A stretch of 55,233 nt of DNA from Oscillospiraceae bacterium. Its GTDB lineage: Bacteria > Bacillota > Clostridia > Oscillospirales > SIG530. The position numbers and the translations under genes are program-made. The notes under the pieces are model-generated. The model was not told the DNA's origin. It ran no database searches and saw only the letters and a list, made by a program, of their open reading frames with translations. Below, piece after piece: positions 1 through 55,233 of this stretch (positions are counted from its first letter, which is position 1; each line of letters starts with the position of its first letter). Location: contig SVND01000008.1 of the NCBI GenBank assembly GCA_015067075.1, positions 1 through 55,233 of the forward strand, in the 5' to 3' direction.

Positions 1-49
1 CACAATAAAGCAATAAAATAATATCAAAGCAAAAAAACTATCGTAGACA

Positions 50-275
50 CCTCATCCGTCAGCTAAAGCTGACACCTTCTCCTCAAGGGGAAGGCTCTTT
101 CCACGCTGTTGTTTTCGGACAGTCGAGACACCTGTCCAGTAACGCCCTTTCCGTCACAGCTACGCTGTGCCACCTGTCTCGCTGCGGCTCGGTCACGCTT
201 GCGTTTTTTACGCATCACGCCGCTTCGCCACCCTCAAGGGGAAGGCAAAGTAAGGACGAACTGCGTTCGTCCGCG
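50..275. repeat. Cluster of intergenic palindromes
   Basis: This non-coding stretch holds several perfect short dyads: GTCAGC/GCTGAC at 58-73, CCTTCTCC/GGGGAAGG at 75-94, CACAGC/GCTGTG at 155-169 and GGACGAAC/GTTCGTCC at 254-272. The CCTCAAGGGGAAGG block occurs again near 230-245. Base composition is richer in GC than the flanks. The arrangement suggests a dispersed REP- or MITE-like element rather than a gene; open frames here have no plausible product. Positions 276-485 show nothing beyond AT-rich sequence leading into the next promoter. Confidence 0.6.
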
Positions 276-485
276 GGCGCTCATCCACATTACTTGCGGC
301 GATTTACTCACATCAGATAAGGCTTTATTGAGCAAAATTCCTTACACCTGCGCCCCATCATACTCCTTTCCGCAATGCATACATCATTCTTCCACTGCAA
401 AAAACATACTTTTAATAAAAAACACAGCATTTTACTGAAAAAAATAATTTTTTTCAGTATTTGAACGAAAAATTCAAAAAAAAGC

Positions 486-514
486 TTGACAAAATCATCA
501 GGAGGGGATATAAT
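486..514 (+). promoter_or_regulatory. Sigma-A-type promoter of the first solute-binding lipoprotein
   Basis: A TTGACA box at 486-491 and a TATAAT box at 509-514 are separated by 17 bp, both matching the housekeeping consensus. The start codon of the downstream gene lies about 30 bp past the -10 box. Confidence 0.75.
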
Positions 515-545
515 ATACTCAAACCATAAAAGTGAGGTAAGAAAA

Positions 546-1952
546 ATGAAAAAAACAATCACAATCCTTTTAGCCCTTGTCATGCTTCTTCTTTCATTTG
601 CCGCCTGCGGAAACACAAACAGCGGTAATGAAGACGATGCAACTCCCACACCCTCCACCGACGCAACTCCCGCCCCCGGTGAAGACGTCACCGAAGGCGG
701 CAAGTACATGAACTACGATTACCCCTACGAACAGTACAAGCTCCCCTACTACGGCGATTTCAAAAGCAAAAATATCACCATTATCAGCAATAGCAATTTC
801 AAGTACGATCCCACAAAGGAAGATGCCGTTTACGATGTATACGGTCTTACTTATGAAACAAAGGTAACTACCGTTGAAGAATATGCAACATCCTTTATCA
901 GTATGTATATGGCAAACGAGTCCCCCGACATTTGTAAGTTTGGTATGCCCATCGCCATGATCAACAAGGGTTATTTTGCACCTCTTGAAGAAATCATTGA
1001 TTTCGACCTTGCCATTTGGACGGATATAAAGAGCAACATCGAAACTCTCTGGTTCAAAGATCATATCTATACAATATCGAATTACCCTGCACGTTGGGAC
1101 AACACCGTTTATTACAACAAGGCACTCTTCGAGGAATACGGAGTTCAGGATCCCATGGAGCTTTATGAACAGGGCAAGTGGGATTGGAACGCATTCCGCG
1201 ATGTAGCAATGGCGTTGACTATCGACTCTGACAGCGACGGTATCCCCGAAATCTACGGTGCCTCCTTTGACAGCGGTATGTTCGTTTACACAACCGGTAT
1301 GGATTATCTCACTCTCAACAGAGACGGTACAGTAACAAATAACATTCAGTCCGACAATATCGCCCGTGCTATCAATTTCGTTACACAGCTCAGAAATGAA
1401 GACGGCTGTCATTACGACGGTAACGACGGCGGTGAAGCCTTCGGTCAAGGCAAGGTTGCAATGCTTTCCGCAGGTGTTTGGCTTCGCGTTAAATTTCCCG
1501 AACTTCTTAAAACAGGCAACGTCGGTCTTGTTCCTTGGCCTAAGGATCCCGTTGCAGACAAATATTATGTCAGTGACTCCATGCGTTCTGATAACATTCC
1601 TACTAATGCACCCAATCCCAACGCATCTGCCGCATACATTTGCGCAGATCGCTACAATAGAATTATGACGGGAATTGAGCAAAAAGAAGCTTGGGCTGAA
1701 TACAAGCAGCTTCCCATTGCCGATCAGATCGAGAAATATCAATACCTCGCATGGATGGATGAGTTTATTTTCACCGAGCTTTACAGCGATAAATTCACTC
1801 CTGTAAATGAAGTTGCCTCCATGTTCAGCTTCGCAAATAAGTGGTCAGGCGATCTTTGGTTCCGTCCCCTTATCGGCGAGCCTTGGGCTACGATTGCCGC
1901 AGAAATCGCTCCTGCTATCGATGCTCATATCGAAGATATGATGGAAGAATAA
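546..1952 (+). CDS. Extracellular solute-binding lipoprotein (family 1-like, sugar ABC transporter type)
   Basis: The 468-residue product starts with a lipoprotein signal peptide (MKKTITILL) with the lipobox cysteine near residue 21, followed by a Thr/Pro-rich tether. The rest has the look of a carbohydrate-binding ABC transporter receptor, including an acidic D-S-D-S-D-G-I-P-E motif seen in many clostridial family members. It would capture an oligosaccharide outside the membrane. A longer frame opens at 486, but the ATG at 546 sits behind a GAGGTAAG ribosome site and begins the signal peptide. No permease or ATPase gene lies next to it, so its transporter must be encoded elsewhere or it acts only as a binding protein. 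It is a paralogue of the product of 15466-16872. Confidence 0.85.
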   Translation: MKKTITILLALVMLLLSFAACGNTNSGNEDDATPTPSTDATPAPGEDVTEGGKYMNYDYPYEQYKLPYYGDFKSKNITIISNSNFKYDPTKEDAVYDVYGLTYETKVTTVEEYATSFISMYMANESPDICKFGMPIAMINKGYFAPLEEIIDFDLAIWTDIKSNIETLWFKDHIYTISNYPARWDNTVYYNKALFEEYGVQDPMELYEQGKWDWNAFRDVAMALTIDSDSDGIPEIYGASFDSGMFVYTTGMDYLTLNRDGTVTNNIQSDNIARAINFVTQLRNEDGCHYDGNDGGEAFGQGKVAMLSAGVWLRVKFPELLKTGNVGLVPWPKDPVADKYYVSDSMRSDNIPTNAPNPNASAAYICADRYNRIMTGIEQKEAWAEYKQLPIADQIEKYQYLAWMDEFIFTELYSDKFTPVNEVASMFSFANKWSGDLWFRPLIGEPWATIAAEIAPAIDAHIEDMMEE

Positions 1953-1984
1953 TTCCAAACGTAACAGTACGTTTTTTCTCCTGC

Positions 1985-2020
1985 AAAGGCTGTCACCTCG
2001 GTGACAGCCTTTGTCTTTTT
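1985..2020 (+). terminator. Intrinsic terminator
   Basis: A perfect 12-bp stem (1985-1996 with 2001-2012) with a 4-nt loop is followed by a T-rich tail, ending the solute-binding lipoprotein gene. Confidence 0.85.
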
Positions 2021-2030
2021 GACATAAAAC

Positions 2031-2061
2031 AAAAAGCTCCTTGAAAAAAAATCAAGAAGCT
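2031..2061 (-). terminator. Intrinsic terminator of the minus-strand fusion gene
   Basis: A 10-bp stem (2035-2044 with 2052-2061, one G-U pair) is followed on the minus strand by a T tail. It lies 15 bp beyond the stop codon of the gene at 2076. Confidence 0.75.
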
Positions 2062-2075
2062 CTTTTGCTATACAA

Positions 2076-4604
2076 TTATGCTGTTTCTATGGCATTTGCC
2101 GCTTGAAGATTATGACGCTCAACAGCCTGCTCACGCATCTTATACTTCAGTATCTTTCCTGCCGCATTCATCGGGAAGCTGTCTACAAAATCTACGTATT
2201 TCGGCGTTTTGTGCTTTGCCATATGTGTCATTACATATTCCTTTATCTCTTCTTCGGAGGATGTTTCACCCTCTTTAAGGATTATGCAAGCCATTATTTC
2301 TTCACCGTACTGCTTATCAGGCACACCGATTACCTGAACGTCGGATACCTTCGGATGGGTATAGATGAAATCTTCAATTTCCTTCGGATAAATATTTTCG
2401 CCGCCGCGGATTATCATATCCTTTATACGGCCTGTAATCTTATAGTATCCGTTGCTGTCACGTCTTGCAAGGTCGCCCGTATGAAGCCAACCGTCTTCAT
2501 CAATTGCCGCCGCAGTTGCCTCTGGCATTTTATAATAACCCTTCATTATGTTATAACCGCGTGCTACAAACTCGCCGTCAACACCGTCAGGCACTTCTTC
2601 ATTCGTTGCAGGATCAACTATTTTACACTCAACACCGAAAATAGCGGCACCGACTGTATTTACACGAGCCTCAAGGCTATCAGTCGTTTTAGACATCGTA
2701 GTTGCGGGAGATGCTTCTGTCTGTCCGTACGTTATGCATATTTCTGACATATTCATCTTCTCAATGACCTCTTCCATAACCTTTATGGGACAGGGGCTTC
2801 CCGCCATAATACCCGTTCTCATATGTGAAAAATCCGTCTTTTCAAAATCGGGATGGCCAAGCATCGCTATAAACATTGTAGGCACACCATGGAATGCAGT
2901 TATTTTCTCCTGATTTATGCAGGCAAGACCTTTACGCGGCGAAAACGCCGTTATGGGGGACATCGTTACACCGTGAGTCATGGATGCAGTCATAGCAAGC
3001 ACCATGCCGAAGCAATGGAACATGGGAACTTGGATCATCATTCTATCTGCCGTGGAAAGATCCATGCAGTCGCCGATAGCCTTGCCGTTATTTACGACGT
3101 TGTAATGTGTGAGCATAACGCCCTTTGGAAATCCCGTTGTGCCGGATGTATACTGCATATTGCATACGTCATCCTTATGTACAGCCGCCGCACGGCGATA
3201 TACCTCGGAAACAGGCACGCGCTCTGATGCTGCTATAGCTTCATCCCATGTCCAACAGCCCTTCTGCTGAGAGTCAACTGTAATAATATTGCGCAAAAAC
3301 GGCAAGCGCTTCATGTAAAGCGGTCTGCCCTTTTCCGCCGTTTCAAGCTCCGGGCATATTTCTTTGATTATGCCAATGTAATCGGAGTCCTTGTAGCCGT
3401 CAACCATAACAAGCGTATGTGTGTCGGATTGGCGAAGCAGATATTCAGCCTCGTGGATCTTATACGCTGTATTTACGGTCACCAAAACTGCACCGATCTT
3501 TGTTGTTGCCCAAAATGTAATATACCAAGCAGGCACATTCGTCGCCCAAATAGCAACGTGATCGCCCTGCTTTACACCCATTGCAATAAGGGAGCGCGCA
3601 AACGTATCTACATCGTCGCGGAATTCCGAATACGTTCTTGTGTAATCAAGCTCCGTATAGCGGAACGCATACTGGTCGGGGAATTCCTCAACCATTCTGT
3701 CAAGCACCTGGGGGAACGTATAATCAATAAGATGCTCCTTCGGCCAAACGTATTTACCCGTCTTTCTTGCGTTGTCGTAAAGTCTGCCGCTTTCACCGCC
3801 GTTTTCCGAATATTTGCTCATGAAGTTTGCAAAGTTCGGGAAAACTATACCTGCGTTTTCAAGATCGGGCATATACTTTTTGAGCCATTCAAGAGAAACA
3901 AAGCCTTCATAGTTTATGGAACGAAGCGAACGCATCGCCGCATCAATAGGAAGGTCACCCTCACCCATCATCTTATAGCAAAGCTTGCCGTCTTCCATAA
4001 CAGAGTCCTTTGCATGGACATACTTGATATACGCACCGAGATTTTGCACGGTTATTTCAGGCTGTTCATTTTCATAGCGATACGGATGATGTATATCCCA
4101 AAGTGCGCCGATATTGTCGCTCGCCACTCGGTTGAGAAGCGATGCAAGGCGCTTTGTATCAGCGTAAACACCGTTTGTTTCAATAAGAAGCGTTACACCT
4201 TTTTCTTCCGCATAAGAAATAAGCTCATTTATGACCGACAAAACGACTTCGTCATCAACCTCGCCGTCTCTGCAAGCCTTTTCATCGCCCAATACTCTTA
4301 TATATTTGCATTCAAGAGCATTTGCAAGCTCAATATATTTGCGAAGCTCTTCAATATTCTGCTCTTTTCTCTCGGCGTATTTTATGCTATTGCCCGAAGA
4401 AAGACAGGAAATTTCAAGATGGCGCTTTTTAAGCTGTTCTACAGTTTTCGGGAGATTTTCCGCCGTAAAAGGCTCGCTCACCGAAAAAATATTTTCGCCC
4501 ATTCCGCGAAGCTCTATTCCGCGAAAGCCAAGGTCCTTCGCCATGGAATATATCTCAGTCCAGCTAAAATCAGGGCAGCCAAGTGTTGAAAAAGCAAGTT
4601 TCAT
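2076..4604 (-). CDS. Fusion of sugar isomerase/epimerase-like TIM barrel with AMP-forming acyl-CoA synthetase
   Basis: One uninterrupted frame of 842 residues. Residues 1-265 resemble the xylose-isomerase-like/AP endonuclease 2 TIM barrel, with candidate metal ligands E142, D170-H172, H198 and E239. Residues about 275-830 form a complete ANL-family ligase: the ATP loop YTSGTTGFPKG (485-495), ITYGQTE (624-630), the GWLHTGD motif (705-711), GRIKD hinge (725-729) and the catalytic lysine in NAAGKILK (813-820). The ligase half should activate a carboxylic acid to its CoA thioester; the substrate cannot be read from sequence. The start at 4604 follows a GGAGGT site; an in-frame extension upstream has none. 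The gene lies directly behind a T-box terminator, which is unusual for this enzyme class. The joint function of the two domains is unknown. Confidence 0.85.
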   Translation of the reverse strand: MKLAFSTLGCPDFSWTEIYSMAKDLGFRGIELRGMGENIFSVSEPFTAENLPKTVEQLKKRHLEISCLSSGNSIKYAERKEQNIEELRKYIELANALECKYIRVLGDEKACRDGEVDDEVVLSVINELISYAEEKGVTLLIETNGVYADTKRLASLLNRVASDNIGALWDIHHPYRYENEQPEITVQNLGAYIKYVHAKDSVMEDGKLCYKMMGEGDLPIDAAMRSLRSINYEGFVSLEWLKKYMPDLENAGIVFPNFANFMSKYSENGGESGRLYDNARKTGKYVWPKEHLIDYTFPQVLDRMVEEFPDQYAFRYTELDYTRTYSEFRDDVDTFARSLIAMGVKQGDHVAIWATNVPAWYITFWATTKIGAVLVTVNTAYKIHEAEYLLRQSDTHTLVMVDGYKDSDYIGIIKEICPELETAEKGRPLYMKRLPFLRNIITVDSQQKGCWTWDEAIAASERVPVSEVYRRAAAVHKDDVCNMQYTSGTTGFPKGVMLTHYNVVNNGKAIGDCMDLSTADRMMIQVPMFHCFGMVLAMTASMTHGVTMSPITAFSPRKGLACINQEKITAFHGVPTMFIAMLGHPDFEKTDFSHMRTGIMAGSPCPIKVMEEVIEKMNMSEICITYGQTEASPATTMSKTTDSLEARVNTVGAAIFGVECKIVDPATNEEVPDGVDGEFVARGYNIMKGYYKMPEATAAAIDEDGWLHTGDLARRDSNGYYKITGRIKDMIIRGGENIYPKEIEDFIYTHPKVSDVQVIGVPDKQYGEEIMACIILKEGETSSEEEIKEYVMTHMAKHKTPKYVDFVDSFPMNAAGKILKYKMREQAVERHNLQAANAIETA

Positions 4605-4656
4605 TTTTCTGTTACCTCCAAAGTAGATATAGATACGGTAAAAAGTAAAACGAAAA

Positions 4657-4932
4657 CAAAAAACGCCTTCGTCTTTTGCTTTCACAAGAGACGAAGGCTT
4701 ATTTTATCCTCCGCGGTACCACTCTCATTGGTATTTTCCATACCCTCTTTACAGCATCAAATAATGCTTTCTCTTTTAACGGGGAGAGACCGTTCGCGTC
4801 TACGCAATCTTTCGACCTTCAAGCGACCGTTCAAGGGGGAGTTCGACATACAGCTCACACCGACTCGCACCAAGCATCGGCTCTCTGAAGTGAAGTATAT
4901 ATATCTTTTTCCCTGTCATCACGTTTAATTTG
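4657..4932 (-). promoter_or_regulatory. T-box riboswitch (tRNA-sensing leader) with terminator
   Basis: Read on the minus strand, the leader has a stem I with the distal AGAGAGCCGATGC...GTGCGAGTCGG block, then the hallmark T-box sequence AGAGTGGTACCGCGG (4711-4725), then a terminator (4665-4698, 10-bp stem) with a T tail. The specifier loop reads CGAACTCCCC between a lower stem (CAGGG/CCTTG) and an upper stem (ATATAC/GTATGT). The TGGT bulge should pair with a tRNA end of ACCA, implying discriminator A. That fits tRNA-Leu with specifier CTC better than tRNA-Ser (TCC), whose discriminator is usually G; the assignment is tentative. The only gene downstream is the isomerase/acyl-CoA synthetase fusion, 52 bp past the tail. 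Confidence 0.9.
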
Positions 4933-4938
4933 AGAGAT

Positions 4939-4967
4939 ATTATATCATATTCCGCGTTTTTTGTCAA
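4939..4967 (-). promoter_or_regulatory. Consensus promoter of the T-box transcript
   Basis: On the minus strand a perfect TTGACA (4962-4967) and a perfect TATAAT (4939-4944) are separated by 17 bp, immediately upstream of stem I of the T-box. Confidence 0.9.
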
Positions 4968-4992
4968 GAGTTTTTTGTCGTTTTTTTCACAC

Positions 4993-6066
4993 TCAGTATT
5001 CGTATATTTTCACCATACCCTCATGACCGCTTCTAAATTCCGACACATAATGTACCAGTAAAAAATCTTCTGACACAAAACACGAGTCTATATTCGGTAT
5101 AGGCTGTGAATAAATTATTTTACCGCCATTTATTTGAATATCTTTTTCGACAATATCACTTCCATCCACACTTAAAACTTTCTTGCCTTCAAGCGTATAC
5201 ACATCTACTCTTTTTTCAAACACAGCGAAAATTCCGTTTTCATTCACATAAATCTTCTTCATTTGCGACACATCAAGAATTTTTTCATACTCGGAAAAAT
5301 TAACATCTGTACGTATAAGAGCTTTATTCGCATTCACATACCACAGCTTTTCATCTGCGAAAAAAAGTGAATTTTCAGACAACTTATCCATGTTTATTTC
5401 ATATTTTTCTTGACCGCTTTCCAAACAAACAAGCTTTCCGCCGCTTTCATCGCTTAAAGTCACGTATACTCGCCTTTCGTTTGTTATGATATTCGTTATA
5501 CGCATATCTTTTCTGTCAAGTATAGGAGTCTGCTCACCATTTTCTTTCACACTGTAAACAGTTCCTTCACCGCCTACCGCATAAATCACATTTTCTCCCT
5601 GCATACACATAAAATATGCAGGACTATGAAGCTGTTTTATGATGCTCACTTCTCCGCTTTCATCTATGCTAACTATGCAAATATTTTCGCCCATCTGCGC
5701 ACAGCAGTAAATCGTGTTATTATATGAGTTCAACGTCGTTGGATATACTTCTTCCAAAAGCTTTTCTCCGGCTTTCGCCATCATTTGCATACTGTCCGCT
5801 GAAAGCCTTGATGTATCATTTCCAAACGGCGTGTCACTGTTTATTTTGTACATGTCACCTTTGTCCACATCGGTCTTCAGTATCATATAAAGCTTCTCAC
5901 CGTTATAAAGTAAACTTCCGTTTGCAAATTCTTTCGACTTATATACGCAGTTTTCTTCCGTTTTACCACTCGGAATATGCTCTGTTTCCTTTATTTTATA
6001 TTCCTTTGCGCATGCTGAAAGTAATAATAAGAACAATATTGCAAGAATTGTCCACTTCTTTACCAT
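4993..6066 (-). CDS. Lipoprotein of unknown function, beta-strand repeats
   Basis: The 357-residue product opens with a lipoprotein signal peptide whose lipobox (LLSAC) puts the lipidated cysteine at residue 19. The mature part consists of repeated short segments of the type 'IYxVxENG' and 'LVCLESG', which looks like a beta-propeller or WD-like sensor fold, but no family is recognised. The ATG at 6066 is chosen because a GAGGTG ribosome site lies just upstream; the frame extends ten codons further without one. No enzyme motif is visible. No clear terminator lies between its stop and the T-box promoter. Confidence 0.65.
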   Translation of the reverse strand: MVKKWTILAILFLLLLSACAKEYKIKETEHIPSGKTEENCVYKSKEFANGSLLYNGEKLYMILKTDVDKGDMYKINSDTPFGNDTSRLSADSMQMMAKAGEKLLEEVYPTTLNSYNNTIYCCAQMGENICIVSIDESGEVSIIKQLHSPAYFMCMQGENVIYAVGGEGTVYSVKENGEQTPILDRKDMRITNIITNERRVYVTLSDESGGKLVCLESGQEKYEINMDKLSENSLFFADEKLWYVNANKALIRTDVNFSEYEKILDVSQMKKIYVNENGIFAVFEKRVDVYTLEGKKVLSVDGSDIVEKDIQINGGKIIYSQPIPNIDSCFVSEDFLLVHYVSEFRSGHEGMVKIYEY

Positions 6067-6218
6067 TTTACACACCTCAATTAACCATAATCCCATTAAG
6101 CAAATGAAAAATGGTAATTACTAAAATTTTCTCCCGGATGATTCAAACTTATAAAATATAAAATTCCATAGTTACCCGCATGGAAATTTTTCCCTCCATT
6201 AACGTAACTAGAAGAAGC

Positions 6219-6560
6219 TTAATATTCGTTATTGTTTATATATCCTGTACATTTTCCTGTAGACGGCCATGTTGTCGTACCACTAATATACTCACACAAG
6301 TTAAAGCTAGGAGCATCTTCTACATTTACATTTGCAGAAAGTTCACAATAACCGACTTCGCCAGAAAACTGCGTATATCCTGATGCCGAATCTTTAATAC
6401 AATCGGTAGCAAAAAAATTATCCGACGATGCAGTTACATCGGCGTGAGCAATTCGTGCAACAACATTTGGATGTATGGTACTGATTCTAAATTTCCCCGA
6501 AACGTAATACGAAGAATTCACATCACAACAACTAACGAAACATGTTTGTTGTGCTGGCAA
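6219..6560 (-). CDS. Hypothetical small Cys-containing protein
   Basis: A 113-codon frame with six cysteines, no recognisable domain and no signal peptide. The only usable start in frame is TTG at 6560, and the GAAGGAG site upstream is about 14 bp away, too far to be convincing. A consensus promoter (6670-6698) points at it. The frame stays open for about a dozen codons upstream of the TTG, so the true start may be a non-standard codon, or this may be the tail of a decayed gene. Local sequence is more AT-rich than the neighbours. Function unknown. Confidence 0.35.
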   Translation of the reverse strand: MPAQQTCFVSCCDVNSSYYVSGKFRISTIHPNVVARIAHADVTASSDNFFATDCIKDSASGYTQFSGEVGYCELSANVNVEDAPSFNLCEYISGTTTWPSTGKCTGYINNNEY

Positions 6561-6669
6561 TGATATGACACGTGCTCCTTCTCCCGTTAAGTACCTTTTT
6601 TAAATAATTTATTAGATTTTAATTATTAAAAAATCATTTTATTCATCATCTTCCATAATTTTCATATTG

Positions 6670-6698
6670 ATTATATCATATTTAAATACATTTGTCAA
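6670..6698 (-). promoter_or_regulatory. Consensus promoter, minus strand
   Basis: TTGACA (6693-6698) and TATAAT (6670-6675) with a 17-bp spacer, both perfect. It would transcribe the small ORF at 6219-6560. Confidence 0.7.
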
Positions 6699-6762
6699 TA
6701 GGCATATTTTTTATTTTCACCTACAACACATAAAATATATTTCAAAAATCTGCTTAAACTAC

Positions 6763-6791
6763 TTGAAAAAGTGCGTGCTGTGTGGTAAAAT
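6763..6791 (+). promoter_or_regulatory. Promoter of the DUF1846-proBA-murD operon
   Basis: A TTGAAA box (6763-6768), 17-bp spacer and TAAAAT (6786-6791). The -35 box and its flank (TTGAAAAAG) match the promoter family described at 13897, 15379, 17115 and 21583, although the upstream AAC triplet is one base further away here. Confidence 0.6.
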
Positions 6792-6839
6792 TATTTGATA
6801 GATTTATAATACAAACACTTTGTGGGGAGAAGTTTAAAA

Positions 6840-8333
6840 ATGCAACAGACAGGGTTTGACGGTCATCTTTATATTCAAAAGCAATCTGAACAGATAAGCA
6901 AGCGAATTGCTGATTTCGGCGGTAAGCTTTACCTTGAATTCGGCGGCAAGCTTTTCGACGATTATCACGCATCCCGCGTTTTGCCCGGCTTTGCGCCCGA
7001 TACGAAAATAAAAATGCTTCGCAATCTCGCTTCCGACGTTGAGGTCGTTATCGTTATCAGCGCAGGCGATATTGAAAAGAATAAAATGCGAGGTGACCTC
7101 GGTATAACGTACGACGCGGAGGTTTTGCGCCTTATTGACGCATTTCGTGCCATCGACCTTTACGTTGGAAGCGTAGTTATCTCTCAATTTGACGGTCAGT
7201 CAGCCGCCTGCTCTTTTAAAGCACGTCTTGAATCTCTCGGCCTGCGTGTTTTCCTTCATTATACCATCGAAGGCTATCCTTATAATGTTCGTCATATTGT
7301 AGGTGAAAACGGTTTCGGAAGAAACGAATATATCGAAACATCTCGCCCCCTTGTAGTCGTTACCGCACCGGGACCCGGAAGCGGCAAGATGGCAACTTGC
7401 CTTTCCCAGCTTTATCACGAGCATCTTCGCGGCATCAAATCAGGCTATGCTAAATTTGAAACGTTCCCCATCTGGAATATTCCGTTAAAGCACCCCGTCA
7501 ACCTTGCTTATGAGGCGGCAACAGCCGACCTTGACGATGTAAACATGATAGACCCCTATCACCTTGAGGCTTACGGTAAGACTACGGTAAATTACAACCG
7601 CGACGTTGAGGTCTTCCCCATTCTCAACACTATTTTCGAACGCATCTCAGGTGAAAGTCCATATAAATCCCCCACGGATATGGGCGTTAATATGGCAGGC
7701 TTTTGCATTTACGATGATGAAGCCGTTCGCAAAGCTTCCTGCGACGAGATCATAAGACGTTATTACACCGCCCTTTGCGATCGTGTTATGGGCCACGCAA
7801 GCAACGAGGTAGTGGAAAAGATCGAGCTTTTGATGAAGCAGGCTAATACCTGCATTGAAGACCGCAAGGTCGTTTGCGCTTCCTTGGAGCGCTCCGCCTC
7901 CACGGAAAATCAGCCAGCTGTAGCTATTGAACTTCCCGACGGACGCGTTGTTACAGGTAAAACATCAGCTTTGCTCGGAGCTTCAGCCGCCGCTTTACTC
8001 AATGCGGTAAAGGCTCTTTGCGGCATTGAAAAAGGTACTCACCTTATCGCCCCTGAAATAATTGAGCCTATTCAAAAGCTTAAAATAGATCTGCTCGGAA
8101 ACCGCAATCCCCGCTTGCATTCCGACGAAGTGCTCATCGCTCTTTCCATTTGCGCCGCGCAGAATAACAGCGTTGCTCAAAAAGCCTTCGATGCTCTTGA
8201 AGCACTTCGAAATTGCGAAGCGCACTCTACCGTTATTTTGGCAGAGGTAGATAAGGATACATACCGCAAGCTTGGTATAAGACTTACCTGCGAACCCAAA
8301 TATCAAACGAAAAAGCTTTACCATAAACGATAA
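6840..8333 (+). CDS. DUF1846 family protein
   Basis: The 497-residue product matches DUF1846 (UPF0371) in length and in its conserved blocks, including the glycine-rich APGPGSGK stretch near residues 176-182 and the KxPTDMGVNMAG segment. The biochemical role of the family is not established; the glycine-rich loop suggests nucleotide or phosphate binding. The ATG at 6840 is preferred over a GTG six codons upstream because GGGGAGAAG precedes it. It is the first gene of a co-directional run ending at 13875, separated from proB by 27 bp, so it is probably co-transcribed with proline biosynthesis. Confidence 0.85.
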   Translation: MQQTGFDGHLYIQKQSEQISKRIADFGGKLYLEFGGKLFDDYHASRVLPGFAPDTKIKMLRNLASDVEVVIVISAGDIEKNKMRGDLGITYDAEVLRLIDAFRAIDLYVGSVVISQFDGQSAACSFKARLESLGLRVFLHYTIEGYPYNVRHIVGENGFGRNEYIETSRPLVVVTAPGPGSGKMATCLSQLYHEHLRGIKSGYAKFETFPIWNIPLKHPVNLAYEAATADLDDVNMIDPYHLEAYGKTTVNYNRDVEVFPILNTIFERISGESPYKSPTDMGVNMAGFCIYDDEAVRKASCDEIIRRYYTALCDRVMGHASNEVVEKIELLMKQANTCIEDRKVVCASLERSASTENQPAVAIELPDGRVVTGKTSALLGASAAALLNAVKALCGIEKGTHLIAPEIIEPIQKLKIDLLGNRNPRLHSDEVLIALSICAAQNNSVAQKAFDALEALRNCEAHSTVILAEVDKDTYRKLGIRLTCEPKYQTKKLYHKR

Positions 8334-8360
8334 TCAAGAAAGGCAAATCGGCTATAGGTC

Positions 8361-9161
8361 ATGGAACACACAAATAAACTTACCGTTGTCAAGGTCGGCA
8401 CGTCGACTCTGACACACGATACAGGCAAGCTTAATTTAAAGCTTATTGACGAGCTTGCAAAAACTCTTTCAGACATTCATAATCGAGGCGATCACGTCGT
8501 TCTCGTCACATCGGGCGCTATCGGTGTGGGACTTTCAAAGCTTGGTATCTCCGAACGTCCCACGGAATTACCTAAAAAGCAGGCTGCCGCCGCTGTCGGT
8601 CAAAGCGAGCTTATGTTCATCTACGATAAGTTTTTCTCCGAATATGGTCAAATAACGGCTCAAGTGCTTCTTACACGCGAGGATATCGACAACGAAAAGC
8701 GATGTGAAAACGTCAAAAATACATTTCACCATCTTCTTTCCATGGGCGTTATCCCCATCGTCAACGAAAACGATACTGTCGCCACTGATGAAATAGAATT
8801 CGGCGATAACGATACTCTTGCCGCCGTCGTTGCTTCCCTTTGCGGCGCAGATCTCGTCATTTTGCTTACCGATATCGACGGTCTTTACGACGGAAACCCA
8901 AAAACAAATCCCGAAGCCAAGCGTATCGCCATGGTAACAGAGATAAACGATGAAATCAAGGGCTTTGCAGGTCAGGCAGGCACTAACCGCGGTACAGGCG
9001 GTATGATCACAAAGCTTTCTGCCGCTGAAATAGCGATGAAAAACGGAATTGACATGGTTATTGCCGCAGGAAACGATCCTGTTCTACTGTATGACATAGT
9101 TGACGGCAAGCCTGTTGGCACAAGATTTAAGGGTGTTGGCAAATCTTACACCACATATTAA
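8361..9161 (+). CDS. proB: Glutamate 5-kinase
   Basis: This enzyme phosphorylates glutamate in the first step of proline synthesis. The 266-residue product has the amino-acid kinase fold: VVKVGTSTLT near the N-terminus, TSGAIGVG around residues 50-57, and NENDTVATDEIEFGDND around 135-150. It ends without the C-terminal PUA domain present in the 367-residue E. coli enzyme, so it is the short form. It lies 24 bp upstream of proA, its pathway partner. The ribosome site is weak (AGGTC directly before the ATG), suggesting some translational coupling to the upstream gene. Confidence 0.93.
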   Translation: MEHTNKLTVVKVGTSTLTHDTGKLNLKLIDELAKTLSDIHNRGDHVVLVTSGAIGVGLSKLGISERPTELPKKQAAAAVGQSELMFIYDKFFSEYGQITAQVLLTREDIDNEKRCENVKNTFHHLLSMGVIPIVNENDTVATDEIEFGDNDTLAAVVASLCGADLVILLTDIDGLYDGNPKTNPEAKRIAMVTEINDEIKGFAGQAGTNRGTGGMITKLSAAEIAMKNGIDMVIAAGNDPVLLYDIVDGKPVGTRFKGVGKSYTTY

Positions 9162-9185
9162 TCAAAAAATCACGGAGGCACTCCA

Positions 9186-10427
9186 ATGACATTGATCGAA
9201 ATGGGCAAAAACGCAAAGCTTGCCGCAGGTCAGCTTATGACAGCGAGTACACCGCTGAAAAATTCAGCGCTTGAAGCTATTGCCGATGCTCTCATTAAAA
9301 ACACCGATATTATACTGGACGCAAACAAAAAGGATACAGAGTCCGCCAAAGCTCGCGGTATCTCCGAGTCAATGCTCGACAGACTCACTCTGACTTCTAC
9401 CCGTATCGCGTCTATCGCAGATGCAACTCGTCAGGTTGCATCACTTCCCGATCCTGTCGGACAGGTGGACAGCACGGTTATTCGCCCTAACGGACTTAAA
9501 ATTTCCCGTGTCAGAGTGCCCTTAGGCGTTATCGGTATGATTTTTGAGGCTCGCCCAAACGTCACAGTTGACGCTGCCGTGCTTTGCCTTAAATCAGGAA
9601 ACGCCGTGATCTTGCGCGGCGGTAGCGAGGCTATCCACTCGAATATTGCGCTTACCGAAATAATGCAAAACGCTTTGGAGAAAGCAGGGCTTTCCCGCTT
9701 TTCCGTTCAGATCATTTCCGACACGTCGCGCGAAACCGCAAAGGAGCTTATGCGTCTTAACGGCTACATTGATCTTCTCATTCCTCGCGGCGGCGCAGGG
9801 CTTATTCGCACAGTAGTTGAAAACGCTACGGTTCCCGTCGTCGAAACAGGTGTTGGAAACTGCCATGTTTACATTGACGAGCATGCACAGATAGACATGG
9901 GCGTTAATATAATATACAATGCCAAAACATCTCGCCCGTCAGTATGTAATGCCGCTGAAACACTTCTTGTTCACAAAAATATTGCCGAGCAGTTTTTACC
10001 GAAGGCTTATGAAAAGCTTCGTGAAAAAAACGTAGAAATACGCGGCTGTTCTGAAACTGTCCGCATACTCGGAAACGTAAAACCCGCAACGGATACCGAT
10101 TACGAAACGGAATTTCTCGACTATATCCTCGCCGTAAAGGTTGTGGATTCTGTCGACGAAGCTATACTACACATCAAAAAATACAGTTCAGGCCACAGTG
10201 AATGCATTGTTACAGACAGCTATCCTACTGCAGAACACTTCCTTTCTCAAGTAGATGCGGCCGCCGTATACCTTAACGCTTCAACTCGCTTCACCGACGG
10301 AGGTGAATTTGGATTAGGTGCGGAGATCGGTATTTCCACGCAGAAGATGCATGTGCGCGGACCCATGGGGCTTACGGCGCTCACATCAATAAAACATATA
10401 ATATATGGCAACGGTCAGATACGATGA
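9186..10427 (+). CDS. proA: Gamma-glutamyl phosphate reductase
   Basis: The 413-residue product is full length for ProA, which reduces gamma-glutamyl phosphate to glutamate semialdehyde with NADPH, the second step of proline synthesis. Visible family features are the nucleotide-site segment GVIGMIFEARPNVTVDA, LRGGSEA, and the catalytic cysteine in SRPSVCNAAET near residue 254. A GGAGG site precedes the ATG. It sits directly behind proB, as in most bacteria. Confidence 0.95.
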   Translation: MTLIEMGKNAKLAAGQLMTASTPLKNSALEAIADALIKNTDIILDANKKDTESAKARGISESMLDRLTLTSTRIASIADATRQVASLPDPVGQVDSTVIRPNGLKISRVRVPLGVIGMIFEARPNVTVDAAVLCLKSGNAVILRGGSEAIHSNIALTEIMQNALEKAGLSRFSVQIISDTSRETAKELMRLNGYIDLLIPRGGAGLIRTVVENATVPVVETGVGNCHVYIDEHAQIDMGVNIIYNAKTSRPSVCNAAETLLVHKNIAEQFLPKAYEKLREKNVEIRGCSETVRILGNVKPATDTDYETEFLDYILAVKVVDSVDEAILHIKKYSSGHSECIVTDSYPTAEHFLSQVDAAAVYLNASTRFTDGGEFGLGAEIGISTQKMHVRGPMGLTALTSIKHIIYGNGQIR

Positions 10428-10459
10428 CCGAATCACATGATTTTCGGAGTATTACTTAA

Positions 10460-11830
10460 ATGAACAAAATCTTTGAATTTAAGGAATATATCAAAGGCAA
10501 GGACGTCACCGTTTTAGGTATCGGAATATCAAACCTACCCCTTATCCGTATGCTGTGCGCACTCGGCGCAAACGTTACCGCTTGCGACAAAAAAAGCCTT
10601 GAAGCTTTGGGAGATACCGCCTGCGAGCTTAAGGCGCTCGGCGTTTCCCTGCACACAGGCGACGGATATCTGGATGAGCTTTGCGGCGATATTATTTTTA
10701 AAACGCCCGGAATGCGCTACGACATTCCTCAGCTCGTCGATGCGGTTTCACGCGGCATTACGGTAACTTCCGAAATGGAAGTATTTTTCGAGCTTTGCCC
10801 TGCGGAAATAATAGCCGTTACAGGCAGTGACGGTAAAACGACTACAACCACGCTTATTTATGAAATGCTTAAAGCACAGGGGCACACTTGTTTTTTAGGC
10901 GGAAATATCGGCGCTCCTTTGCTTGACAGAGTTGATCAAATAAAACCTGAGGACAAAGTAGTTGTGGAGCTTTCAAGCTTTCAGCTTCATACGATGAAAA
11001 AAAGTCCGCACATTGCCGTCGTGACTAATCTTTCGCCAAACCATCTGGATATGCACAAGTCCATGGATGAGTATATTGATGCAAAATGCAATATTTTCCG
11101 CTATCAGACATCAAGCAACAAGCTCATTATAAACGGTGAAAACGAGATAACAGCTTCCTTTGCGGCAAAAGCAACCGCAAGCACCTATCTTTTTGGAAGA
11201 AATCACTCGTATTCCACCGGAATTTTCCTCGAAAACGATGTTATTTGCGTAAGCGAAAACGGCGATGTTACGCCCGTTCTCAATGCAAGCGATATTAAGC
11301 TTCCCGGTGTCCATAATATTGAAAACTACATGGCGGCTATCGGCGCCGTATGGGGCAAGGTCGGCATTGATGCCATTCGTAACGTCGCCCGCAATTTCGG
11401 CGGCGTTCACCATCGTCTTGAGCTTGTGCGCGAGCTTGACGGCGTTCGCTACTATAACAGCTCCATCGACTCCTCTCCAACGCGCACAGCCGCCGCGCTC
11501 AGCGCTTTTTCAAAGCCTGTGATAGTTATCGTCGGCGGTTATGACAAAAAGATACCCTTTGAGCCGCTGGGCAAAACGCTTACGGAGCGCGCAAAGGCTG
11601 TAGTTTTAATGGGAGCTACTGCCGAGAAAATTGAGGCGGCAATTAAAGCCGCAGGCGGTACGATGCCGCTTTACCGCGCCGACAATATGGAGCAGGCTGT
11701 TTCCCTTTGTAAAAACGCCGCTTGTAACGGTGATATCGTCGTTCTCAGTCCCGCTTGCGCAAGCTTTGATAAATACAAAAACTTTGAACAGCGCGGTGAG
11801 CATTTCACCGCCGTTGTAAACGCACTTTAA
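10460..11830 (+). CDS. murD: UDP-N-acetylmuramoyl-L-alanine--D-glutamate ligase
   Basis: MurD adds D-glutamate to UDP-MurNAc-L-Ala in the cytoplasmic phase of peptidoglycan synthesis. The 456-residue product has the Mur ligase ATP loop GSDGKTTTT near residues 122-130, the ELSSFQL motif, LSPNHLDMH, the GVHHRLE motif and the C-terminal DKKIPFEPL segment. It lies outside a division/cell-wall cluster and instead follows proBA by 32 bp. The shared glutamate theme (ProB, ProA, MurD) may be incidental. Confidence 0.93.
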   Translation: MNKIFEFKEYIKGKDVTVLGIGISNLPLIRMLCALGANVTACDKKSLEALGDTACELKALGVSLHTGDGYLDELCGDIIFKTPGMRYDIPQLVDAVSRGITVTSEMEVFFELCPAEIIAVTGSDGKTTTTTLIYEMLKAQGHTCFLGGNIGAPLLDRVDQIKPEDKVVVELSSFQLHTMKKSPHIAVVTNLSPNHLDMHKSMDEYIDAKCNIFRYQTSSNKLIINGENEITASFAAKATASTYLFGRNHSYSTGIFLENDVICVSENGDVTPVLNASDIKLPGVHNIENYMAAIGAVWGKVGIDAIRNVARNFGGVHHRLELVRELDGVRYYNSSIDSSPTRTAAALSAFSKPVIVIVGGYDKKIPFEPLGKTLTERAKAVVLMGATAEKIEAAIKAAGGTMPLYRADNMEQAVSLCKNAACNGDIVVLSPACASFDKYKNFEQRGEHFTAVVNAL

Positions 11831-11847
11831 GAAAGGCTCGGTTTGCC

Positions 11848-12852
11848 ATGATCTACGAAAAAATAGAAGCTCTTTGCGCACCGGACGGAGTTGTCGGACG
11901 CGAGAGCAACGCCGCACAAGCCGCGGCAAAGCTTTTTTCCCAGATTTGCGACAGCGTTCGCATTGACGTTATGGGAAACGTTATCGGATTTAAAAAAGGG
12001 CTTGACACAAATAAAACGATCGCGCTTGAAGCGCACATCGACGAGATAGGGCTTATCATACGCGAAATAGATGAATATGGCTTTTTGCATTTTGCAAGGC
12101 TTGGCGGCGTTGATTGCGCAAATCTGCTTGCATCTGAGGTAATTATTCACGGCGAAACGCCTGTTTACGGCGTTGTCTGCTGTAAGCCGCCTCACCTTCT
12201 TGCGCCTGAGGACAGGAGCTCTGCTCCCGTTTACAAGGATATGGTCATCGACATAGGCTACGATGCCGAAAGCGCAAAAAAGCTCGTTTCCATCGGCGAT
12301 ACGGCAACTGTTATTTCACCCCTTGCCCATCTTTGCGATACGCGCATAGTTGCTCGTGCAATCGACGACCGCGCAGGCGTTGCCGTAATAGAGCACGCGT
12401 TATCTCTTTGTGGCGAAACACCGCCATGCAACGTCTATCTTCTCGCCACAGTACGCGAGGAGGTCGGCGGATACGGGGCACGCACAGCCGCTTACAGCAT
12501 CCCTGCAGACGAGGTCATTTGCGTAGACGTATCTCACGCCTTTTCACCCGGGCTTAAAAAAGACGAGTGCGGTGAGCTCGGCAAAGGACCGATGATAGGC
12601 GTTGCTCCGATTTTGAATAAGGAAATGACGCGCTGTTTATCGGATATTGCCGAAAAAAATGAAATTCCCACTCAGATAGAGATAATGACTGATGATACAG
12701 GCACTAATTCAACGGACTTTGCCCGCGCATGCTTCCCCTGCGCGCTTATTTCCCTGCCTTTGCGCTATATGCACACTCAGCAGGAGGTTGCAGACCTTTC
12801 CGACCTTGAAAACGCAGCAAAGCTTATCAGCTTATATATTAAGGAGGTATAA
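11848..12852 (+). CDS. M42 family metallopeptidase (first of a tandem pair)
   Basis: The 334-residue product belongs to the M42 glutamyl aminopeptidase/TET-like family, cytosolic di-metal exopeptidases that trim short peptides. Key blocks are AHIDEIG (metal His and Asp), AIDDRAGVAV (bridging Asp), VREEVGGYGA (catalytic Glu and metal Glu), and LRYMHTQQEV near the C-terminus with the last metal His. It starts 17 bp after murD and ends 3 bp before a second M42 gene, so the two may form a hetero-oligomer. The exact specificity cannot be read. Confidence 0.9.
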   Translation: MIYEKIEALCAPDGVVGRESNAAQAAAKLFSQICDSVRIDVMGNVIGFKKGLDTNKTIALEAHIDEIGLIIREIDEYGFLHFARLGGVDCANLLASEVIIHGETPVYGVVCCKPPHLLAPEDRSSAPVYKDMVIDIGYDAESAKKLVSIGDTATVISPLAHLCDTRIVARAIDDRAGVAVIEHALSLCGETPPCNVYLLATVREEVGGYGARTAAYSIPADEVICVDVSHAFSPGLKKDECGELGKGPMIGVAPILNKEMTRCLSDIAEKNEIPTQIEIMTDDTGTNSTDFARACFPCALISLPLRYMHTQQEVADLSDLENAAKLISLYIKEV

Positions 12853-12855
12853 AAG

Positions 12856-13875
12856 ATGCTTATAGACACAATAAAAGCTCTTTGCTCACTTCCCGGAATT
12901 TCAGGCGACGAATCACAGGTGCGTGAATATATCGCAGAAGCTGTAAAGCCGTATGCCGACGAAATAAGAGTTCAAAAAAACGGTACGCTCCTTGCTTTCA
13001 GACAAGGGCATGAGCATACTTATAAGCCTCTCATGCTCGCCGCTCACATGGACGAGGTCGGCTTTATGGTAAAAAACATCACCGACGACGGTTTTCTCAA
13101 ATTTTCCGCTGTCGGCGGTATAGATGACCGCATTTTGACAGGTCAGCGTGTAAAAATAGGTAAAAACGGTGTGCTTGGCGTTATCGGCAAAAAGGCTATT
13201 CACCTTTTAAGCGAGACTGAATACAAAAAGCCCGTTAAAATCGAGGATCTCGTTATCGACATCGGCGCCGCAGACAAGGAGCAAGCACAAGCCCTTGTTT
13301 CTTTAGGAGACAGCGTTGTTTTCGACAGCGATACAGTCCTTTTCGGTGACGGCTATATAAAAGCCAAGGCTTTGGACGACCGTGCAGGATGCGCTATCCT
13401 TATGGAGCTTATCAAGGAAAAGCCGAGATATGACACGTGGTTTGTCTTCACCGTTATGGAGGAGATCGGCTGTTACGGTGCAAGTGCCGCGGCAAACGCT
13501 GTAAAGCCGTCTGTCGCCATAGTCGTTGAAACAACGACTGCCGCAGATTTTGCGGGACGTGATGACGGCAAATGTGCCTGCATTTTAGGTAAGGGAGCAG
13601 TTGTTCCAGTTATGGACAGAAGCACCATTGCAGACCGCGCTCTGCACGCTAAAGTTACTGCTTTGGCAAATGATAAAAACATTGCATGGCAGCCGAAAAC
13701 CATGATTGCAGGCGGTACTGACGCTTCGCAGATACAGCGCAGTCTTGACGGTGTTCGCGTCGTCACCGTATCCGCGCCGTGCAGAAATATCCATTCACCC
13801 TCCTGCGTGCTGAAGCTTAGTGATATACAAGCTCAGTACGAGCTTGTGGCAGAAGCTTCAAAAATGGATTTTTAG
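12856..13875 (+). CDS. M42 family metallopeptidase (second of a tandem pair)
   Basis: A 339-residue paralogue of the preceding gene with the same metal and catalytic blocks: AHMDEVGF, ALDDRAGCA, VMEEIGCYGA, and CRNIHSPSCV near the end. The GGAGG ribosome site lies inside the last codons of the upstream gene, so translation of the two is probably coupled. It is the last gene of the operon; a new promoter begins 22 bp downstream. Confidence 0.9.
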   Translation: MLIDTIKALCSLPGISGDESQVREYIAEAVKPYADEIRVQKNGTLLAFRQGHEHTYKPLMLAAHMDEVGFMVKNITDDGFLKFSAVGGIDDRILTGQRVKIGKNGVLGVIGKKAIHLLSETEYKKPVKIEDLVIDIGAADKEQAQALVSLGDSVVFDSDTVLFGDGYIKAKALDDRAGCAILMELIKEKPRYDTWFVFTVMEEIGCYGASAAANAVKPSVAIVVETTTAADFAGRDDGKCACILGKGAVVPVMDRSTIADRALHAKVTALANDKNIAWQPKTMIAGGTDASQIQRSLDGVRVVTVSAPCRNIHSPSCVLKLSDIQAQYELVAEASKMDF

Positions 13876-13896
13876 CATGTTAGCAAGTTTGAACGA

Positions 13897-13925
13897 TTGA
13901 AAAAGCATCTTTGATGCGGTATAAT
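13897..13925 (+). promoter_or_regulatory. Promoter (shared family), with 10-bp inverted repeat at the transcript 5' end
   Basis: TTGAAA (13897-13902), 17-bp spacer, TATAAT (13920-13925). The upstream flank TTTGAACGA and the run AAGCAT after the -35 box match the promoter at 15379 nearly base for base. A perfect 10-bp inverted repeat (13928-13937 with 13946-13955) lies right after the -10 box and is followed by a short T run, so it could be an operator or an RNA hairpin. Confidence 0.8.
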
Positions 13926-13981
13926 ATATCCATCAAGTTAAACCGCTTGATGGATAATCTTTTTTAAGGAGCTGTGTTAAT

Positions 13982-15124
13982 ATGGATTTTACAGCACACA
14001 ACAAAGAAGCCCGAGCCGTTTGGGACAGCTTTTACGCAGGAGCTCCCATTCGTATGCCCGTCATGCTGGGACTCAATCCCAGATACTATCTTTTAGACCC
14101 TGCCCTCAATAAAGACAATATTTCTTTTCGCAGATATACCGAAGATGCGATCACCATGGCAAAGGTACAGCTTGCATTTAACGAATATCGCTGTCAAAAT
14201 CTTTATGCTGACGACCAGATGGGCTTGCCCGACGTATGGAACATATACGCAGACCTGCAGAACGTAGGCGACGGCGTTTATTTCGGCGGAGAGCTTTGGT
14301 ATCCCGACGGCTCCACTCCCGCTGTAAAGCCGTTTCTGACAGAGGACAATCGCGATGCCTTTATTTCCGACAAGCTTCCCGACCCCTTCGGCGGCGTAAT
14401 GGGTATGGCACGCGATCACGTTGCAAAAATGCGCGAATACGCTGAAACCCATACGTACCTTGACCGCCCCATAAACGTAAATTGGTGCTCCGCTATTTCC
14501 ACTGACGGTCCCATGACCGCCGCTTGCGATATAATGGGCACGGCAGAGTTTTGTATGTCCCTTTACGATGACGACGGATATGCACAAAAGCTCCTCGCTT
14601 TCATTACCGAAGGTATTATTTACCGAATTAAAGAGTGGCACAAATATTTTGGATACGCTGAAACAAGCAAGGGCTGCTCTTTTGCTGACGACAGCATAGC
14701 ACTTATTTCAACCGACGCTTACGAGGAGCTTATCATGCCCCACCACGTTCGCATTATTGAGGCCATGTCGAACGACCTTTCCGCAACAAACAGCATTCAT
14801 CTTTGCGGCGATGCTACCCGTCATTTCAAGCTTTTAAGAGATAAGCTCAACGTTTACAATTTCGACACAGGCTTTCCCGTAAAGCACGGCGAGCTTGTAA
14901 AAGAGCTGGGCCCCGACGTCACAGTTTCAGGCGGTCCGCATATTGACCTTCTTCTGCACGGCACACCCGATCAGGTTGCCGCCGAAACAAAGCGTATAAT
15001 TGACGAAGTAAAGCCCCATACAAAGCGCTTTATCATGCGCGACGGAAACAATATTGCGCCTAAAACACCCGCTGAGAATATCCGCGCAATGTACGAGACT
15101 GTGAGGGAATATGGACAGTACTAA
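13982..15124 (+). CDS. Uroporphyrinogen decarboxylase family protein (methyltransferase-like)
   Basis: The 380-residue product has the URO-D/MtaA-type barrel pattern with a HLCGDATRHF segment, the His-x-Cys metal motif used by zinc methyltransferases such as MtaA and CmuA, rather than the arginine set of heme-pathway HemE. Many clostridial members of this group lie next to corrinoid or sugar-metabolism genes, but none is adjacent here. The start follows AAGGAGCTG. Its last 14 bases overlap the next gene. The substrate is unknown. Confidence 0.8.
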   Translation: MDFTAHNKEARAVWDSFYAGAPIRMPVMLGLNPRYYLLDPALNKDNISFRRYTEDAITMAKVQLAFNEYRCQNLYADDQMGLPDVWNIYADLQNVGDGVYFGGELWYPDGSTPAVKPFLTEDNRDAFISDKLPDPFGGVMGMARDHVAKMREYAETHTYLDRPINVNWCSAISTDGPMTAACDIMGTAEFCMSLYDDDGYAQKLLAFITEGIIYRIKEWHKYFGYAETSKGCSFADDSIALISTDAYEELIMPHHVRIIEAMSNDLSATNSIHLCGDATRHFKLLRDKLNVYNFDTGFPVKHGELVKELGPDVTVSGGPHIDLLLHGTPDQVAAETKRIIDEVKPHTKRFIMRDGNNIAPKTPAENIRAMYETVREYGQY

Positions 15125-15338
15125 TATCCCTAAAAAAGGCCGTTACCGTCATTTCAAGGGCAATGAATATGAGCTTTTAGATATTGCCATATTCGAAGAA
15201 ACGCTTGAGCCCCTCGTTATTTACCGCGCACTTTACGGCGACGGCAAGGTTTGGGCAAGAAAGCTTTCCGTTTGGAATGAAACGGTGGAAAAAGACGGTG
15301 TCCAAGTTTCAAGATTTGAATACATAGGCGATATGTAA
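15111..15338 (+). CDS. DUF1653 domain protein
   Basis: A 75-residue protein matching DUF1653 almost end to end: GRYRHFKGNEYELLDIA, then VIYRALYGDGKVWARKLSVW, then the terminal RFEYIG. The family is small, widespread and of unknown function. The start lies inside the end of the upstream gene (14-bp overlap, different frame), which indicates translational coupling. Confidence 0.88.
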   Translation: MDSTNIPKKGRYRHFKGNEYELLDIAIFEETLEPLVIYRALYGDGKVWARKLSVWNETVEKDGVQVSRFEYIGDM

Positions 15339-15378
15339 ACTGAATCATCAAAAATTTATATTGAGCATGTTTGAACGA

Positions 15379-15407
15379 TTGAAAAAGCATGTTTGGTATG
15401 GTATAAT
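15379..15407 (+). promoter_or_regulatory. Promoter (shared family) of the second solute-binding lipoprotein
   Basis: TTGAAA (15379-15384), 17-bp spacer, TATAAT (15402-15407). The upstream flank TTTGAACGA and downstream AAGCATG are shared with the promoter at 13897. A 7-bp dyad with one G-U pair (15415-15421 with 15426-15432) follows the -10 box. Confidence 0.8.
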
Positions 15408-15465
15408 ATCGACGTACGGAGCTTACTCCATACATATACATCACTATTGAAAGGATGAAAAAACT

Positions 15466-16872
15466 ATGACACGTTCTATTCGCAATGCACTTGCAATTCT
15501 GTTGGCAGTTATCATGGCTCTCTCTGTCGCAGCTTGCAACAATCAGCCTGCGCAGGGCGGAGAAAGCACACCTACTCCTTCCTCTGACGCAACACCCACT
15601 CCTGCTGTAGATTATACAGATGGTGGAAAGTTCCTTAACGATCCCGGTGCAAACGGCAATCTCGATTGGCGTCTTCCTGCATACGAGCTCAAATCCAATA
15701 CGATAACTTTCCTCGGCGCCGATGAAATCAAACTTCCCGACGCTGACAAGGAAAGCTCCGCTCGCGACCTTTACGGAATCACTTGGCAGACATCTCTCGT
15801 CGGCGCAAGCGACAGAATCACAAAGCTCATCTCCTCTGTTATGGGGGAAAACTCCCCCGACATCTTTACTTACGACGTTTTCACCATTTCTCTCGTAAAT
15901 AAAGGATATCTCCAGCCCTGGGACGATTATATTGACTTTTCCCTCGGTATTTGGGATGATCTTCAGTCCGCTCTTGACACAGTAAGATTCAGAGATCATT
16001 ACTATGGCATCGGCGCTTACTGCGATCTTGATGCAGGCGACGGTATCTGGGTCAACCTTGAGCTTTACGAAGAGGCAGGCGTTAAGTCCCCCGTTGAGTA
16101 TTACAAGGAAGGCAACTGGACTTGGGAAGAATACTACAACTGCTGTAAGGATATGATCCAGGACGACGACGGTGACGGTATCCCCGAGGTTTACGGCACA
16201 TCCCTCGAGCTTCAGAATATTTTCGTATACTACGCAGGTAAGGATTACGTTTCTCTCAATCCCGACGGCACAGTTACAAATAACATCCAAGGTCCCGAAA
16301 TTGCTCGCGCTGTAGAATTCGTTGCACGTCTTCGCGGCACAGACGGCCTTGTTTACGACGGCAGCGACGGCAGAGTCGCATTTACTCAGGGCAAGCTTGC
16401 AACAATGGAAGGCTGCTATTGGTACGTTCTCGACGGTAGTTACGTTGATATGTTCAAGCGCGACGCTATCGGCTGGGTTCCCATGCCGCGCGACCCCGAT
16501 GCTGACAAGTACTACACTCAGATCGTTTTCGGTCAGACGATGCTTGCAGCAGGTGCTCCCAACCCCGAAGGCGCAGCAGCTTACATGAGCTCTTTGCGCT
16601 ACGATGCTCTTGACACAGACGATAATGAGCCCGTTGATGAAGAAGAATATTTCGAAAGAAACGGTATTCCCTACGATATGGCTATGTATATCAAGGGAGA
16701 ACGTAACCGTGAAGGTCTTACACCTGTTCTCATGACATGGCAGATGTTCGATATGGGTCAGTTCTTCGGCGACATCTATTTCCGTCCCTTCCTCGGTGAG
16801 CCCTGGTCTGCAATTGCACAGGAGATCTCTCCCAAGATCGACGACGTTATTGAAACTCTTCTTGAACAGTAA
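15466..16872 (+). CDS. Extracellular solute-binding lipoprotein, paralogue of the one at 546
   Basis: The 468-residue product has the same length and layout as the product of 546-1952: signal peptide with lipobox cysteine (SVAAC) at about residue 24, TPTP tether, and a carbohydrate-receptor body with DDDGDGIPEVYG and PDGTVTNNIQGPEIARA close to the corresponding parts of its paralogue. It should bind an oligosaccharide at the outer face of the membrane. Again no ABC permease or ATPase gene is adjacent; it has its own promoter and terminator, so it is a single-gene unit. Confidence 0.87.
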   Translation: MTRSIRNALAILLAVIMALSVAACNNQPAQGGESTPTPSSDATPTPAVDYTDGGKFLNDPGANGNLDWRLPAYELKSNTITFLGADEIKLPDADKESSARDLYGITWQTSLVGASDRITKLISSVMGENSPDIFTYDVFTISLVNKGYLQPWDDYIDFSLGIWDDLQSALDTVRFRDHYYGIGAYCDLDAGDGIWVNLELYEEAGVKSPVEYYKEGNWTWEEYYNCCKDMIQDDDGDGIPEVYGTSLELQNIFVYYAGKDYVSLNPDGTVTNNIQGPEIARAVEFVARLRGTDGLVYDGSDGRVAFTQGKLATMEGCYWYVLDGSYVDMFKRDAIGWVPMPRDPDADKYYTQIVFGQTMLAAGAPNPEGAAAYMSSLRYDALDTDDNEPVDEEEYFERNGIPYDMAMYIKGERNREGLTPVLMTWQMFDMGQFFGDIYFRPFLGEPWSAIAQEISPKIDDVIETLLEQ

Positions 16873-16890
16873 TTCATAATTGAGCTATAA

Positions 16891-16921
16891 AAAATTCACC
16901 CTTTTGAGGGTGAATTTTTTT
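16891..16921 (+). terminator. Intrinsic terminator
   Basis: An 11-bp stem (AAAATTCACCC with its complement), 6-nt loop and T tail directly follow the solute-binding lipoprotein gene. Confidence 0.85.
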
Positions 16922-16948
16922 ATTGGATAACGAAAAGTTGAGCGTTGT

Positions 16949-17095
16949 TCAAAAAGCTCCTTTAGACATATTTTTGTTCGCGGCTACAATATTGTCCTTT
17001 GCTCGCAGGCGCAGCTTCACGAACACCTGCTGACAGCAGTTCATCCCTATGGGATTTCGTATGACAAGTTTTTGAACAGATATACCTTTTTCATA
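16949..17095 (-). other. Possible decayed HPr-like remnant or intergenic repeat
   Basis: A short minus-strand stretch reads KLVIRNPIGMNCCQQVF followed by VKLRLRAKDNI, which recalls the phosphocarrier HPr pattern (xVIxNPxGxHARPA, xFV), but the catalytic histidine is missing and the frame ends after about 50 codons. No start codon with a ribosome site is visible. It may be a dispersed repeat instead; the nested dyad CTGCTG/CAGCAG favours that. The rest of the 320-bp gap holds the terminator before and the promoter after. Confidence 0.2.
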
Positions 17096-17114
17096 TTCGA
17101 GTGCTATTAAACTA

Positions 17115-17143
17115 TTGAAAAAACATGTATAATATGGTATAAT
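17115..17143 (+). promoter_or_regulatory. Promoter (shared family) of the cyclophilin gene
   Basis: TTGAAA (17115-17120), 17-bp spacer, TATAAT (17138-17143). The flank TTAAACTATTGAAAAAACATG follows the same pattern as the promoters at 13897, 15379 and 21583. Confidence 0.75.
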
Positions 17144-17195
17144 ATCAACCGTAAAGAGTATCGCTCTGAACAATACATTTTCGAAAGGTGTTTTT

Positions 17196-17876
17196 ATGAA
17201 AAAAATCATTTCTCTTCTTCTTATTTTAGCTTTAATTTTCACTTTTTGTGCTTGCTCCGGTAAGCCCTCTGTCAACGTCGATATGCTCGGTATTGATTTT
17301 TCCGTTTCTGGAAACGACACGACACTTACCGACTTTACAGCAAACACGTCTAACCCCGTTGCGGCTATGCTTCTTGACGGATACGGCGCAGTCGTCGTCG
17401 AGCTTTATCCCGACGTAGCACCCAACACGGTAAATAACTTTATCTCCCTTATCAAAAGCGGTTTTTATGACAACAATACAGTTCACCGCGCCGACCCCGG
17501 CTTTGTAATTCAAGGCGGCGACCCCACAGGTAGCGGAAACGGCGGTCCCGGCTATAGCATTGCAGGTGAATTTACGGAAAACGGCTTTAAAAACGACCTT
17601 GCTCATACGGCAGGTGTTATCTCCATGGCACGCACAAAGGTTTTTGACAGCGCAGGAAGCCAATTTTTCATTATGCTCGGCACATCCACAAGTCTTGACG
17701 GCAAATACGCCGCTTTCGGCAAGGTAATCGCAGGCATGGACGCGGTTTATGCTCTCGCCGAAAACGAAGAGGTTTCCAACCCCATCAGCGGTACGCTCGT
17801 AAATAATGTTACGATCACAAAAATGCTTGTCGACCTTAACGGATACGCCTTTACTGAACCGACAAAAATTTCCTGA
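17196..17876 (+). CDS. Cyclophilin-type peptidyl-prolyl isomerase, membrane-anchored
   Basis: The 226-residue product has a signal peptide (MKKIISLLLILALIFTFCAC) that probably ends in a lipobox with Cys20, then a linker, then a cyclophilin domain from about residue 50. Visible motifs are GAVVVELYPDVAPNTVNNF, YDNNTVHRADPGFVIQGGDPTG, and SAGSQFFIMLG. It would catalyse prolyl isomerisation in secreted proteins at the outer membrane face, as a folding helper. It is transcribed alone from a promoter of the shared family. Confidence 0.9.
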   Translation: MKKIISLLLILALIFTFCACSGKPSVNVDMLGIDFSVSGNDTTLTDFTANTSNPVAAMLLDGYGAVVVELYPDVAPNTVNNFISLIKSGFYDNNTVHRADPGFVIQGGDPTGSGNGGPGYSIAGEFTENGFKNDLAHTAGVISMARTKVFDSAGSQFFIMLGTSTSLDGKYAAFGKVIAGMDAVYALAENEEVSNPISGTLVNNVTITKMLVDLNGYAFTEPTKIS

Positions 17877-17962
17877 TATTTGCAACGATGTAAAAGTAGC
17901 ATTTCATTTTCAGCAAAAAATCAATTGTTTTTCAAAAAAAATGAATTTTCTTCATTTTTCTC

Positions 17963-19368
<1,406 letters not shown>

Positions 19369-19390
19369 TCGGCTATATAATTTTACATTT

Positions 19391-19425
19391 AAAAAGGCGA
19401 GAATAGTTTATATCCTCGCCTTTTT
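19391..19425 (+). terminator. Intrinsic terminator of gdhA
   Basis: An 11-bp stem (19391-19401 with 19415-19425) whose 3' arm ends in a T run. Confidence 0.8.
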
Positions 19426-19440
19426 CATTGGGAGAAAAAC

Positions 19441-21429
19441 ATGGACAGCATTAAAGTCGGTATTTATACTTTAAATTTTGAAAACGGAAAGCTTATTGAG
19501 CTTTATCAAAACGGTGTTAAAACAGGGCTTTGCGGAAGTCTTTGGGAAATCTCCTCCCATAACGTCTTAATAAAAAACAATACCTGTGATTTTTCAGCCA
19601 AGCAAGACGGCGACCGTGCATATTTGACTTGGCTTTGCACGGATTTTTCAGTAAAAGCTTCTGCTTATTGTGAAAACGGTCTGCTTTACCTTTCCGCCGA
19701 TGTTTCGGGCGATATACCCATTGACAGTTTTACGTTTCCGCTGTTTGAAGGCATTTCGGATTTTTCAAAGTCCGAAGACAGCTATCTGCTCGTTCCTTAC
19801 CAAAACGGTTTTCTTGTGAAAGATCCTATTAAAAGCCTTATAAATACGCCAAATCCGCAGACATTTTGGGCAGGGCGAGGCGACGGCACGGGCTGGTACG
19901 AAAACGACTATCCCGCTTCGCTGAACTTCCAATTTTGTCTTTTCGGAAATAATGAGCGAGCTTTTTATTTTGCGCAGTATGACACACAGTCATATTTCAA
20001 AACCATAGGACTTTATTCCTACGGTAAAAGCGCCTTCGATTATAAGCTGATAAACTATCCCGAAAATGCAGGGGCTACGCACAGCTACGCTATGCCCTAC
20101 CCCTTTGTTTTCACGCAAACGCACAACATCACCAGCGGTATTGTCCTTTACAGAGCTTTTGCAAAAACTATGAAAAGCTGTGAAAAAGGCACACTTCGCA
20201 AGCGTGGCGTCAACGAACGGCTCAAGGAAATTGATATTGTCGCCATAAATCACAGCGATTTGGAATTTGGTCAAAATTTCAGCGCGTTTGAAGAAAGCGC
20301 GCTTTTACTGCGCGATATGGCAGAGGGAAAGCTAATGCTTCATTGGTACGGATGGAACAAGCAAAGACACGATGTTAATTATCCCGAATACATTGACCGA
20401 ACCATTTTTGAAAGTCATTCTCCCGTGCTTTTTGAGCAAAGCAAACGCTTTTCCGACGAGGGTATACTCAAAATCCCTTATGTCAATGCCCGTTTATGGG
20501 ATAAGCGCGGCGTTCATTGGGACGAAAACAATGTTGATGCATATGCAATACGCGATAAAAACGGAAATTTACTTGATGAGCCGTGGAACGTGCAGTATGC
20601 AGACCTTTACCCCATCTGTCCCTGTACGAAATTCTGGCAAAGCAAGGTTGCCGATTTTTGTGAGCTTTATTATAGAAAATTCAGCTTTGACGGCTTATAC
20701 ATCGATCAAGTCGGCTCTTTCAACGCTACCCTTTGCTTTAATAAAAGCCACGGTCATCCGATAGGCGGAGGTAAATGGTGGTGCGAGGGTTATCACAAAA
20801 TGATAAACGATGTTCGCGAAAGGGTTGGAAAGGATGCTGTTTTAACGACAGAGTCCTGCTGCGAAGCGTATATTGACGTTTTCGATATGATGCTCACACT
20901 TGATTTTAACTTCCAGGAGCTTTGCAAATTTTTAGGCTCACCTGAAAACCAAAATTCCATCCCTCTTTTCAAAATGATATACGGCGAATATGGCGTTACC
21001 TACGGAAGCCATCTCAGCTTCAATATGCCAATCGAAAAGTACCGTTTCAACATGGCGCGCAACGTCATTTGGGGCATTTTGCCAACGGTTGCCCTTGACC
21101 GCCCCGATGTTTTACGCGACAGCAGTAAAGCCGAGCATGTTAAAGTTTTACGCCAATGCGTTGACTTTTATAAAGCCCATCGCGACATATTCCTTTACGG
21201 CTATATTGACGAGCTTTTAAGTATTGAGTCGCCACCGCACCTTGTGACCTTTACTTGTTGCGGCAAGGATTACGACGTTACAGCGCCTTCGCTTTTTGCT
21301 GCTGCCTGGAGCTTTGAGGGAAAAAGGTATGCTTTTGGCTATAACTTTGCCGACTTTGTACAAGAGGCTACCGTTTTCGGCAAAAGCTTTACAGCGGACG
21401 CTCACGCATTTTTCTGCGCTGAGCTATAA
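19441..21429 (+). CDS. DUF6259-like putative glycoside hydrolase (cytoplasmic)
   Basis: A 662-residue protein without a signal peptide. Its middle part looks like a TIM barrel of the alpha-galactosidase-related type: LHWYGWNKQRHDVNYPEY, then CPCTKFWQSKVADF, then FDGLYIDQVGS and TTESCCEAYIDVFD, which resembles DUF6259 proteins found in clostridial glycan loci. The aspartate in YIDQVGS and the glutamate in TTESC are candidate catalytic residues. A GGGAGAA site precedes the ATG, 16 bp past the gdhA terminator. No separate promoter is evident. Substrate unknown. Confidence 0.65.
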   Translation: MDSIKVGIYTLNFENGKLIELYQNGVKTGLCGSLWEISSHNVLIKNNTCDFSAKQDGDRAYLTWLCTDFSVKASAYCENGLLYLSADVSGDIPIDSFTFPLFEGISDFSKSEDSYLLVPYQNGFLVKDPIKSLINTPNPQTFWAGRGDGTGWYENDYPASLNFQFCLFGNNERAFYFAQYDTQSYFKTIGLYSYGKSAFDYKLINYPENAGATHSYAMPYPFVFTQTHNITSGIVLYRAFAKTMKSCEKGTLRKRGVNERLKEIDIVAINHSDLEFGQNFSAFEESALLLRDMAEGKLMLHWYGWNKQRHDVNYPEYIDRTIFESHSPVLFEQSKRFSDEGILKIPYVNARLWDKRGVHWDENNVDAYAIRDKNGNLLDEPWNVQYADLYPICPCTKFWQSKVADFCELYYRKFSFDGLYIDQVGSFNATLCFNKSHGHPIGGGKWWCEGYHKMINDVRERVGKDAVLTTESCCEAYIDVFDMMLTLDFNFQELCKFLGSPENQNSIPLFKMIYGEYGVTYGSHLSFNMPIEKYRFNMARNVIWGILPTVALDRPDVLRDSSKAEHVKVLRQCVDFYKAHRDIFLYGYIDELLSIESPPHLVTFTCCGKDYDVTAPSLFAAAWSFEGKRYAFGYNFADFVQEATVFGKSFTADAHAFFCAEL

Positions 21430-21582
21430 ACAAACGCAATATTGTGCATACAATTGGCAAAATTCAGTATATACAATGCTATTATTTTGCTATATAATAA
21501 GCACAAAACACCGCAAAATTTTGCCGAAAAGCACATTTCTCATATAATTTTTTCTTCACTTAAAATAAGCACGTTTTAACGC

Positions 21583-21611
21583 TTGAAAAAGCATTTCTGA
21601 TATGATACAAT
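21583..21611 (+). promoter_or_regulatory. Promoter (shared family) of the 876-residue lipoprotein gene
   Basis: TTGAAA (21583-21588), 17-bp spacer, TACAAT (21606-21611). The flank TTTTAACGCTTGAAAAAGCAT matches the shared pattern. A dyad ATGGGA/TCCCAT (21619-21624 with 21628-21633) follows. The rest of the gap from 21430 is AT-rich and shows nothing else. Confidence 0.75.
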
Positions 21612-21662
21612 ATAGCACATGGGACGTTCCCATACCTATAAATTAAAGAAACGGAGACACCT

Positions 21663-24293
21663 ATGAAAAAAGCACTTTTAACCGTTGCAGTTATTTTGCT
21701 GTCCCTTTGCTTGCTTTTCGGATGCACACCGAATGAGCCTGCAAGCGATCCGACACCTACCGCTGCACCCACTGAAAACGCAACGCCCACCGTTGCAAGT
21801 ACACCTACAGCCACTCCCGAACCAAAATTTGAGGACACAGGCTGGCAAGAGCGTTATGAAGCTATCGCCGAGCTTACCAAAATCATCGGCGCTGACAGCG
21901 TTGCAGTCCGTGAAAGTCTCGGCTGGTGGGACGATTTTGCACGCTTCAGCTACAACAACAGCTCTATGGACTCTTTCTTCATGAACGCTGACGCTTGCGG
22001 CACTGCAGGCGGATATGAAAGATGCGGTGTTTTGCTCTCCATAAACACGGCTGAGGAGCAAGCAAAATCCACCATCAAGCAGGCACACGATCTTAATATG
22101 AAGGTCGGCGCATATCTTGAGCTTCAAGGCGATACAGGCACTATGCTCATGGGCTTCCATCAAAAAGAGGACGGTACTTTTGAAATTGATCCCGCAACAA
22201 ATCAGCCGCGCATTTACGCTGACTCCTACTCTTGGGCTGTTTCAGGCGCAGGACGAAACGCTGCTGTAAACTACGTAAGATGGGTCACTCCCGGCGACTT
22301 TTTCACGGAAGAACCTTGCTTTGGCGACTTTGTTTTCTCCAAGATCGATAAGAGCAAGATCTATCCTTCCGTTATGCCGACTTATCCCGACGGAACGCCT
22401 GCCATCGGATTTTCCTCCGATGAAATTCAGGATCCGTCCACTTCCCTTTTCCTCGATGCAAACTGCTCAAAAAATATAAACGGCGAATACCTCAACGTCG
22501 CCGGCTTTATGACTCTCGGCGACAATCTCAACAATGCGTTTGTATACGAAAATTCCATGATGCAAAGCGCTACAGGTAATATTCTCAGCATCGGTAAGGA
22601 CTCCGCCTCTCCCTTCTGGAAAGATTACACAGCTAAAATGGCTGAGTATTTCGTTTCTCTTGGTGTTGACTATTTCTGGTTTGACAACTGGTGCGGTTGG
22701 GATAATATCCATACAAAGCCTCTTGATCGCGGCTTTGGCACATGGAGCGATTACAAATTCAAAGAATACCTCAAGCAGTATCCCGAAATCGGCGTTACAG
22801 ACCCCGACAATTTCTCCATAACGGAATATGTCCGCGAAAAAGGCATTGAGGGCGACACATACATGGAAGATCACGGCTTCCTTATGCAGGACTCTTATTG
22901 GAGAGAAGAATTTTGGCTTGACGATCCCATTTGGATGGCATATCTCAGCTTCAAGGCAAAATCCAACATTGAATACAGCTCCGCCATTTTCAAGGCTATA
23001 AAGGACGCTTCCCTTAAGTATAACGGCGACGCGGAAGCTGTAGCAATATGTGCAAACGATTTCCCCTATCCCACCTATTCTGCATACGACGGCAACACTC
23101 TTGACCTTATCCATACGGAATACAACTGCACATATTCAGCTTGCACAGGCTTCGCAACGGCAGGATACCCGCCCAACGGCTATTCAGGCCACGCATTCAG
23201 TCTTATCTCCGACAGCACGCGCAGTAAAAACGCCAACGTCTGGTACTATACGGAAGATTACCGCGACAAATACAACCTCGGTCTTGTTTTCAACTATGAA
23301 GCACTCGCCTACAACGTAACAGTTTACAACGGCGACGACTGCGAAAACATGGTCGGCACGGACAAAAACGCCACACATGTAAACGAAAGCATTGGTAAGC
23401 TTCGCGATAAATTCTCCGACAGAGGCGCATACGCCGAGATAGGTGTTCTCTTCTCCGAGGACAGCGAAACCTCAACTCTTGCTCCCGGCGGATTTATCGA
23501 CTCTCAAGGCAACGAAACCACCCTCAGCTATATGGGCTGGTGCCACGCTCTTAACGAGCTCAACGTTCCTTATCGCGCTATTAACCACAACAAGCTCGCA
23601 GACAGAATCAACCTTGTAAGCGTACTTATTATGCCTAACGTCCGTTCCATCAGCCAAAAGGAAGTAGACGAGCTTATCATCCCCTTCCTTGACAACGGCG
23701 GTACGATCGTTGTTACAGGCGAGGATGCAGGTAAGGTCGATATAATGGAAAACAATTATGCAAAGCACGATAAATGCTTGCTTGTTGACCTTGCTGAAAG
23801 CTACAGCGGCAACGGTAACGTAATTTACTTCGAGCAAGACCCGACCATCGACTATTTCAAGCGTCACAAGAATTCCGATATAGAAACGATTCGCGAGCTT
23901 TATCTCAACGATATCGAAGCTATTGTAAACGATATCTTTGACAAAGGCTATGCACACCGTCTTGTAACGTTTGAAAACCTTCCCGACAGCGTCGAGACCA
24001 CTCTCAACTATTCCCCCATGGAAAATAATTATTTCCTTGATATCGTAAATATGCAAATTGACGTTGAGAGCGACACAGTTACACCTATCTCGGACGGCGT
24101 TGTTGCAAAGCTTCGCCTTCCCAGCCAGCTTTGGGGCAAAACACTCGTCGTAGAGCAGTTCACAGCCGACAAGAACAAGTTCATCGAGCTTGAAAACGGC
24201 GTAGATTACACCATCGAAAACGAGTATATTACGGTAAATCTCAAGGGCTTTAACGTATACTCCACGCTCATCATCACATGGGCAGGTAAATAA
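21663..24293 (+). CDS. Surface lipoprotein, putative glycoside hydrolase with TIM barrel and GATase-like domain
   Basis: The 876-residue product has a lipoprotein signal peptide with lipobox LLFGC (Cys21) and a long Thr/Pro tether (to about residue 55). The body shows barrel-like segments (GWWDDFARFSYNN, YFVSLGVDYFWFDNWCGWD, AVAICANDFPYP) and a later domain with VLIMPNVRSISQKEVDELI and FLDNGGTIVVTGEDAG, which recalls the glutamine-amidotransferase-like domain of GH42-type enzymes. It probably acts on glycans at the cell surface, but no CAZy family can be assigned by eye. It is the third lipoprotein in the window behind the same promoter type. Confidence 0.6.
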   Translation: MKKALLTVAVILLSLCLLFGCTPNEPASDPTPTAAPTENATPTVASTPTATPEPKFEDTGWQERYEAIAELTKIIGADSVAVRESLGWWDDFARFSYNNSSMDSFFMNADACGTAGGYERCGVLLSINTAEEQAKSTIKQAHDLNMKVGAYLELQGDTGTMLMGFHQKEDGTFEIDPATNQPRIYADSYSWAVSGAGRNAAVNYVRWVTPGDFFTEEPCFGDFVFSKIDKSKIYPSVMPTYPDGTPAIGFSSDEIQDPSTSLFLDANCSKNINGEYLNVAGFMTLGDNLNNAFVYENSMMQSATGNILSIGKDSASPFWKDYTAKMAEYFVSLGVDYFWFDNWCGWDNIHTKPLDRGFGTWSDYKFKEYLKQYPEIGVTDPDNFSITEYVREKGIEGDTYMEDHGFLMQDSYWREEFWLDDPIWMAYLSFKAKSNIEYSSAIFKAIKDASLKYNGDAEAVAICANDFPYPTYSAYDGNTLDLIHTEYNCTYSACTGFATAGYPPNGYSGHAFSLISDSTRSKNANVWYYTEDYRDKYNLGLVFNYEALAYNVTVYNGDDCENMVGTDKNATHVNESIGKLRDKFSDRGAYAEIGVLFSEDSETSTLAPGGFIDSQGNETTLSYMGWCHALNELNVPYRAINHNKLADRINLVSVLIMPNVRSISQKEVDELIIPFLDNGGTIVVTGEDAGKVDIMENNYAKHDKCLLVDLAESYSGNGNVIYFEQDPTIDYFKRHKNSDIETIRELYLNDIEAIVNDIFDKGYAHRLVTFENLPDSVETTLNYSPMENNYFLDIVNMQIDVESDTVTPISDGVVAKLRLPSQLWGKTLVVEQFTADKNKFIELENGVDYTIENEYITVNLKGFNVYSTLIITWAGK

Positions 24294-24300
24294 ATATGTG

Positions 24301-24337
24301 AGTGCTCGTTGCTGTGTCGCAACGAGCACTTTTTTTA
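24301..24337 (+). terminator. Intrinsic terminator
   Basis: A perfect 12-bp stem (24301-24312 with 24319-24330) and seven Ts follow the 876-residue lipoprotein gene. Confidence 0.88.
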
Positions 24338-24383
24338 TATCCCTGCTCGATTTATAGCGCTTGGTTCGAGATTTAGTGCTTTT

Positions 24384-24436
24384 GTAGAGCGGCGAACTGT
24401 GTTCGCCATAACGGGCGTTCGCAGAACGCCCCTACC
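24384..24436. repeat. Palindromic intergenic repeat
   Basis: Two adjacent perfect dyads, GGCGAAC/GTTCGCC (24391-24407) and GGGCGTTC/GAACGCCC (24413-24431), are bounded by GTAG and CTAC. The core GAAC-TG-GTTCG resembles the dyad at 254-272 near the left end of the window, suggesting one dispersed repeat family. Confidence 0.6.
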
Positions 24437-24514
24437 AAGCACGCGGCGCATAGCGTCAGCTCTATTCGCCTTCGACGAGTTATATTACTATGCATTGATA
24501 TACCCGTCATACAC

Positions 24515-24545
24515 AAAAACAGACCTCGACTTTCGTCGAGGTCTG
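24515..24545 (-). terminator. Intrinsic terminator, minus strand
   Basis: An 11-bp perfect stem (24520-24530 with 24535-24545) with a TTTC loop complement and a five-T tail on the minus strand. It closes the transcript that starts with the 1298-residue dockerin protein. Confidence 0.8.
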
Positions 24546-24558
24546 TTATATTGTTTAA

Positions 24559-24645
24559 TTATGCTTCAACGATAGAGAAGTCATCAAGGATGATGTGTCT
24601 TGTGACTTACGTAGCATAAGCGATTTTAAAATCAGCTATCTGCAT
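24559..24645 (-). pseudogene. C-terminal remnant of a carbohydrate-binding protein gene
   Basis: On the minus strand this reads MQIADFKIAYAT, a stop, then VTRHIILDDFSIVEA and a final stop. The last part resembles the [11 protein letters not shown] end of the binding repeats in the gene just upstream. It has no start signal and an internal stop at 24607-24609, so it is a decayed fragment between the stop of the big gene (24675) and its terminator. It may be left from a deletion or recombination between repeats. Confidence 0.45.
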
Positions 24646-24674
24646 AAATCTCTACTTTCGGTAGTCAAGCTTGA

Positions 24675-27600
24675 TCAAGCATTAGGTTCATTGGATACCC
24701 AGATACCAATGTTCTTTGCATAGACTGCGTTTGTGTTAAACGCTCCGGCTGTATCATAAAAATCAGCAGGAAGAACTACTGTAATCGTGTGTGCATCGTA
24801 GTCTACCGTGTAACAGGATGCGTCCATTGCACCGTATGCAAATGCAGTAGGATCTGACCAGCCGGAAAGAACCTTTATATCGTATGTAGCATCAATATTT
24901 TCAGGAATTGCAAATGTCATAGTAGGTGTAAAACCGCCAACATGACTCTGTCTACCTGCATAAACGAGATCAAATTCAGAGAAGCCGTTTACTATCTTAC
25001 CGTTCGTTCCTTCGAATGCATATTCCATGCCGTTGTAGATCTCAACATATGCTTCAAGAGCTTTTCTTCCGTCAACACTGTTGCTGGAAGCTGTTGTATC
25101 AATGATATCAGCAGCGTCACCTTCAATAACAATACCACCGTTATTGAAGCTGAGACTATAACCGTCAGTAATATCAAGGTCTGTAGCCGCGTTTGTGGGA
25201 AGTTCAACAAGAGAAACATCGTCAAGATAAATAGCGTTAGATCCTATTGCCATACCGAATAAAAGATGCTCAGGAGTAAATTCTCCGTTAACATTTATTG
25301 TTTCAGGCACATAAACGATAGCCATTCTTGTCATCCAGTTACCAGCCCATCCCTTATCGCTTTCATGACCTGTATAACCGAAGCACCAGTCCGTAACATT
25401 TAAAGCTATTTGCATATCCCATCCCTTATCTGGTGCAGCAAGTCTTACAGTATATTCAGCGTTGCCGAGGATATTTGTGACGCCTTCTGTTGCCGTTCTT
25501 TCTCTTACAGAAACAAGATAGTATTTGCCGCCTTCTACAGGAGCGATGAAGTTCGGGTTACACGTACCCTTGGATTTATCCAGCTTGATAACATTGCCGT
25601 TTGCGCCATCAACACCACTTGCGATGGAAATAGCACCTGCTGTATAGTCATCTTCAGACGGCATATACATTGTCAAATCAGATGTATAATCCTTGCCCTG
25701 ATGTATAGCGTCGTAAGGAAGCAAAGATGCAATAACGTCATCTCTCAAACCAGTCCAGTTGTCATCTGTTACATAGAAAAGGTTTGTAGCAGGAGCAGGA
25801 GTTTCTGTGGGAGTGGGAGCTTCTGTAGGAGTGGGAGCTTCCGTCGGAGTAGGAGCTTCCGTCGGGGTAGGAGCTTCCGTGGGAGTGGGTGTTTCTGTGG
25901 GGATAGGTTCATCAGATACCCAAACACCGATATACTTATTGTGGAGAACACCAAGATCAAACGCGCCTTCACCGTAGAAATTTTCGGGAAGTGTAACTGT
26001 AACTGTATGTTCAACGTAGTCTACCTCGTAGCAGCCTTCATCCATTGCACCATATACAAACGGTGTTTCGTGGCTAGCCCAACCGGAAAGAACCTCTATG
26101 CCATATGTATCGTCAACATATTCGGGAATAGCGAACGTAAAAGTAGGCTTGAAGTTTGTAATGTTGTTGTATTTACCTTCATAGACAATATCAAATTTAT
26201 TCTTATAGAAGCCGTTTACTATCTTACCTTCGATTTCCTCGAACGTAAATGCTTCGCCTGTGTATCTTGCGTTGATATATGCTTCAATAGCATCGGGTAA
26301 AGATGCATTGGATGCCGCTTTTACTTCTATATCAGCAGCATCGCCGGATATTACGATATCGCCGTTATAGAAGCTAAGCTCAAAGCCGTCTGTGATATCT
26401 GCATCATATGCTGCAAATGCGACGGGAAGCTCTACGATAGAGATATCGTCATAGTACATATCGGTAACGTTGTCGAGACCGACAGTAACCATAAGATGTG
26501 TGGGAGCAAGAGAGTCAGCTCCGTATGTTTCGGGAACGGATACGATAATATACTTTGTCATCCACTGATTTGAATAGCCTTCGCCTTCAGCCGTCTTTGT
26601 ATAGCCGACGCTCCAGCCATTTCCGCCTACAACATCAGCAAAGTTCCAGTTGTTAGCGCTGTTTCCAACCCATGCAACATACTTGGAGCCGCCGATAACA
26701 TTGTTTGTTCCTGAAGAGGGAGATTTCTGTCTGAGGGAAACGAGGTAAGTCTTGCCGCCTTCTACGGGAGCAACAAATGAGGGCTCGGTATATCCACCGC
26801 CTACATTTGCAAGCTTGATGACCTTGCCGTTTGCGCCTTCAACGCCGTCTACAACGGAGATGATGCCGCTTGAAATCAGGTATTCAGCCGTGGGTACAGT
26901 GATTTCACCCAAGTTGTTCGACCACATAGGAATCTGTGTTGTATAATCACCGTCATAAGGTGTTTTCGAAGCAATTATGCCTGCTGCTGTTCCCGACCAA
27001 TTCTCGTCATTTACATAAACAAGGTTTGTCGATGCGGGAATAGGTGTGGGTTCTGCAGTCGGTTCAGGTGTGGGCTCTGCAGTCGGTTCAGGTGTGGGCT
27101 CTGCAGTCGGTTCAGGTGTGGGTTCTGCAGTCGGTTCAGGTGTGGGCTCTGCAGTTGGTTCAGGTGTAGGTTCTGCTACAACAGGATCAGCTACCCAAAC
27201 GCCGATATTCTTGCTTACAAGGAAGTTCGGCTGATAAACGTCATTGCTGCTGTAATAATCTTCAGGAACTGTCAATGTAAGAGTATGTGCCTCATAATCG
27301 ATTTCGTATAATTCTTCAGCAAAGGTACCGTAGCCGAATGCCGCAGGATCAGCCCAACCGGACATCGGGATTACTGTGTAATCTTCGTTTACATATTCGG
27401 GAAGCTTAAACGTATAAGTAGGAATAAATGTCTTAATATGGCTTTCTCTACCGTTTTGAACAGCTGTTACGCTGATCAAGCCGTTTACAACTGTACCTTC
27501 CTGTCCTAAATATGTGTACTTCGTTGCACCGCTGTAGGGCGTTGCATAAATTTCAAGAGCATTTCTTCCATCAACTGTGTTACTTGCCTGTGTAACTATG

Positions 27601-28571
27601 CCATCAGCGTCAGCGGAAATAACAATGTCGCCATCGAGCAAGCTTGCACTGAAGCCGTTTGTAATATCTGCTACATAAGCGGCTGTCTTGGGAAGTTCAA
27701 CGATTGTTACATCATCATAGTATATAGCGTTTGCACCGGGTCGGAATGAGAACATAAGATGTTCAGGTGCAAATTCACCGTCAACGTCTATAGTTTCGGG
27801 AACATATACTATCGCCTTTCTTGTCATCCAATTGCCGACATAACCCTTGTCGCTTTCCTTGGCTGTGTATCCGAAGCACCAGTCTGTCGTGTGAAGTATT
27901 GTCTTTGTGCTCCAGCCCTTATCAGGTGCGCCAAGCCATACGTTATACTCAGTTACGCCGAGGATGTTGTTAACGCCTTCAGTTGCTGTCTTTTCTCTGA
28001 GAGAGATCATATAGTACTTTCCTGCTTCTACAGGAGCGATTAAAGAAGGATCGCAACAGTCACTTCCTACTTTTGCAATTTTGATAACATTTCCGTTTGC
28101 GCCTTCAACGTTGGACGCTACGGATATAAGTCCTGTTGAAAGGGTTGCTTCAGCAGTGCCTGCACTACTGTACATAGCGAGCTTTGTTTGATAGTCGCCG
28201 TCATAGGGAAGCTTGGAAGCAATAATGCTTTCTGCTGTACCTGCCCAATTGTCATCAGTAACATAGAAAAGGTTTTCAGTAGATACAGCGTTAACTACTT
28301 CTGCTGTTACCTTTTTGAGAAGAACGAGGACGTCAAGAATATTGTATTCGCCGTCACCGTTAACGTCTCCGTTACGAGCAATTTCAACATCCTGTCCGTT
28401 TACAGCTTTAAGAGAAGCTAAAACGTCATTGATATTGAGAGAAGAGCTGTCGTCCATGTCATACCAAGCTGACAAAGCGTCTGCGTTAAGTCCTGTCTGT
28501 GCAACAGGAGCAACCACAAACAACGACAATAACATTAAAAGAGAGAGTGCCAAAGAGATAATGCGTTTCAT
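24675..28571 (-). CDS. Secreted dockerin-bearing protein with three large carbohydrate-binding-like repeats
   Basis: The 1298-residue product has a signal peptide ([18 protein letters not shown]), then a dockerin-like pair of calcium loops, the first degraded ([12 protein letters not shown]) and the second intact ([12 protein letters not shown]). Three homologous units of about 370 residues follow, each starting with a NLxYVxDxNWxG motif and containing APVEGGKxYLVSLR and YYDDxxIVELP segments like CBM4/9-type modules. They are separated by PTPEPTAE and PTPTEA linkers. No catalytic domain is recognised. The start at 28571 follows an AGGAGG site; a longer frame upstream is rejected. The dockerin implies attachment to a cohesin scaffold encoded elsewhere, or simply a calcium-binding surface module. 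Confidence 0.75.
25800..25905 (-). repeat. 18-bp tandem repeats coding for a TEAPTP linker
   Basis: About six copies of an 18-bp unit encode six-residue T-E-A-P-T-P repeats in the second linker of the 1298-residue protein. Such tracts can change copy number by slippage. Confidence 0.8.
27042..27174 (-). repeat. 24-bp tandem repeats coding for a PEPTAEPT linker
   Basis: More than five nearly identical copies of a 24-bp unit encode the eight-residue P-E-P-T-A-E-P-T linker between binding units one and two of the same protein. The near identity of the copies points to recent expansion. Confidence 0.85.
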
Positions 28572-28605
28572 TTTGGGTTTCCTCCTAATATAATAATGTA
28601 GGTTA

Positions 28606-28634
28606 AGTATAGCACAATACATATATTTTTGCAA
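28606..28634 (-). promoter_or_regulatory. Promoter of the 1298-residue dockerin protein
   Basis: On the minus strand TTGCAA (28629-28634), 17-bp spacer and TATACT (28606-28611), 35 bp before the start codon. Confidence 0.7.
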
Positions 28635-28683
28635 GGGTTTTTTTATTATTTTTGTACAATTTAACATATTTTCAGAAGAAATA

Positions 28684-28712
28684 TTGACACAAAGGTGTAA
28701 ATGTGATATAAT
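28684..28712 (+). promoter_or_regulatory. Consensus promoter of mntP
   Basis: A perfect TTGACA (28684-28689) and a perfect TATAAT (28707-28712) with a 17-bp spacer. The start codon of mntP is about 110 bp downstream, leaving a leader of roughly 100 nt. Confidence 0.85.
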
Positions 28713-28729
28713 TTGCGCATATTTTTGTT

Positions 28730-28800
28730 AAAAATCACTATTTATACTCTTTTTATACGTGATTTTTTTACAGCATCGGCTTATCCAAGCCGTTTTTTTT
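28730..28800 (+). promoter_or_regulatory. mntP leader: Attenuator-like leader of mntP
   Basis: Between the promoter and mntP lie two hairpins: a 9-bp perfect stem AAAAATCAC/GTGATTTTT (28730-28738 with 28759-28767), and a 6-bp stem CGGCTT/AAGCCG (28777-28792) followed by eight Ts, a complete intrinsic terminator 20 bp before the start codon. A promoter followed by a terminator before the gene suggests conditional read-through, probably in response to manganese. The conserved core of the yybP-ykoY manganese riboswitch was not found. Confidence 0.6.
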
Positions 28801-28820
28801 ATCGGAAGGTGTAAATTCAT

Positions 28821-29408
28821 ATGACGTTAAGCTTCTCTTTCTTTTTCAACAGCACCCTTTTAGGTGTCGGACTTGCTATGGACGCCGTTTCCGTATCGCT
28901 GGCAAACGGTCTTAACGAGCCAGCCATGAAAAAAAGAAAAATGTGCGGCATCGCAGGTGTTTTTGCGTTTTTTCAGGCACTTATGCCACTGATCGGATGG
29001 ATATGCGTTCATACCGTAGCTCAGCACTTCACAGCTTTTAAAAAGCTTATCCCATGGATCGCTCTTGCGCTTTTGGGCTTTATCGGCGGTAAGATGCTTT
29101 ACGAGGGCATAAAAACGCGAAATAGCTGTTCCATCGAAAAGCCAGGTGTCGGCTTTGCCGCTTTGCTTGTGCAGGGTGTTGCAACCTCCATCGACGCGCT
29201 CTCCGTTGGCTTTACTATCGCAGACTATACTCTCCCCTTTGCGCTTTTAGCCGCTCTCATCATCGCCGCCGTTACCTTCATTATGTGTACAGCCGCCATA
29301 GCGATAGGCAAAAAGGCAGGCACTTGCATGGCAGGCAGAGCAGGTATTTTAGGCGGAGCAATACTGATCTTTATCGGACTTGAAATTTTTATAACAAGCC
29401 TTATATGA
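28821..29408 (+). CDS. mntP: Manganese efflux pump MntP
   Basis: The 195-residue product has six predicted membrane spans and the MntP family pattern: LGVGLAMDAVSVSLANGL in the first span and GVATSIDALSVGFTIA in the fourth, each with the conserved Asp used for metal passage. It exports manganese (II) across the cytoplasmic membrane. The ATG follows GGAAGGTG. A leader with a terminator precedes it and its own terminator follows, so it is a single regulated gene. Confidence 0.92.
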   Translation: MTLSFSFFFNSTLLGVGLAMDAVSVSLANGLNEPAMKKRKMCGIAGVFAFFQALMPLIGWICVHTVAQHFTAFKKLIPWIALALLGFIGGKMLYEGIKTRNSCSIEKPGVGFAALLVQGVATSIDALSVGFTIADYTLPFALLAALIIAAVTFIMCTAAIAIGKKAGTCMAGRAGILGGAILIFIGLEIFITSLI

Positions 29409-29413
29409 CCCAT

Positions 29414-29440
29414 AAAAACGTAGTACTAACTACGTTTTTT
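29414..29440 (+). terminator. Intrinsic terminator of mntP
   Basis: An 11-bp stem (29414-29424 with 29429-29439) with a 4-nt loop, its 3' arm ending in Ts. Confidence 0.8.
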
Positions 29441-29513
29441 TACTTAATTCGCAGATAAACTACCACAAAATTTAGATTCACAACAACGATTTTACCGCAT
29501 TGTTCTCATCCGC

Positions 29514-29542
29514 TTGACAATCCTCATTGTTTGATATATATT
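29514..29542 (+). promoter_or_regulatory. Promoter of the dockerin/metallo-beta-lactamase gene
   Basis: TTGACA (29514-29519), 17-bp spacer, TATATT (29537-29542), about 30 bp before the start codon. Confidence 0.75.
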
Positions 29543-29573
29543 GAGATTACAATATATTTAGGAGGTTTTATAA

Positions 29574-32500
29574 ATGAAGCGAACTATTTCATTTATCTCA
29601 CTGGCACTGTCCCTATTAGTTGTACTTTCAATATTCGCCGTTGCAGTCACGGTATCACGTGGAATTACCGTAAATGCGGCGACATCCATTTATGATATGA
29701 ACGGCGACGGCTCACTCAACATCAACGATGTTTTGGTCACGCTTAAGGCTGTAAACGGAAAAGATGTTCAGCTTTCTCAAGACAGCGACCTTAACAGCGA
29801 CGGCGAATTCAACATTGTAGACGTTCTTGTTCTTCTCAAACGTATAACAGAAGCAATGAGCAACACACCCACATACACAAACTTGCTTAAAGTAAGCGAG
29901 GAGCATGCAAGTCTCGTTCAGGACGGTGCATGGGCAGGTGCTTGTGCAGGTGCTTCAGGCGGCGTCAACGCAAATATGGCAGCTTACCGCTCCGAATCCA
30001 TGCTTACTATCGATACAGCCTCTCCCCTTTACGGCGAAAAGGTCTTAAAGATAGTTTCTTCAGCATCAAGTGTAAATCCACAGTTTGTTTTGTTCCAAAA
30101 CTTCGCCGACCTCGGCATTGAACGCGGCAAAACTTACACTTTCTTTGCAAAGGTGCGCGGCGAAGGCTTCGATTCAACGGAGCTCGGTGCATTTACAGCG
30201 CTTGAAATGCAATACTGCGACGAAGATGTAAACGCAAAAACATCTTCGGTAAGAGACGATTTGACAAACAAGGCAGGAGATGCCCCCGCTTGGCGCGGAG
30301 CTACTCTTGACGGCGATAAATTCGGCTGGACTACAGTTAAAATAACCTTCACCGTACCTACCGATGATGCATCGCTTACCGTTAACAAAAGCGGCAACGA
30401 TTACGATTGCGAAACGCTGAGACTCGTTCTCCGCGGATACAAAGGCGAAGGCACTACGGTTTATTTCGATGCGCTCGGTCTTGTCGAAGGCTCTTACACT
30501 CACGACGAGCTTAACAGCACAGTAATCCCTGCGCTTTCCGACAGTTTTGCTACGCCAACACCTACTATTACTCCCGGAGACGATGATGAAATGTTTCCTT
30601 TTTTCAACGGAACAAACGAGCGAACGATTTCTCTCAGCTCTTCTTGCAAAGAATATACTTACAGCGATACATCTGCCGAGGATTTCGCCGCATATAAGTC
30701 GTTGCTTTTAGAAAAGGGTTACACCCTTGTAAGCGAAAACAGCATTAAAGACAACCTTTTTGCAGGATTTGAAAAGGACGGCAAGCTTCTTTATGCATAT
30801 TACACCAAATACGACAACTTAACGCGCATAATCGACGACCCCGTCTCCCCCGCATCAAAGCTCACAGCTGACAGCTATGAAAAAGTCACGGAAACTAAGA
30901 TTGCCGCGATCGCTCACGAGTATTCACCCGTAATGGTAAACCGCGGTATGTGCTTTGTCATTACCCTTGAGGATGGAAGATATATCGTTATCGACAGCGG
31001 TGGAAATGACGTAACAGATGAAGGCAGTGAATTATTCCATACACGTCTTCGCCGATACCTCAACGATTTCAACGAGCATCCGTCAGGCAAGATACATATT
31101 GCCGCATGGATAGCTACGCACGACCACTACGACCATACGGAAGCCATGGTCAACTACCTCTTAACTTACTACGAAGATACCACGGTTGAATACATTATCG
31201 CAAACACACCTTCCGGCGGACGTTTACTTCCCACGGCACTGGGAGACATATGCGAGCTGTATCCTTATACTCAGGTCATCGTTCCCCACAGCGGTCAGAA
31301 TTTTGAATTTTGCAACACAAAAGTTGAAATTCTTTATACTCAAGAAGACTTTTTCCCTGCATATACTCCGAACAGTTCTTCTCTTAACGACTGCTCAATG
31401 AATTTTAGACTTTATGCCAACGGTCAAACTATTCTCATCCCCGGTGATATTCAACAAACAGCCGCCGCCATTATAAGCGAAATGTACGGTGATTATCTTA
31501 AATCCGATATAGTTCATGTGGCGCACCACGGCAACTCTGAACATACGGCAACTAAAGAATATTACGGCTTTGTAGACCCCGAAACAGTTCTTTGGCCCTT
31601 TGCTCTGTGGTCATTTGAAAGTTGGCGCAATGGTGAGTCAAATGTATATCTGCTCTCGAAGCTCAACGTAAAAGAAGTTATTATTTCCGATATAACTACA
31701 AAGGTCTTTTCATTGCCGTATACACCGAGAAACAATGAGATTACCGAATATGTTGTAACAGCGGACGAATCTTATCCCTTTGAAACAGGCGATATGACCA
31801 TAATAGATCCTACATTGTTACATTATTGGTGTGAATCTGAGGTTCCGTCGGAAATTGAAAATTTACTTGTAACCGATGATGAAACAGCGACAAATATCGT
31901 CGATGCCGCTTGGCCTGGCGGTGTTTCTTCCGCTGCAGGCGGATTTGAAGCAAACATTGGAAAGTGGTCTTCCGGCGCCGCTCTTTCCTTTGATGAAACA
32001 GATCCTCTCAGCGGCAATAAATCCCTCAAAATAGTTTCTTCCTCCGAAAGTACTAATCCGCAGTTTGTATTATTCCAGAATTTTGCTGATTTCGGCATTG
32101 AACGCGGTAAAACATACACTTTCTTTGCAAAGGTACGCGGTGAAAACATTACTCAAAAGCAGCTTGATAACTTCCTCGCCATAAGCGTTGCTTACACCGA
32201 CGAATATTACAATGCTACCACTCCCGATGTTATCTGTTTGCAAACCGGTCATGCCGCTGATTGCCCCAATTGGCGCGGAGCAACTCTTATCGGTGATAAG
32301 TTCGACTGGACTACGGTTAAGATAACATTTACCGTTCCCACCGATGATACTGATTTAACCGCTTACGACAACGAAAGGGAATGCATTGCAGAAACATTCA
32401 AACTTGTTTTGTCGGGCTGTAGCGGTGAAGGCACGACAATTTACTTCGACGCTATCGGTCTTGTTGAAGGTGCATATTCTCACGAAACTTTAAATGAAAA

Positions 32501-33251
32501 AATCATCCCCGCTCTTTTCAGCGATATTGAAATTACACCTTCAGTAACTCCCATTCCGTTGCCTTCAACTCCTACTTTGCTCAAGATAAGCGAGGAGCAT
32601 GCAAGTCTCGTTCAGGACGGTGCGTGGGCAGGCGCTTGTGCAGGTGCTACAGACGGTGTCAACGCAAATATCGGAGCTTGGCGCTCTGAAGCTATACTTA
32701 CGATAGACACAGCATCTCCTCTTTACGGCGATAAGACCTTGAAAATAGTCGCTTCCGATGCAAGTGTAAATCCGCAGTTTGTTTTGTTTCAGAATTTCGC
32801 CGACCTCGGCATTGAACGCGGCAAAACTTACACCTTCTTTGCAAAGGTACGCGGCGAAGGCTTCGATTCAACGGAGCTCGGTGCATTTACAGCGCTTGAA
32901 ATGCAATACTGCGACGAAGATGTAAACGCAAAAACAGATTTAATAACAGATATTTTAACAAATAAAACTAGCGATGCTCCCACTCGGCGCGGAGCTACCC
33001 TTGACGGCGATAAATTCGGCTGGACTACAGTTAAAATAACCTTCACCGTACCTACCGATGATGCATCGCTTACCGTTAATAAAAACGGCAACGATTACGA
33101 TTGTGAAACGCTGAGACTCGTTCTCCGCGGATACAAAGGCGAAGGCACTACGGTTTATTTCGATGCGCTCGGTCTTGTCGAAGGCTCTTACACTCACAAC
33201 GAGCTTAACAGCACTATAATACCTCAATTTTTCGGAGAAGCCAACAAATAA
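29574..33251 (+). CDS. Secreted dockerin protein with metallo-beta-lactamase-fold domain and three binding modules
   Basis: The 1225-residue product has a signal peptide (to about residue 35) and an N-terminal dockerin with two good calcium loops (DMNGDGSLNIND, DLNSDGEFNIVD). A first CBM4/9-like module spans about 100-320. A central domain of about 340-750 has a ComEC-like metallo-beta-lactamase fold with HDHYDH at 516-521, the metal aspartate in IPGDI near 624 and HHGNS near 651. Two more modules lie at about 765-985 and 1000-1222. Modules one and three are almost identical at DNA level. The start follows AGGAGG. An MBL-fold hydrolase joined to a dockerin and glycan modules is unusual; the substrate is unknown. 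Confidence 0.75.
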   Translation: MKRTISFISLALSLLVVLSIFAVAVTVSRGITVNAATSIYDMNGDGSLNINDVLVTLKAVNGKDVQLSQDSDLNSDGEFNIVDVLVLLKRITEAMSNTPTYTNLLKVSEEHASLVQDGAWAGACAGASGGVNANMAAYRSESMLTIDTASPLYGEKVLKIVSSASSVNPQFVLFQNFADLGIERGKTYTFFAKVRGEGFDSTELGAFTALEMQYCDEDVNAKTSSVRDDLTNKAGDAPAWRGATLDGDKFGWTTVKITFTVPTDDASLTVNKSGNDYDCETLRLVLRGYKGEGTTVYFDALGLVEGSYTHDELNSTVIPALSDSFATPTPTITPGDDDEMFPFFNGTNERTISLSSSCKEYTYSDTSAEDFAAYKSLLLEKGYTLVSENSIKDNLFAGFEKDGKLLYAYYTKYDNLTRIIDDPVSPASKLTADSYEKVTETKIAAIAHEYSPVMVNRGMCFVITLEDGRYIVIDSGGNDVTDEGSELFHTRLRRYLNDFNEHPSGKIHIAAWIATHDHYDHTEAMVNYLLTYYEDTTVEYIIANTPSGGRLLPTALGDICELYPYTQVIVPHSGQNFEFCNTKVEILYTQEDFFPAYTPNSSSLNDCSMNFRLYANGQTILIPGDIQQTAAAIISEMYGDYLKSDIVHVAHHGNSEHTATKEYYGFVDPETVLWPFALWSFESWRNGESNVYLLSKLNVKEVIISDITTKVFSLPYTPRNNEITEYVVTADESYPFETGDMTIIDPTLLHYWCESEVPSEIENLLVTDDETATNIVDAAWPGGVSSAAGGFEANIGKWSSGAALSFDETDPLSGNKSLKIVSSSESTNPQFVLFQNFADFGIERGKTYTFFAKVRGENITQKQLDNFLAISVAYTDEYYNATTPDVICLQTGHAADCPNWRGATLIGDKFDWTTVKITFTVPTDDTDLTAYDNERECIAETFKLVLSGCSGEGTTIYFDAIGLVEGAYSHETLNEKIIPALFSDIEITPSVTPIPLPSTPTLLKISEEHASLVQDGAWAGACAGATDGVNANIGAWRSEAILTIDTASPLYGDKTLKIVASDASVNPQFVLFQNFADLGIERGKTYTFFAKVRGEGFDSTELGAFTALEMQYCDEDVNAKTDLITDILTNKTSDAPTRRGATLDGDKFGWTTVKITFTVPTDDASLTVNKNGNDYDCETLRLVLRGYKGEGTTVYFDALGLVEGSYTHNELNSTIIPQFFGEANK

Positions 33252-33264
33252 AGCTATATACGAC

Positions 33265-33300
33265 AAAAGAGTCAATATGTTTCATATTGACTCTTTTTTT
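33265..33300. terminator. Bidirectional intrinsic terminator
   Basis: A 15-bp stem (33265-33279 with 33283-33297) has T runs on both strands and lies between the convergent dockerin/MBL gene and the AraC-type pseudogene. Confidence 0.85.
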
Positions 33301-33317
33301 GCGATATAAAATATTTA

Positions 33318-34152
33318 TCAAATTATTCCTTTATTTTTCGCCTTAAATTCAGTAGGTGTCATGCCGTAAGTCTTTAAAAATACCTCCGAAAAATACGATG
33401 CAGATGAAAAACCGCAATCCAATGCTACTTTTTTGACTGTTGAATTCGGCATTAAAAGCATAGATGCCGCAAAATTTACACGCAAAGAATTCAAATACTC
33501 AACAAAAGTCAGATTCATTTTTTGCGAGAAATACGCACAAAAATATGAAGGTGACATATTCGCAACAGCTGCGATATCCTTTAGAGTTATCTTATTTCTG
33601 AAATTTTTGTGTAGAAAAGAAAGTATATCTTGTAAAACAGGGTCGTTATGAGTTGCATTTGCTTTTTTTGCATCTCTTAAAAATAAAAGCAGTATACGCT
33701 CAAAAGCATTTTTGATAATTGAATCATCCGTTCCTTCTTCATATCTTTTATGCTCATCAAGAAAGAAAGTCATTTCGTAATTAAACTGTTCATATTGCTT
33801 GTTACTAAGCTCTATACGTGAAAATCCACCTGCTTCCAAAAGCTTTTCAATCATATTCGGAGGTACTGCGTCCGGGAGAAAAATCATATGAAACATTTTT
33901 AAATTATCTCTTTTGATCCTTATCCCGTGAAAGGACAGCGGTGAAATAAGATGGATCGACGGCGCTTGTTCAGTATATGTTTTGCCATCCTACCATATGT
34001 TCATAAACACCTTCCGCCAAAAGCTCCATTTCATAAAAATCATGACAGTGAGGCGGAAAAGAAAGCTCCCCTAACTCACGGGCGGCTATTCGATAATTCA
34101 AGCCTTTTGTGTTTTTGATGGACTTATATGAATCATAAATAATATCCTGCAC
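33318..34152 (-). pseudogene. AraC-family transcriptional regulator, frameshifted
   Basis: The N-terminal part (34152 to about 33990) encodes a cupin-type sensor start ending in VYEHMV. The frame then breaks near 33986-33994 and resumes one base off as DGKTYTEQAPSIHLISPLSFHG and on to a complete C-terminal AraC domain with two helix-turn-helix units (ITLKDIAAVANMSPSYFCAYF and KVALDCGFSSASYFSEVF). Removing one base would restore a protein of about 277 residues. It could be a true frameshift mutation or a sequencing error. It lies between a dockerin protein and a GH116 enzyme and would most likely have regulated glycan genes. Confidence 0.8.
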
Positions 34153-34257
34153 AGTATCACCTCTTTAATTTTAATTGTATCATAAAATAGTTAAAATTAC
34201 AAGCTTTAAAGCGCGCATATTGCAATATTATATAAGAAATTTACGGATATTATATAA

Positions 34258-34291
34258 AATCAAGGGAGCATTATGCTCCCTTGATTTTTTA
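34258..34291 (-). terminator. Terminator of the GH116 gene
   Basis: A 12-bp stem around a 4-nt loop (34258-34285) overlaps the region of the GH116 stop codon, with T-rich sequence on both sides. It may work in both directions. Confidence 0.7.
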
Positions 34292-36952
34292 GTATTCAAC
34301 TTTTATCTTTACATTATCGCCGTCTTTAGCGATTGCAAAGGGCACTTTTACCGTTGCGTATCCGTTTTCCACATCGTAAACGGCTGACTCCTTCGCTTTC
34401 TCGCCGTTTACATAAACAGCCACATTTCTCGGTGCTTTGCCTGCTTCAAAACGAAGCTTTATACTTTCAAAGCAAAGCGGCGAAGTGCATTCCGTTACGG
34501 TAAAGCACGATGTAAAGCCGCTTGCCGTCTTTTCATGATCCACCCTTGCCTTAAAAGTGTTGCCAAACACAGGTATCGCCTCAAGCTTGTTACCCATTTG
34601 CGACGGCAAATTCGGCGCTATCATAAGCTCTTTTTCGGGAATATCGATCCATACACCTGCCAAAGCAAGCATACAGAACCACCCCGCCGTATTGGTCATA
34701 TACCATCTGCCGCCGACTGTTTCATTGTTTTCGCCTGCAATACCAAGTCCGCAGTCCCATCTTGCATTATTTTTAAGCAGTACACGCCAGAATTTATAGA
34801 ACTGCTCCATACCTTCATCCTTGCAGTTTTCATAAATTGAAAGGGCAACGTAGTAGGTTGTTGCATAGTGAGGCCAGCTTTCGCCGTAGCTTTCAGGCTT
34901 TCCATCCTTTGCGGGCATAAATTCAATGGGAGCCGCACCGCTTACCTTCGCATGGTTATTTTCCGTTATGACTTTAAGTGCGCTCTCCATTTTATCCTTC
35001 GGAAGCAGATATCCAAGTCCCATCATGGAGGCATACCACTGACCTGCAAGCTGGCTTATATGTATGGTATCGGAGCTTTCACCGTGGGCACGCGGACCGT
35101 TGTCCCAATCGTGATGTGCTTTATGCGACCAGCACTTGAAGTATTCGCCTGTCCAGTTTTCACGAATAAGCGTTTCAGCCGATGTCTTTCTGCGCTGTAA
35201 AAGCTCGTCAGCATATGCCGCATCACCTTTTCTGCGGGCAACTCTTTCCAAAGCCGCAAGCGAAGCCATGTACATAGTTGCTATAAACGGCGTTACGCCG
35301 TAATACGGGAAGCCGAAGTTATCATATGTGGAGGAACCTGCCCCCCAAAGCTCGGGAACACAGTCGCCGTCAAAGTCTATTCTTCGCAAAAAGCCTTCCG
35401 CGAGCTTCATAGACTGATAAAGCTCGTCGCCTATCTCGCCTTCGCCGTTCCAGCACATATATGCGTACTGCTGAAGGATATAGCCTGAAATAAGATCGGG
35501 CCAATGGCCTGCAACCCATATTATATTAGGCACAATAGCGTAACTGCTGAGATCGTCATGACCGATATCGTGAGGAATTGCACCGACTTGATTTATAAGG
35601 TAATCCTCAGGTGCCGTTCCGTTTGCAAAGTTCCAATGTCTGCCGTATTCATTATCAGCGCCAGGCAAAACCTGCTTTTCACGGAAAAGATCAAGCTCCG
35701 CGCGGCCCAATCCGCCGAAAAACATAAGATACGGTGCCTGCGACGAATTGCGCTGGTCGATAGTACCCATCATCGCGCCCATATTCGTTACGGCTTCGGA
35801 AATAGAAAATTCTCCTTTTTTCGTGTACCAGCTGCTTGTGTACATTGGGAAAAGGTCATCGCACATTTTGTATTTAAACCATTCAGGCAGACTGCTGTCC
35901 CAAATCATATTTTGCCACTTTTTCGTTGCGGCAAAGAGTCTGTCACGCTGTGAAAGCACATACTGATTTACCTGCCATGAATCGGAAAAGAAATTGCAAT
36001 AGTTATGACCGTAATCCTTGTCAGGATTTCTCTCCTCAACAAGATGTGGAAAATACCATGAAACGCAATAAGGTATATTTATCTGCTCACCTGCTTCAAG
36101 CTCGCCCGATACGGCGATAATTGCATCTGCTCCTTGATGCCACGGCTCGCTGTCGCCGACATGGAGAGGTGAATTCGTTGCATATTGCCACCAAAGATGT
36201 CCTGCATCCTTCCATGTGCGGAATTCCGTTTTCGTATTTTCGGGAGCATCAACGCAAAGAGAAAAGTTACCGATAGCACGCTTATCCTTGCCCTGCTCGC
36301 GAGTTGTATAGAAATATGCCCCGTGATAATCGCCATCATCTCTGAATTTTGCTTCGTTACCGCGGTTATCGGTTATGCCCCATCCTCTTTCATTGTAATA
36401 GCCCGTTGTTCCAATCAAGTTCTGCCAGCTGAACAAAAGTCTGTAGCTTCGCTTTTCAGCAGAATTATTTTTAAGGCTAAAACTGAAAACAGCAGCAGGA
36501 AGAGAGCTGTCCTTATACGCTTCGGATGTATCGCCGATAACAAGTGAAGAAAAAGCCGTAAGATCAACGTCGATATCGCCTATTCCGCGATATTTATATT
36601 CAGCAACGGGCAGCTTTGCATCAAAGCTGATATTTGAAATGTCAACGCCCTTCGTGCCTTCGGGAGCATCACATTTCAGTATTCGTGCGCCGTCCTTGTC
36701 ATTCCATATAGCCCAGAAAATATTCGGCACACCGCCCTTAACGATCTTTGCAGGCGTTGCCGCATAGCCGTCACATATGGGGGCTTCAATATTATTATTG
36801 GTAGTTACATTCGTAACGCAAGCATCGGGCGTAAGATCAATTTTACCTGCGCCGATACCGCCAAGCGGCACTCCGCAACGGTAAAGCTTACCTTCACCTA
36901 TATCAAAAACAGTCGTCAACGCTTGGACGTAATTTACTTTTTGCTCTGCCAT
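34289..36952 (-). CDS. GH116 family glycosidase (bile-acid beta-glucosidase/GBA2-like)
   Basis: The 887-residue product has the two-part GH116 layout: an N-terminal beta-sandwich domain beginning with CGVPLGGIGAGKIDL, and a C-terminal all-helical barrel (DUF608 type) with DFDGDCVPELWGAGSSTYDNFGF. The aspartate of TYDNF corresponds to the acid/base position of the family. Known members cleave beta-glucosides, beta-xylosides or glucosylceramide. No signal peptide is present, so it is probably cytoplasmic and acts on imported oligosaccharides. It ends beside the broken AraC regulator. Confidence 0.85.
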   Translation of the reverse strand: MAEQKVNYVQALTTVFDIGEGKLYRCGVPLGGIGAGKIDLTPDACVTNVTTNNNIEAPICDGYAATPAKIVKGGVPNIFWAIWNDKDGARILKCDAPEGTKGVDISNISFDAKLPVAEYKYRGIGDIDVDLTAFSSLVIGDTSEAYKDSSLPAAVFSFSLKNNSAEKRSYRLLFSWQNLIGTTGYYNERGWGITDNRGNEAKFRDDGDYHGAYFYTTREQGKDKRAIGNFSLCVDAPENTKTEFRTWKDAGHLWWQYATNSPLHVGDSEPWHQGADAIIAVSGELEAGEQINIPYCVSWYFPHLVEERNPDKDYGHNYCNFFSDSWQVNQYVLSQRDRLFAATKKWQNMIWDSSLPEWFKYKMCDDLFPMYTSSWYTKKGEFSISEAVTNMGAMMGTIDQRNSSQAPYLMFFGGLGRAELDLFREKQVLPGADNEYGRHWNFANGTAPEDYLINQVGAIPHDIGHDDLSSYAIVPNIIWVAGHWPDLISGYILQQYAYMCWNGEGEIGDELYQSMKLAEGFLRRIDFDGDCVPELWGAGSSTYDNFGFPYYGVTPFIATMYMASLAALERVARRKGDAAYADELLQRRKTSAETLIRENWTGEYFKCWSHKAHHDWDNGPRAHGESSDTIHISQLAGQWYASMMGLGYLLPKDKMESALKVITENNHAKVSGAAPIEFMPAKDGKPESYGESWPHYATTYYVALSIYENCKDEGMEQFYKFWRVLLKNNARWDCGLGIAGENNETVGGRWYMTNTAGWFCMLALAGVWIDIPEKELMIAPNLPSQMGNKLEAIPVFGNTFKARVDHEKTASGFTSCFTVTECTSPLCFESIKLRFEAGKAPRNVAVYVNGEKAKESAVYDVENGYATVKVPFAIAKDGDNVKIKVEY

Positions 36953-37112
36953 AAATTTACCTCACTTCGCTTTTTTCTTAATTATACAACACACCTGTAG
37001 CCTCTGCAAGCCATTTTTTGTTGCAATGCGGACATATTTTGTCTTTTTATTTTTTTACGCTTCACGCCAAACAATTTAAAATAAATTTTTTTAATTTTTT
37101 TCAAAAAAACAC

Positions 37113-37140
37113 TTGACTTTTTTAAAATTTGTGGTATTAT
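37113..37140 (+). promoter_or_regulatory. Promoter of the tRNA-Gly transcript
   Basis: TTGACT (37113-37118), 16-bp spacer and TATTAT (37135-37140), about 33 bp before the tRNA. The rest of the gap from 36953 is AT-rich and holds nothing else recognisable. Confidence 0.6.
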
Positions 37141-37173
37141 ATTATAGCACGATGGATCGTGCCTAATGCTTGT

Positions 37174-37249
37174 GCGGATTTAGCTCACTTGGTAGAGCGC
37201 CACCTTGCCAAGGTGGAGGTAGCGAGTTCGAGCCTCGTAATCCGCTCCA
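37174..37249 (+). tRNA. tRNA-Gly (anticodon GCC)
   Basis: The acceptor arm GCGGATT pairs with AATCCGC. The D arm TAGCTCACTTGGTAGAGC, the anticodon loop TTGCCAA (anticodon GCC) closed by CACC/GGTG, and the T arm with GTTCGAG all fold normally. The discriminator is T as expected for glycine, and the CCA end is encoded. Length is 76 nt. Confidence 0.97.
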
Positions 37250-37337
37250 TTTTTTTCAAAAGCCCTTTGGGCTATATTTCGAAGGAGAAAGGCGGCGTTT
37301 CAGCTGTATTTCTCTTTTTTATTTTTTAAGGAGCACT

Positions 37338-38126
37338 ATGGAACTTTTCCACGATTTCAATTTGGAATCACCTGAAAAAGCTGTAAAACGGCTCAAAAGG
37401 CAGGCTGCACGTCTTATAGAAGAGCGCGACAGTCTTCTTTACCATTCCGCAAAAACGCTGGAAGCTGAATACATGTCAAAAATCGGCTATTTACAATATG
37501 AGCTTTTCGCTTTGCAGGGTCACGCAATGAAAACCAAGCGTAAAATAGAGTTTATCAACGCATTGAAACGCAACAACAAGCCCGTTGACGTTGATAAGAT
37601 AGACCGCTTTTTGGACCGCGAATATCGCCCCTTCCATCAGCGTATGTCCTCCATGGCGTACGAGGTCGTTCAGGCGCGCACCATGCTCTCATCTCCCTAT
37701 CTCAACCCTTCGGACGTTGAGTTTTTGCGCACCTCGTATATTTCCCTTGTGGAGGTCTTACATCCCGATCTCAACCCGTCCGCTCCAAGCGAGCACGACG
37801 TTCTTTGGGAGCGCGCCGCCGATGCATACGATGCTTGCGACCTTGATATGATGCGCACCGTTACGGAGTTATACGGCGATAGTGAAAAAGAAGAGCTTCC
37901 CACCGACCCCGTTCAGCTTGAGCAAGAGCGCAAGCGCTTGCTTGGCATAGTCCGCAACCTTTTCAACGAAATAGAAAAAATACGAGGCGATTTTCCTTTC
38001 AGTATCGCCGAAGCTCTTTTTGATACCTCTTACATTTCCGAGCAAAGAAAGGATATTTCCGATCAAATTGCCGAAACGCAGGCGCTTTGCGACAAGCTCT
38101 CCGACGAGCTTAAAAGTACTTTATAG
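37338..38126 (+). CDS. Coiled-coil protein with J-domain-like segment
   Basis: A 262-residue cytoplasmic protein. The N-terminal 90 residues and the region from about 190 onward are rich in charged heptads typical of coiled coils. In between, around residues 130-175, is a stretch reading YISLVEVLHPDLNP followed by an amphipathic helix, which resembles helices II and III of a J domain around the His-Pro-Asp tripeptide. It could recruit a DnaK chaperone, though helix I is not clear. The ATG at 37338 follows AAGGAGC; a longer frame would run through the tRNA and is rejected. No named family recognised. Confidence 0.6.
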   Translation: MELFHDFNLESPEKAVKRLKRQAARLIEERDSLLYHSAKTLEAEYMSKIGYLQYELFALQGHAMKTKRKIEFINALKRNNKPVDVDKIDRFLDREYRPFHQRMSSMAYEVVQARTMLSSPYLNPSDVEFLRTSYISLVEVLHPDLNPSAPSEHDVLWERAADAYDACDLDMMRTVTELYGDSEKEELPTDPVQLEQERKRLLGIVRNLFNEIEKIRGDFPFSIAEALFDTSYISEQRKDISDQIAETQALCDKLSDELKSTL

Positions 38127-38144
38127 TTTGGGGGATAAACAGAC

Positions 38145-39116
38145 GTGCAAAAAAGAAGACGTAAAACACTCGGTCAAAGATTGGCCGCAATTCTCATACC
38201 GACCGCTATAGCAGCTGTTTTTATTGCTATTGCAATTTTTGTCGGCAGCTACCTCGGCATTTTTGAAACACTTTTTGGTGCTTCACCCACACCTACGCTG
38301 GCACCGACTTCGGCACATACACCCACAGCCGCGCCGTCAGAAGTACTTACTCCGACCTTGGCGCCGACAGCTACCGATACGCCGACTCCTACGGACACGC
38401 CCACTTCAGCGCCCACGTCTACACCAACCGAGACACCGACACCGTCGCCCACACCGTCACCTGAACCTACGCCAACAGACGTGCCCACTCCAACACCGGT
38501 TGGAAACGGCAAAAAACGCGTGGCACTGACATTCGACGACGGACCCAACAGCTCTGTCACAGGTCGTCTTTTGGATATTTTGGCTGAACACAACGCGAAG
38601 GCTACGTTTTTCGTCGTTGGCGAGCGTGTTTCTTCTCATAAAAAGGTTTTGAAGCGCGCATACGATGAAGGCCATCAGATAGGCTCGCACTCCTATTCCC
38701 ACCAGTATTTTACCAAGATATCCGATGATGAGATATTAAAGGAAATACGGGATTCCCTTGATGCTATCGAAAGCGTAATCGGAGTGCGTCCCACCATTTT
38801 GCGTTTGCCCGGCGGCAGCTCAAACTCTCACATAATGAGTATTCTTAAAGATGAGGGCTTGCCTTCTATCCGATGGAACGTCGACCCCGAGGACTGGAAA
38901 TACCGCGACAGCGAGATCGTTGCAGAGCATATCCTTTCCCACATTTCCTCAGGCTCTATCATTCTTTTACACGACCTTTACAAAACAAGCGTCGATGCGA
39001 TCGAAATAGTTTTAAACGAGCTTGAAGGCTCTGATTATGAATTTGTGACAATCGACGAGCTCTTCCCTGATATTCAGGCAGGCAAAACTTACTATTCAAC
39101 ACGCAATATCAAATAG
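38145..39116 (+). CDS. Membrane-anchored polysaccharide deacetylase (NodB/PgdA type)
   Basis: The 323-residue product starts at a GTG behind GGGGG and has a basic N-terminus, one membrane helix (about 17-40), and a long Thr/Pro-rich spacer to about residue 118. The NodB deacetylase domain follows: TFDDGPN (catalytic Asp and metal Asp), HSYSH (zinc histidines), RLPGGSS (catalytic-site Arg), WNVDPEDW and ILLHD. It should remove acetyl groups from peptidoglycan or another surface glycan outside the cell, which often gives lysozyme resistance. It lies 18 bp after the coiled-coil gene and is probably co-transcribed. Confidence 0.9.
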   Translation: MQKRRRKTLGQRLAAILIPTAIAAVFIAIAIFVGSYLGIFETLFGASPTPTLAPTSAHTPTAAPSEVLTPTLAPTATDTPTPTDTPTSAPTSTPTETPTPSPTPSPEPTPTDVPTPTPVGNGKKRVALTFDDGPNSSVTGRLLDILAEHNAKATFFVVGERVSSHKKVLKRAYDEGHQIGSHSYSHQYFTKISDDEILKEIRDSLDAIESVIGVRPTILRLPGGSSNSHIMSILKDEGLPSIRWNVDPEDWKYRDSEIVAEHILSHISSGSIILLHDLYKTSVDAIEIVLNELEGSDYEFVTIDELFPDIQAGKTYYSTRNIK

Positions 39117-39210
39117 TCATAAAACTGCTTTATGCTTTGTCGTAGAGCAGTTTTTTCGTAAAAAATGCATTTTCAACGCTTTTGGATAACAAAATAAGCC
39201 ATATTGCTTA

Positions 39211-39238
39211 TTGACAAATTTTCATATTTGTATATAAT
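39211..39238 (+). promoter_or_regulatory. Promoter of the Gfo/Idh/MocA gene
   Basis: TTGACA (39211-39216), 16-bp spacer and TATAAT (39233-39238). Confidence 0.75.
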
Positions 39239-39273
39239 TGTAGTATAACAAAAATTATTATGGAGGTATTGTC

Positions 39274-40332
39274 ATGGATAAAATGAAAGTAGCCATTATC
39301 GGTTGCGGTACTATCGCTACAAACGCTCATATTCCTGCTTACATGAAAATGGACGATGTAGAGATAAAGTATTTCTGCGACATCATTCCCGAACGTGCTG
39401 AAAACAAGGTAAAGGAGCACGGTTGCGGTACAGCTGTCGTTGATTATCACGATATTCTCAATGATCCCGAGGTTGAAGCTGTTTCCGTTTGCGTTCCCAA
39501 CTTCGCTCATGCTCCCATCGCTATGGATTTCCTTCGCGCAGGAAAAAACGTTCTTTGCGAAAAGCCCGCAGCACGCACATACGCTGAAGCTCTTGAGATG
39601 CAGAAGGTTCAGCATGAAACAGGTAAAGTTCTTAACATCGGTGTTGTTAACCGCTTCAACGCCGCTGTAAACAAGATCAAGCAGCTCATCGACGAAGGCG
39701 TTCTCGGTGAAGTTTACGAAGTATACGGAAGCTTCCGTTCTCACCGTTCTATTCCCGGACTTGGCGGTCCTTTCACTCAGCAGGAAAAAGCAGGCGGCGG
39801 CGTTCTCATCGACTGGGGTGTACACTTCCTTGACCTTATCATGTACTGCACGGGCGACCCCACTCCCAAGACTGTTACAGCTCAGGCTTTCTCTCGCCTT
39901 GGCGTTAACATGAAGGAATATGCTTACGAAAGCATGTGGGCAGGTCCTCCCGATTACAACGGAAAGTACGACGTTGAAGACTTTATCACAGGTATGATCC
40001 GCACAGACGGTCCTACGATCACCATCAACGGTGCTTGGGCGCAGAATGTCGGCATCAACGAAATGTACGTTGACTTCCTCGGCACAAAGGCAGGCGTTCG
40101 CCTTAACTACGGCGGCGACTTCACTCTCTTTGGCGCAAAGGATGGCAAGCTTACATCTGAAAAGCCTGAATTCCCCGATGTCGCTATGTTCGACAACGAG
40201 ATCGCAAGCTTCGTTCGTTGCATCCGCACAGGCGAAAAGCTTCCCTCTCACATCGACACAGTTATCGTAACAGCTAAGATCATGCAGGCTCTTTACGATT
40301 CCTCCGAGCAGGGACACGAGATCGCATTCTAA
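39274..40332 (+). CDS. Gfo/Idh/MocA family oxidoreductase
   Basis: A 352-residue NAD(P)-dependent sugar or inositol dehydrogenase-like enzyme. The N-terminal Rossmann fold shows IIGCGTIATNAHIPAY, followed by NFAHAPIAMDFLRAGKNVLCEKPAA, where the lysine of EKP is the conserved catalytic residue of the family. The C-terminal alpha/beta domain contains GVLIDWGVHFLDL, in which D and H usually contact the substrate. The real substrate (free sugar, sugar acid or inositol) cannot be decided. It is a single-gene unit with a GGAGG site, its own promoter and terminator. Confidence 0.9.
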   Translation: MDKMKVAIIGCGTIATNAHIPAYMKMDDVEIKYFCDIIPERAENKVKEHGCGTAVVDYHDILNDPEVEAVSVCVPNFAHAPIAMDFLRAGKNVLCEKPAARTYAEALEMQKVQHETGKVLNIGVVNRFNAAVNKIKQLIDEGVLGEVYEVYGSFRSHRSIPGLGGPFTQQEKAGGGVLIDWGVHFLDLIMYCTGDPTPKTVTAQAFSRLGVNMKEYAYESMWAGPPDYNGKYDVEDFITGMIRTDGPTITINGAWAQNVGINEMYVDFLGTKAGVRLNYGGDFTLFGAKDGKLTSEKPEFPDVAMFDNEIASFVRCIRTGEKLPSHIDTVIVTAKIMQALYDSSEQGHEIAF

Positions 40333-40343
40333 TTTGAAACACA

Positions 40344-40375
40344 AACAGGGTACAGAAGCTGTACCCTGTTTTTTT
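40344..40375. terminator. Intrinsic terminator between convergent genes
   Basis: A 12-bp stem (40344-40355 with 40359-40370) with a T tail for the plus strand; it also sits at the 3' end of the minus-strand DUF2325 gene. Confidence 0.85.
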
Positions 40376-40658
40376 ATGCCGTTACTGCGTGCTGCTGTAA
40401 AATATTTTTCAGCGCCGACATTGAGCTTGTATGTGCTCGCGCAATTTTTATATTCTGTCCGCGAGCTTCGCTTAATGCGCAGCGAAGCATTTTGTGGGAT
40501 ATGGTGCTTGTAAAAAGCACCATAAGATCAGGTGTTCCTATATCTTTCAGTCCTCGCTCCATCTTTGCATATACCCTCGCCTTGCATTTATACGATTTGC
40601 AAAGCTCAACATACTGCCTTGTCATACATTCATTTCCGCCGACTATTACTATGCTCAT
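40374..40658 (-). CDS. DUF2325 domain protein, probably in the iron regulon
   Basis: The 94-residue product matches DUF2325: MSIVIVGGNECM at the start, then CKARVYAKMERGLKDIG, and a VLFTSTISHKML segment, with a Rossmann-like pattern. The family's role is not established. The ATG follows GGAG. Thirteen bases upstream lies a GTTAG-N6-CTAAC dyad identical in half-sites to those in the feo region, so expression is probably controlled by the same metal repressor. It is downstream of the feo operon terminator. Confidence 0.85.
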   Translation of the reverse strand: MSIVIVGGNECMTRQYVELCKSYKCKARVYAKMERGLKDIGTPDLMVLFTSTISHKMLRCALSEARGQNIKIARAHTSSMSALKNILQQHAVTA

Positions 40659-40670
40659 ATTTTCTCCACA

Positions 40671-40686
40671 GTTAGCTCATGCTAAC
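40671..40686. promoter_or_regulatory. Operator-like dyad upstream of DUF2325
   Basis: GTTAGCTCATGCTAAC is a perfect 6-bp inverted repeat with a 4-bp centre. Its GTTAG/CTAAC half-sites recur at 43143-43158 and 43519-43534 in the feo operon, consistent with one DtxR-family iron repressor. Confidence 0.75.
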
Positions 40687-40700
40687 TCAAACTTTAAAAA

Positions 40701-40733
40701 TTCAGGGAGACAAGGGATACGCCTTATCTCCCT
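40701..40733 (-). terminator. Terminator of the feo operon
   Basis: On the minus strand a stem between 40722-40733 and 40704-40716 (AGGGAGATAAGG type) is followed by a T-rich tail, 8 bp past the FeoB-associated gene. Confidence 0.75.
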
Positions 40734-40740
40734 ATTTTGT

Positions 40741-40938
40741 TTACTCTTTAGTATTCGGATGACACATACCGTTCATGGAGCAGCCGCCGCATGAACAGCC
40801 GCAAGAGCAGGAGCTTTTGCCTTTTTTCTTATTGATAATGCCCTTTACGACTATGGCGATAACTACTGCCGCAATTATTGCCGCAATTATGATCGTAGGC
40901 ACATTTACAGATGCCATTATCAGCGCAGATGCGTTCAT
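40741..40938 (-). CDS. FeoB-associated Cys-rich membrane protein
   Basis: A 65-residue protein with one N-terminal membrane helix (about 12-32), a KKKGK stop-transfer patch, and a cysteine-rich tail (CSCGCSCGGCSMNGMC). This is the layout of the small proteins regularly found beside feoB in Clostridia, thought to assist ferrous iron transport. It follows feoB by 19 bp in the same operon. Confidence 0.9.
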   Translation of the reverse strand: MNASALIMASVNVPTIIIAAIIAAVVIAIVVKGIINKKKGKSSCSCGCSCGGCSMNGMCHPNTKE

Positions 40939-40957
40939 ACGAACACCTCCAATTCAT

Positions 40958-43123
40958 TTATTTTTTAAGGCTTTTTTCCTCATATTTATTTCTTCTGACA
41001 AGAAGATATACCATTGCTATCAAAACAATTATCGCTGCCGCCGTCCAGACCGTGAATCCTGCGCCGGTAAAAAGCAAACCAAACTGATATACCATAAGCG
41101 ATATTGCATAAGCAAATATGCACATGTAACCGATAGCCGCAACAGACCACTTCCAGTTGTTCATTTCGCGCTTTATCGCGCCCATAGCCGCAAAGCACGG
41201 TGCACAAAGAAGGTTGAATATCATGAAGGAAAATGCCGAAAGCTTGCTTCCGTTAAAGAATTCCTTACCGATAAGTATGGCGTTTTCAAACGTACCCTCG
41301 TCTACCTCACCGAGAATGTCTGAACCCTCGGTAAGCATCTCGGAAAGAGTACCGAATACGCCGACGACCTCTTCCTTTGCCAGCAGTCCAAGTATGGTGG
41401 CAACCGCCGCCTGCCACTTTCCAAATCCAATAGGTACGAAAATAAATGCTATCCATTCGCCTATTACATTAAGAATAGATTTCTCTTGGCCGCCGCCAAT
41501 ATAGTGAAATCCACCCTCAAAGGAAAGGCTGTTAAGTATCCAAATCACTACACTCGCCGCTAAAATTACAGTACCTGCGCGTTTGATAAAGTCCCATCCA
41601 CGTTCCCACGTTGATCTGAGAACATTGGAAGCAACGGGCGTGTGATAAGTAGGAAGTTCCATTACAAAGGGAGCTGGGTTGCCTGAAAATGCTTTTGTTT
41701 TCTTAAGTATTATACCCGATACGATCACAGCACCGATACCGATAAAATATGCCGCTGTAGCAATAAGTCCGCTTCCGCCGAAAAGTGCGCCTGCAATAAG
41801 TCCTACTATAGGCATTTTTGCGCCGCAAGGAATAAAGCACGTTGTCATAACCGTCATTCTTCTGTCGCGCTCTTGCTCTATTGTTCGGCTCGCCATTACA
41901 CCCGGCACTCCGCATCCCGACGCCACAAGCATGGGAATAAAGCTCTTACCTGAAAGACCGAACTTGCGAAAAATTCTGTCCATAATGAATGCGACACGAG
42001 CCATGTATCCACAATCTTCAAGCAAAGAAAGTAGAATAAAAAGTATCATCATTTGTGGTACAAATCCAAGAACAGCGCCTACACCGCCAATAATTCCATC
42101 AGCCACAAGACTTGTCAACCAATCCATACAGCCAATGTTTTCAAGAAATGTCGTTACAGAAGGAACGATGATCTCACCAAAAAGCGTATCATTCATAAAG
42201 CCAACTGTCCAATCACCTATCGTTCCGATAGATATCGTATAAACAAGCAGCATCACCATAATAAAAATCGGAATTGCAAGGATTCGATTGGTAACGATCC
42301 TGTCTATTTTATCGGAAACAGTATACTTACCTATATTCTTTTTCTTATAACAGCTTTTAAGAACTGTCGCAACATATATGTATCGCTCATTTGTTATAAT
42401 GCTCTCAGAATCATCGTCAAAAGCCTTTTCGACAGCTGCAATGTCAGTTTCTATATGCTCTAAAGTTGCCTTATCTATATTAAGCTGCTTGAGTACCTTC
42501 TCATCACGCTCAAATATCTTAACTGCATACCAACGCTGTTTTTCCTCAGGCATATTATGTACAGTAGCTTCCTCAATATGAGCAAGGGCATGTTCCACCA
42601 TGCCTGAAAAATTATAAAGCAATACTCGTTTATTGTTTTTCGTCGCTTCTATCGCTAATTCTGCCGCTTCAAATACGCCGTCACCTTTTAACGCCGATAT
42701 CTCTACGACGCTGCATCCCAAGGTTTTTGACATTTCTTTTGTATCAAGTTTATCTCCATTTTTTCTTACAATGTCCATCATATTTATGGCGACAACAACA
42801 GGAATTCCAAGCTCCATAAGCTGCGTTGTAAGATAGAGATTTCGCTCAAGATTTGTTCCGTCAACAATGTTTAGGATTGCATCGGGACACTCGTTTACAA
42901 GATAGTTTCTAGCTACAACCTCTTCAAGCGTATACGGCGAAAGTGAATAAATTCCCGGAAGATCTGTTATAATAACGTCTTCGTGCTTTTTAAGCTTTCC
43001 TTCTTTCTTCTCAACTGTAACGCCGGGCCAATTTCCTACATATTGATTCGCACCGGTAAGCGCGTTAAACATTGTAGTTTTACCACTGTTAGGGTTTCCT
43101 GCAAGCGCAATTTTTATGCCCAT
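40958..43123 (-). CDS. feoB: Ferrous iron transport protein B
   Basis: The 721-residue product imports Fe(II). The N-terminal G domain has the G1 loop AGNPNSGKTT (about 8-17), the G3 motif DLPGIYSL, and NMMD for guanine binding, followed by the helical GDI-like domain. The membrane part has the two Gate motifs, with conserved cysteines in ASGCGVPG and FIPCGAK. Length is typical. It follows feoA with a 68-bp gap that contains an operator-like dyad, so feoB may be separately tuned. Confidence 0.96.
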   Translation of the reverse strand: MGIKIALAGNPNSGKTTMFNALTGANQYVGNWPGVTVEKKEGKLKKHEDVIITDLPGIYSLSPYTLEEVVARNYLVNECPDAILNIVDGTNLERNLYLTTQLMELGIPVVVAINMMDIVRKNGDKLDTKEMSKTLGCSVVEISALKGDGVFEAAELAIEATKNNKRVLLYNFSGMVEHALAHIEEATVHNMPEEKQRWYAVKIFERDEKVLKQLNIDKATLEHIETDIAAVEKAFDDDSESIITNERYIYVATVLKSCYKKKNIGKYTVSDKIDRIVTNRILAIPIFIMVMLLVYTISIGTIGDWTVGFMNDTLFGEIIVPSVTTFLENIGCMDWLTSLVADGIIGGVGAVLGFVPQMMILFILLSLLEDCGYMARVAFIMDRIFRKFGLSGKSFIPMLVASGCGVPGVMASRTIEQERDRRMTVMTTCFIPCGAKMPIVGLIAGALFGGSGLIATAAYFIGIGAVIVSGIILKKTKAFSGNPAPFVMELPTYHTPVASNVLRSTWERGWDFIKRAGTVILAASVVIWILNSLSFEGGFHYIGGGQEKSILNVIGEWIAFIFVPIGFGKWQAAVATILGLLAKEEVVGVFGTLSEMLTEGSDILGEVDEGTFENAILIGKEFFNGSKLSAFSFMIFNLLCAPCFAAMGAIKREMNNWKWSVAAIGYMCIFAYAISLMVYQFGLLFTGAGFTVWTAAAIIVLIAMVYLLVRRNKYEEKSLKK

Positions 43124-43142
43124 CCGACTTACTCTCCTCTTG

Positions 43143-43158
43143 GTTAGTTAAAGCTAAC
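43143..43158. promoter_or_regulatory. Operator-like dyad between feoA and feoB
   Basis: GTTAGTTAAAGCTAAC has the same GTTAG/CTAAC half-sites and 16-bp length as the dyads at 40671 and 43519. It is 20 bp upstream of the feoB start codon. Confidence 0.65.
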
Positions 43159-43191
43159 CTAAAATATAAAAAAATTATTTTTCTTTCTTAC

Positions 43192-43413
43192 TTATTCAAT
43201 CTCAACCATTTCAGCATCAGCTTTACGAAGAGAAAGCTCATATCCGCGGACTGTTACCTCTATAGGATCTCCTAACGGCGCAACCTTGCGTACGTATATC
43301 TCGACGCCTTTTGTAATGCCCATGTCCATTATGCGCCGCTTTACAGCACCTTCTCCATGAAGCTTTACAACTTTAACAGTTCTGCCTATCTTCGCTTGTT
43401 TTAATGTGTTCAC
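43192..43413 (-). CDS. feoA: Ferrous iron transport protein A
   Basis: A 73-residue SH3-like FeoA: KIGRTVKVVKLHGEGAVKRRIMDMGITKG, then PLGDPIEVTVRGYELSLRKADAEMVEIE. FeoA supports FeoB at the cytoplasmic side. The GTG at 43413 is taken as start because GGAGGG lies just upstream and the resulting length fits the family; the frame remains open for 24 more codons upstream without family similarity. Confidence 0.93.
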   Translation of the reverse strand: MNTLKQAKIGRTVKVVKLHGEGAVKRRIMDMGITKGVEIYVRKVAPLGDPIEVTVRGYELSLRKADAEMVEIE

Positions 43414-43518
43414 GCCAAACCCTCCGATTATGTTCCAAGGAAAAATAATTACTTTTTCCGCACCACTTTTACAAAAATGCGTCAACCCTCAAAACTCAAA
43501 GCATCGCATTTTACAAAA

Positions 43519-43570
43519 GTTAGCCTTCACTAACCGTATATATAATACTCATTTTTTCACCTTTTGTCAA
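43519..43570 (-). promoter_or_regulatory. feo operon promoter with overlapping operator dyad
   Basis: On the minus strand TTGACA (43565-43570), 17-bp spacer, TATTAT (43542-43547), then the dyad GTTAG-N6-CTAAC at 43519-43534 over the expected transcript start. A repressor bound there would block initiation, as in DtxR/IdeR-type iron control. The interval 43535-43660 holds nothing else. Confidence 0.8.
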
Positions 43571-43654
43571 GCATTTTTTTGAATTTTTTTCAACTTCTTT
43601 TTATCCCACAAAAAATAAGTTTTCCTTTGCGGTTTTTTTGTGCATTTTGCGCAC

Positions 43655-43694
43655 AAAAAATCTCCCGACATCCTGTCTGAAAGAATATCGGGAG
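43655..43694 (-). terminator. Intrinsic terminator
   Basis: On the minus strand a 13-bp stem (43682-43694 with 43662-43674, two wobble pairs) ends in a run of Ts, directly past the stop of the membrane-protein gene at 43701. Confidence 0.75.
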
Positions 43695-43700
43695 TAGTTT

Positions 43701-44645
43701 TTATTCTTCTATGTTTTCGGAAACGCCTTCGGTTACGTTATCCACAGCTTGCTCCGATGCCGTTTCCCCATCGCTATCCTTATTCGCCTGTTCCTTTGCG
43801 GCTACGGGCGCATCGGCATCATAGTTAAGCATCGTGCCTAAGCTTTCCTCCGCAAACAGCGCAAGGGCAAGCACCGCAAATACCATGAGCGGTGAAAAAG
43901 CCACGTCCTCAGCCGTCAGCGTCAGAAATTCCCACATAAATATGCGCGGAAGCGTTGCGGCAAGGGCACAGGAGGTAAATAAAGCGCCTGAAACGAACAG
44001 TATCTTCGGTTTGCCCATAGATGCAACAGCCTTCGCATAGCTGAACAGGAATACAAGCATTGCGCAATAAGCAACTATATCATAATAATATGCGCTTATA
44101 TTAGCTATCGTACTTAATTTCATAAAGGTCACGGATAATAAAATTATTATCCAAACGGACGGAATGACAGCAAGAAACGATATTTTTCTGAATTTGCTGT
44201 GTCCTACATAAAACATATATGCGTTAAATATGAAAAATACGCCTGAAAGCACGCCTAAAATCGCTATTACAAGAAACACAGGTTGTATCTGCTCTGCTGA
44301 ATTTGCCGTCATTGCGCGATAAAGCAAAACTCCGTAATCCGCGATTATAAGTAAGCCCGCTAAAAGCGACATTGCAGGCGGAATCATTTGCTTTATCTTT
44401 AAAAATTCGCCGCTTTCCTTAAGCCAAAGGCGCTTGTTACCCAGCGCCAGCGCGATCACCATAAATATTGCCGATACAGCAAGCACGATAAACGGCAAAA
44501 AGCTTGCCAACGAGTTTTCAGCCGCGCCTTCCGCTTTCCCCTGCATTATTCTTATAAGCGCCGCGAGCAAGCCGCATATAAGAGACACCGCAGGCACGGC
44601 CGACATCAACCGCGAGCCAAGCGGCTTTTTCGTTTTATTGTCCAT
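43701..44645 (-). CDS. Multi-spanning membrane protein of unknown function
   Basis: The 314-residue product has about eight hydrophobic helices from residue 12 to about 265 and an acidic, Ala/Glu-rich cytoplasmic tail of about 45 residues. No family is recognised. The ATG at 44645 is preferred to one three codons upstream because the AAAAGGA site then has normal spacing. It stands alone between the feo region and the divergent DUF2975 gene. Confidence 0.6.
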   Translation of the reverse strand: MDNKTKKPLGSRLMSAVPAVSLICGLLAALIRIMQGKAEGAAENSLASFLPFIVLAVSAIFMVIALALGNKRLWLKESGEFLKIKQMIPPAMSLLAGLLIIADYGVLLYRAMTANSAEQIQPVFLVIAILGVLSGVFFIFNAYMFYVGHSKFRKISFLAVIPSVWIIILLSVTFMKLSTIANISAYYYDIVAYCAMLVFLFSYAKAVASMGKPKILFVSGALFTSCALAATLPRIFMWEFLTLTAEDVAFSPLMVFAVLALALFAEESLGTMLNYDADAPVAAKEQANKDSDGETASEQAVDNVTEGVSENIEE

Positions 44646-44805
44646 TAAAATCATTCCTTTTTAGATATTGTATATATTATACCTCATTTTTGTGAAAAAG
44701 AAAAGAGTTTTTTTCTTTTTTTACACTTTTGCACCAATTTTGACTCAGATTTTTTAACGCTTGCAATATTTCAATAAAAATTTATCGTTTTTCGATAAAA
44801 AAGTA

Positions 44806-44834
44806 TTGACAAAAAGCAAAAGATGGTTTATACT
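44806..44834 (+). promoter_or_regulatory. Promoter of the DUF2975-HTH-DUF4173 genes
   Basis: TTGACA (44806-44811), 17-bp spacer, TATACT (44829-44834). Confidence 0.75.
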
Positions 44835-44868
44835 GTATTCAACGAAAAGATTTAAGGAGCGTTTTTTT

Positions 44869-45315
44869 ATGTGGGATAACATCAAATCAGCTAAGCTTAC
44901 TCAAATACTTACAGCCGCCTTTCTCGTCCTCTCTGTGCCCGTTGCCGTTTTTGCGCCGTATATTTTAAACTGGTACATGTCGGTTACAGGCAAGCCCGAC
45001 ACGCTTATAACACCGCTTTTGATAACGGTCTATTCCCTTTATGTTCCTGCCGTTATCGCTCTCGTGTGTCTGTTTTTGCTTTTGACAAACATTTGCAAGG
45101 GTGACATTTTCATCGATAGAAACACGCTGTTCATGCGCATTATATCTTGGTGCTGCGGTGTTGCAGGCGTTATCTCCTTGGTCTCGGGATTTTACTACTT
45201 ACCATTCGTGCTCATCGGTGTAGCGGCGCTTTTCATGATGCTCATTGTGCGCGTAGTAAAAAACACCATCGCCCAAGCGATATTGATAAAGTCGGAAAAC
45301 GACTTTACCATATGA
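44869..45315 (+). CDS. DUF2975 membrane protein
   Basis: A 148-residue protein with four membrane helices, matching DUF2975 in length and in the conserved stretch CKGDIFIDRNTLFMRIISWCC after the second helix. Family members are almost always paired with a small YozG-like HTH regulator, as here 12 bp downstream. Function is not known. The ATG follows AAGGAGC; upstream codons in the same frame cover the promoter. Confidence 0.85.
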   Translation: MWDNIKSAKLTQILTAAFLVLSVPVAVFAPYILNWYMSVTGKPDTLITPLLITVYSLYVPAVIALVCLFLLLTNICKGDIFIDRNTLFMRIISWCCGVAGVISLVSGFYYLPFVLIGVAALFMMLIVRVVKNTIAQAILIKSENDFTI

Positions 45316-45327
45316 GAGAGGTGCACT

Positions 45328-45534
45328 ATGGCTATTATAATAAATGTAGACGTAATGATGGCAAAGCGAAAAATATCAGCAGGCGAGCTTTCCGACAAAA
45401 TAGGTATAACGCCCGCCAACTTATCTATACTTAAGAACAACAAAGCAAAGGCTATCCGTTTTTCAACTCTCGACAAGCTTTGTCAGGTGCTTCAATGCCA
45501 GCCCGGAGATATTCTTGAATATACGGACGATTAA
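45328..45534 (+). CDS. Small Cro/CI-type HTH regulator (YozG-like)
   Basis: A 68-residue DNA-binding protein consisting of one helix-turn-helix domain: MMAKRKISAGELSDKIGITPANLSILKNNKAKAIRFSTL, ending with LCQVLQCQPGDILEY. This is the standard partner of DUF2975 proteins. A GAGAGGTG site precedes the start. It probably regulates its own operon. Confidence 0.9.
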   Translation: MAIIINVDVMMAKRKISAGELSDKIGITPANLSILKNNKAKAIRFSTLDKLCQVLQCQPGDILEYTDD

Positions 45535-45559
45535 AATCATTATGTAAGGAGACTTTAAT

Positions 45560-47332
45560 ATGGATAACAGCTTTGAACCCGTAAATATTACTTTGGAAAA
45601 GCCCGTCTATGACCGTTTTGATGCAGTCATGGCAATCGTTTTATTCGCTTTCGGCTTTCTTTTTTGCCACATGGGGCTTTCCCTCGCTCTCGGCACGTTC
45701 GCTTTTGCCGTCGCTCTTTTTGCAGTTTCCGCCGTCTATCTCACAAAACGCGGTCACCGCTTGCACGGCAGCTCACTTATTTACCTTATTATAGGTCTTA
45801 TTTCATCGGCATACTTTCTCGTCGGTGCAAATCAGCTTCTCTCCGTTTTAAATTTCTTGTTCATCATCGGCGTTTACGTTCTTTGGGTCGCTGCTGTTTG
45901 CAAAACGGATACAAAGCTTTTCCCCTTTGATTGCCTCAATCAGTTTTTTCCTGTGGCTTTTGGAAATTTCAGCACCGCTTTTTCCTCACAAAGTGCCTTC
46001 AAGTCGGGAAAAAAGCGCGGACGCACGCTATTATATATATTTATAGGTATAATCATATCTGTATTTTTACTGCTCTTTATCATTCCGCTTCTCATGGTTG
46101 CTGACGCTGCTTTTGAAGCTCTTATGGATAATATCACCATTGAGCTTTCGTCAACCTCCTTTGAAATTATTGCTCAGCTCATTTTCGGCGTACCCATCGG
46201 TGCATATATTTTTGCCATTCTTTACGGCAACGCCCACGCCAGACACACAAGCCATATAAACGCAGACAGACTAAGCCGTGCTTCCGCTTCCGCACGCACC
46301 ATGCCCTGCGCCATGGTATTTACGGTGCTTTCCGTAATATGTGCCGTATACATCTTGTTTTTCATTTCGCAGACCTCATATTTCCTCTCCGCTTTTGAAT
46401 CCATCCGTCCTGAAAACTACACCTTTGCCGAGTATGCAAGACGGGGATTTTTTGAGCTTTGCGCCATAGCATTCATCAACCTTTGCATAATTTTGTTTTC
46501 AAGACTTCTTGCAAAACGAGACGAAAACTCCGCACAAAACAAGGCGTTAACGGTTTTCAGCTGTATTTTCTCTGTATTTACGTTGTTTTTTATCGCTATA
46601 GCATTAAGCAAAATGATAATGTACATACAAGCTTACGGTCTTACACAGCTTCGAGTATACACGAGTCTTCTGATGATAACGCTTGCCGTTGTTTTCATAC
46701 TTATGATAATTCGTCAATTCAAAAAATTCAACATAACAAAAACTGTTTTCATCGTTTTTTCCGCCGTTTTTCTTATTCTTTGCTGGTCAAATTGCGACAG
46801 TCTTATTGCCCGTTATAATATAAATGCCTATGAAAGCGGAAAGATCGAAGCTTTGGACATTGAAGCGCTTTGCGTGCTTTCTCCCGATGCTTACCCCGCT
46901 ATCGTCGATTATTATGAAAGCTACGTTGCAGAAAACGGGGACGATAATTTTTCGGAAGAGCTGCGCACAAGCCTGTACTTTAACTGCTACATAAGAAATC
47001 AAAATGATTTGCGTAATTTTAATATAAACTCAAAAGCGGCACGAAGCGCCGTCGACAGAATAGAAAATTTCAATACTCCATACAAATTCACCCCCGAACG
47101 CACCATCATCTCCGTCGATGATCTTCTCGCACGATATGATTTTATCGGTATGCATTACAGCAAGGTGGAAGAAATAATCGGCAAGCCCGACGAGCGCAGC
47201 GGTCAATTTGTGCATTACTACACAAAGGATGAGATATCAGGAATTTCCGTGCTGAGCTTTGAGCTCGACGGCTTTGATAACGTTGTTCAGGTGTACGGCA
47301 CTTTAGAGGATGAAAAATTCCCGCTTGAATAG
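45560..47332 (+). CDS. DUF4173/DUF4153-like membrane protein
   Basis: The 590-residue product has about ten to twelve membrane helices up to residue 420 and a soluble C-terminal part of about 170 residues. The membrane part matches DUF4173 proteins, including the ENYTFAEYARRGFFEL segment that is typical of the family. Such genes often follow the DUF2975/HTH pair in clostridial genomes. No biochemical role is known. It starts 25 bp after the regulator with an AAGGAG site. Confidence 0.8.
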   Translation: MDNSFEPVNITLEKPVYDRFDAVMAIVLFAFGFLFCHMGLSLALGTFAFAVALFAVSAVYLTKRGHRLHGSSLIYLIIGLISSAYFLVGANQLLSVLNFLFIIGVYVLWVAAVCKTDTKLFPFDCLNQFFPVAFGNFSTAFSSQSAFKSGKKRGRTLLYIFIGIIISVFLLLFIIPLLMVADAAFEALMDNITIELSSTSFEIIAQLIFGVPIGAYIFAILYGNAHARHTSHINADRLSRASASARTMPCAMVFTVLSVICAVYILFFISQTSYFLSAFESIRPENYTFAEYARRGFFELCAIAFINLCIILFSRLLAKRDENSAQNKALTVFSCIFSVFTLFFIAIALSKMIMYIQAYGLTQLRVYTSLLMITLAVVFILMIIRQFKKFNITKTVFIVFSAVFLILCWSNCDSLIARYNINAYESGKIEALDIEALCVLSPDAYPAIVDYYESYVAENGDDNFSEELRTSLYFNCYIRNQNDLRNFNINSKAARSAVDRIENFNTPYKFTPERTIISVDDLLARYDFIGMHYSKVEEIIGKPDERSGQFVHYYTKDEISGISVLSFELDGFDNVVQVYGTLEDEKFPLE

Positions 47333-47357
47333 ATAAAGCATTATTTTCAAAAAACAC

Positions 47358-47386
47358 TTTACAAACGTCCTTTTTTATGTTATACT
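47358..47386 (+). promoter_or_regulatory. Promoter of the 97-residue protein
   Basis: TTTACA (47358-47363), 17-bp spacer, TATACT (47381-47386). Confidence 0.65.
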
Positions 47387-47429
47387 TATACAGAATAATT
47401 ACACTTAACGAAAGGAACGGTGTTTAAAT

Positions 47430-47723
47430 ATGGCTGCAAATAAAGAATTTTGCATGTACAAGGGAAAGCCTCTTGTAAGAAGCGGTAATACCATATATTA
47501 CGGCGACCCCAACGAAAAGTATATTGCTGTGTTTTATATAACTGAAACAAAAACCTTCGAGGATCGTGAGATTCCCAGTAAAGTCGTTGCAGAGCTTCAG
47601 CTCTCCGACAGATCTCTTCGTCCCCGCGCCCGCATTCTTAAGCATAGCGAAAAGGACGGCTTTTTCAAAGCTCTCGACATCGGTTTTATCTGGCTTGAAC
47701 GCGCTTTAGCCTCTGAACAGTAA
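47430..47723 (+). CDS. Small conserved-looking cytoplasmic protein, unknown function
   Basis: A 97-residue soluble protein with no signal peptide, reading CMYKGKPLVRSGNTIYYGD at the start and PRARILKHSEKDGFFKALDIG later. Its own promoter and an AAAGGAACGG site make it a genuine gene. No domain is recognised; a mixed alpha/beta fold is likely. Confidence 0.7.
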   Translation: MAANKEFCMYKGKPLVRSGNTIYYGDPNEKYIAVFYITETKTFEDREIPSKVVAELQLSDRSLRPRARILKHSEKDGFFKALDIGFIWLERALASEQ

Positions 47724-47859
47724 CAATTCGTTACACCCTTTGTTACTTTCTAGTAATTATTTTTAGTCGAATTTGCACAAAATAGACATTAAAAATAGGC
47801 ATATTTTTCATCAAAACGTAGAAATTTCTGATTTTACTCATAAAAATAGTTACAAATCG

Positions 47860-47909
47860 TTGACAAAATCTTCACTGTGTGGTAACATATTAATGCTGTT
47901 ATCACACAG
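47860..47909 (+). promoter_or_regulatory. Promoter of the NlpC/P60 gene overlapped by a long dyad
   Basis: TTGACA (47860-47865), 17-bp spacer and TAACAT (47883-47888). A 13-bp inverted repeat with one mismatch (47875-47887 with 47897-47909) covers the -10 region and is followed by TTTTTG. It could be an operator, a terminator of the preceding gene, or both. Confidence 0.6.
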
Positions 47910-47937
47910 TTTTTGTTACTTTTTGGAGGACATTATC

Positions 47938-49149
47938 GTGAAATTATTCGGTAAATTTACAAAAACATCTATAATATCTTTGATTTTAGTATTCTGCCTT
48001 ACCCTTACGGTATTTGCTGAAACAACGGGCGTCGTCACCGGCTCCGCTGTAAATATGCGCAAGGACGCAGGCACAAAGTATGACGTTGTCGTTACTCTTG
48101 CCGAAGGCACACAGGTCAACGTACTCGGCGAAAAGGGTGATTGGTACAAGGTTAGCTTTGAGGACTTTTCCGGCTATATGTCAAAAGACTACGTTGCAGT
48201 TGATCTCAAGGGCGTTGTCACAGGATCCGTTGTAAACGTCCGCAAAGGCGCAAGCACCGATACCAAAGTCATCACCTCTTTGAAAAAAGGCACTGTAGTT
48301 GACATTCTCGACGGAACTGACGGTTGGTACAAGATCAAATATAAGGATATAGTCGGATATATGTCTCAAAAATATATCGACACAGAATCCGTTCTCGTCG
48401 CAGTTGATGCCGATGATGACAACAATACTACATCCCCTACAGTTGCACCCACACCGAGAGCCGAAGAAAATAAGGAGCTTGGCGACGGATACGTTACAGC
48501 AAGCGTTCTTAACTTCCGTTCCGAAAAGTCCACTTCTTCCAAGAGCAACATAATCGCAAAGATTCCCCGCGACACAAAGGTTTACGTTTTCTATGAAGAA
48601 GACGGCTGGTATTACATAGAATATAAAGATAAAAAGGGTTGGGTCTCCGCTGAATATATCAAGCTTTCCGAAAACAGCGGAAGCAGTTCTGACGATAACA
48701 GCAGCACTCCCGACACATCCGAGAATAATAGCAGCACCGAAAACAACAACGTCAGCACCGTAAGCTCCAAACAGCTTGAGGTCGTTGAATACGCAAAGAA
48801 ATTCTTGGGAATCAAGTACACTTGGGGCGGTCAGAGTCCCAGCGAAGGCTTCGATTGCGCAGGTCTTGTAAAATACGTTTACAAGCACTTTGACATTTCC
48901 CTTCCCGGCGGCGCTACATCTCAGTCCAAGCACGGTAAGGTAATCAGCAAGAGCGAGCTTGAGCCCGGCGACCTTGTATTCTTCAAGTCTCCCTCTTTCA
49001 ACACCCCCATCGGTCACGTTGGTATCTACGTCGGCGACGGAAACTTTATTCATGCTCCCTCCAAGGGCGAGGTAGTAAGAATCGAAACCATGAATTCCAA
49101 CTACTACACCAAGTATTATGTAACAGCAAGAAGACTTCTTTCCGAATAA
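47938..49149 (+). CDS. Secreted SH3-domain NlpC/P60 peptidoglycan hydrolase
   Basis: The 403-residue product has a signal peptide (to about residue 28), three bacterial SH3 domains (about 30-85, 92-150, 180-240), a Ser/Asn-rich linker, and a C-terminal NlpC/P60 domain. The catalytic cysteine lies in GFDCAGLV, the catalytic histidine in IGHVGIYVG, and a third polar residue in FIHAPS. It should cut the peptide stems of peptidoglycan in the cell wall, bound there through the SH3 domains. The GTG at 47938 follows TGGAGGA; a longer frame would add an unlikely N-terminus. Confidence 0.92.
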   Translation: MKLFGKFTKTSIISLILVFCLTLTVFAETTGVVTGSAVNMRKDAGTKYDVVVTLAEGTQVNVLGEKGDWYKVSFEDFSGYMSKDYVAVDLKGVVTGSVVNVRKGASTDTKVITSLKKGTVVDILDGTDGWYKIKYKDIVGYMSQKYIDTESVLVAVDADDDNNTTSPTVAPTPRAEENKELGDGYVTASVLNFRSEKSTSSKSNIIAKIPRDTKVYVFYEEDGWYYIEYKDKKGWVSAEYIKLSENSGSSSDDNSSTPDTSENNSSTENNNVSTVSSKQLEVVEYAKKFLGIKYTWGGQSPSEGFDCAGLVKYVYKHFDISLPGGATSQSKHGKVISKSELEPGDLVFFKSPSFNTPIGHVGIYVGDGNFIHAPSKGEVVRIETMNSNYYTKYYVTARRLLSE

Positions 49150-49160
49150 TTGAATCACTT

Positions 49161-49195
49161 CACCCACAAGTAAAAATACTTGTGGGTGTTTTTTT
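49161..49195 (+). terminator. Intrinsic terminator
   Basis: A perfect 12-bp stem (49161-49172 with 49177-49188) and a seven-T tail follow the NlpC/P60 gene. Confidence 0.9.
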
Positions 49196-49203
49196 GTGCA
49201 AAA

Positions 49204-49236
49204 CCAAGGGCAGATAACCACGTTGGTCATCTGCCC
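49204..49236 (-). terminator. Intrinsic terminator, minus strand
   Basis: A 12-bp stem (49225-49236 with 49208-49219) followed on the minus strand by GGTTTTG, just past the stop of the gene at 49244. Confidence 0.75.
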
Positions 49237-49243
49237 TGCTCTT

Positions 49244-51055
49244 TTATTTTACCTTTTCACACTCTAAAAGCACTACCGCATGATGGTCAAGATACGCATC
49301 TATCGTATAATATCCATCTACCGCATCCTCAGGTGTAAGCGTTACCGTTACAGGCTTAAGCCTTGCAAGCTCATAGTAATAATCATACTCCGCGCGGAAA
49401 CGTTTTAGCGCCGCCGAGTCACCTATGGTATTAAGCGACGCAGTATAATCGCTGTCCTTAGACCATGCAAAATGGTAATCCTGAATATTTAAAAACTTTT
49501 CTCTTTCTCTTTGGAAATCGTCAAAATAATTGGAATTATCATCAACCGTCCAATTAGTTACCGTAACGCCTTCAGGGAAGTAGCTTACAGGTATTTTAGC
49601 CGTTATCCATTCGTCATTTGTGGCTATCATATACTCATTAAAGTTATACGCCATGAAATACAGTTTTTCCTCATCCTCGTTATACGCCGAAAATCCGTCG
49701 ATCTCATCACCAAGCGTTCCCTTTCCCGCTATATCGACAGACGTAAGCTTAGAGCCAACCATTTTGTAGAAAAGGTTTGCAACGTGCATCGTTACATTGG
49801 GAAGCCCCTCCCATATACCTTCGCTTGTATAGCACCACGCAGAAAAGTATGCTATATCTTCTTCGATCATGGTTTTTATAGTCTTTGCATCATAAGCCGC
49901 TTGGAAAGTATATCCAACTGTTCGTGCCGTAAGATCCTTTCCGTCCGTTCCGACGAGAAATCTTCCTTCGTCAACACCGTATTTCAGATTAGTAAGTCCG
50001 ACGGAAAGCGCCGCATCACGAAGATGGTTGATAGTTTTTGCAAGTGTAAACTTGCTGTAATTTCCGGGAGCATGGTCATAGAATGAGGCGCTTATAAACG
50101 TGATCCTCGTTCCTATTTCGCCCGTTTTATAGTTCGTACCGTTTGCGCAGTGATATATAAACTCGCGTTCATCCCAAAGTCCCTCAGAAACAGCCATGGC
50201 GTGAGCGCCGACCTCAATATCCTCGCAGATCGCATCCTGAAGCGCCGCTACGGTGTAATCGTACATTTTGCAAAAAGCATCGCGGCTTTTTACGGGGTCT
50301 CTGTCCAAATGAAACCAATCAGCATTTTCAAACTCCGTCAAACATCCCCATCGCCACGTTTTCACTTCCTCAAGCCCGAACTGCTCAACGAGAGCTTTTG
50401 CTATATTATAAATATAATCATAGTATGCGTCGTAATTTTCAGGCGGTCTTGTATTAACACCGAATCCTCCGTATTCACCCTTGCCCGAATACTTTACAGG
50501 CACAGCTCCTGTCTTTATATAAGGCTTAAGTCCCTGCCGCACGACCTTTTTGCAAGCGTTTATCAGCTTATCAAATTTATAATCGTCCAGCGTTTCAAGG
50601 TCCGAAACACTCACGAACAGATCATGGTTAAGTCCTCCGCCCGTTCCTGTCATGAAATGTATGTACTCCGCAAAGGGAAGCTTTTCCGAAAAATACGTTT
50701 CTGATACATCCACAGGATACCTTGTAGCCCAATCCTCAAGATAATTCCAGAGATTTATGTCGCTGACCTTGTTCGTTATTACCTTTCCGTCCGCATCCTC
50801 ACCTATTGTGAAAACGACATCTGTTTTTTCAGGCGGTGTGGGAATCGGTGTATCAGTCGTTCGTATCCACGGCTCAGGCGTGGGCGTCGGAGACGAAGTA
50901 GGTCTTTCCGTCTTTGTCGGTGTTACCTGCTCCGCCACGGTCGGCGTCGGTGTTTCTTGCGGCGTTGCGCCGTTTCCACCGCATCCTACAGCGATCGCAA
51001 GCAACATCAGTACAAGCATCAACGCTGTTAAACGTATTTTTTTCATCGTCATCAT
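49244..51055 (-). CDS. Surface lipoprotein, GH39-like putative glycosidase
   Basis: The 603-residue product has a lipoprotein signal peptide (lipobox IAVGC) and a TPTP tether to about residue 65. The body resembles the TIM barrel of GH39-type beta-xylosidases: WRWGCLTEFENADW, where the glutamate fits the acid/base position, and KYGVDEGRFL, where the glutamate fits the nucleophile. A beta-rich C-terminal part follows. It would act on xylan or related glycans at the cell surface. Start at the ATG behind GAAAGGA; another ATG three codons later is equally possible. Confidence 0.65.
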   Translation of the reverse strand: MMTMKKIRLTALMLVLMLLAIAVGCGGNGATPQETPTPTVAEQVTPTKTERPTSSPTPTPEPWIRTTDTPIPTPPEKTDVVFTIGEDADGKVITNKVSDINLWNYLEDWATRYPVDVSETYFSEKLPFAEYIHFMTGTGGGLNHDLFVSVSDLETLDDYKFDKLINACKKVVRQGLKPYIKTGAVPVKYSGKGEYGGFGVNTRPPENYDAYYDYIYNIAKALVEQFGLEEVKTWRWGCLTEFENADWFHLDRDPVKSRDAFCKMYDYTVAALQDAICEDIEVGAHAMAVSEGLWDEREFIYHCANGTNYKTGEIGTRITFISASFYDHAPGNYSKFTLAKTINHLRDAALSVGLTNLKYGVDEGRFLVGTDGKDLTARTVGYTFQAAYDAKTIKTMIEEDIAYFSAWCYTSEGIWEGLPNVTMHVANLFYKMVGSKLTSVDIAGKGTLGDEIDGFSAYNEDEEKLYFMAYNFNEYMIATNDEWITAKIPVSYFPEGVTVTNWTVDDNSNYFDDFQREREKFLNIQDYHFAWSKDSDYTASLNTIGDSAALKRFRAEYDYYYELARLKPVTVTLTPEDAVDGYYTIDAYLDHHAVVLLECEKVK

Positions 51056-51087
51056 AGTTCCTTTCAATATTTCTTTTTGTTTCTATA

Positions 51088-51116
51088 ATTATATATTATT
51101 TTTTATAGAAAATCAA
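51088..51116 (-). promoter_or_regulatory. Promoter of the GH39-like lipoprotein
   Basis: On the minus strand TTGATT (51111-51116), 17-bp spacer and TATAAT (51088-51093). The remaining sequence up to 51380 is AT-rich with no clear feature except a weak -10-like TAAAAT region near 51345 for the recombinase. Confidence 0.65.
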
Positions 51117-51380
51117 CACATTGTTACTTAACGTCAAAAAACACATTATAATGCTCTCACTTCAAATGGCAGTTATAAAACCACTTAAACAAGCGTTATA
51201 TTGTCCGAAATTGATATACATCCCGCTTTATTTTTCACTCACCGCATCGTCCCTTTCAATTTTAATCCCTTAAATCTGAAATATTTCATGGTACAAAACT
51301 GCCTGTATCAAATATTTAGGAATTATTCGCAAAAATTTGGTAAAATAATAATATCAACAATCTAACGTAAGGAGATTTTT

Positions 51381-52223
51381 ATGAAAAAAAGAATACTTGA
51401 AATAAAGAAAATGCAAGCATTTGAATTGTATTTGAAAGAAGAGGAAAGAAGTGCTGCGACCATAGAAAAATATATGCGTGATATAAGATTTTTTGCTGAC
51501 TTTACAAGCACATCCGAAATATCAAAGCAAATTGTGTTGGAATACAAAAACAAACTCGGCGCTTCTTACGCAGTATCAAGTGCTAACTCTATGATTGCGG
51601 CATTAAACTCTTTTTTTCGTTTCTGTGGTTGGCACGACCTTTGTATAAAACAGTTTAAAGTGCAAAGACAAGCCTACTGTTCCGAAGAAAAAGAGCTCTC
51701 GCGCGCAGAATATCTACGATTGCTTAATGCAGCCAAAGCCAGGCATAACGAACGGCTCAATCTCATTATTCAAGCAATCTGTGGAACCGGTATCCGCGTA
51801 AGTGAACTGCAGTATATCACGGTTGAAGCATTGAAAAGGGGCGAAGCTGTTGTCAGCTGCAAGGGAAAAAACCGACGTATCTTCATTGTTCCCGAGCTAA
51901 AGAAAAAACTACTCCGTTATGTCAAAGAACAAAAAATCACATCTGGTGCTGTATTTGTTACAAGAAACGGCAACCCAATAAGCCGCAATAATATATGGAA
52001 GGAAATGAAGGCGTTGTGCAAACAGGCAAATGTATCGCCGAGCAAGGTTTTTCCTCATAATCTTCGCCATCTGTTCGCAAGAACCTTTTACGGTATAGAA
52101 AAAGACATTGCTAAGCTTGCAGATATACTTGGACACGCCAGCATAAATACCACTCGTATTTATATTGTTACTACCGGTGCAGAACACAAACGCAAGATGG
52201 CACATATGCATCTGATCGTATAA
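51381..52223 (+). CDS. Tyrosine recombinase, candidate DNA invertase of the adjacent switch
   Basis: The 280-residue product has an N-terminal SAM-like core-binding domain (about 12-95) and a complete catalytic domain: R139 in GTGIRVSEL, K163 in CKGKNRR, H226 and R229 in FPHNLRH, H252 in LGHAS and the nucleophile Y261 in TTRIY. It is short, like the invertases of phase-variable loci, and lacks any arm-binding domain. No excisionase, phage or conjugation gene is nearby. Its stop codon is 36 bp from a perfect inverted repeat, so its most likely job is to invert the segment between the repeats. AAGGAG precedes the start. Confidence 0.9.
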   Translation: MKKRILEIKKMQAFELYLKEEERSAATIEKYMRDIRFFADFTSTSEISKQIVLEYKNKLGASYAVSSANSMIAALNSFFRFCGWHDLCIKQFKVQRQAYCSEEKELSRAEYLRLLNAAKARHNERLNLIIQAICGTGIRVSELQYITVEALKRGEAVVSCKGKNRRIFIVPELKKKLLRYVKEQKITSGAVFVTRNGNPISRNNIWKEMKALCKQANVSPSKVFPHNLRHLFARTFYGIEKDIAKLADILGHASINTTRIYIVTTGAEHKRKMAHMHLIV

Positions 52224-52247
52224 AAAAAGCCCGACGCAGATGCGCCG
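52222..52247 (-). terminator. Terminator facing the invertible promoter
   Basis: On the minus strand a 7-bp stem with one G-U pair (52241-52247 with 52232-52238) is followed by seven Ts (52222-52228). It would stop transcripts from the promoter at 52315-52343 in the present orientation before they run antisense into the recombinase gene. Confidence 0.7.
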
Positions 52248-52259
52248 AGACCAACGGAA

Positions 52260-52281
52260 ACATAATGAGAGTTATGTGATA
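52260..52281 (+). repeat. Left inverted repeat of the invertible element
   Basis: A 22-bp sequence whose exact reverse complement occurs at 52495-52516 (22 of 22). Its first 18 bp form a recombinase-type site: half-site ACATAA, 6-bp centre TGAGAG, half-site TTATGT. The asymmetric centre gives direction, and opposite orientation of the two copies predicts inversion. The match ends sharply on both sides. Confidence 0.93.
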
Positions 52282-52314
52282 TTAAGTACTAATTATTTTT
52301 TATATACATAAAGC

Positions 52315-52343
52315 ATTATACCACAAAACCTGAATAAAAACAA
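52315..52343 (-). promoter_or_regulatory. Promoter inside the invertible segment, facing left
   Basis: On the minus strand TTGTTT (52338-52343), 17-bp spacer ending in TGTGG, and a perfect TATAAT (52315-52320). It is the only strong promoter in the segment. Confidence 0.8.
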
Positions 52344-52395
52344 GGCTTTTTTATTAATTTGTTTAATTTTATGTAAAAAATTGCATGATTAAAAC

Positions 52396-52439
52396 GCCTT
52401 TCGTACATTTTTCTTTAAAAATACGGCGAAAGGCTTTTT
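52396..52439 (+). terminator. Terminator inside the invertible segment
   Basis: GCCTTTCG (52396-52403) pairs with CGAAAGGC (52427-52434), followed by five Ts and further T-rich sequence. It blocks rightward read-through from the recombinase gene in the present orientation. Confidence 0.75.
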
Positions 52440-52494
52440 GTTGTGCCTTTTTTTCTTTTTATAAATGATGAGCCGGAGAAATATTTTTCTTTTT

Positions 52495-52516
52495 TATCAC
52501 ATAACTCTCATTATGT
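52495..52516 (-). repeat. Right inverted repeat of the invertible element
   Basis: Exact reverse complement of 52260-52281. It carries the same ACATAA/TTATGT half-sites with the 6-bp centre in the opposite direction. Confidence 0.93.
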
Positions 52517-52742
52517 AGTTTTTTATCTTTATAAACAAATATTACATTCTTAAATTTGTGTCCATAATGCAGAGAAACAAATGATTACTTAAACAGTTGT
52601 TTTGCTTGATAATAAATTTATTTTTGCTATCAAGGGAGCTTTCTGCGTTTGAATGTGTCAAGAAGTTCAAAGAGCTGTACAAAAAGGTTCTTTGAAGCTA
52701 TGGTGTCCTTATCTAAAATAAAAAATCAAGGAGGTTGAATCC
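52517..52742 (+). promoter_or_regulatory. Structured leader between the switch and the matrix operon
   Basis: This 226-bp non-coding stretch has no strong promoter of its own. It has two dyads: CTTGATA/TATCAAG around 52606-52634, and TTCAAAGA/TCTTTGAA (52666-52673 with 52689-52696). AAGGAGG at 52728-52734 is the ribosome site for the first operon gene. Its length suggests a second layer of control at RNA level in the ON state. No known riboswitch class is recognised. Confidence 0.5.
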
Positions 52743-53732
52743 GTGGCGAACACTCTTAAAAATATGAAAATAACTATAATTATCCTTGCCGTATTGCTTG
52801 GACTAAGTCTAGTTGCTTTGGCGAGCGTTATCATTTGCGGACAGCATGATCCGTCAAGTGGCACTACTGTCATTCCCGATAATTACATAGATCCAACAAG
52901 TAGCAGCGAATTAAATACAGGAACGCAGGTAATACATTTCCGTACAGGTTCCGTTCTGCTTTGTGCATCGGCTCCGACGGTCAATCTTTCCGCCAATTTT
53001 CCTATGATGGCACTTTCCAAAACAGTCTTTACTTCGGACAGCGCAAAGGAAACGTTTATTTTCATTTATAAAAACCACGCTGAAGACAGCGAACCGTTCA
53101 AATGTGTAAATATGTTTCCCGGCGACAGCGAAACAAATACCTATCTCGTAAAGGTATCCCATATAGGAATCGTTACAGTCCGTTTCCACGCAGATATACG
53201 GCCGGGCTACGAAAAGCTCTCCGAAGTTTTGAAATGCAAAATTGTTTTGCGCGGTGAGAACAAGGTCCTTTACGACGGACTTATGCGTGATATGCCTGAA
53301 AGCATCAATCACCGTATAGCTACAGTTTCCGGCAAAACAACCGAACTTATCTATGACATTACAGCCTATTTTGATAACAGCGTTGGTAACGAGTATATGA
53401 ACAAAGAACTCGTTGCAGACTTCCGCTGGTGGGTTGAGGAGATCAGCAGCGATCCAACTCCGACTCCCGGTGATATTACCGATCCCGATGATTCGAAAGA
53501 CCCTGAAGATACCACCGTTCCCGACGATCCGACTGAACCTGAAGAAACAAAGGCTCCTGACGGCTCTGATGAAGGCGAATTGATATATCCTCCGCCGACG
53601 GGCGATAATTCCCATTTCTGCATTTGGTTCTGGATCGCTATCTTCTCTCTTCTTTTAAATATCATCCTTCTTTGGCCAAAACGCCGCAGACATATCGACG
53701 AACAGGAGGATGAGAAAGCGAATGAGCATTAA
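52743..53732 (+). CDS. Membrane-anchored surface protein, TasA/CalY-like
   Basis: The 329-residue product starts at GTG 8 bp past AAGGAGG. It has an N-terminal hydrophobic segment (about 8-33), a beta-rich extracellular domain (about 65-235) with NMFPGDSETNTYLVKVSH, a pattern like the PGD segment of camelysin/TasA proteins, then an acidic Asp/Pro/Thr-rich spacer and a C-terminal membrane helix followed by basic residues. It would be displayed outside the membrane, perhaps as an anchor for fibres built from its neighbours. It overlaps the next gene by 11 bp. Assignment to the family is by pattern only. Confidence 0.65.
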   Translation: MANTLKNMKITIIILAVLLGLSLVALASVIICGQHDPSSGTTVIPDNYIDPTSSSELNTGTQVIHFRTGSVLLCASAPTVNLSANFPMMALSKTVFTSDSAKETFIFIYKNHAEDSEPFKCVNMFPGDSETNTYLVKVSHIGIVTVRFHADIRPGYEKLSEVLKCKIVLRGENKVLYDGLMRDMPESINHRIATVSGKTTELIYDITAYFDNSVGNEYMNKELVADFRWWVEEISSDPTPTPGDITDPDDSKDPEDTTVPDDPTEPEETKAPDGSDEGELIYPPPTGDNSHFCIWFWIAIFSLLLNIILLWPKRRRHIDEQEDEKANEH

Positions 53733-54270
53733 ACTAAACACAGCAAAGCGATTGACATTGAGCGTTGTTATCGCAATTTTCCTCGCTTGTGCCTTATGTA
53801 TTACGACCTACGCCCTGTTTTATGCCACCGTTACGGTGGAGGGCAACTATTTCAAAACAGGCATTGTCAGTATTGACCTCAACGGCGGTAAGCCCGTCAT
53901 CGAGGAACACGAATATCTCTTTGAACCTGGTATGACGGTTGAAAAACCGTTTTACATAAAAAATCAAAGCACCTGGGCAGTTTATTACAAAATATACTTT
54001 GACAATGTGGTGGGCGGTCTTGCCGACGTGTTGGAGATCACCGTCCTTGACGGTGACAAGGTTTTGTACAAAGGTACTGCAAACAATCTGACGCGGCAAA
54101 ATGTAATCGCCGCCGATGATATCCTCCTGGTTGGAGAAAAGCGTAATCTCACGCTTCGCTTCCATTATCCCGAGGACAGCGGAAACGCCTCGCAAAACTG
54201 GCAGCTTCGGTTTGATCTCTGTGCCGACGCGGTACAAGAGAAGAACAACCCCAACAAGGATTTTGATTAA
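53722..54270 (+). CDS. TasA/CalY (camelysin) family-like secreted protein
   Basis: A 182-residue protein with a hydrophobic signal segment (LTLSVVIAIFLACALCITTYALF) followed by ATVTVEGNYFKTGIVSIDL, close to the 'NxFxxGxxxI' start of mature TasA/CalY proteins. FEPGMTVEKPFYIKN matches the family's PGD-like strand, and the rest alternates beta strands. It is probably cleaved by the SipW-type peptidase encoded next and may form extracellular fibres or a surface coat. The ATG at 53722 is chosen over 53710, where the AGGAGG would touch the start codon. Confidence 0.78.
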   Translation: MSIKLNTAKRLTLSVVIAIFLACALCITTYALFYATVTVEGNYFKTGIVSIDLNGGKPVIEEHEYLFEPGMTVEKPFYIKNQSTWAVYYKIYFDNVVGGLADVLEITVLDGDKVLYKGTANNLTRQNVIAADDILLVGEKRNLTLRFHYPEDSGNASQNWQLRFDLCADAVQEKNNPNKDFD

Positions 54271-54287
54271 CGGAAAGGAGGCAGTTC

Positions 54288-54974
54288 ATGAAAAAAGCAT
54301 TAAACATCATATCCACCGTTCTTGTATGGGCGCTTGTAGTCGCTACGGTGGGAATGATGATATTTACCTTGATTTCTGTCAATACCTTTGACCAGGCAAA
54401 CAGAAGTGTTTTCGGATATAAATTTTTCATCGTCCGTTCTGACTCAATGAGTGCGACGGATTTTGATGCGGGTGATATTGTCTTTGTTAAAAACGTCGAC
54501 CCCGCTACCCTGCAAGTTGGTGACATTATCGCCTTTACCTCACAGAATCCGAACAATTTCGGTGATACCGTTACACACAAGATAAGAGAGATTACTACTG
54601 ATTACTATGGCGATCCGGCTTTTGTTACCTACGGTACAACGACAGACACAAACGACGAAACACTGGTTACATATCCTTATGTTCTCGGAAAATACACAGG
54701 CAAAATACCCAATATAGGCTCGTTTTTTCAGTTTTTAAAAACGACACCCGGTTATATTCTTTGTATTTTCGTTCCTTTTCTTCTGCTTATTCTGTATCAA
54801 GGATTTCAATGCGTTCAGCTGTTCCGCAGATACAAGAAGGAGCAAATGGAAGAGCTTCAAGCAGAGCGCGCAAAGATCGAGGAAGAACGCAGACAGTCAA
54901 TGGAAATGATGAAAGAGCTGCAGGCACTCAAGCAGCAGCTCGAGGCAAATGATGGGCAATCGTCCGAGCAGTAA
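54288..54974 (+). CDS. sipW: SipW-type signal peptidase I with C-terminal coiled coil
   Basis: The 228-residue product is an ER-type (Ser/His) signal peptidase: N-terminal membrane helix (about 6-30), the catalytic serine S53 in RSDSMS, H97 in VTHKIREI where bacterial type-P enzymes have lysine, and a second membrane helix at about 152-175. SipW enzymes process TasA-like matrix proteins. A charged coiled coil of about 50 residues (180-225) follows the second helix and is unusual for the family. GGAGG precedes the ATG. The gene sits between TasA-like genes, its expected substrates. Confidence 0.9.
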   Translation: MKKALNIISTVLVWALVVATVGMMIFTLISVNTFDQANRSVFGYKFFIVRSDSMSATDFDAGDIVFVKNVDPATLQVGDIIAFTSQNPNNFGDTVTHKIREITTDYYGDPAFVTYGTTTDTNDETLVTYPYVLGKYTGKIPNIGSFFQFLKTTPGYILCIFVPFLLLILYQGFQCVQLFRRYKKEQMEELQAERAKIEEERRQSMEMMKELQALKQQLEANDGQSSEQ

Positions 54975-55043
54975 GGTATAGGCAGCGAAAGGCTGTTTAT
55001 ATATATTCGTCTAACGAAAATCTAAAATAGGAGGTAAAACAAA

Positions 55044-55233
55044 ATGACGAATAGCAAAACCACTAAGAGAGCATTGTTTAGCAGTGTTGTGGCACTCCTT
55101 CTCTGCTTCACAATGCTTCTCGGAACTACGTTTGCGTGGTTCACAGATTCCGCTGCTTCCGGCAGCAACGTGATCACCGCAGGCAATCTTGACATTGTTG
55201 TTGAGTATACGCTTGACGGTACAACCTGGAAAG
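55044..55233 (+). CDS. SipW-dependent TasA-like protein, truncated by the window end
   Basis: The first 63 codons are visible. A SipW-type signal peptide (KRALFSSVVALLLCFTMLLG) is followed by TTFAWFTDSAASGSNVITAGNLDI, the diagnostic start of TasA/camelysin proteins, with T-F-A-W-F-T-D before the cleavage region. AGGAGGT precedes the ATG. It is the third TasA-like product of the operon and probably a major matrix or fibre subunit. Confidence 0.9.
   Translation, partial: MTNSKTTKRALFSSVVALLLCFTMLLGTTFAWFTDSAASGSNVITAGNLDIVVEYTLDGTTWK

Follow-up and report, generated by a model that had tools for sequence, protein, structure and literature searches.

A recombinase-adjacent invertible promoter as a predicted phase switch for a TasA/SipW-type surface-fibre operon in an Oscillospiraceae bacterium

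The window, by which we mean the whole stretch of 55,233 nucleotides that was analysed, is a contig (C14) of a 2.26-Mb Oscillospiraceae genome of 96% completeness. Towards its right-hand end, a plus-strand gene (51381-52223) encodes a 280-amino acid tyrosine recombinase of the XerD/XerA-like type, which is predicted to be a dedicated invertase. The protein matches the Pfam Phage_integrase model (PF00589, E=1e-26), its matches to the NCBIfam Xer models score under the cutoffs of those models, and the solved structures closest to it are XerA/XerD-type recombinases. The catalytic set of R139, K161, H226, R229, H252 and Y261 is intact, and is shared without change by 74 of 74 members of the family; the original prediction had spoken of a complete tyrosine recombinase, and all of its catalytic residues are indeed there. 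A genome-wide search found no second recombinase of this subfamily. The sole Rfam match, a weak SAM-V hit inside the recombinase gene that falls under the gathering score, was taken as noise. Divergent from the recombinase, the minus-strand gene at 49244-51067 encodes a lipoprotein-like protein of 607 amino acids with a glycosyl hydrolase 39 match.

The left recombination site (52260-52281, plus strand) begins 36 bp past the end of the recombinase gene at 52223, and comprises the core ACATAA-TGAGAG-TTATGT plus GATA. The right site (52495-52516, minus strand) is an exact inverted copy of it, the 6-nt spacer included, and the two delimit an invertible segment of 257 bp, counting the sites (52260-52516). 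The inverted repeat is 22 nt long with 100% complementarity, and its arms are separated by 213 nt, precisely as had been claimed. Among perfect inverted repeats with a gap of 50-1000 nt, 300 Markov shuffles of 50800-55233 gave none longer than 15 nt, and 60 shuffles of the whole window none longer than 16 nt; the length of the 22-bp repeat is far beyond chance. Another perfect inverted repeat in the window, of 16 bp (5941-5956 and 6363-6378, gap 406 bp), has a length that was reached in two of the 60 whole-window shuffles. In the core site of a tyrosine recombinase, a short crossover spacer separates two binding elements in inverted orientation, and each arm of the repeat, being in itself an ACATAA-N6-TTATGT dyad, matches this expectation. 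The dyad pattern occurs twice in the genome, both times at the switch, and in six of seven genomes of relatives core sites are confined to the switch. A solitary core site with another spacer, ACATAATGAGAATTATGT, is found apart from the switch in the genome of locus L114 (G043:C37:24222-24239). Extra direct copies of the site, one or two in number and approximately 31-62 bp apart, are present in L025, L026, L027, L032, L038 and L039; they lie approximately 30-370 bp past the recombinase, on the left side in some loci and on the right in others, and are possibly alternative segment ends or the remains of unequal exchange.

The best sigma-70 promoter of the segment, and the sole strong one there, is on the minus strand at 52315-52343 (TTGTTT-17-TGGTATAAT), with the -35 element at 52338-52343 and the -10 element, extended as (TGG)TATAAT, at 52315-52320. 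Although it is unlisted under the stricter rule of the promoter scan, we accepted it because its position is fixed and its sequence conserved in relatives. As assembled, it is directed leftward, at the recombinase, with the operon behind it, and the assembled orientation is therefore OFF. The original prediction was right to place a strong promoter inside the segment, but this minus-strand promoter would not drive the operon in the assembled state. Once the segment is inverted, the promoter would fall, by computation, at 52433-52461 and face the operon. Upstream of the promoter, and also inside the segment, is a bidirectional terminator hairpin with flanking A and T tracts (52383-52446), which folds at -22.7 kcal/mol (z -5.4) in the rightward, plus-strand sense and at -16.7 kcal/mol (z -2.7) in the leftward, minus-strand sense. 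Like the promoter it is conserved in relatives, and it would shield the operon from recombinase read-through. A leftward intrinsic terminator (52230-52249, minus strand; -13.7 kcal/mol, z -2.9) lies between the recombinase stop codon and the left site, and a similar hairpin and T tract precede the left site in 34 of 57 related loci, compared with approximately 2.5 expected from shuffles. This terminator likely ends OFF-state promoter transcripts short of the recombinase gene, which they would otherwise enter in antisense.

Four genes on the same strand follow the segment, the fourth of them interrupted by the contig end at 55233. The first (52743-53732, plus strand) encodes a wall-anchored TasA-like surface protein of 329 amino acids with an N-terminal membrane segment, a TasA-like jelly-roll domain and a C-terminal PPPTGD-hydrophobic-KRRR wall-anchor signal. 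Its homologue in L069 matches Gram_pos_anchor (PF00746), and its structural model, of low confidence (pLDDT 57), matches the fold of TasA (5of2/5of1) weakly, with further jelly rolls among the matches. The second (53710-54270, plus strand; 186 amino acids) encodes a TasA/camelysin-like secreted protein, whose L024 homologue matches PF12389 with 42 bits, and whose model, also of low confidence (mean pLDDT 69), has B. subtilis TasA as its top PDB fold match (5of2, E=5.9e-5). A sequence search of the PDB with the profile of this second protein found no real relative, and neither of the two proteins has a direct Pfam match. The third gene (54288-54974, plus strand; 228 amino acids) encodes an archaeal-type signal peptidase I of the SipW type, with 67.9 bits to TIGR02228 (cutoff 51.85). 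Its match to the Bacillus SipW equivalog model NF046067 (E=4e-23) is under the cutoff, and we therefore describe it as SipW-type and not as a Bacillus SipW orthologue; it is the sole SipW-type peptidase found in the genome. From the fourth gene (55044-55232, plus strand) the N-terminal 63 amino acids of a SipW-dependent TasA/camelysin-type protein can be read, with a camelysin domain (PF12389, 26.1 bits, above cutoff) and a SipW-dependent signal peptide (TIGR04088 cognate_SipW, 23.1 bits against a cutoff of 19). A TasA/SipW (BsaA-type) fibre operon is recognised by a SipW-type signal peptidase and by SipW-dependent signal peptides together with camelysin/TasA domains; the first is encoded here at 54288, and the second is found by models in the 55044 protein and by homologue and fold in the 53710 protein. 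The expected operon of three TasA-like proteins (52743, 53710 and 55044) with a SipW peptidase is present. The window proteins score below the TasA or BsaA equivalog models, the last TasA-type gene being incomplete at the contig end, and proteins of relatives give weak matches to NF046066 and TIGR04090. Homology suggests a biofilm-matrix or fibre role for the operon products.

What do related loci say about inversion? We gathered 80 loci with related recombinases, a recombinase match being the entry criterion, so that finding the recombinase next to the segment is in part built into the sample. Approximately 60 of the 80 have an inverted-repeat segment, mostly of 240-310 bp and mostly starting 5-45 bp (rarely approximately 100 bp) after the recombinase. 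The original prediction had proposed a search of related genomes for the reverse orientation, and there homologous segments occupy the same position in either orientation. The segments of L038 and L042 agree at 241 of 243 bases when one is flipped and at 107 of 158 when it is not. Those of L027 and L032 agree at 190 of 234 bases flipped, between colinear flanks (recombinase 83% and right flank 88% identical), and those of L045 and L067 at 185 of 240 bases flipped, where the right flanks share 94-95% identity. The segment of the window likewise aligns to that of L024 in the flipped sense. No second species of the same family carrying this locus was present among the genomes searched. The 6-nt spacers of the left and right core sites are identical in the inverted sense in 51 of the 51 loci that have both, and yet 31 distinct left-site spacers occur among those loci. 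In the recombinase tree the window falls into a clade of 20 (SH-aLRT 98), in which nine ON and nine OFF orientations were called. These calls, which compare different species, combine the promoter with the aligned segment; at several loci the promoter scan was ambiguous, and the segment alignment or the better-placed promoter was used or the locus omitted. Orientation in the clade has no phylogenetic signal, with seven changes on the tree compared with 6.35 for random labels. Flipped homologues, spacer identity and phylogenetically random orientation together support real inversion. Among the features by which a tyrosine-recombinase-type invertible-promoter switch is recognised, we find inverted repeats around a promoter, a nearby recombinase with a complete R-K-H-R-H-Y set, spacers that are the same within a pair and different between loci, and, between species, both orientations at a homologous locus.

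In the light of these sites, promoter, terminators and flipped homologous segments, all of which are established by comparing sequences, we consider the locus to be a self-contained phase-variation switch in which a recombinase-inverted promoter would control the TasA/SipW operon, and put the probability of this reading at roughly 87%. The central claim of the original prediction is thereby strongly supported by comparison, through the flipped homologues and the spacer rule, and its description of the switch as self-contained agrees with a genome that has two core sites, one recombinase of the subfamily and one SipW. The recombinase would bind the ACATAA/TTATGT arms of both inverted sites, and strand exchange across the identical 6-nt spacer would invert the 257-bp segment, a process that is probably ongoing in this strain. 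In the OFF state, the internal promoter would fire leftward and be halted by the terminator at 52230-52249, while the bidirectional hairpin would block recombinase read-through, leaving the operon silent. In the ON state, the promoter at 52433-52461 would read rightward through the right site and the leader of approximately 226 bp into the operon, transcribing in order the wall-anchored TasA-like protein, the TasA-like protein, SipW and the further TasA-type protein. Operon expression would then depend on the segment promoter, and hence on orientation, and the predicted outcome is a subpopulation with SipW-processed surface fibres, with a possible biofilm phenotype.

Would the operon truly be switched? 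Inversion could be real and yet only modulate the operon, if it were also served by another promoter in the leader (52517-52742), a reading that we regard as unlikely. The leader is long (226 nt) with a possible hairpin, and just right of the segment is a weak promoter-like match (52541-52568, 9 of 12 positions) that, if it works, would leave the operon not fully OFF. Promoter-like matches are nevertheless scarcer in this stretch than in shuffles (two against a mean of 2.9), the folding of the leader is unremarkable (z -1.0), and the bidirectional and leftward exit terminators make sense under strict ON/OFF control. It is very improbable that another recombinase, such as XerC/XerD, inverts the segment in trans while the adjacent gene serves another function. 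Trans-acting invertases are known, such as RecV of C. difficile (PMC5903667), and the genome has at least one other tyrosine recombinase (G000:C31). Against this, a subfamily recombinase adjoins the segment in every locus examined, an argument limited by the choice of loci through their recombinases, and site arms are conserved throughout the subfamily, as are all the catalytic residues; the adjacent recombinase is the predicted catalyst of inversion. We give similarly little credence to a relic in which recombinase or sites are inactive and the arrangement is fixed OFF: a single orientation is known for this species and one relative (L078) has a frameshifted recombinase, but here the two 22-bp arms have not diverged at all, the window's recombinase is intact, and the orientations seen in relatives are scattered at random over the phylogeny. 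An origin of the repeat as the end of a mobile element or as a palindrome arisen by chance is practically negligible as an explanation, for although integrases also belong to the recombinase family, no element gene lies between the arms, the shuffles rule out a chance palindrome, and the conserved cassette geometry, the flipped homologues and the spacer rule refute both.

The preferred reading, a phase-variation switch governing a fibre operon, is reminiscent of the fim switch of E. coli (FimB/FimE, type 1 fimbriae), where a recombinase gene likewise sits beside an invertible promoter that precedes an operon for surface fibres. Unlike the fim switch, the window combines an unrelated type of fibre with a single recombinase, where fim has two, and its sites of 18-22 bp have a 6-nt spacer. 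In biofilms of Gram-positive bacteria, TasA-type fibres are the matrix scaffold, and regulators are usually held responsible for their patchy expression. As in C. perfringens sipW-bsaA and B. subtilis tapA-sipW-tasA, SipW is encoded here with TasA-type filament proteins; unlike those operons, that of the window has the gene for a wall-anchored TasA-like protein in first place, and none of its products was recognised as TapA. Expression of C. perfringens sipW-bsaA is bimodal through the BsaRS two-component system and PilA2, and DNA inversion is unreported for it (PMC7395162). The C. difficile cwpV, flgB and cmrRST switches resemble the window in combining a tyrosine recombinase and inverted repeats with ON/OFF control of surface structures in a member of the class Clostridia (PMC2784873, PMC7446863, PMC6837544), but in C. 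difficile one RecV serves several distant switches (PMC5903667), whereas the window has an adjacent recombinase and the single site pair of its genome. A study of the hCom2 gut community describes invertons of Clostridia that have a tyrosine recombinase as neighbour (inverton group 139 and invertase group 35), and reports that orientation shifts with growth condition, including surface attachment (PMC11892184). The intergenic invertible segments of group 139, of approximately 250 bp with an adjacent tyrosine recombinase, are like that of the window; as targets, however, the text of that study names neither TasA, SipW or camelysin nor a signal peptidase (PMC11892184). A search through the text of a collection of open-access papers found none that joins TasA or SipW with DNA inversion, in line with the original statement, whose author knew of no described case. 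Flip switches are well known; in that collection, we found no prior description of one with this fibre-operon target.

Among the 16 members of the window's recombinase clade with sufficient downstream sequence, 14 precede genes for a SipW peptidase, a SipW-type secreted protein or both; of the exceptions, L031 precedes an LRR-type lipoprotein gene and L041 an unrelated gene. TasA-type proteins are also found downstream outside the clade, in L039, L060 and L069, and at the other loci of the family large secreted proteins predominate (LRR, collagen-like, SLH, dockerin/cohesin and Ig-like). These varied, mainly surface, targets outside the clade therefore give the arrangement the look of a portable switch cassette, the parts of which appear to be a dedicated invertase, a 250-300-bp invertible promoter with an internal bidirectional terminator, and a leftward exit terminator. 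We lean towards the view that this cassette has spread through gut Clostridia before many surface and other genes, and that one lineage of it makes SipW/TasA-type matrix-fibre operons phase-variable in such bacteria, many of which come from ruminants. Ahead of an operon of this type, a heritable DNA flip would turn the production of matrix in gut Clostridia into a decision that each lineage takes stochastically and can reverse. Orientation could be read from metagenomic reads by direct counting, and the recombinase with its ACATAA-N6-TTATGT pair would be a simple signature by which surface genes under phase variation could be sought in uncultured Clostridia.

The related loci also vary in other ways. 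In L024 (7284-7901), and in the same place in L025, L027, L032, L033, L039 and L042, the gene that comes first past the segment encodes a TetR-like regulator; its Pfam match in these relatives is just under the cutoff, and it is absent from the window. L078 (6001-12833) has the cassette in the ON orientation ahead of a nonribosomal peptide synthetase of 1909 amino acids, and the frameshifted recombinase of this locus has C in place of the second catalytic arginine, which may represent a locked switch or a sequencing error. In L077 (5319-8862) the cassette is ahead of a metallophosphoesterase and SMC/AAA-type ATPase pair that resembles an SbcCD-like nuclease. The cassette of L053 (7149-9776) precedes a gene for a protein with a TIR domain plus TPR, possibly a phase-variable defence gene.
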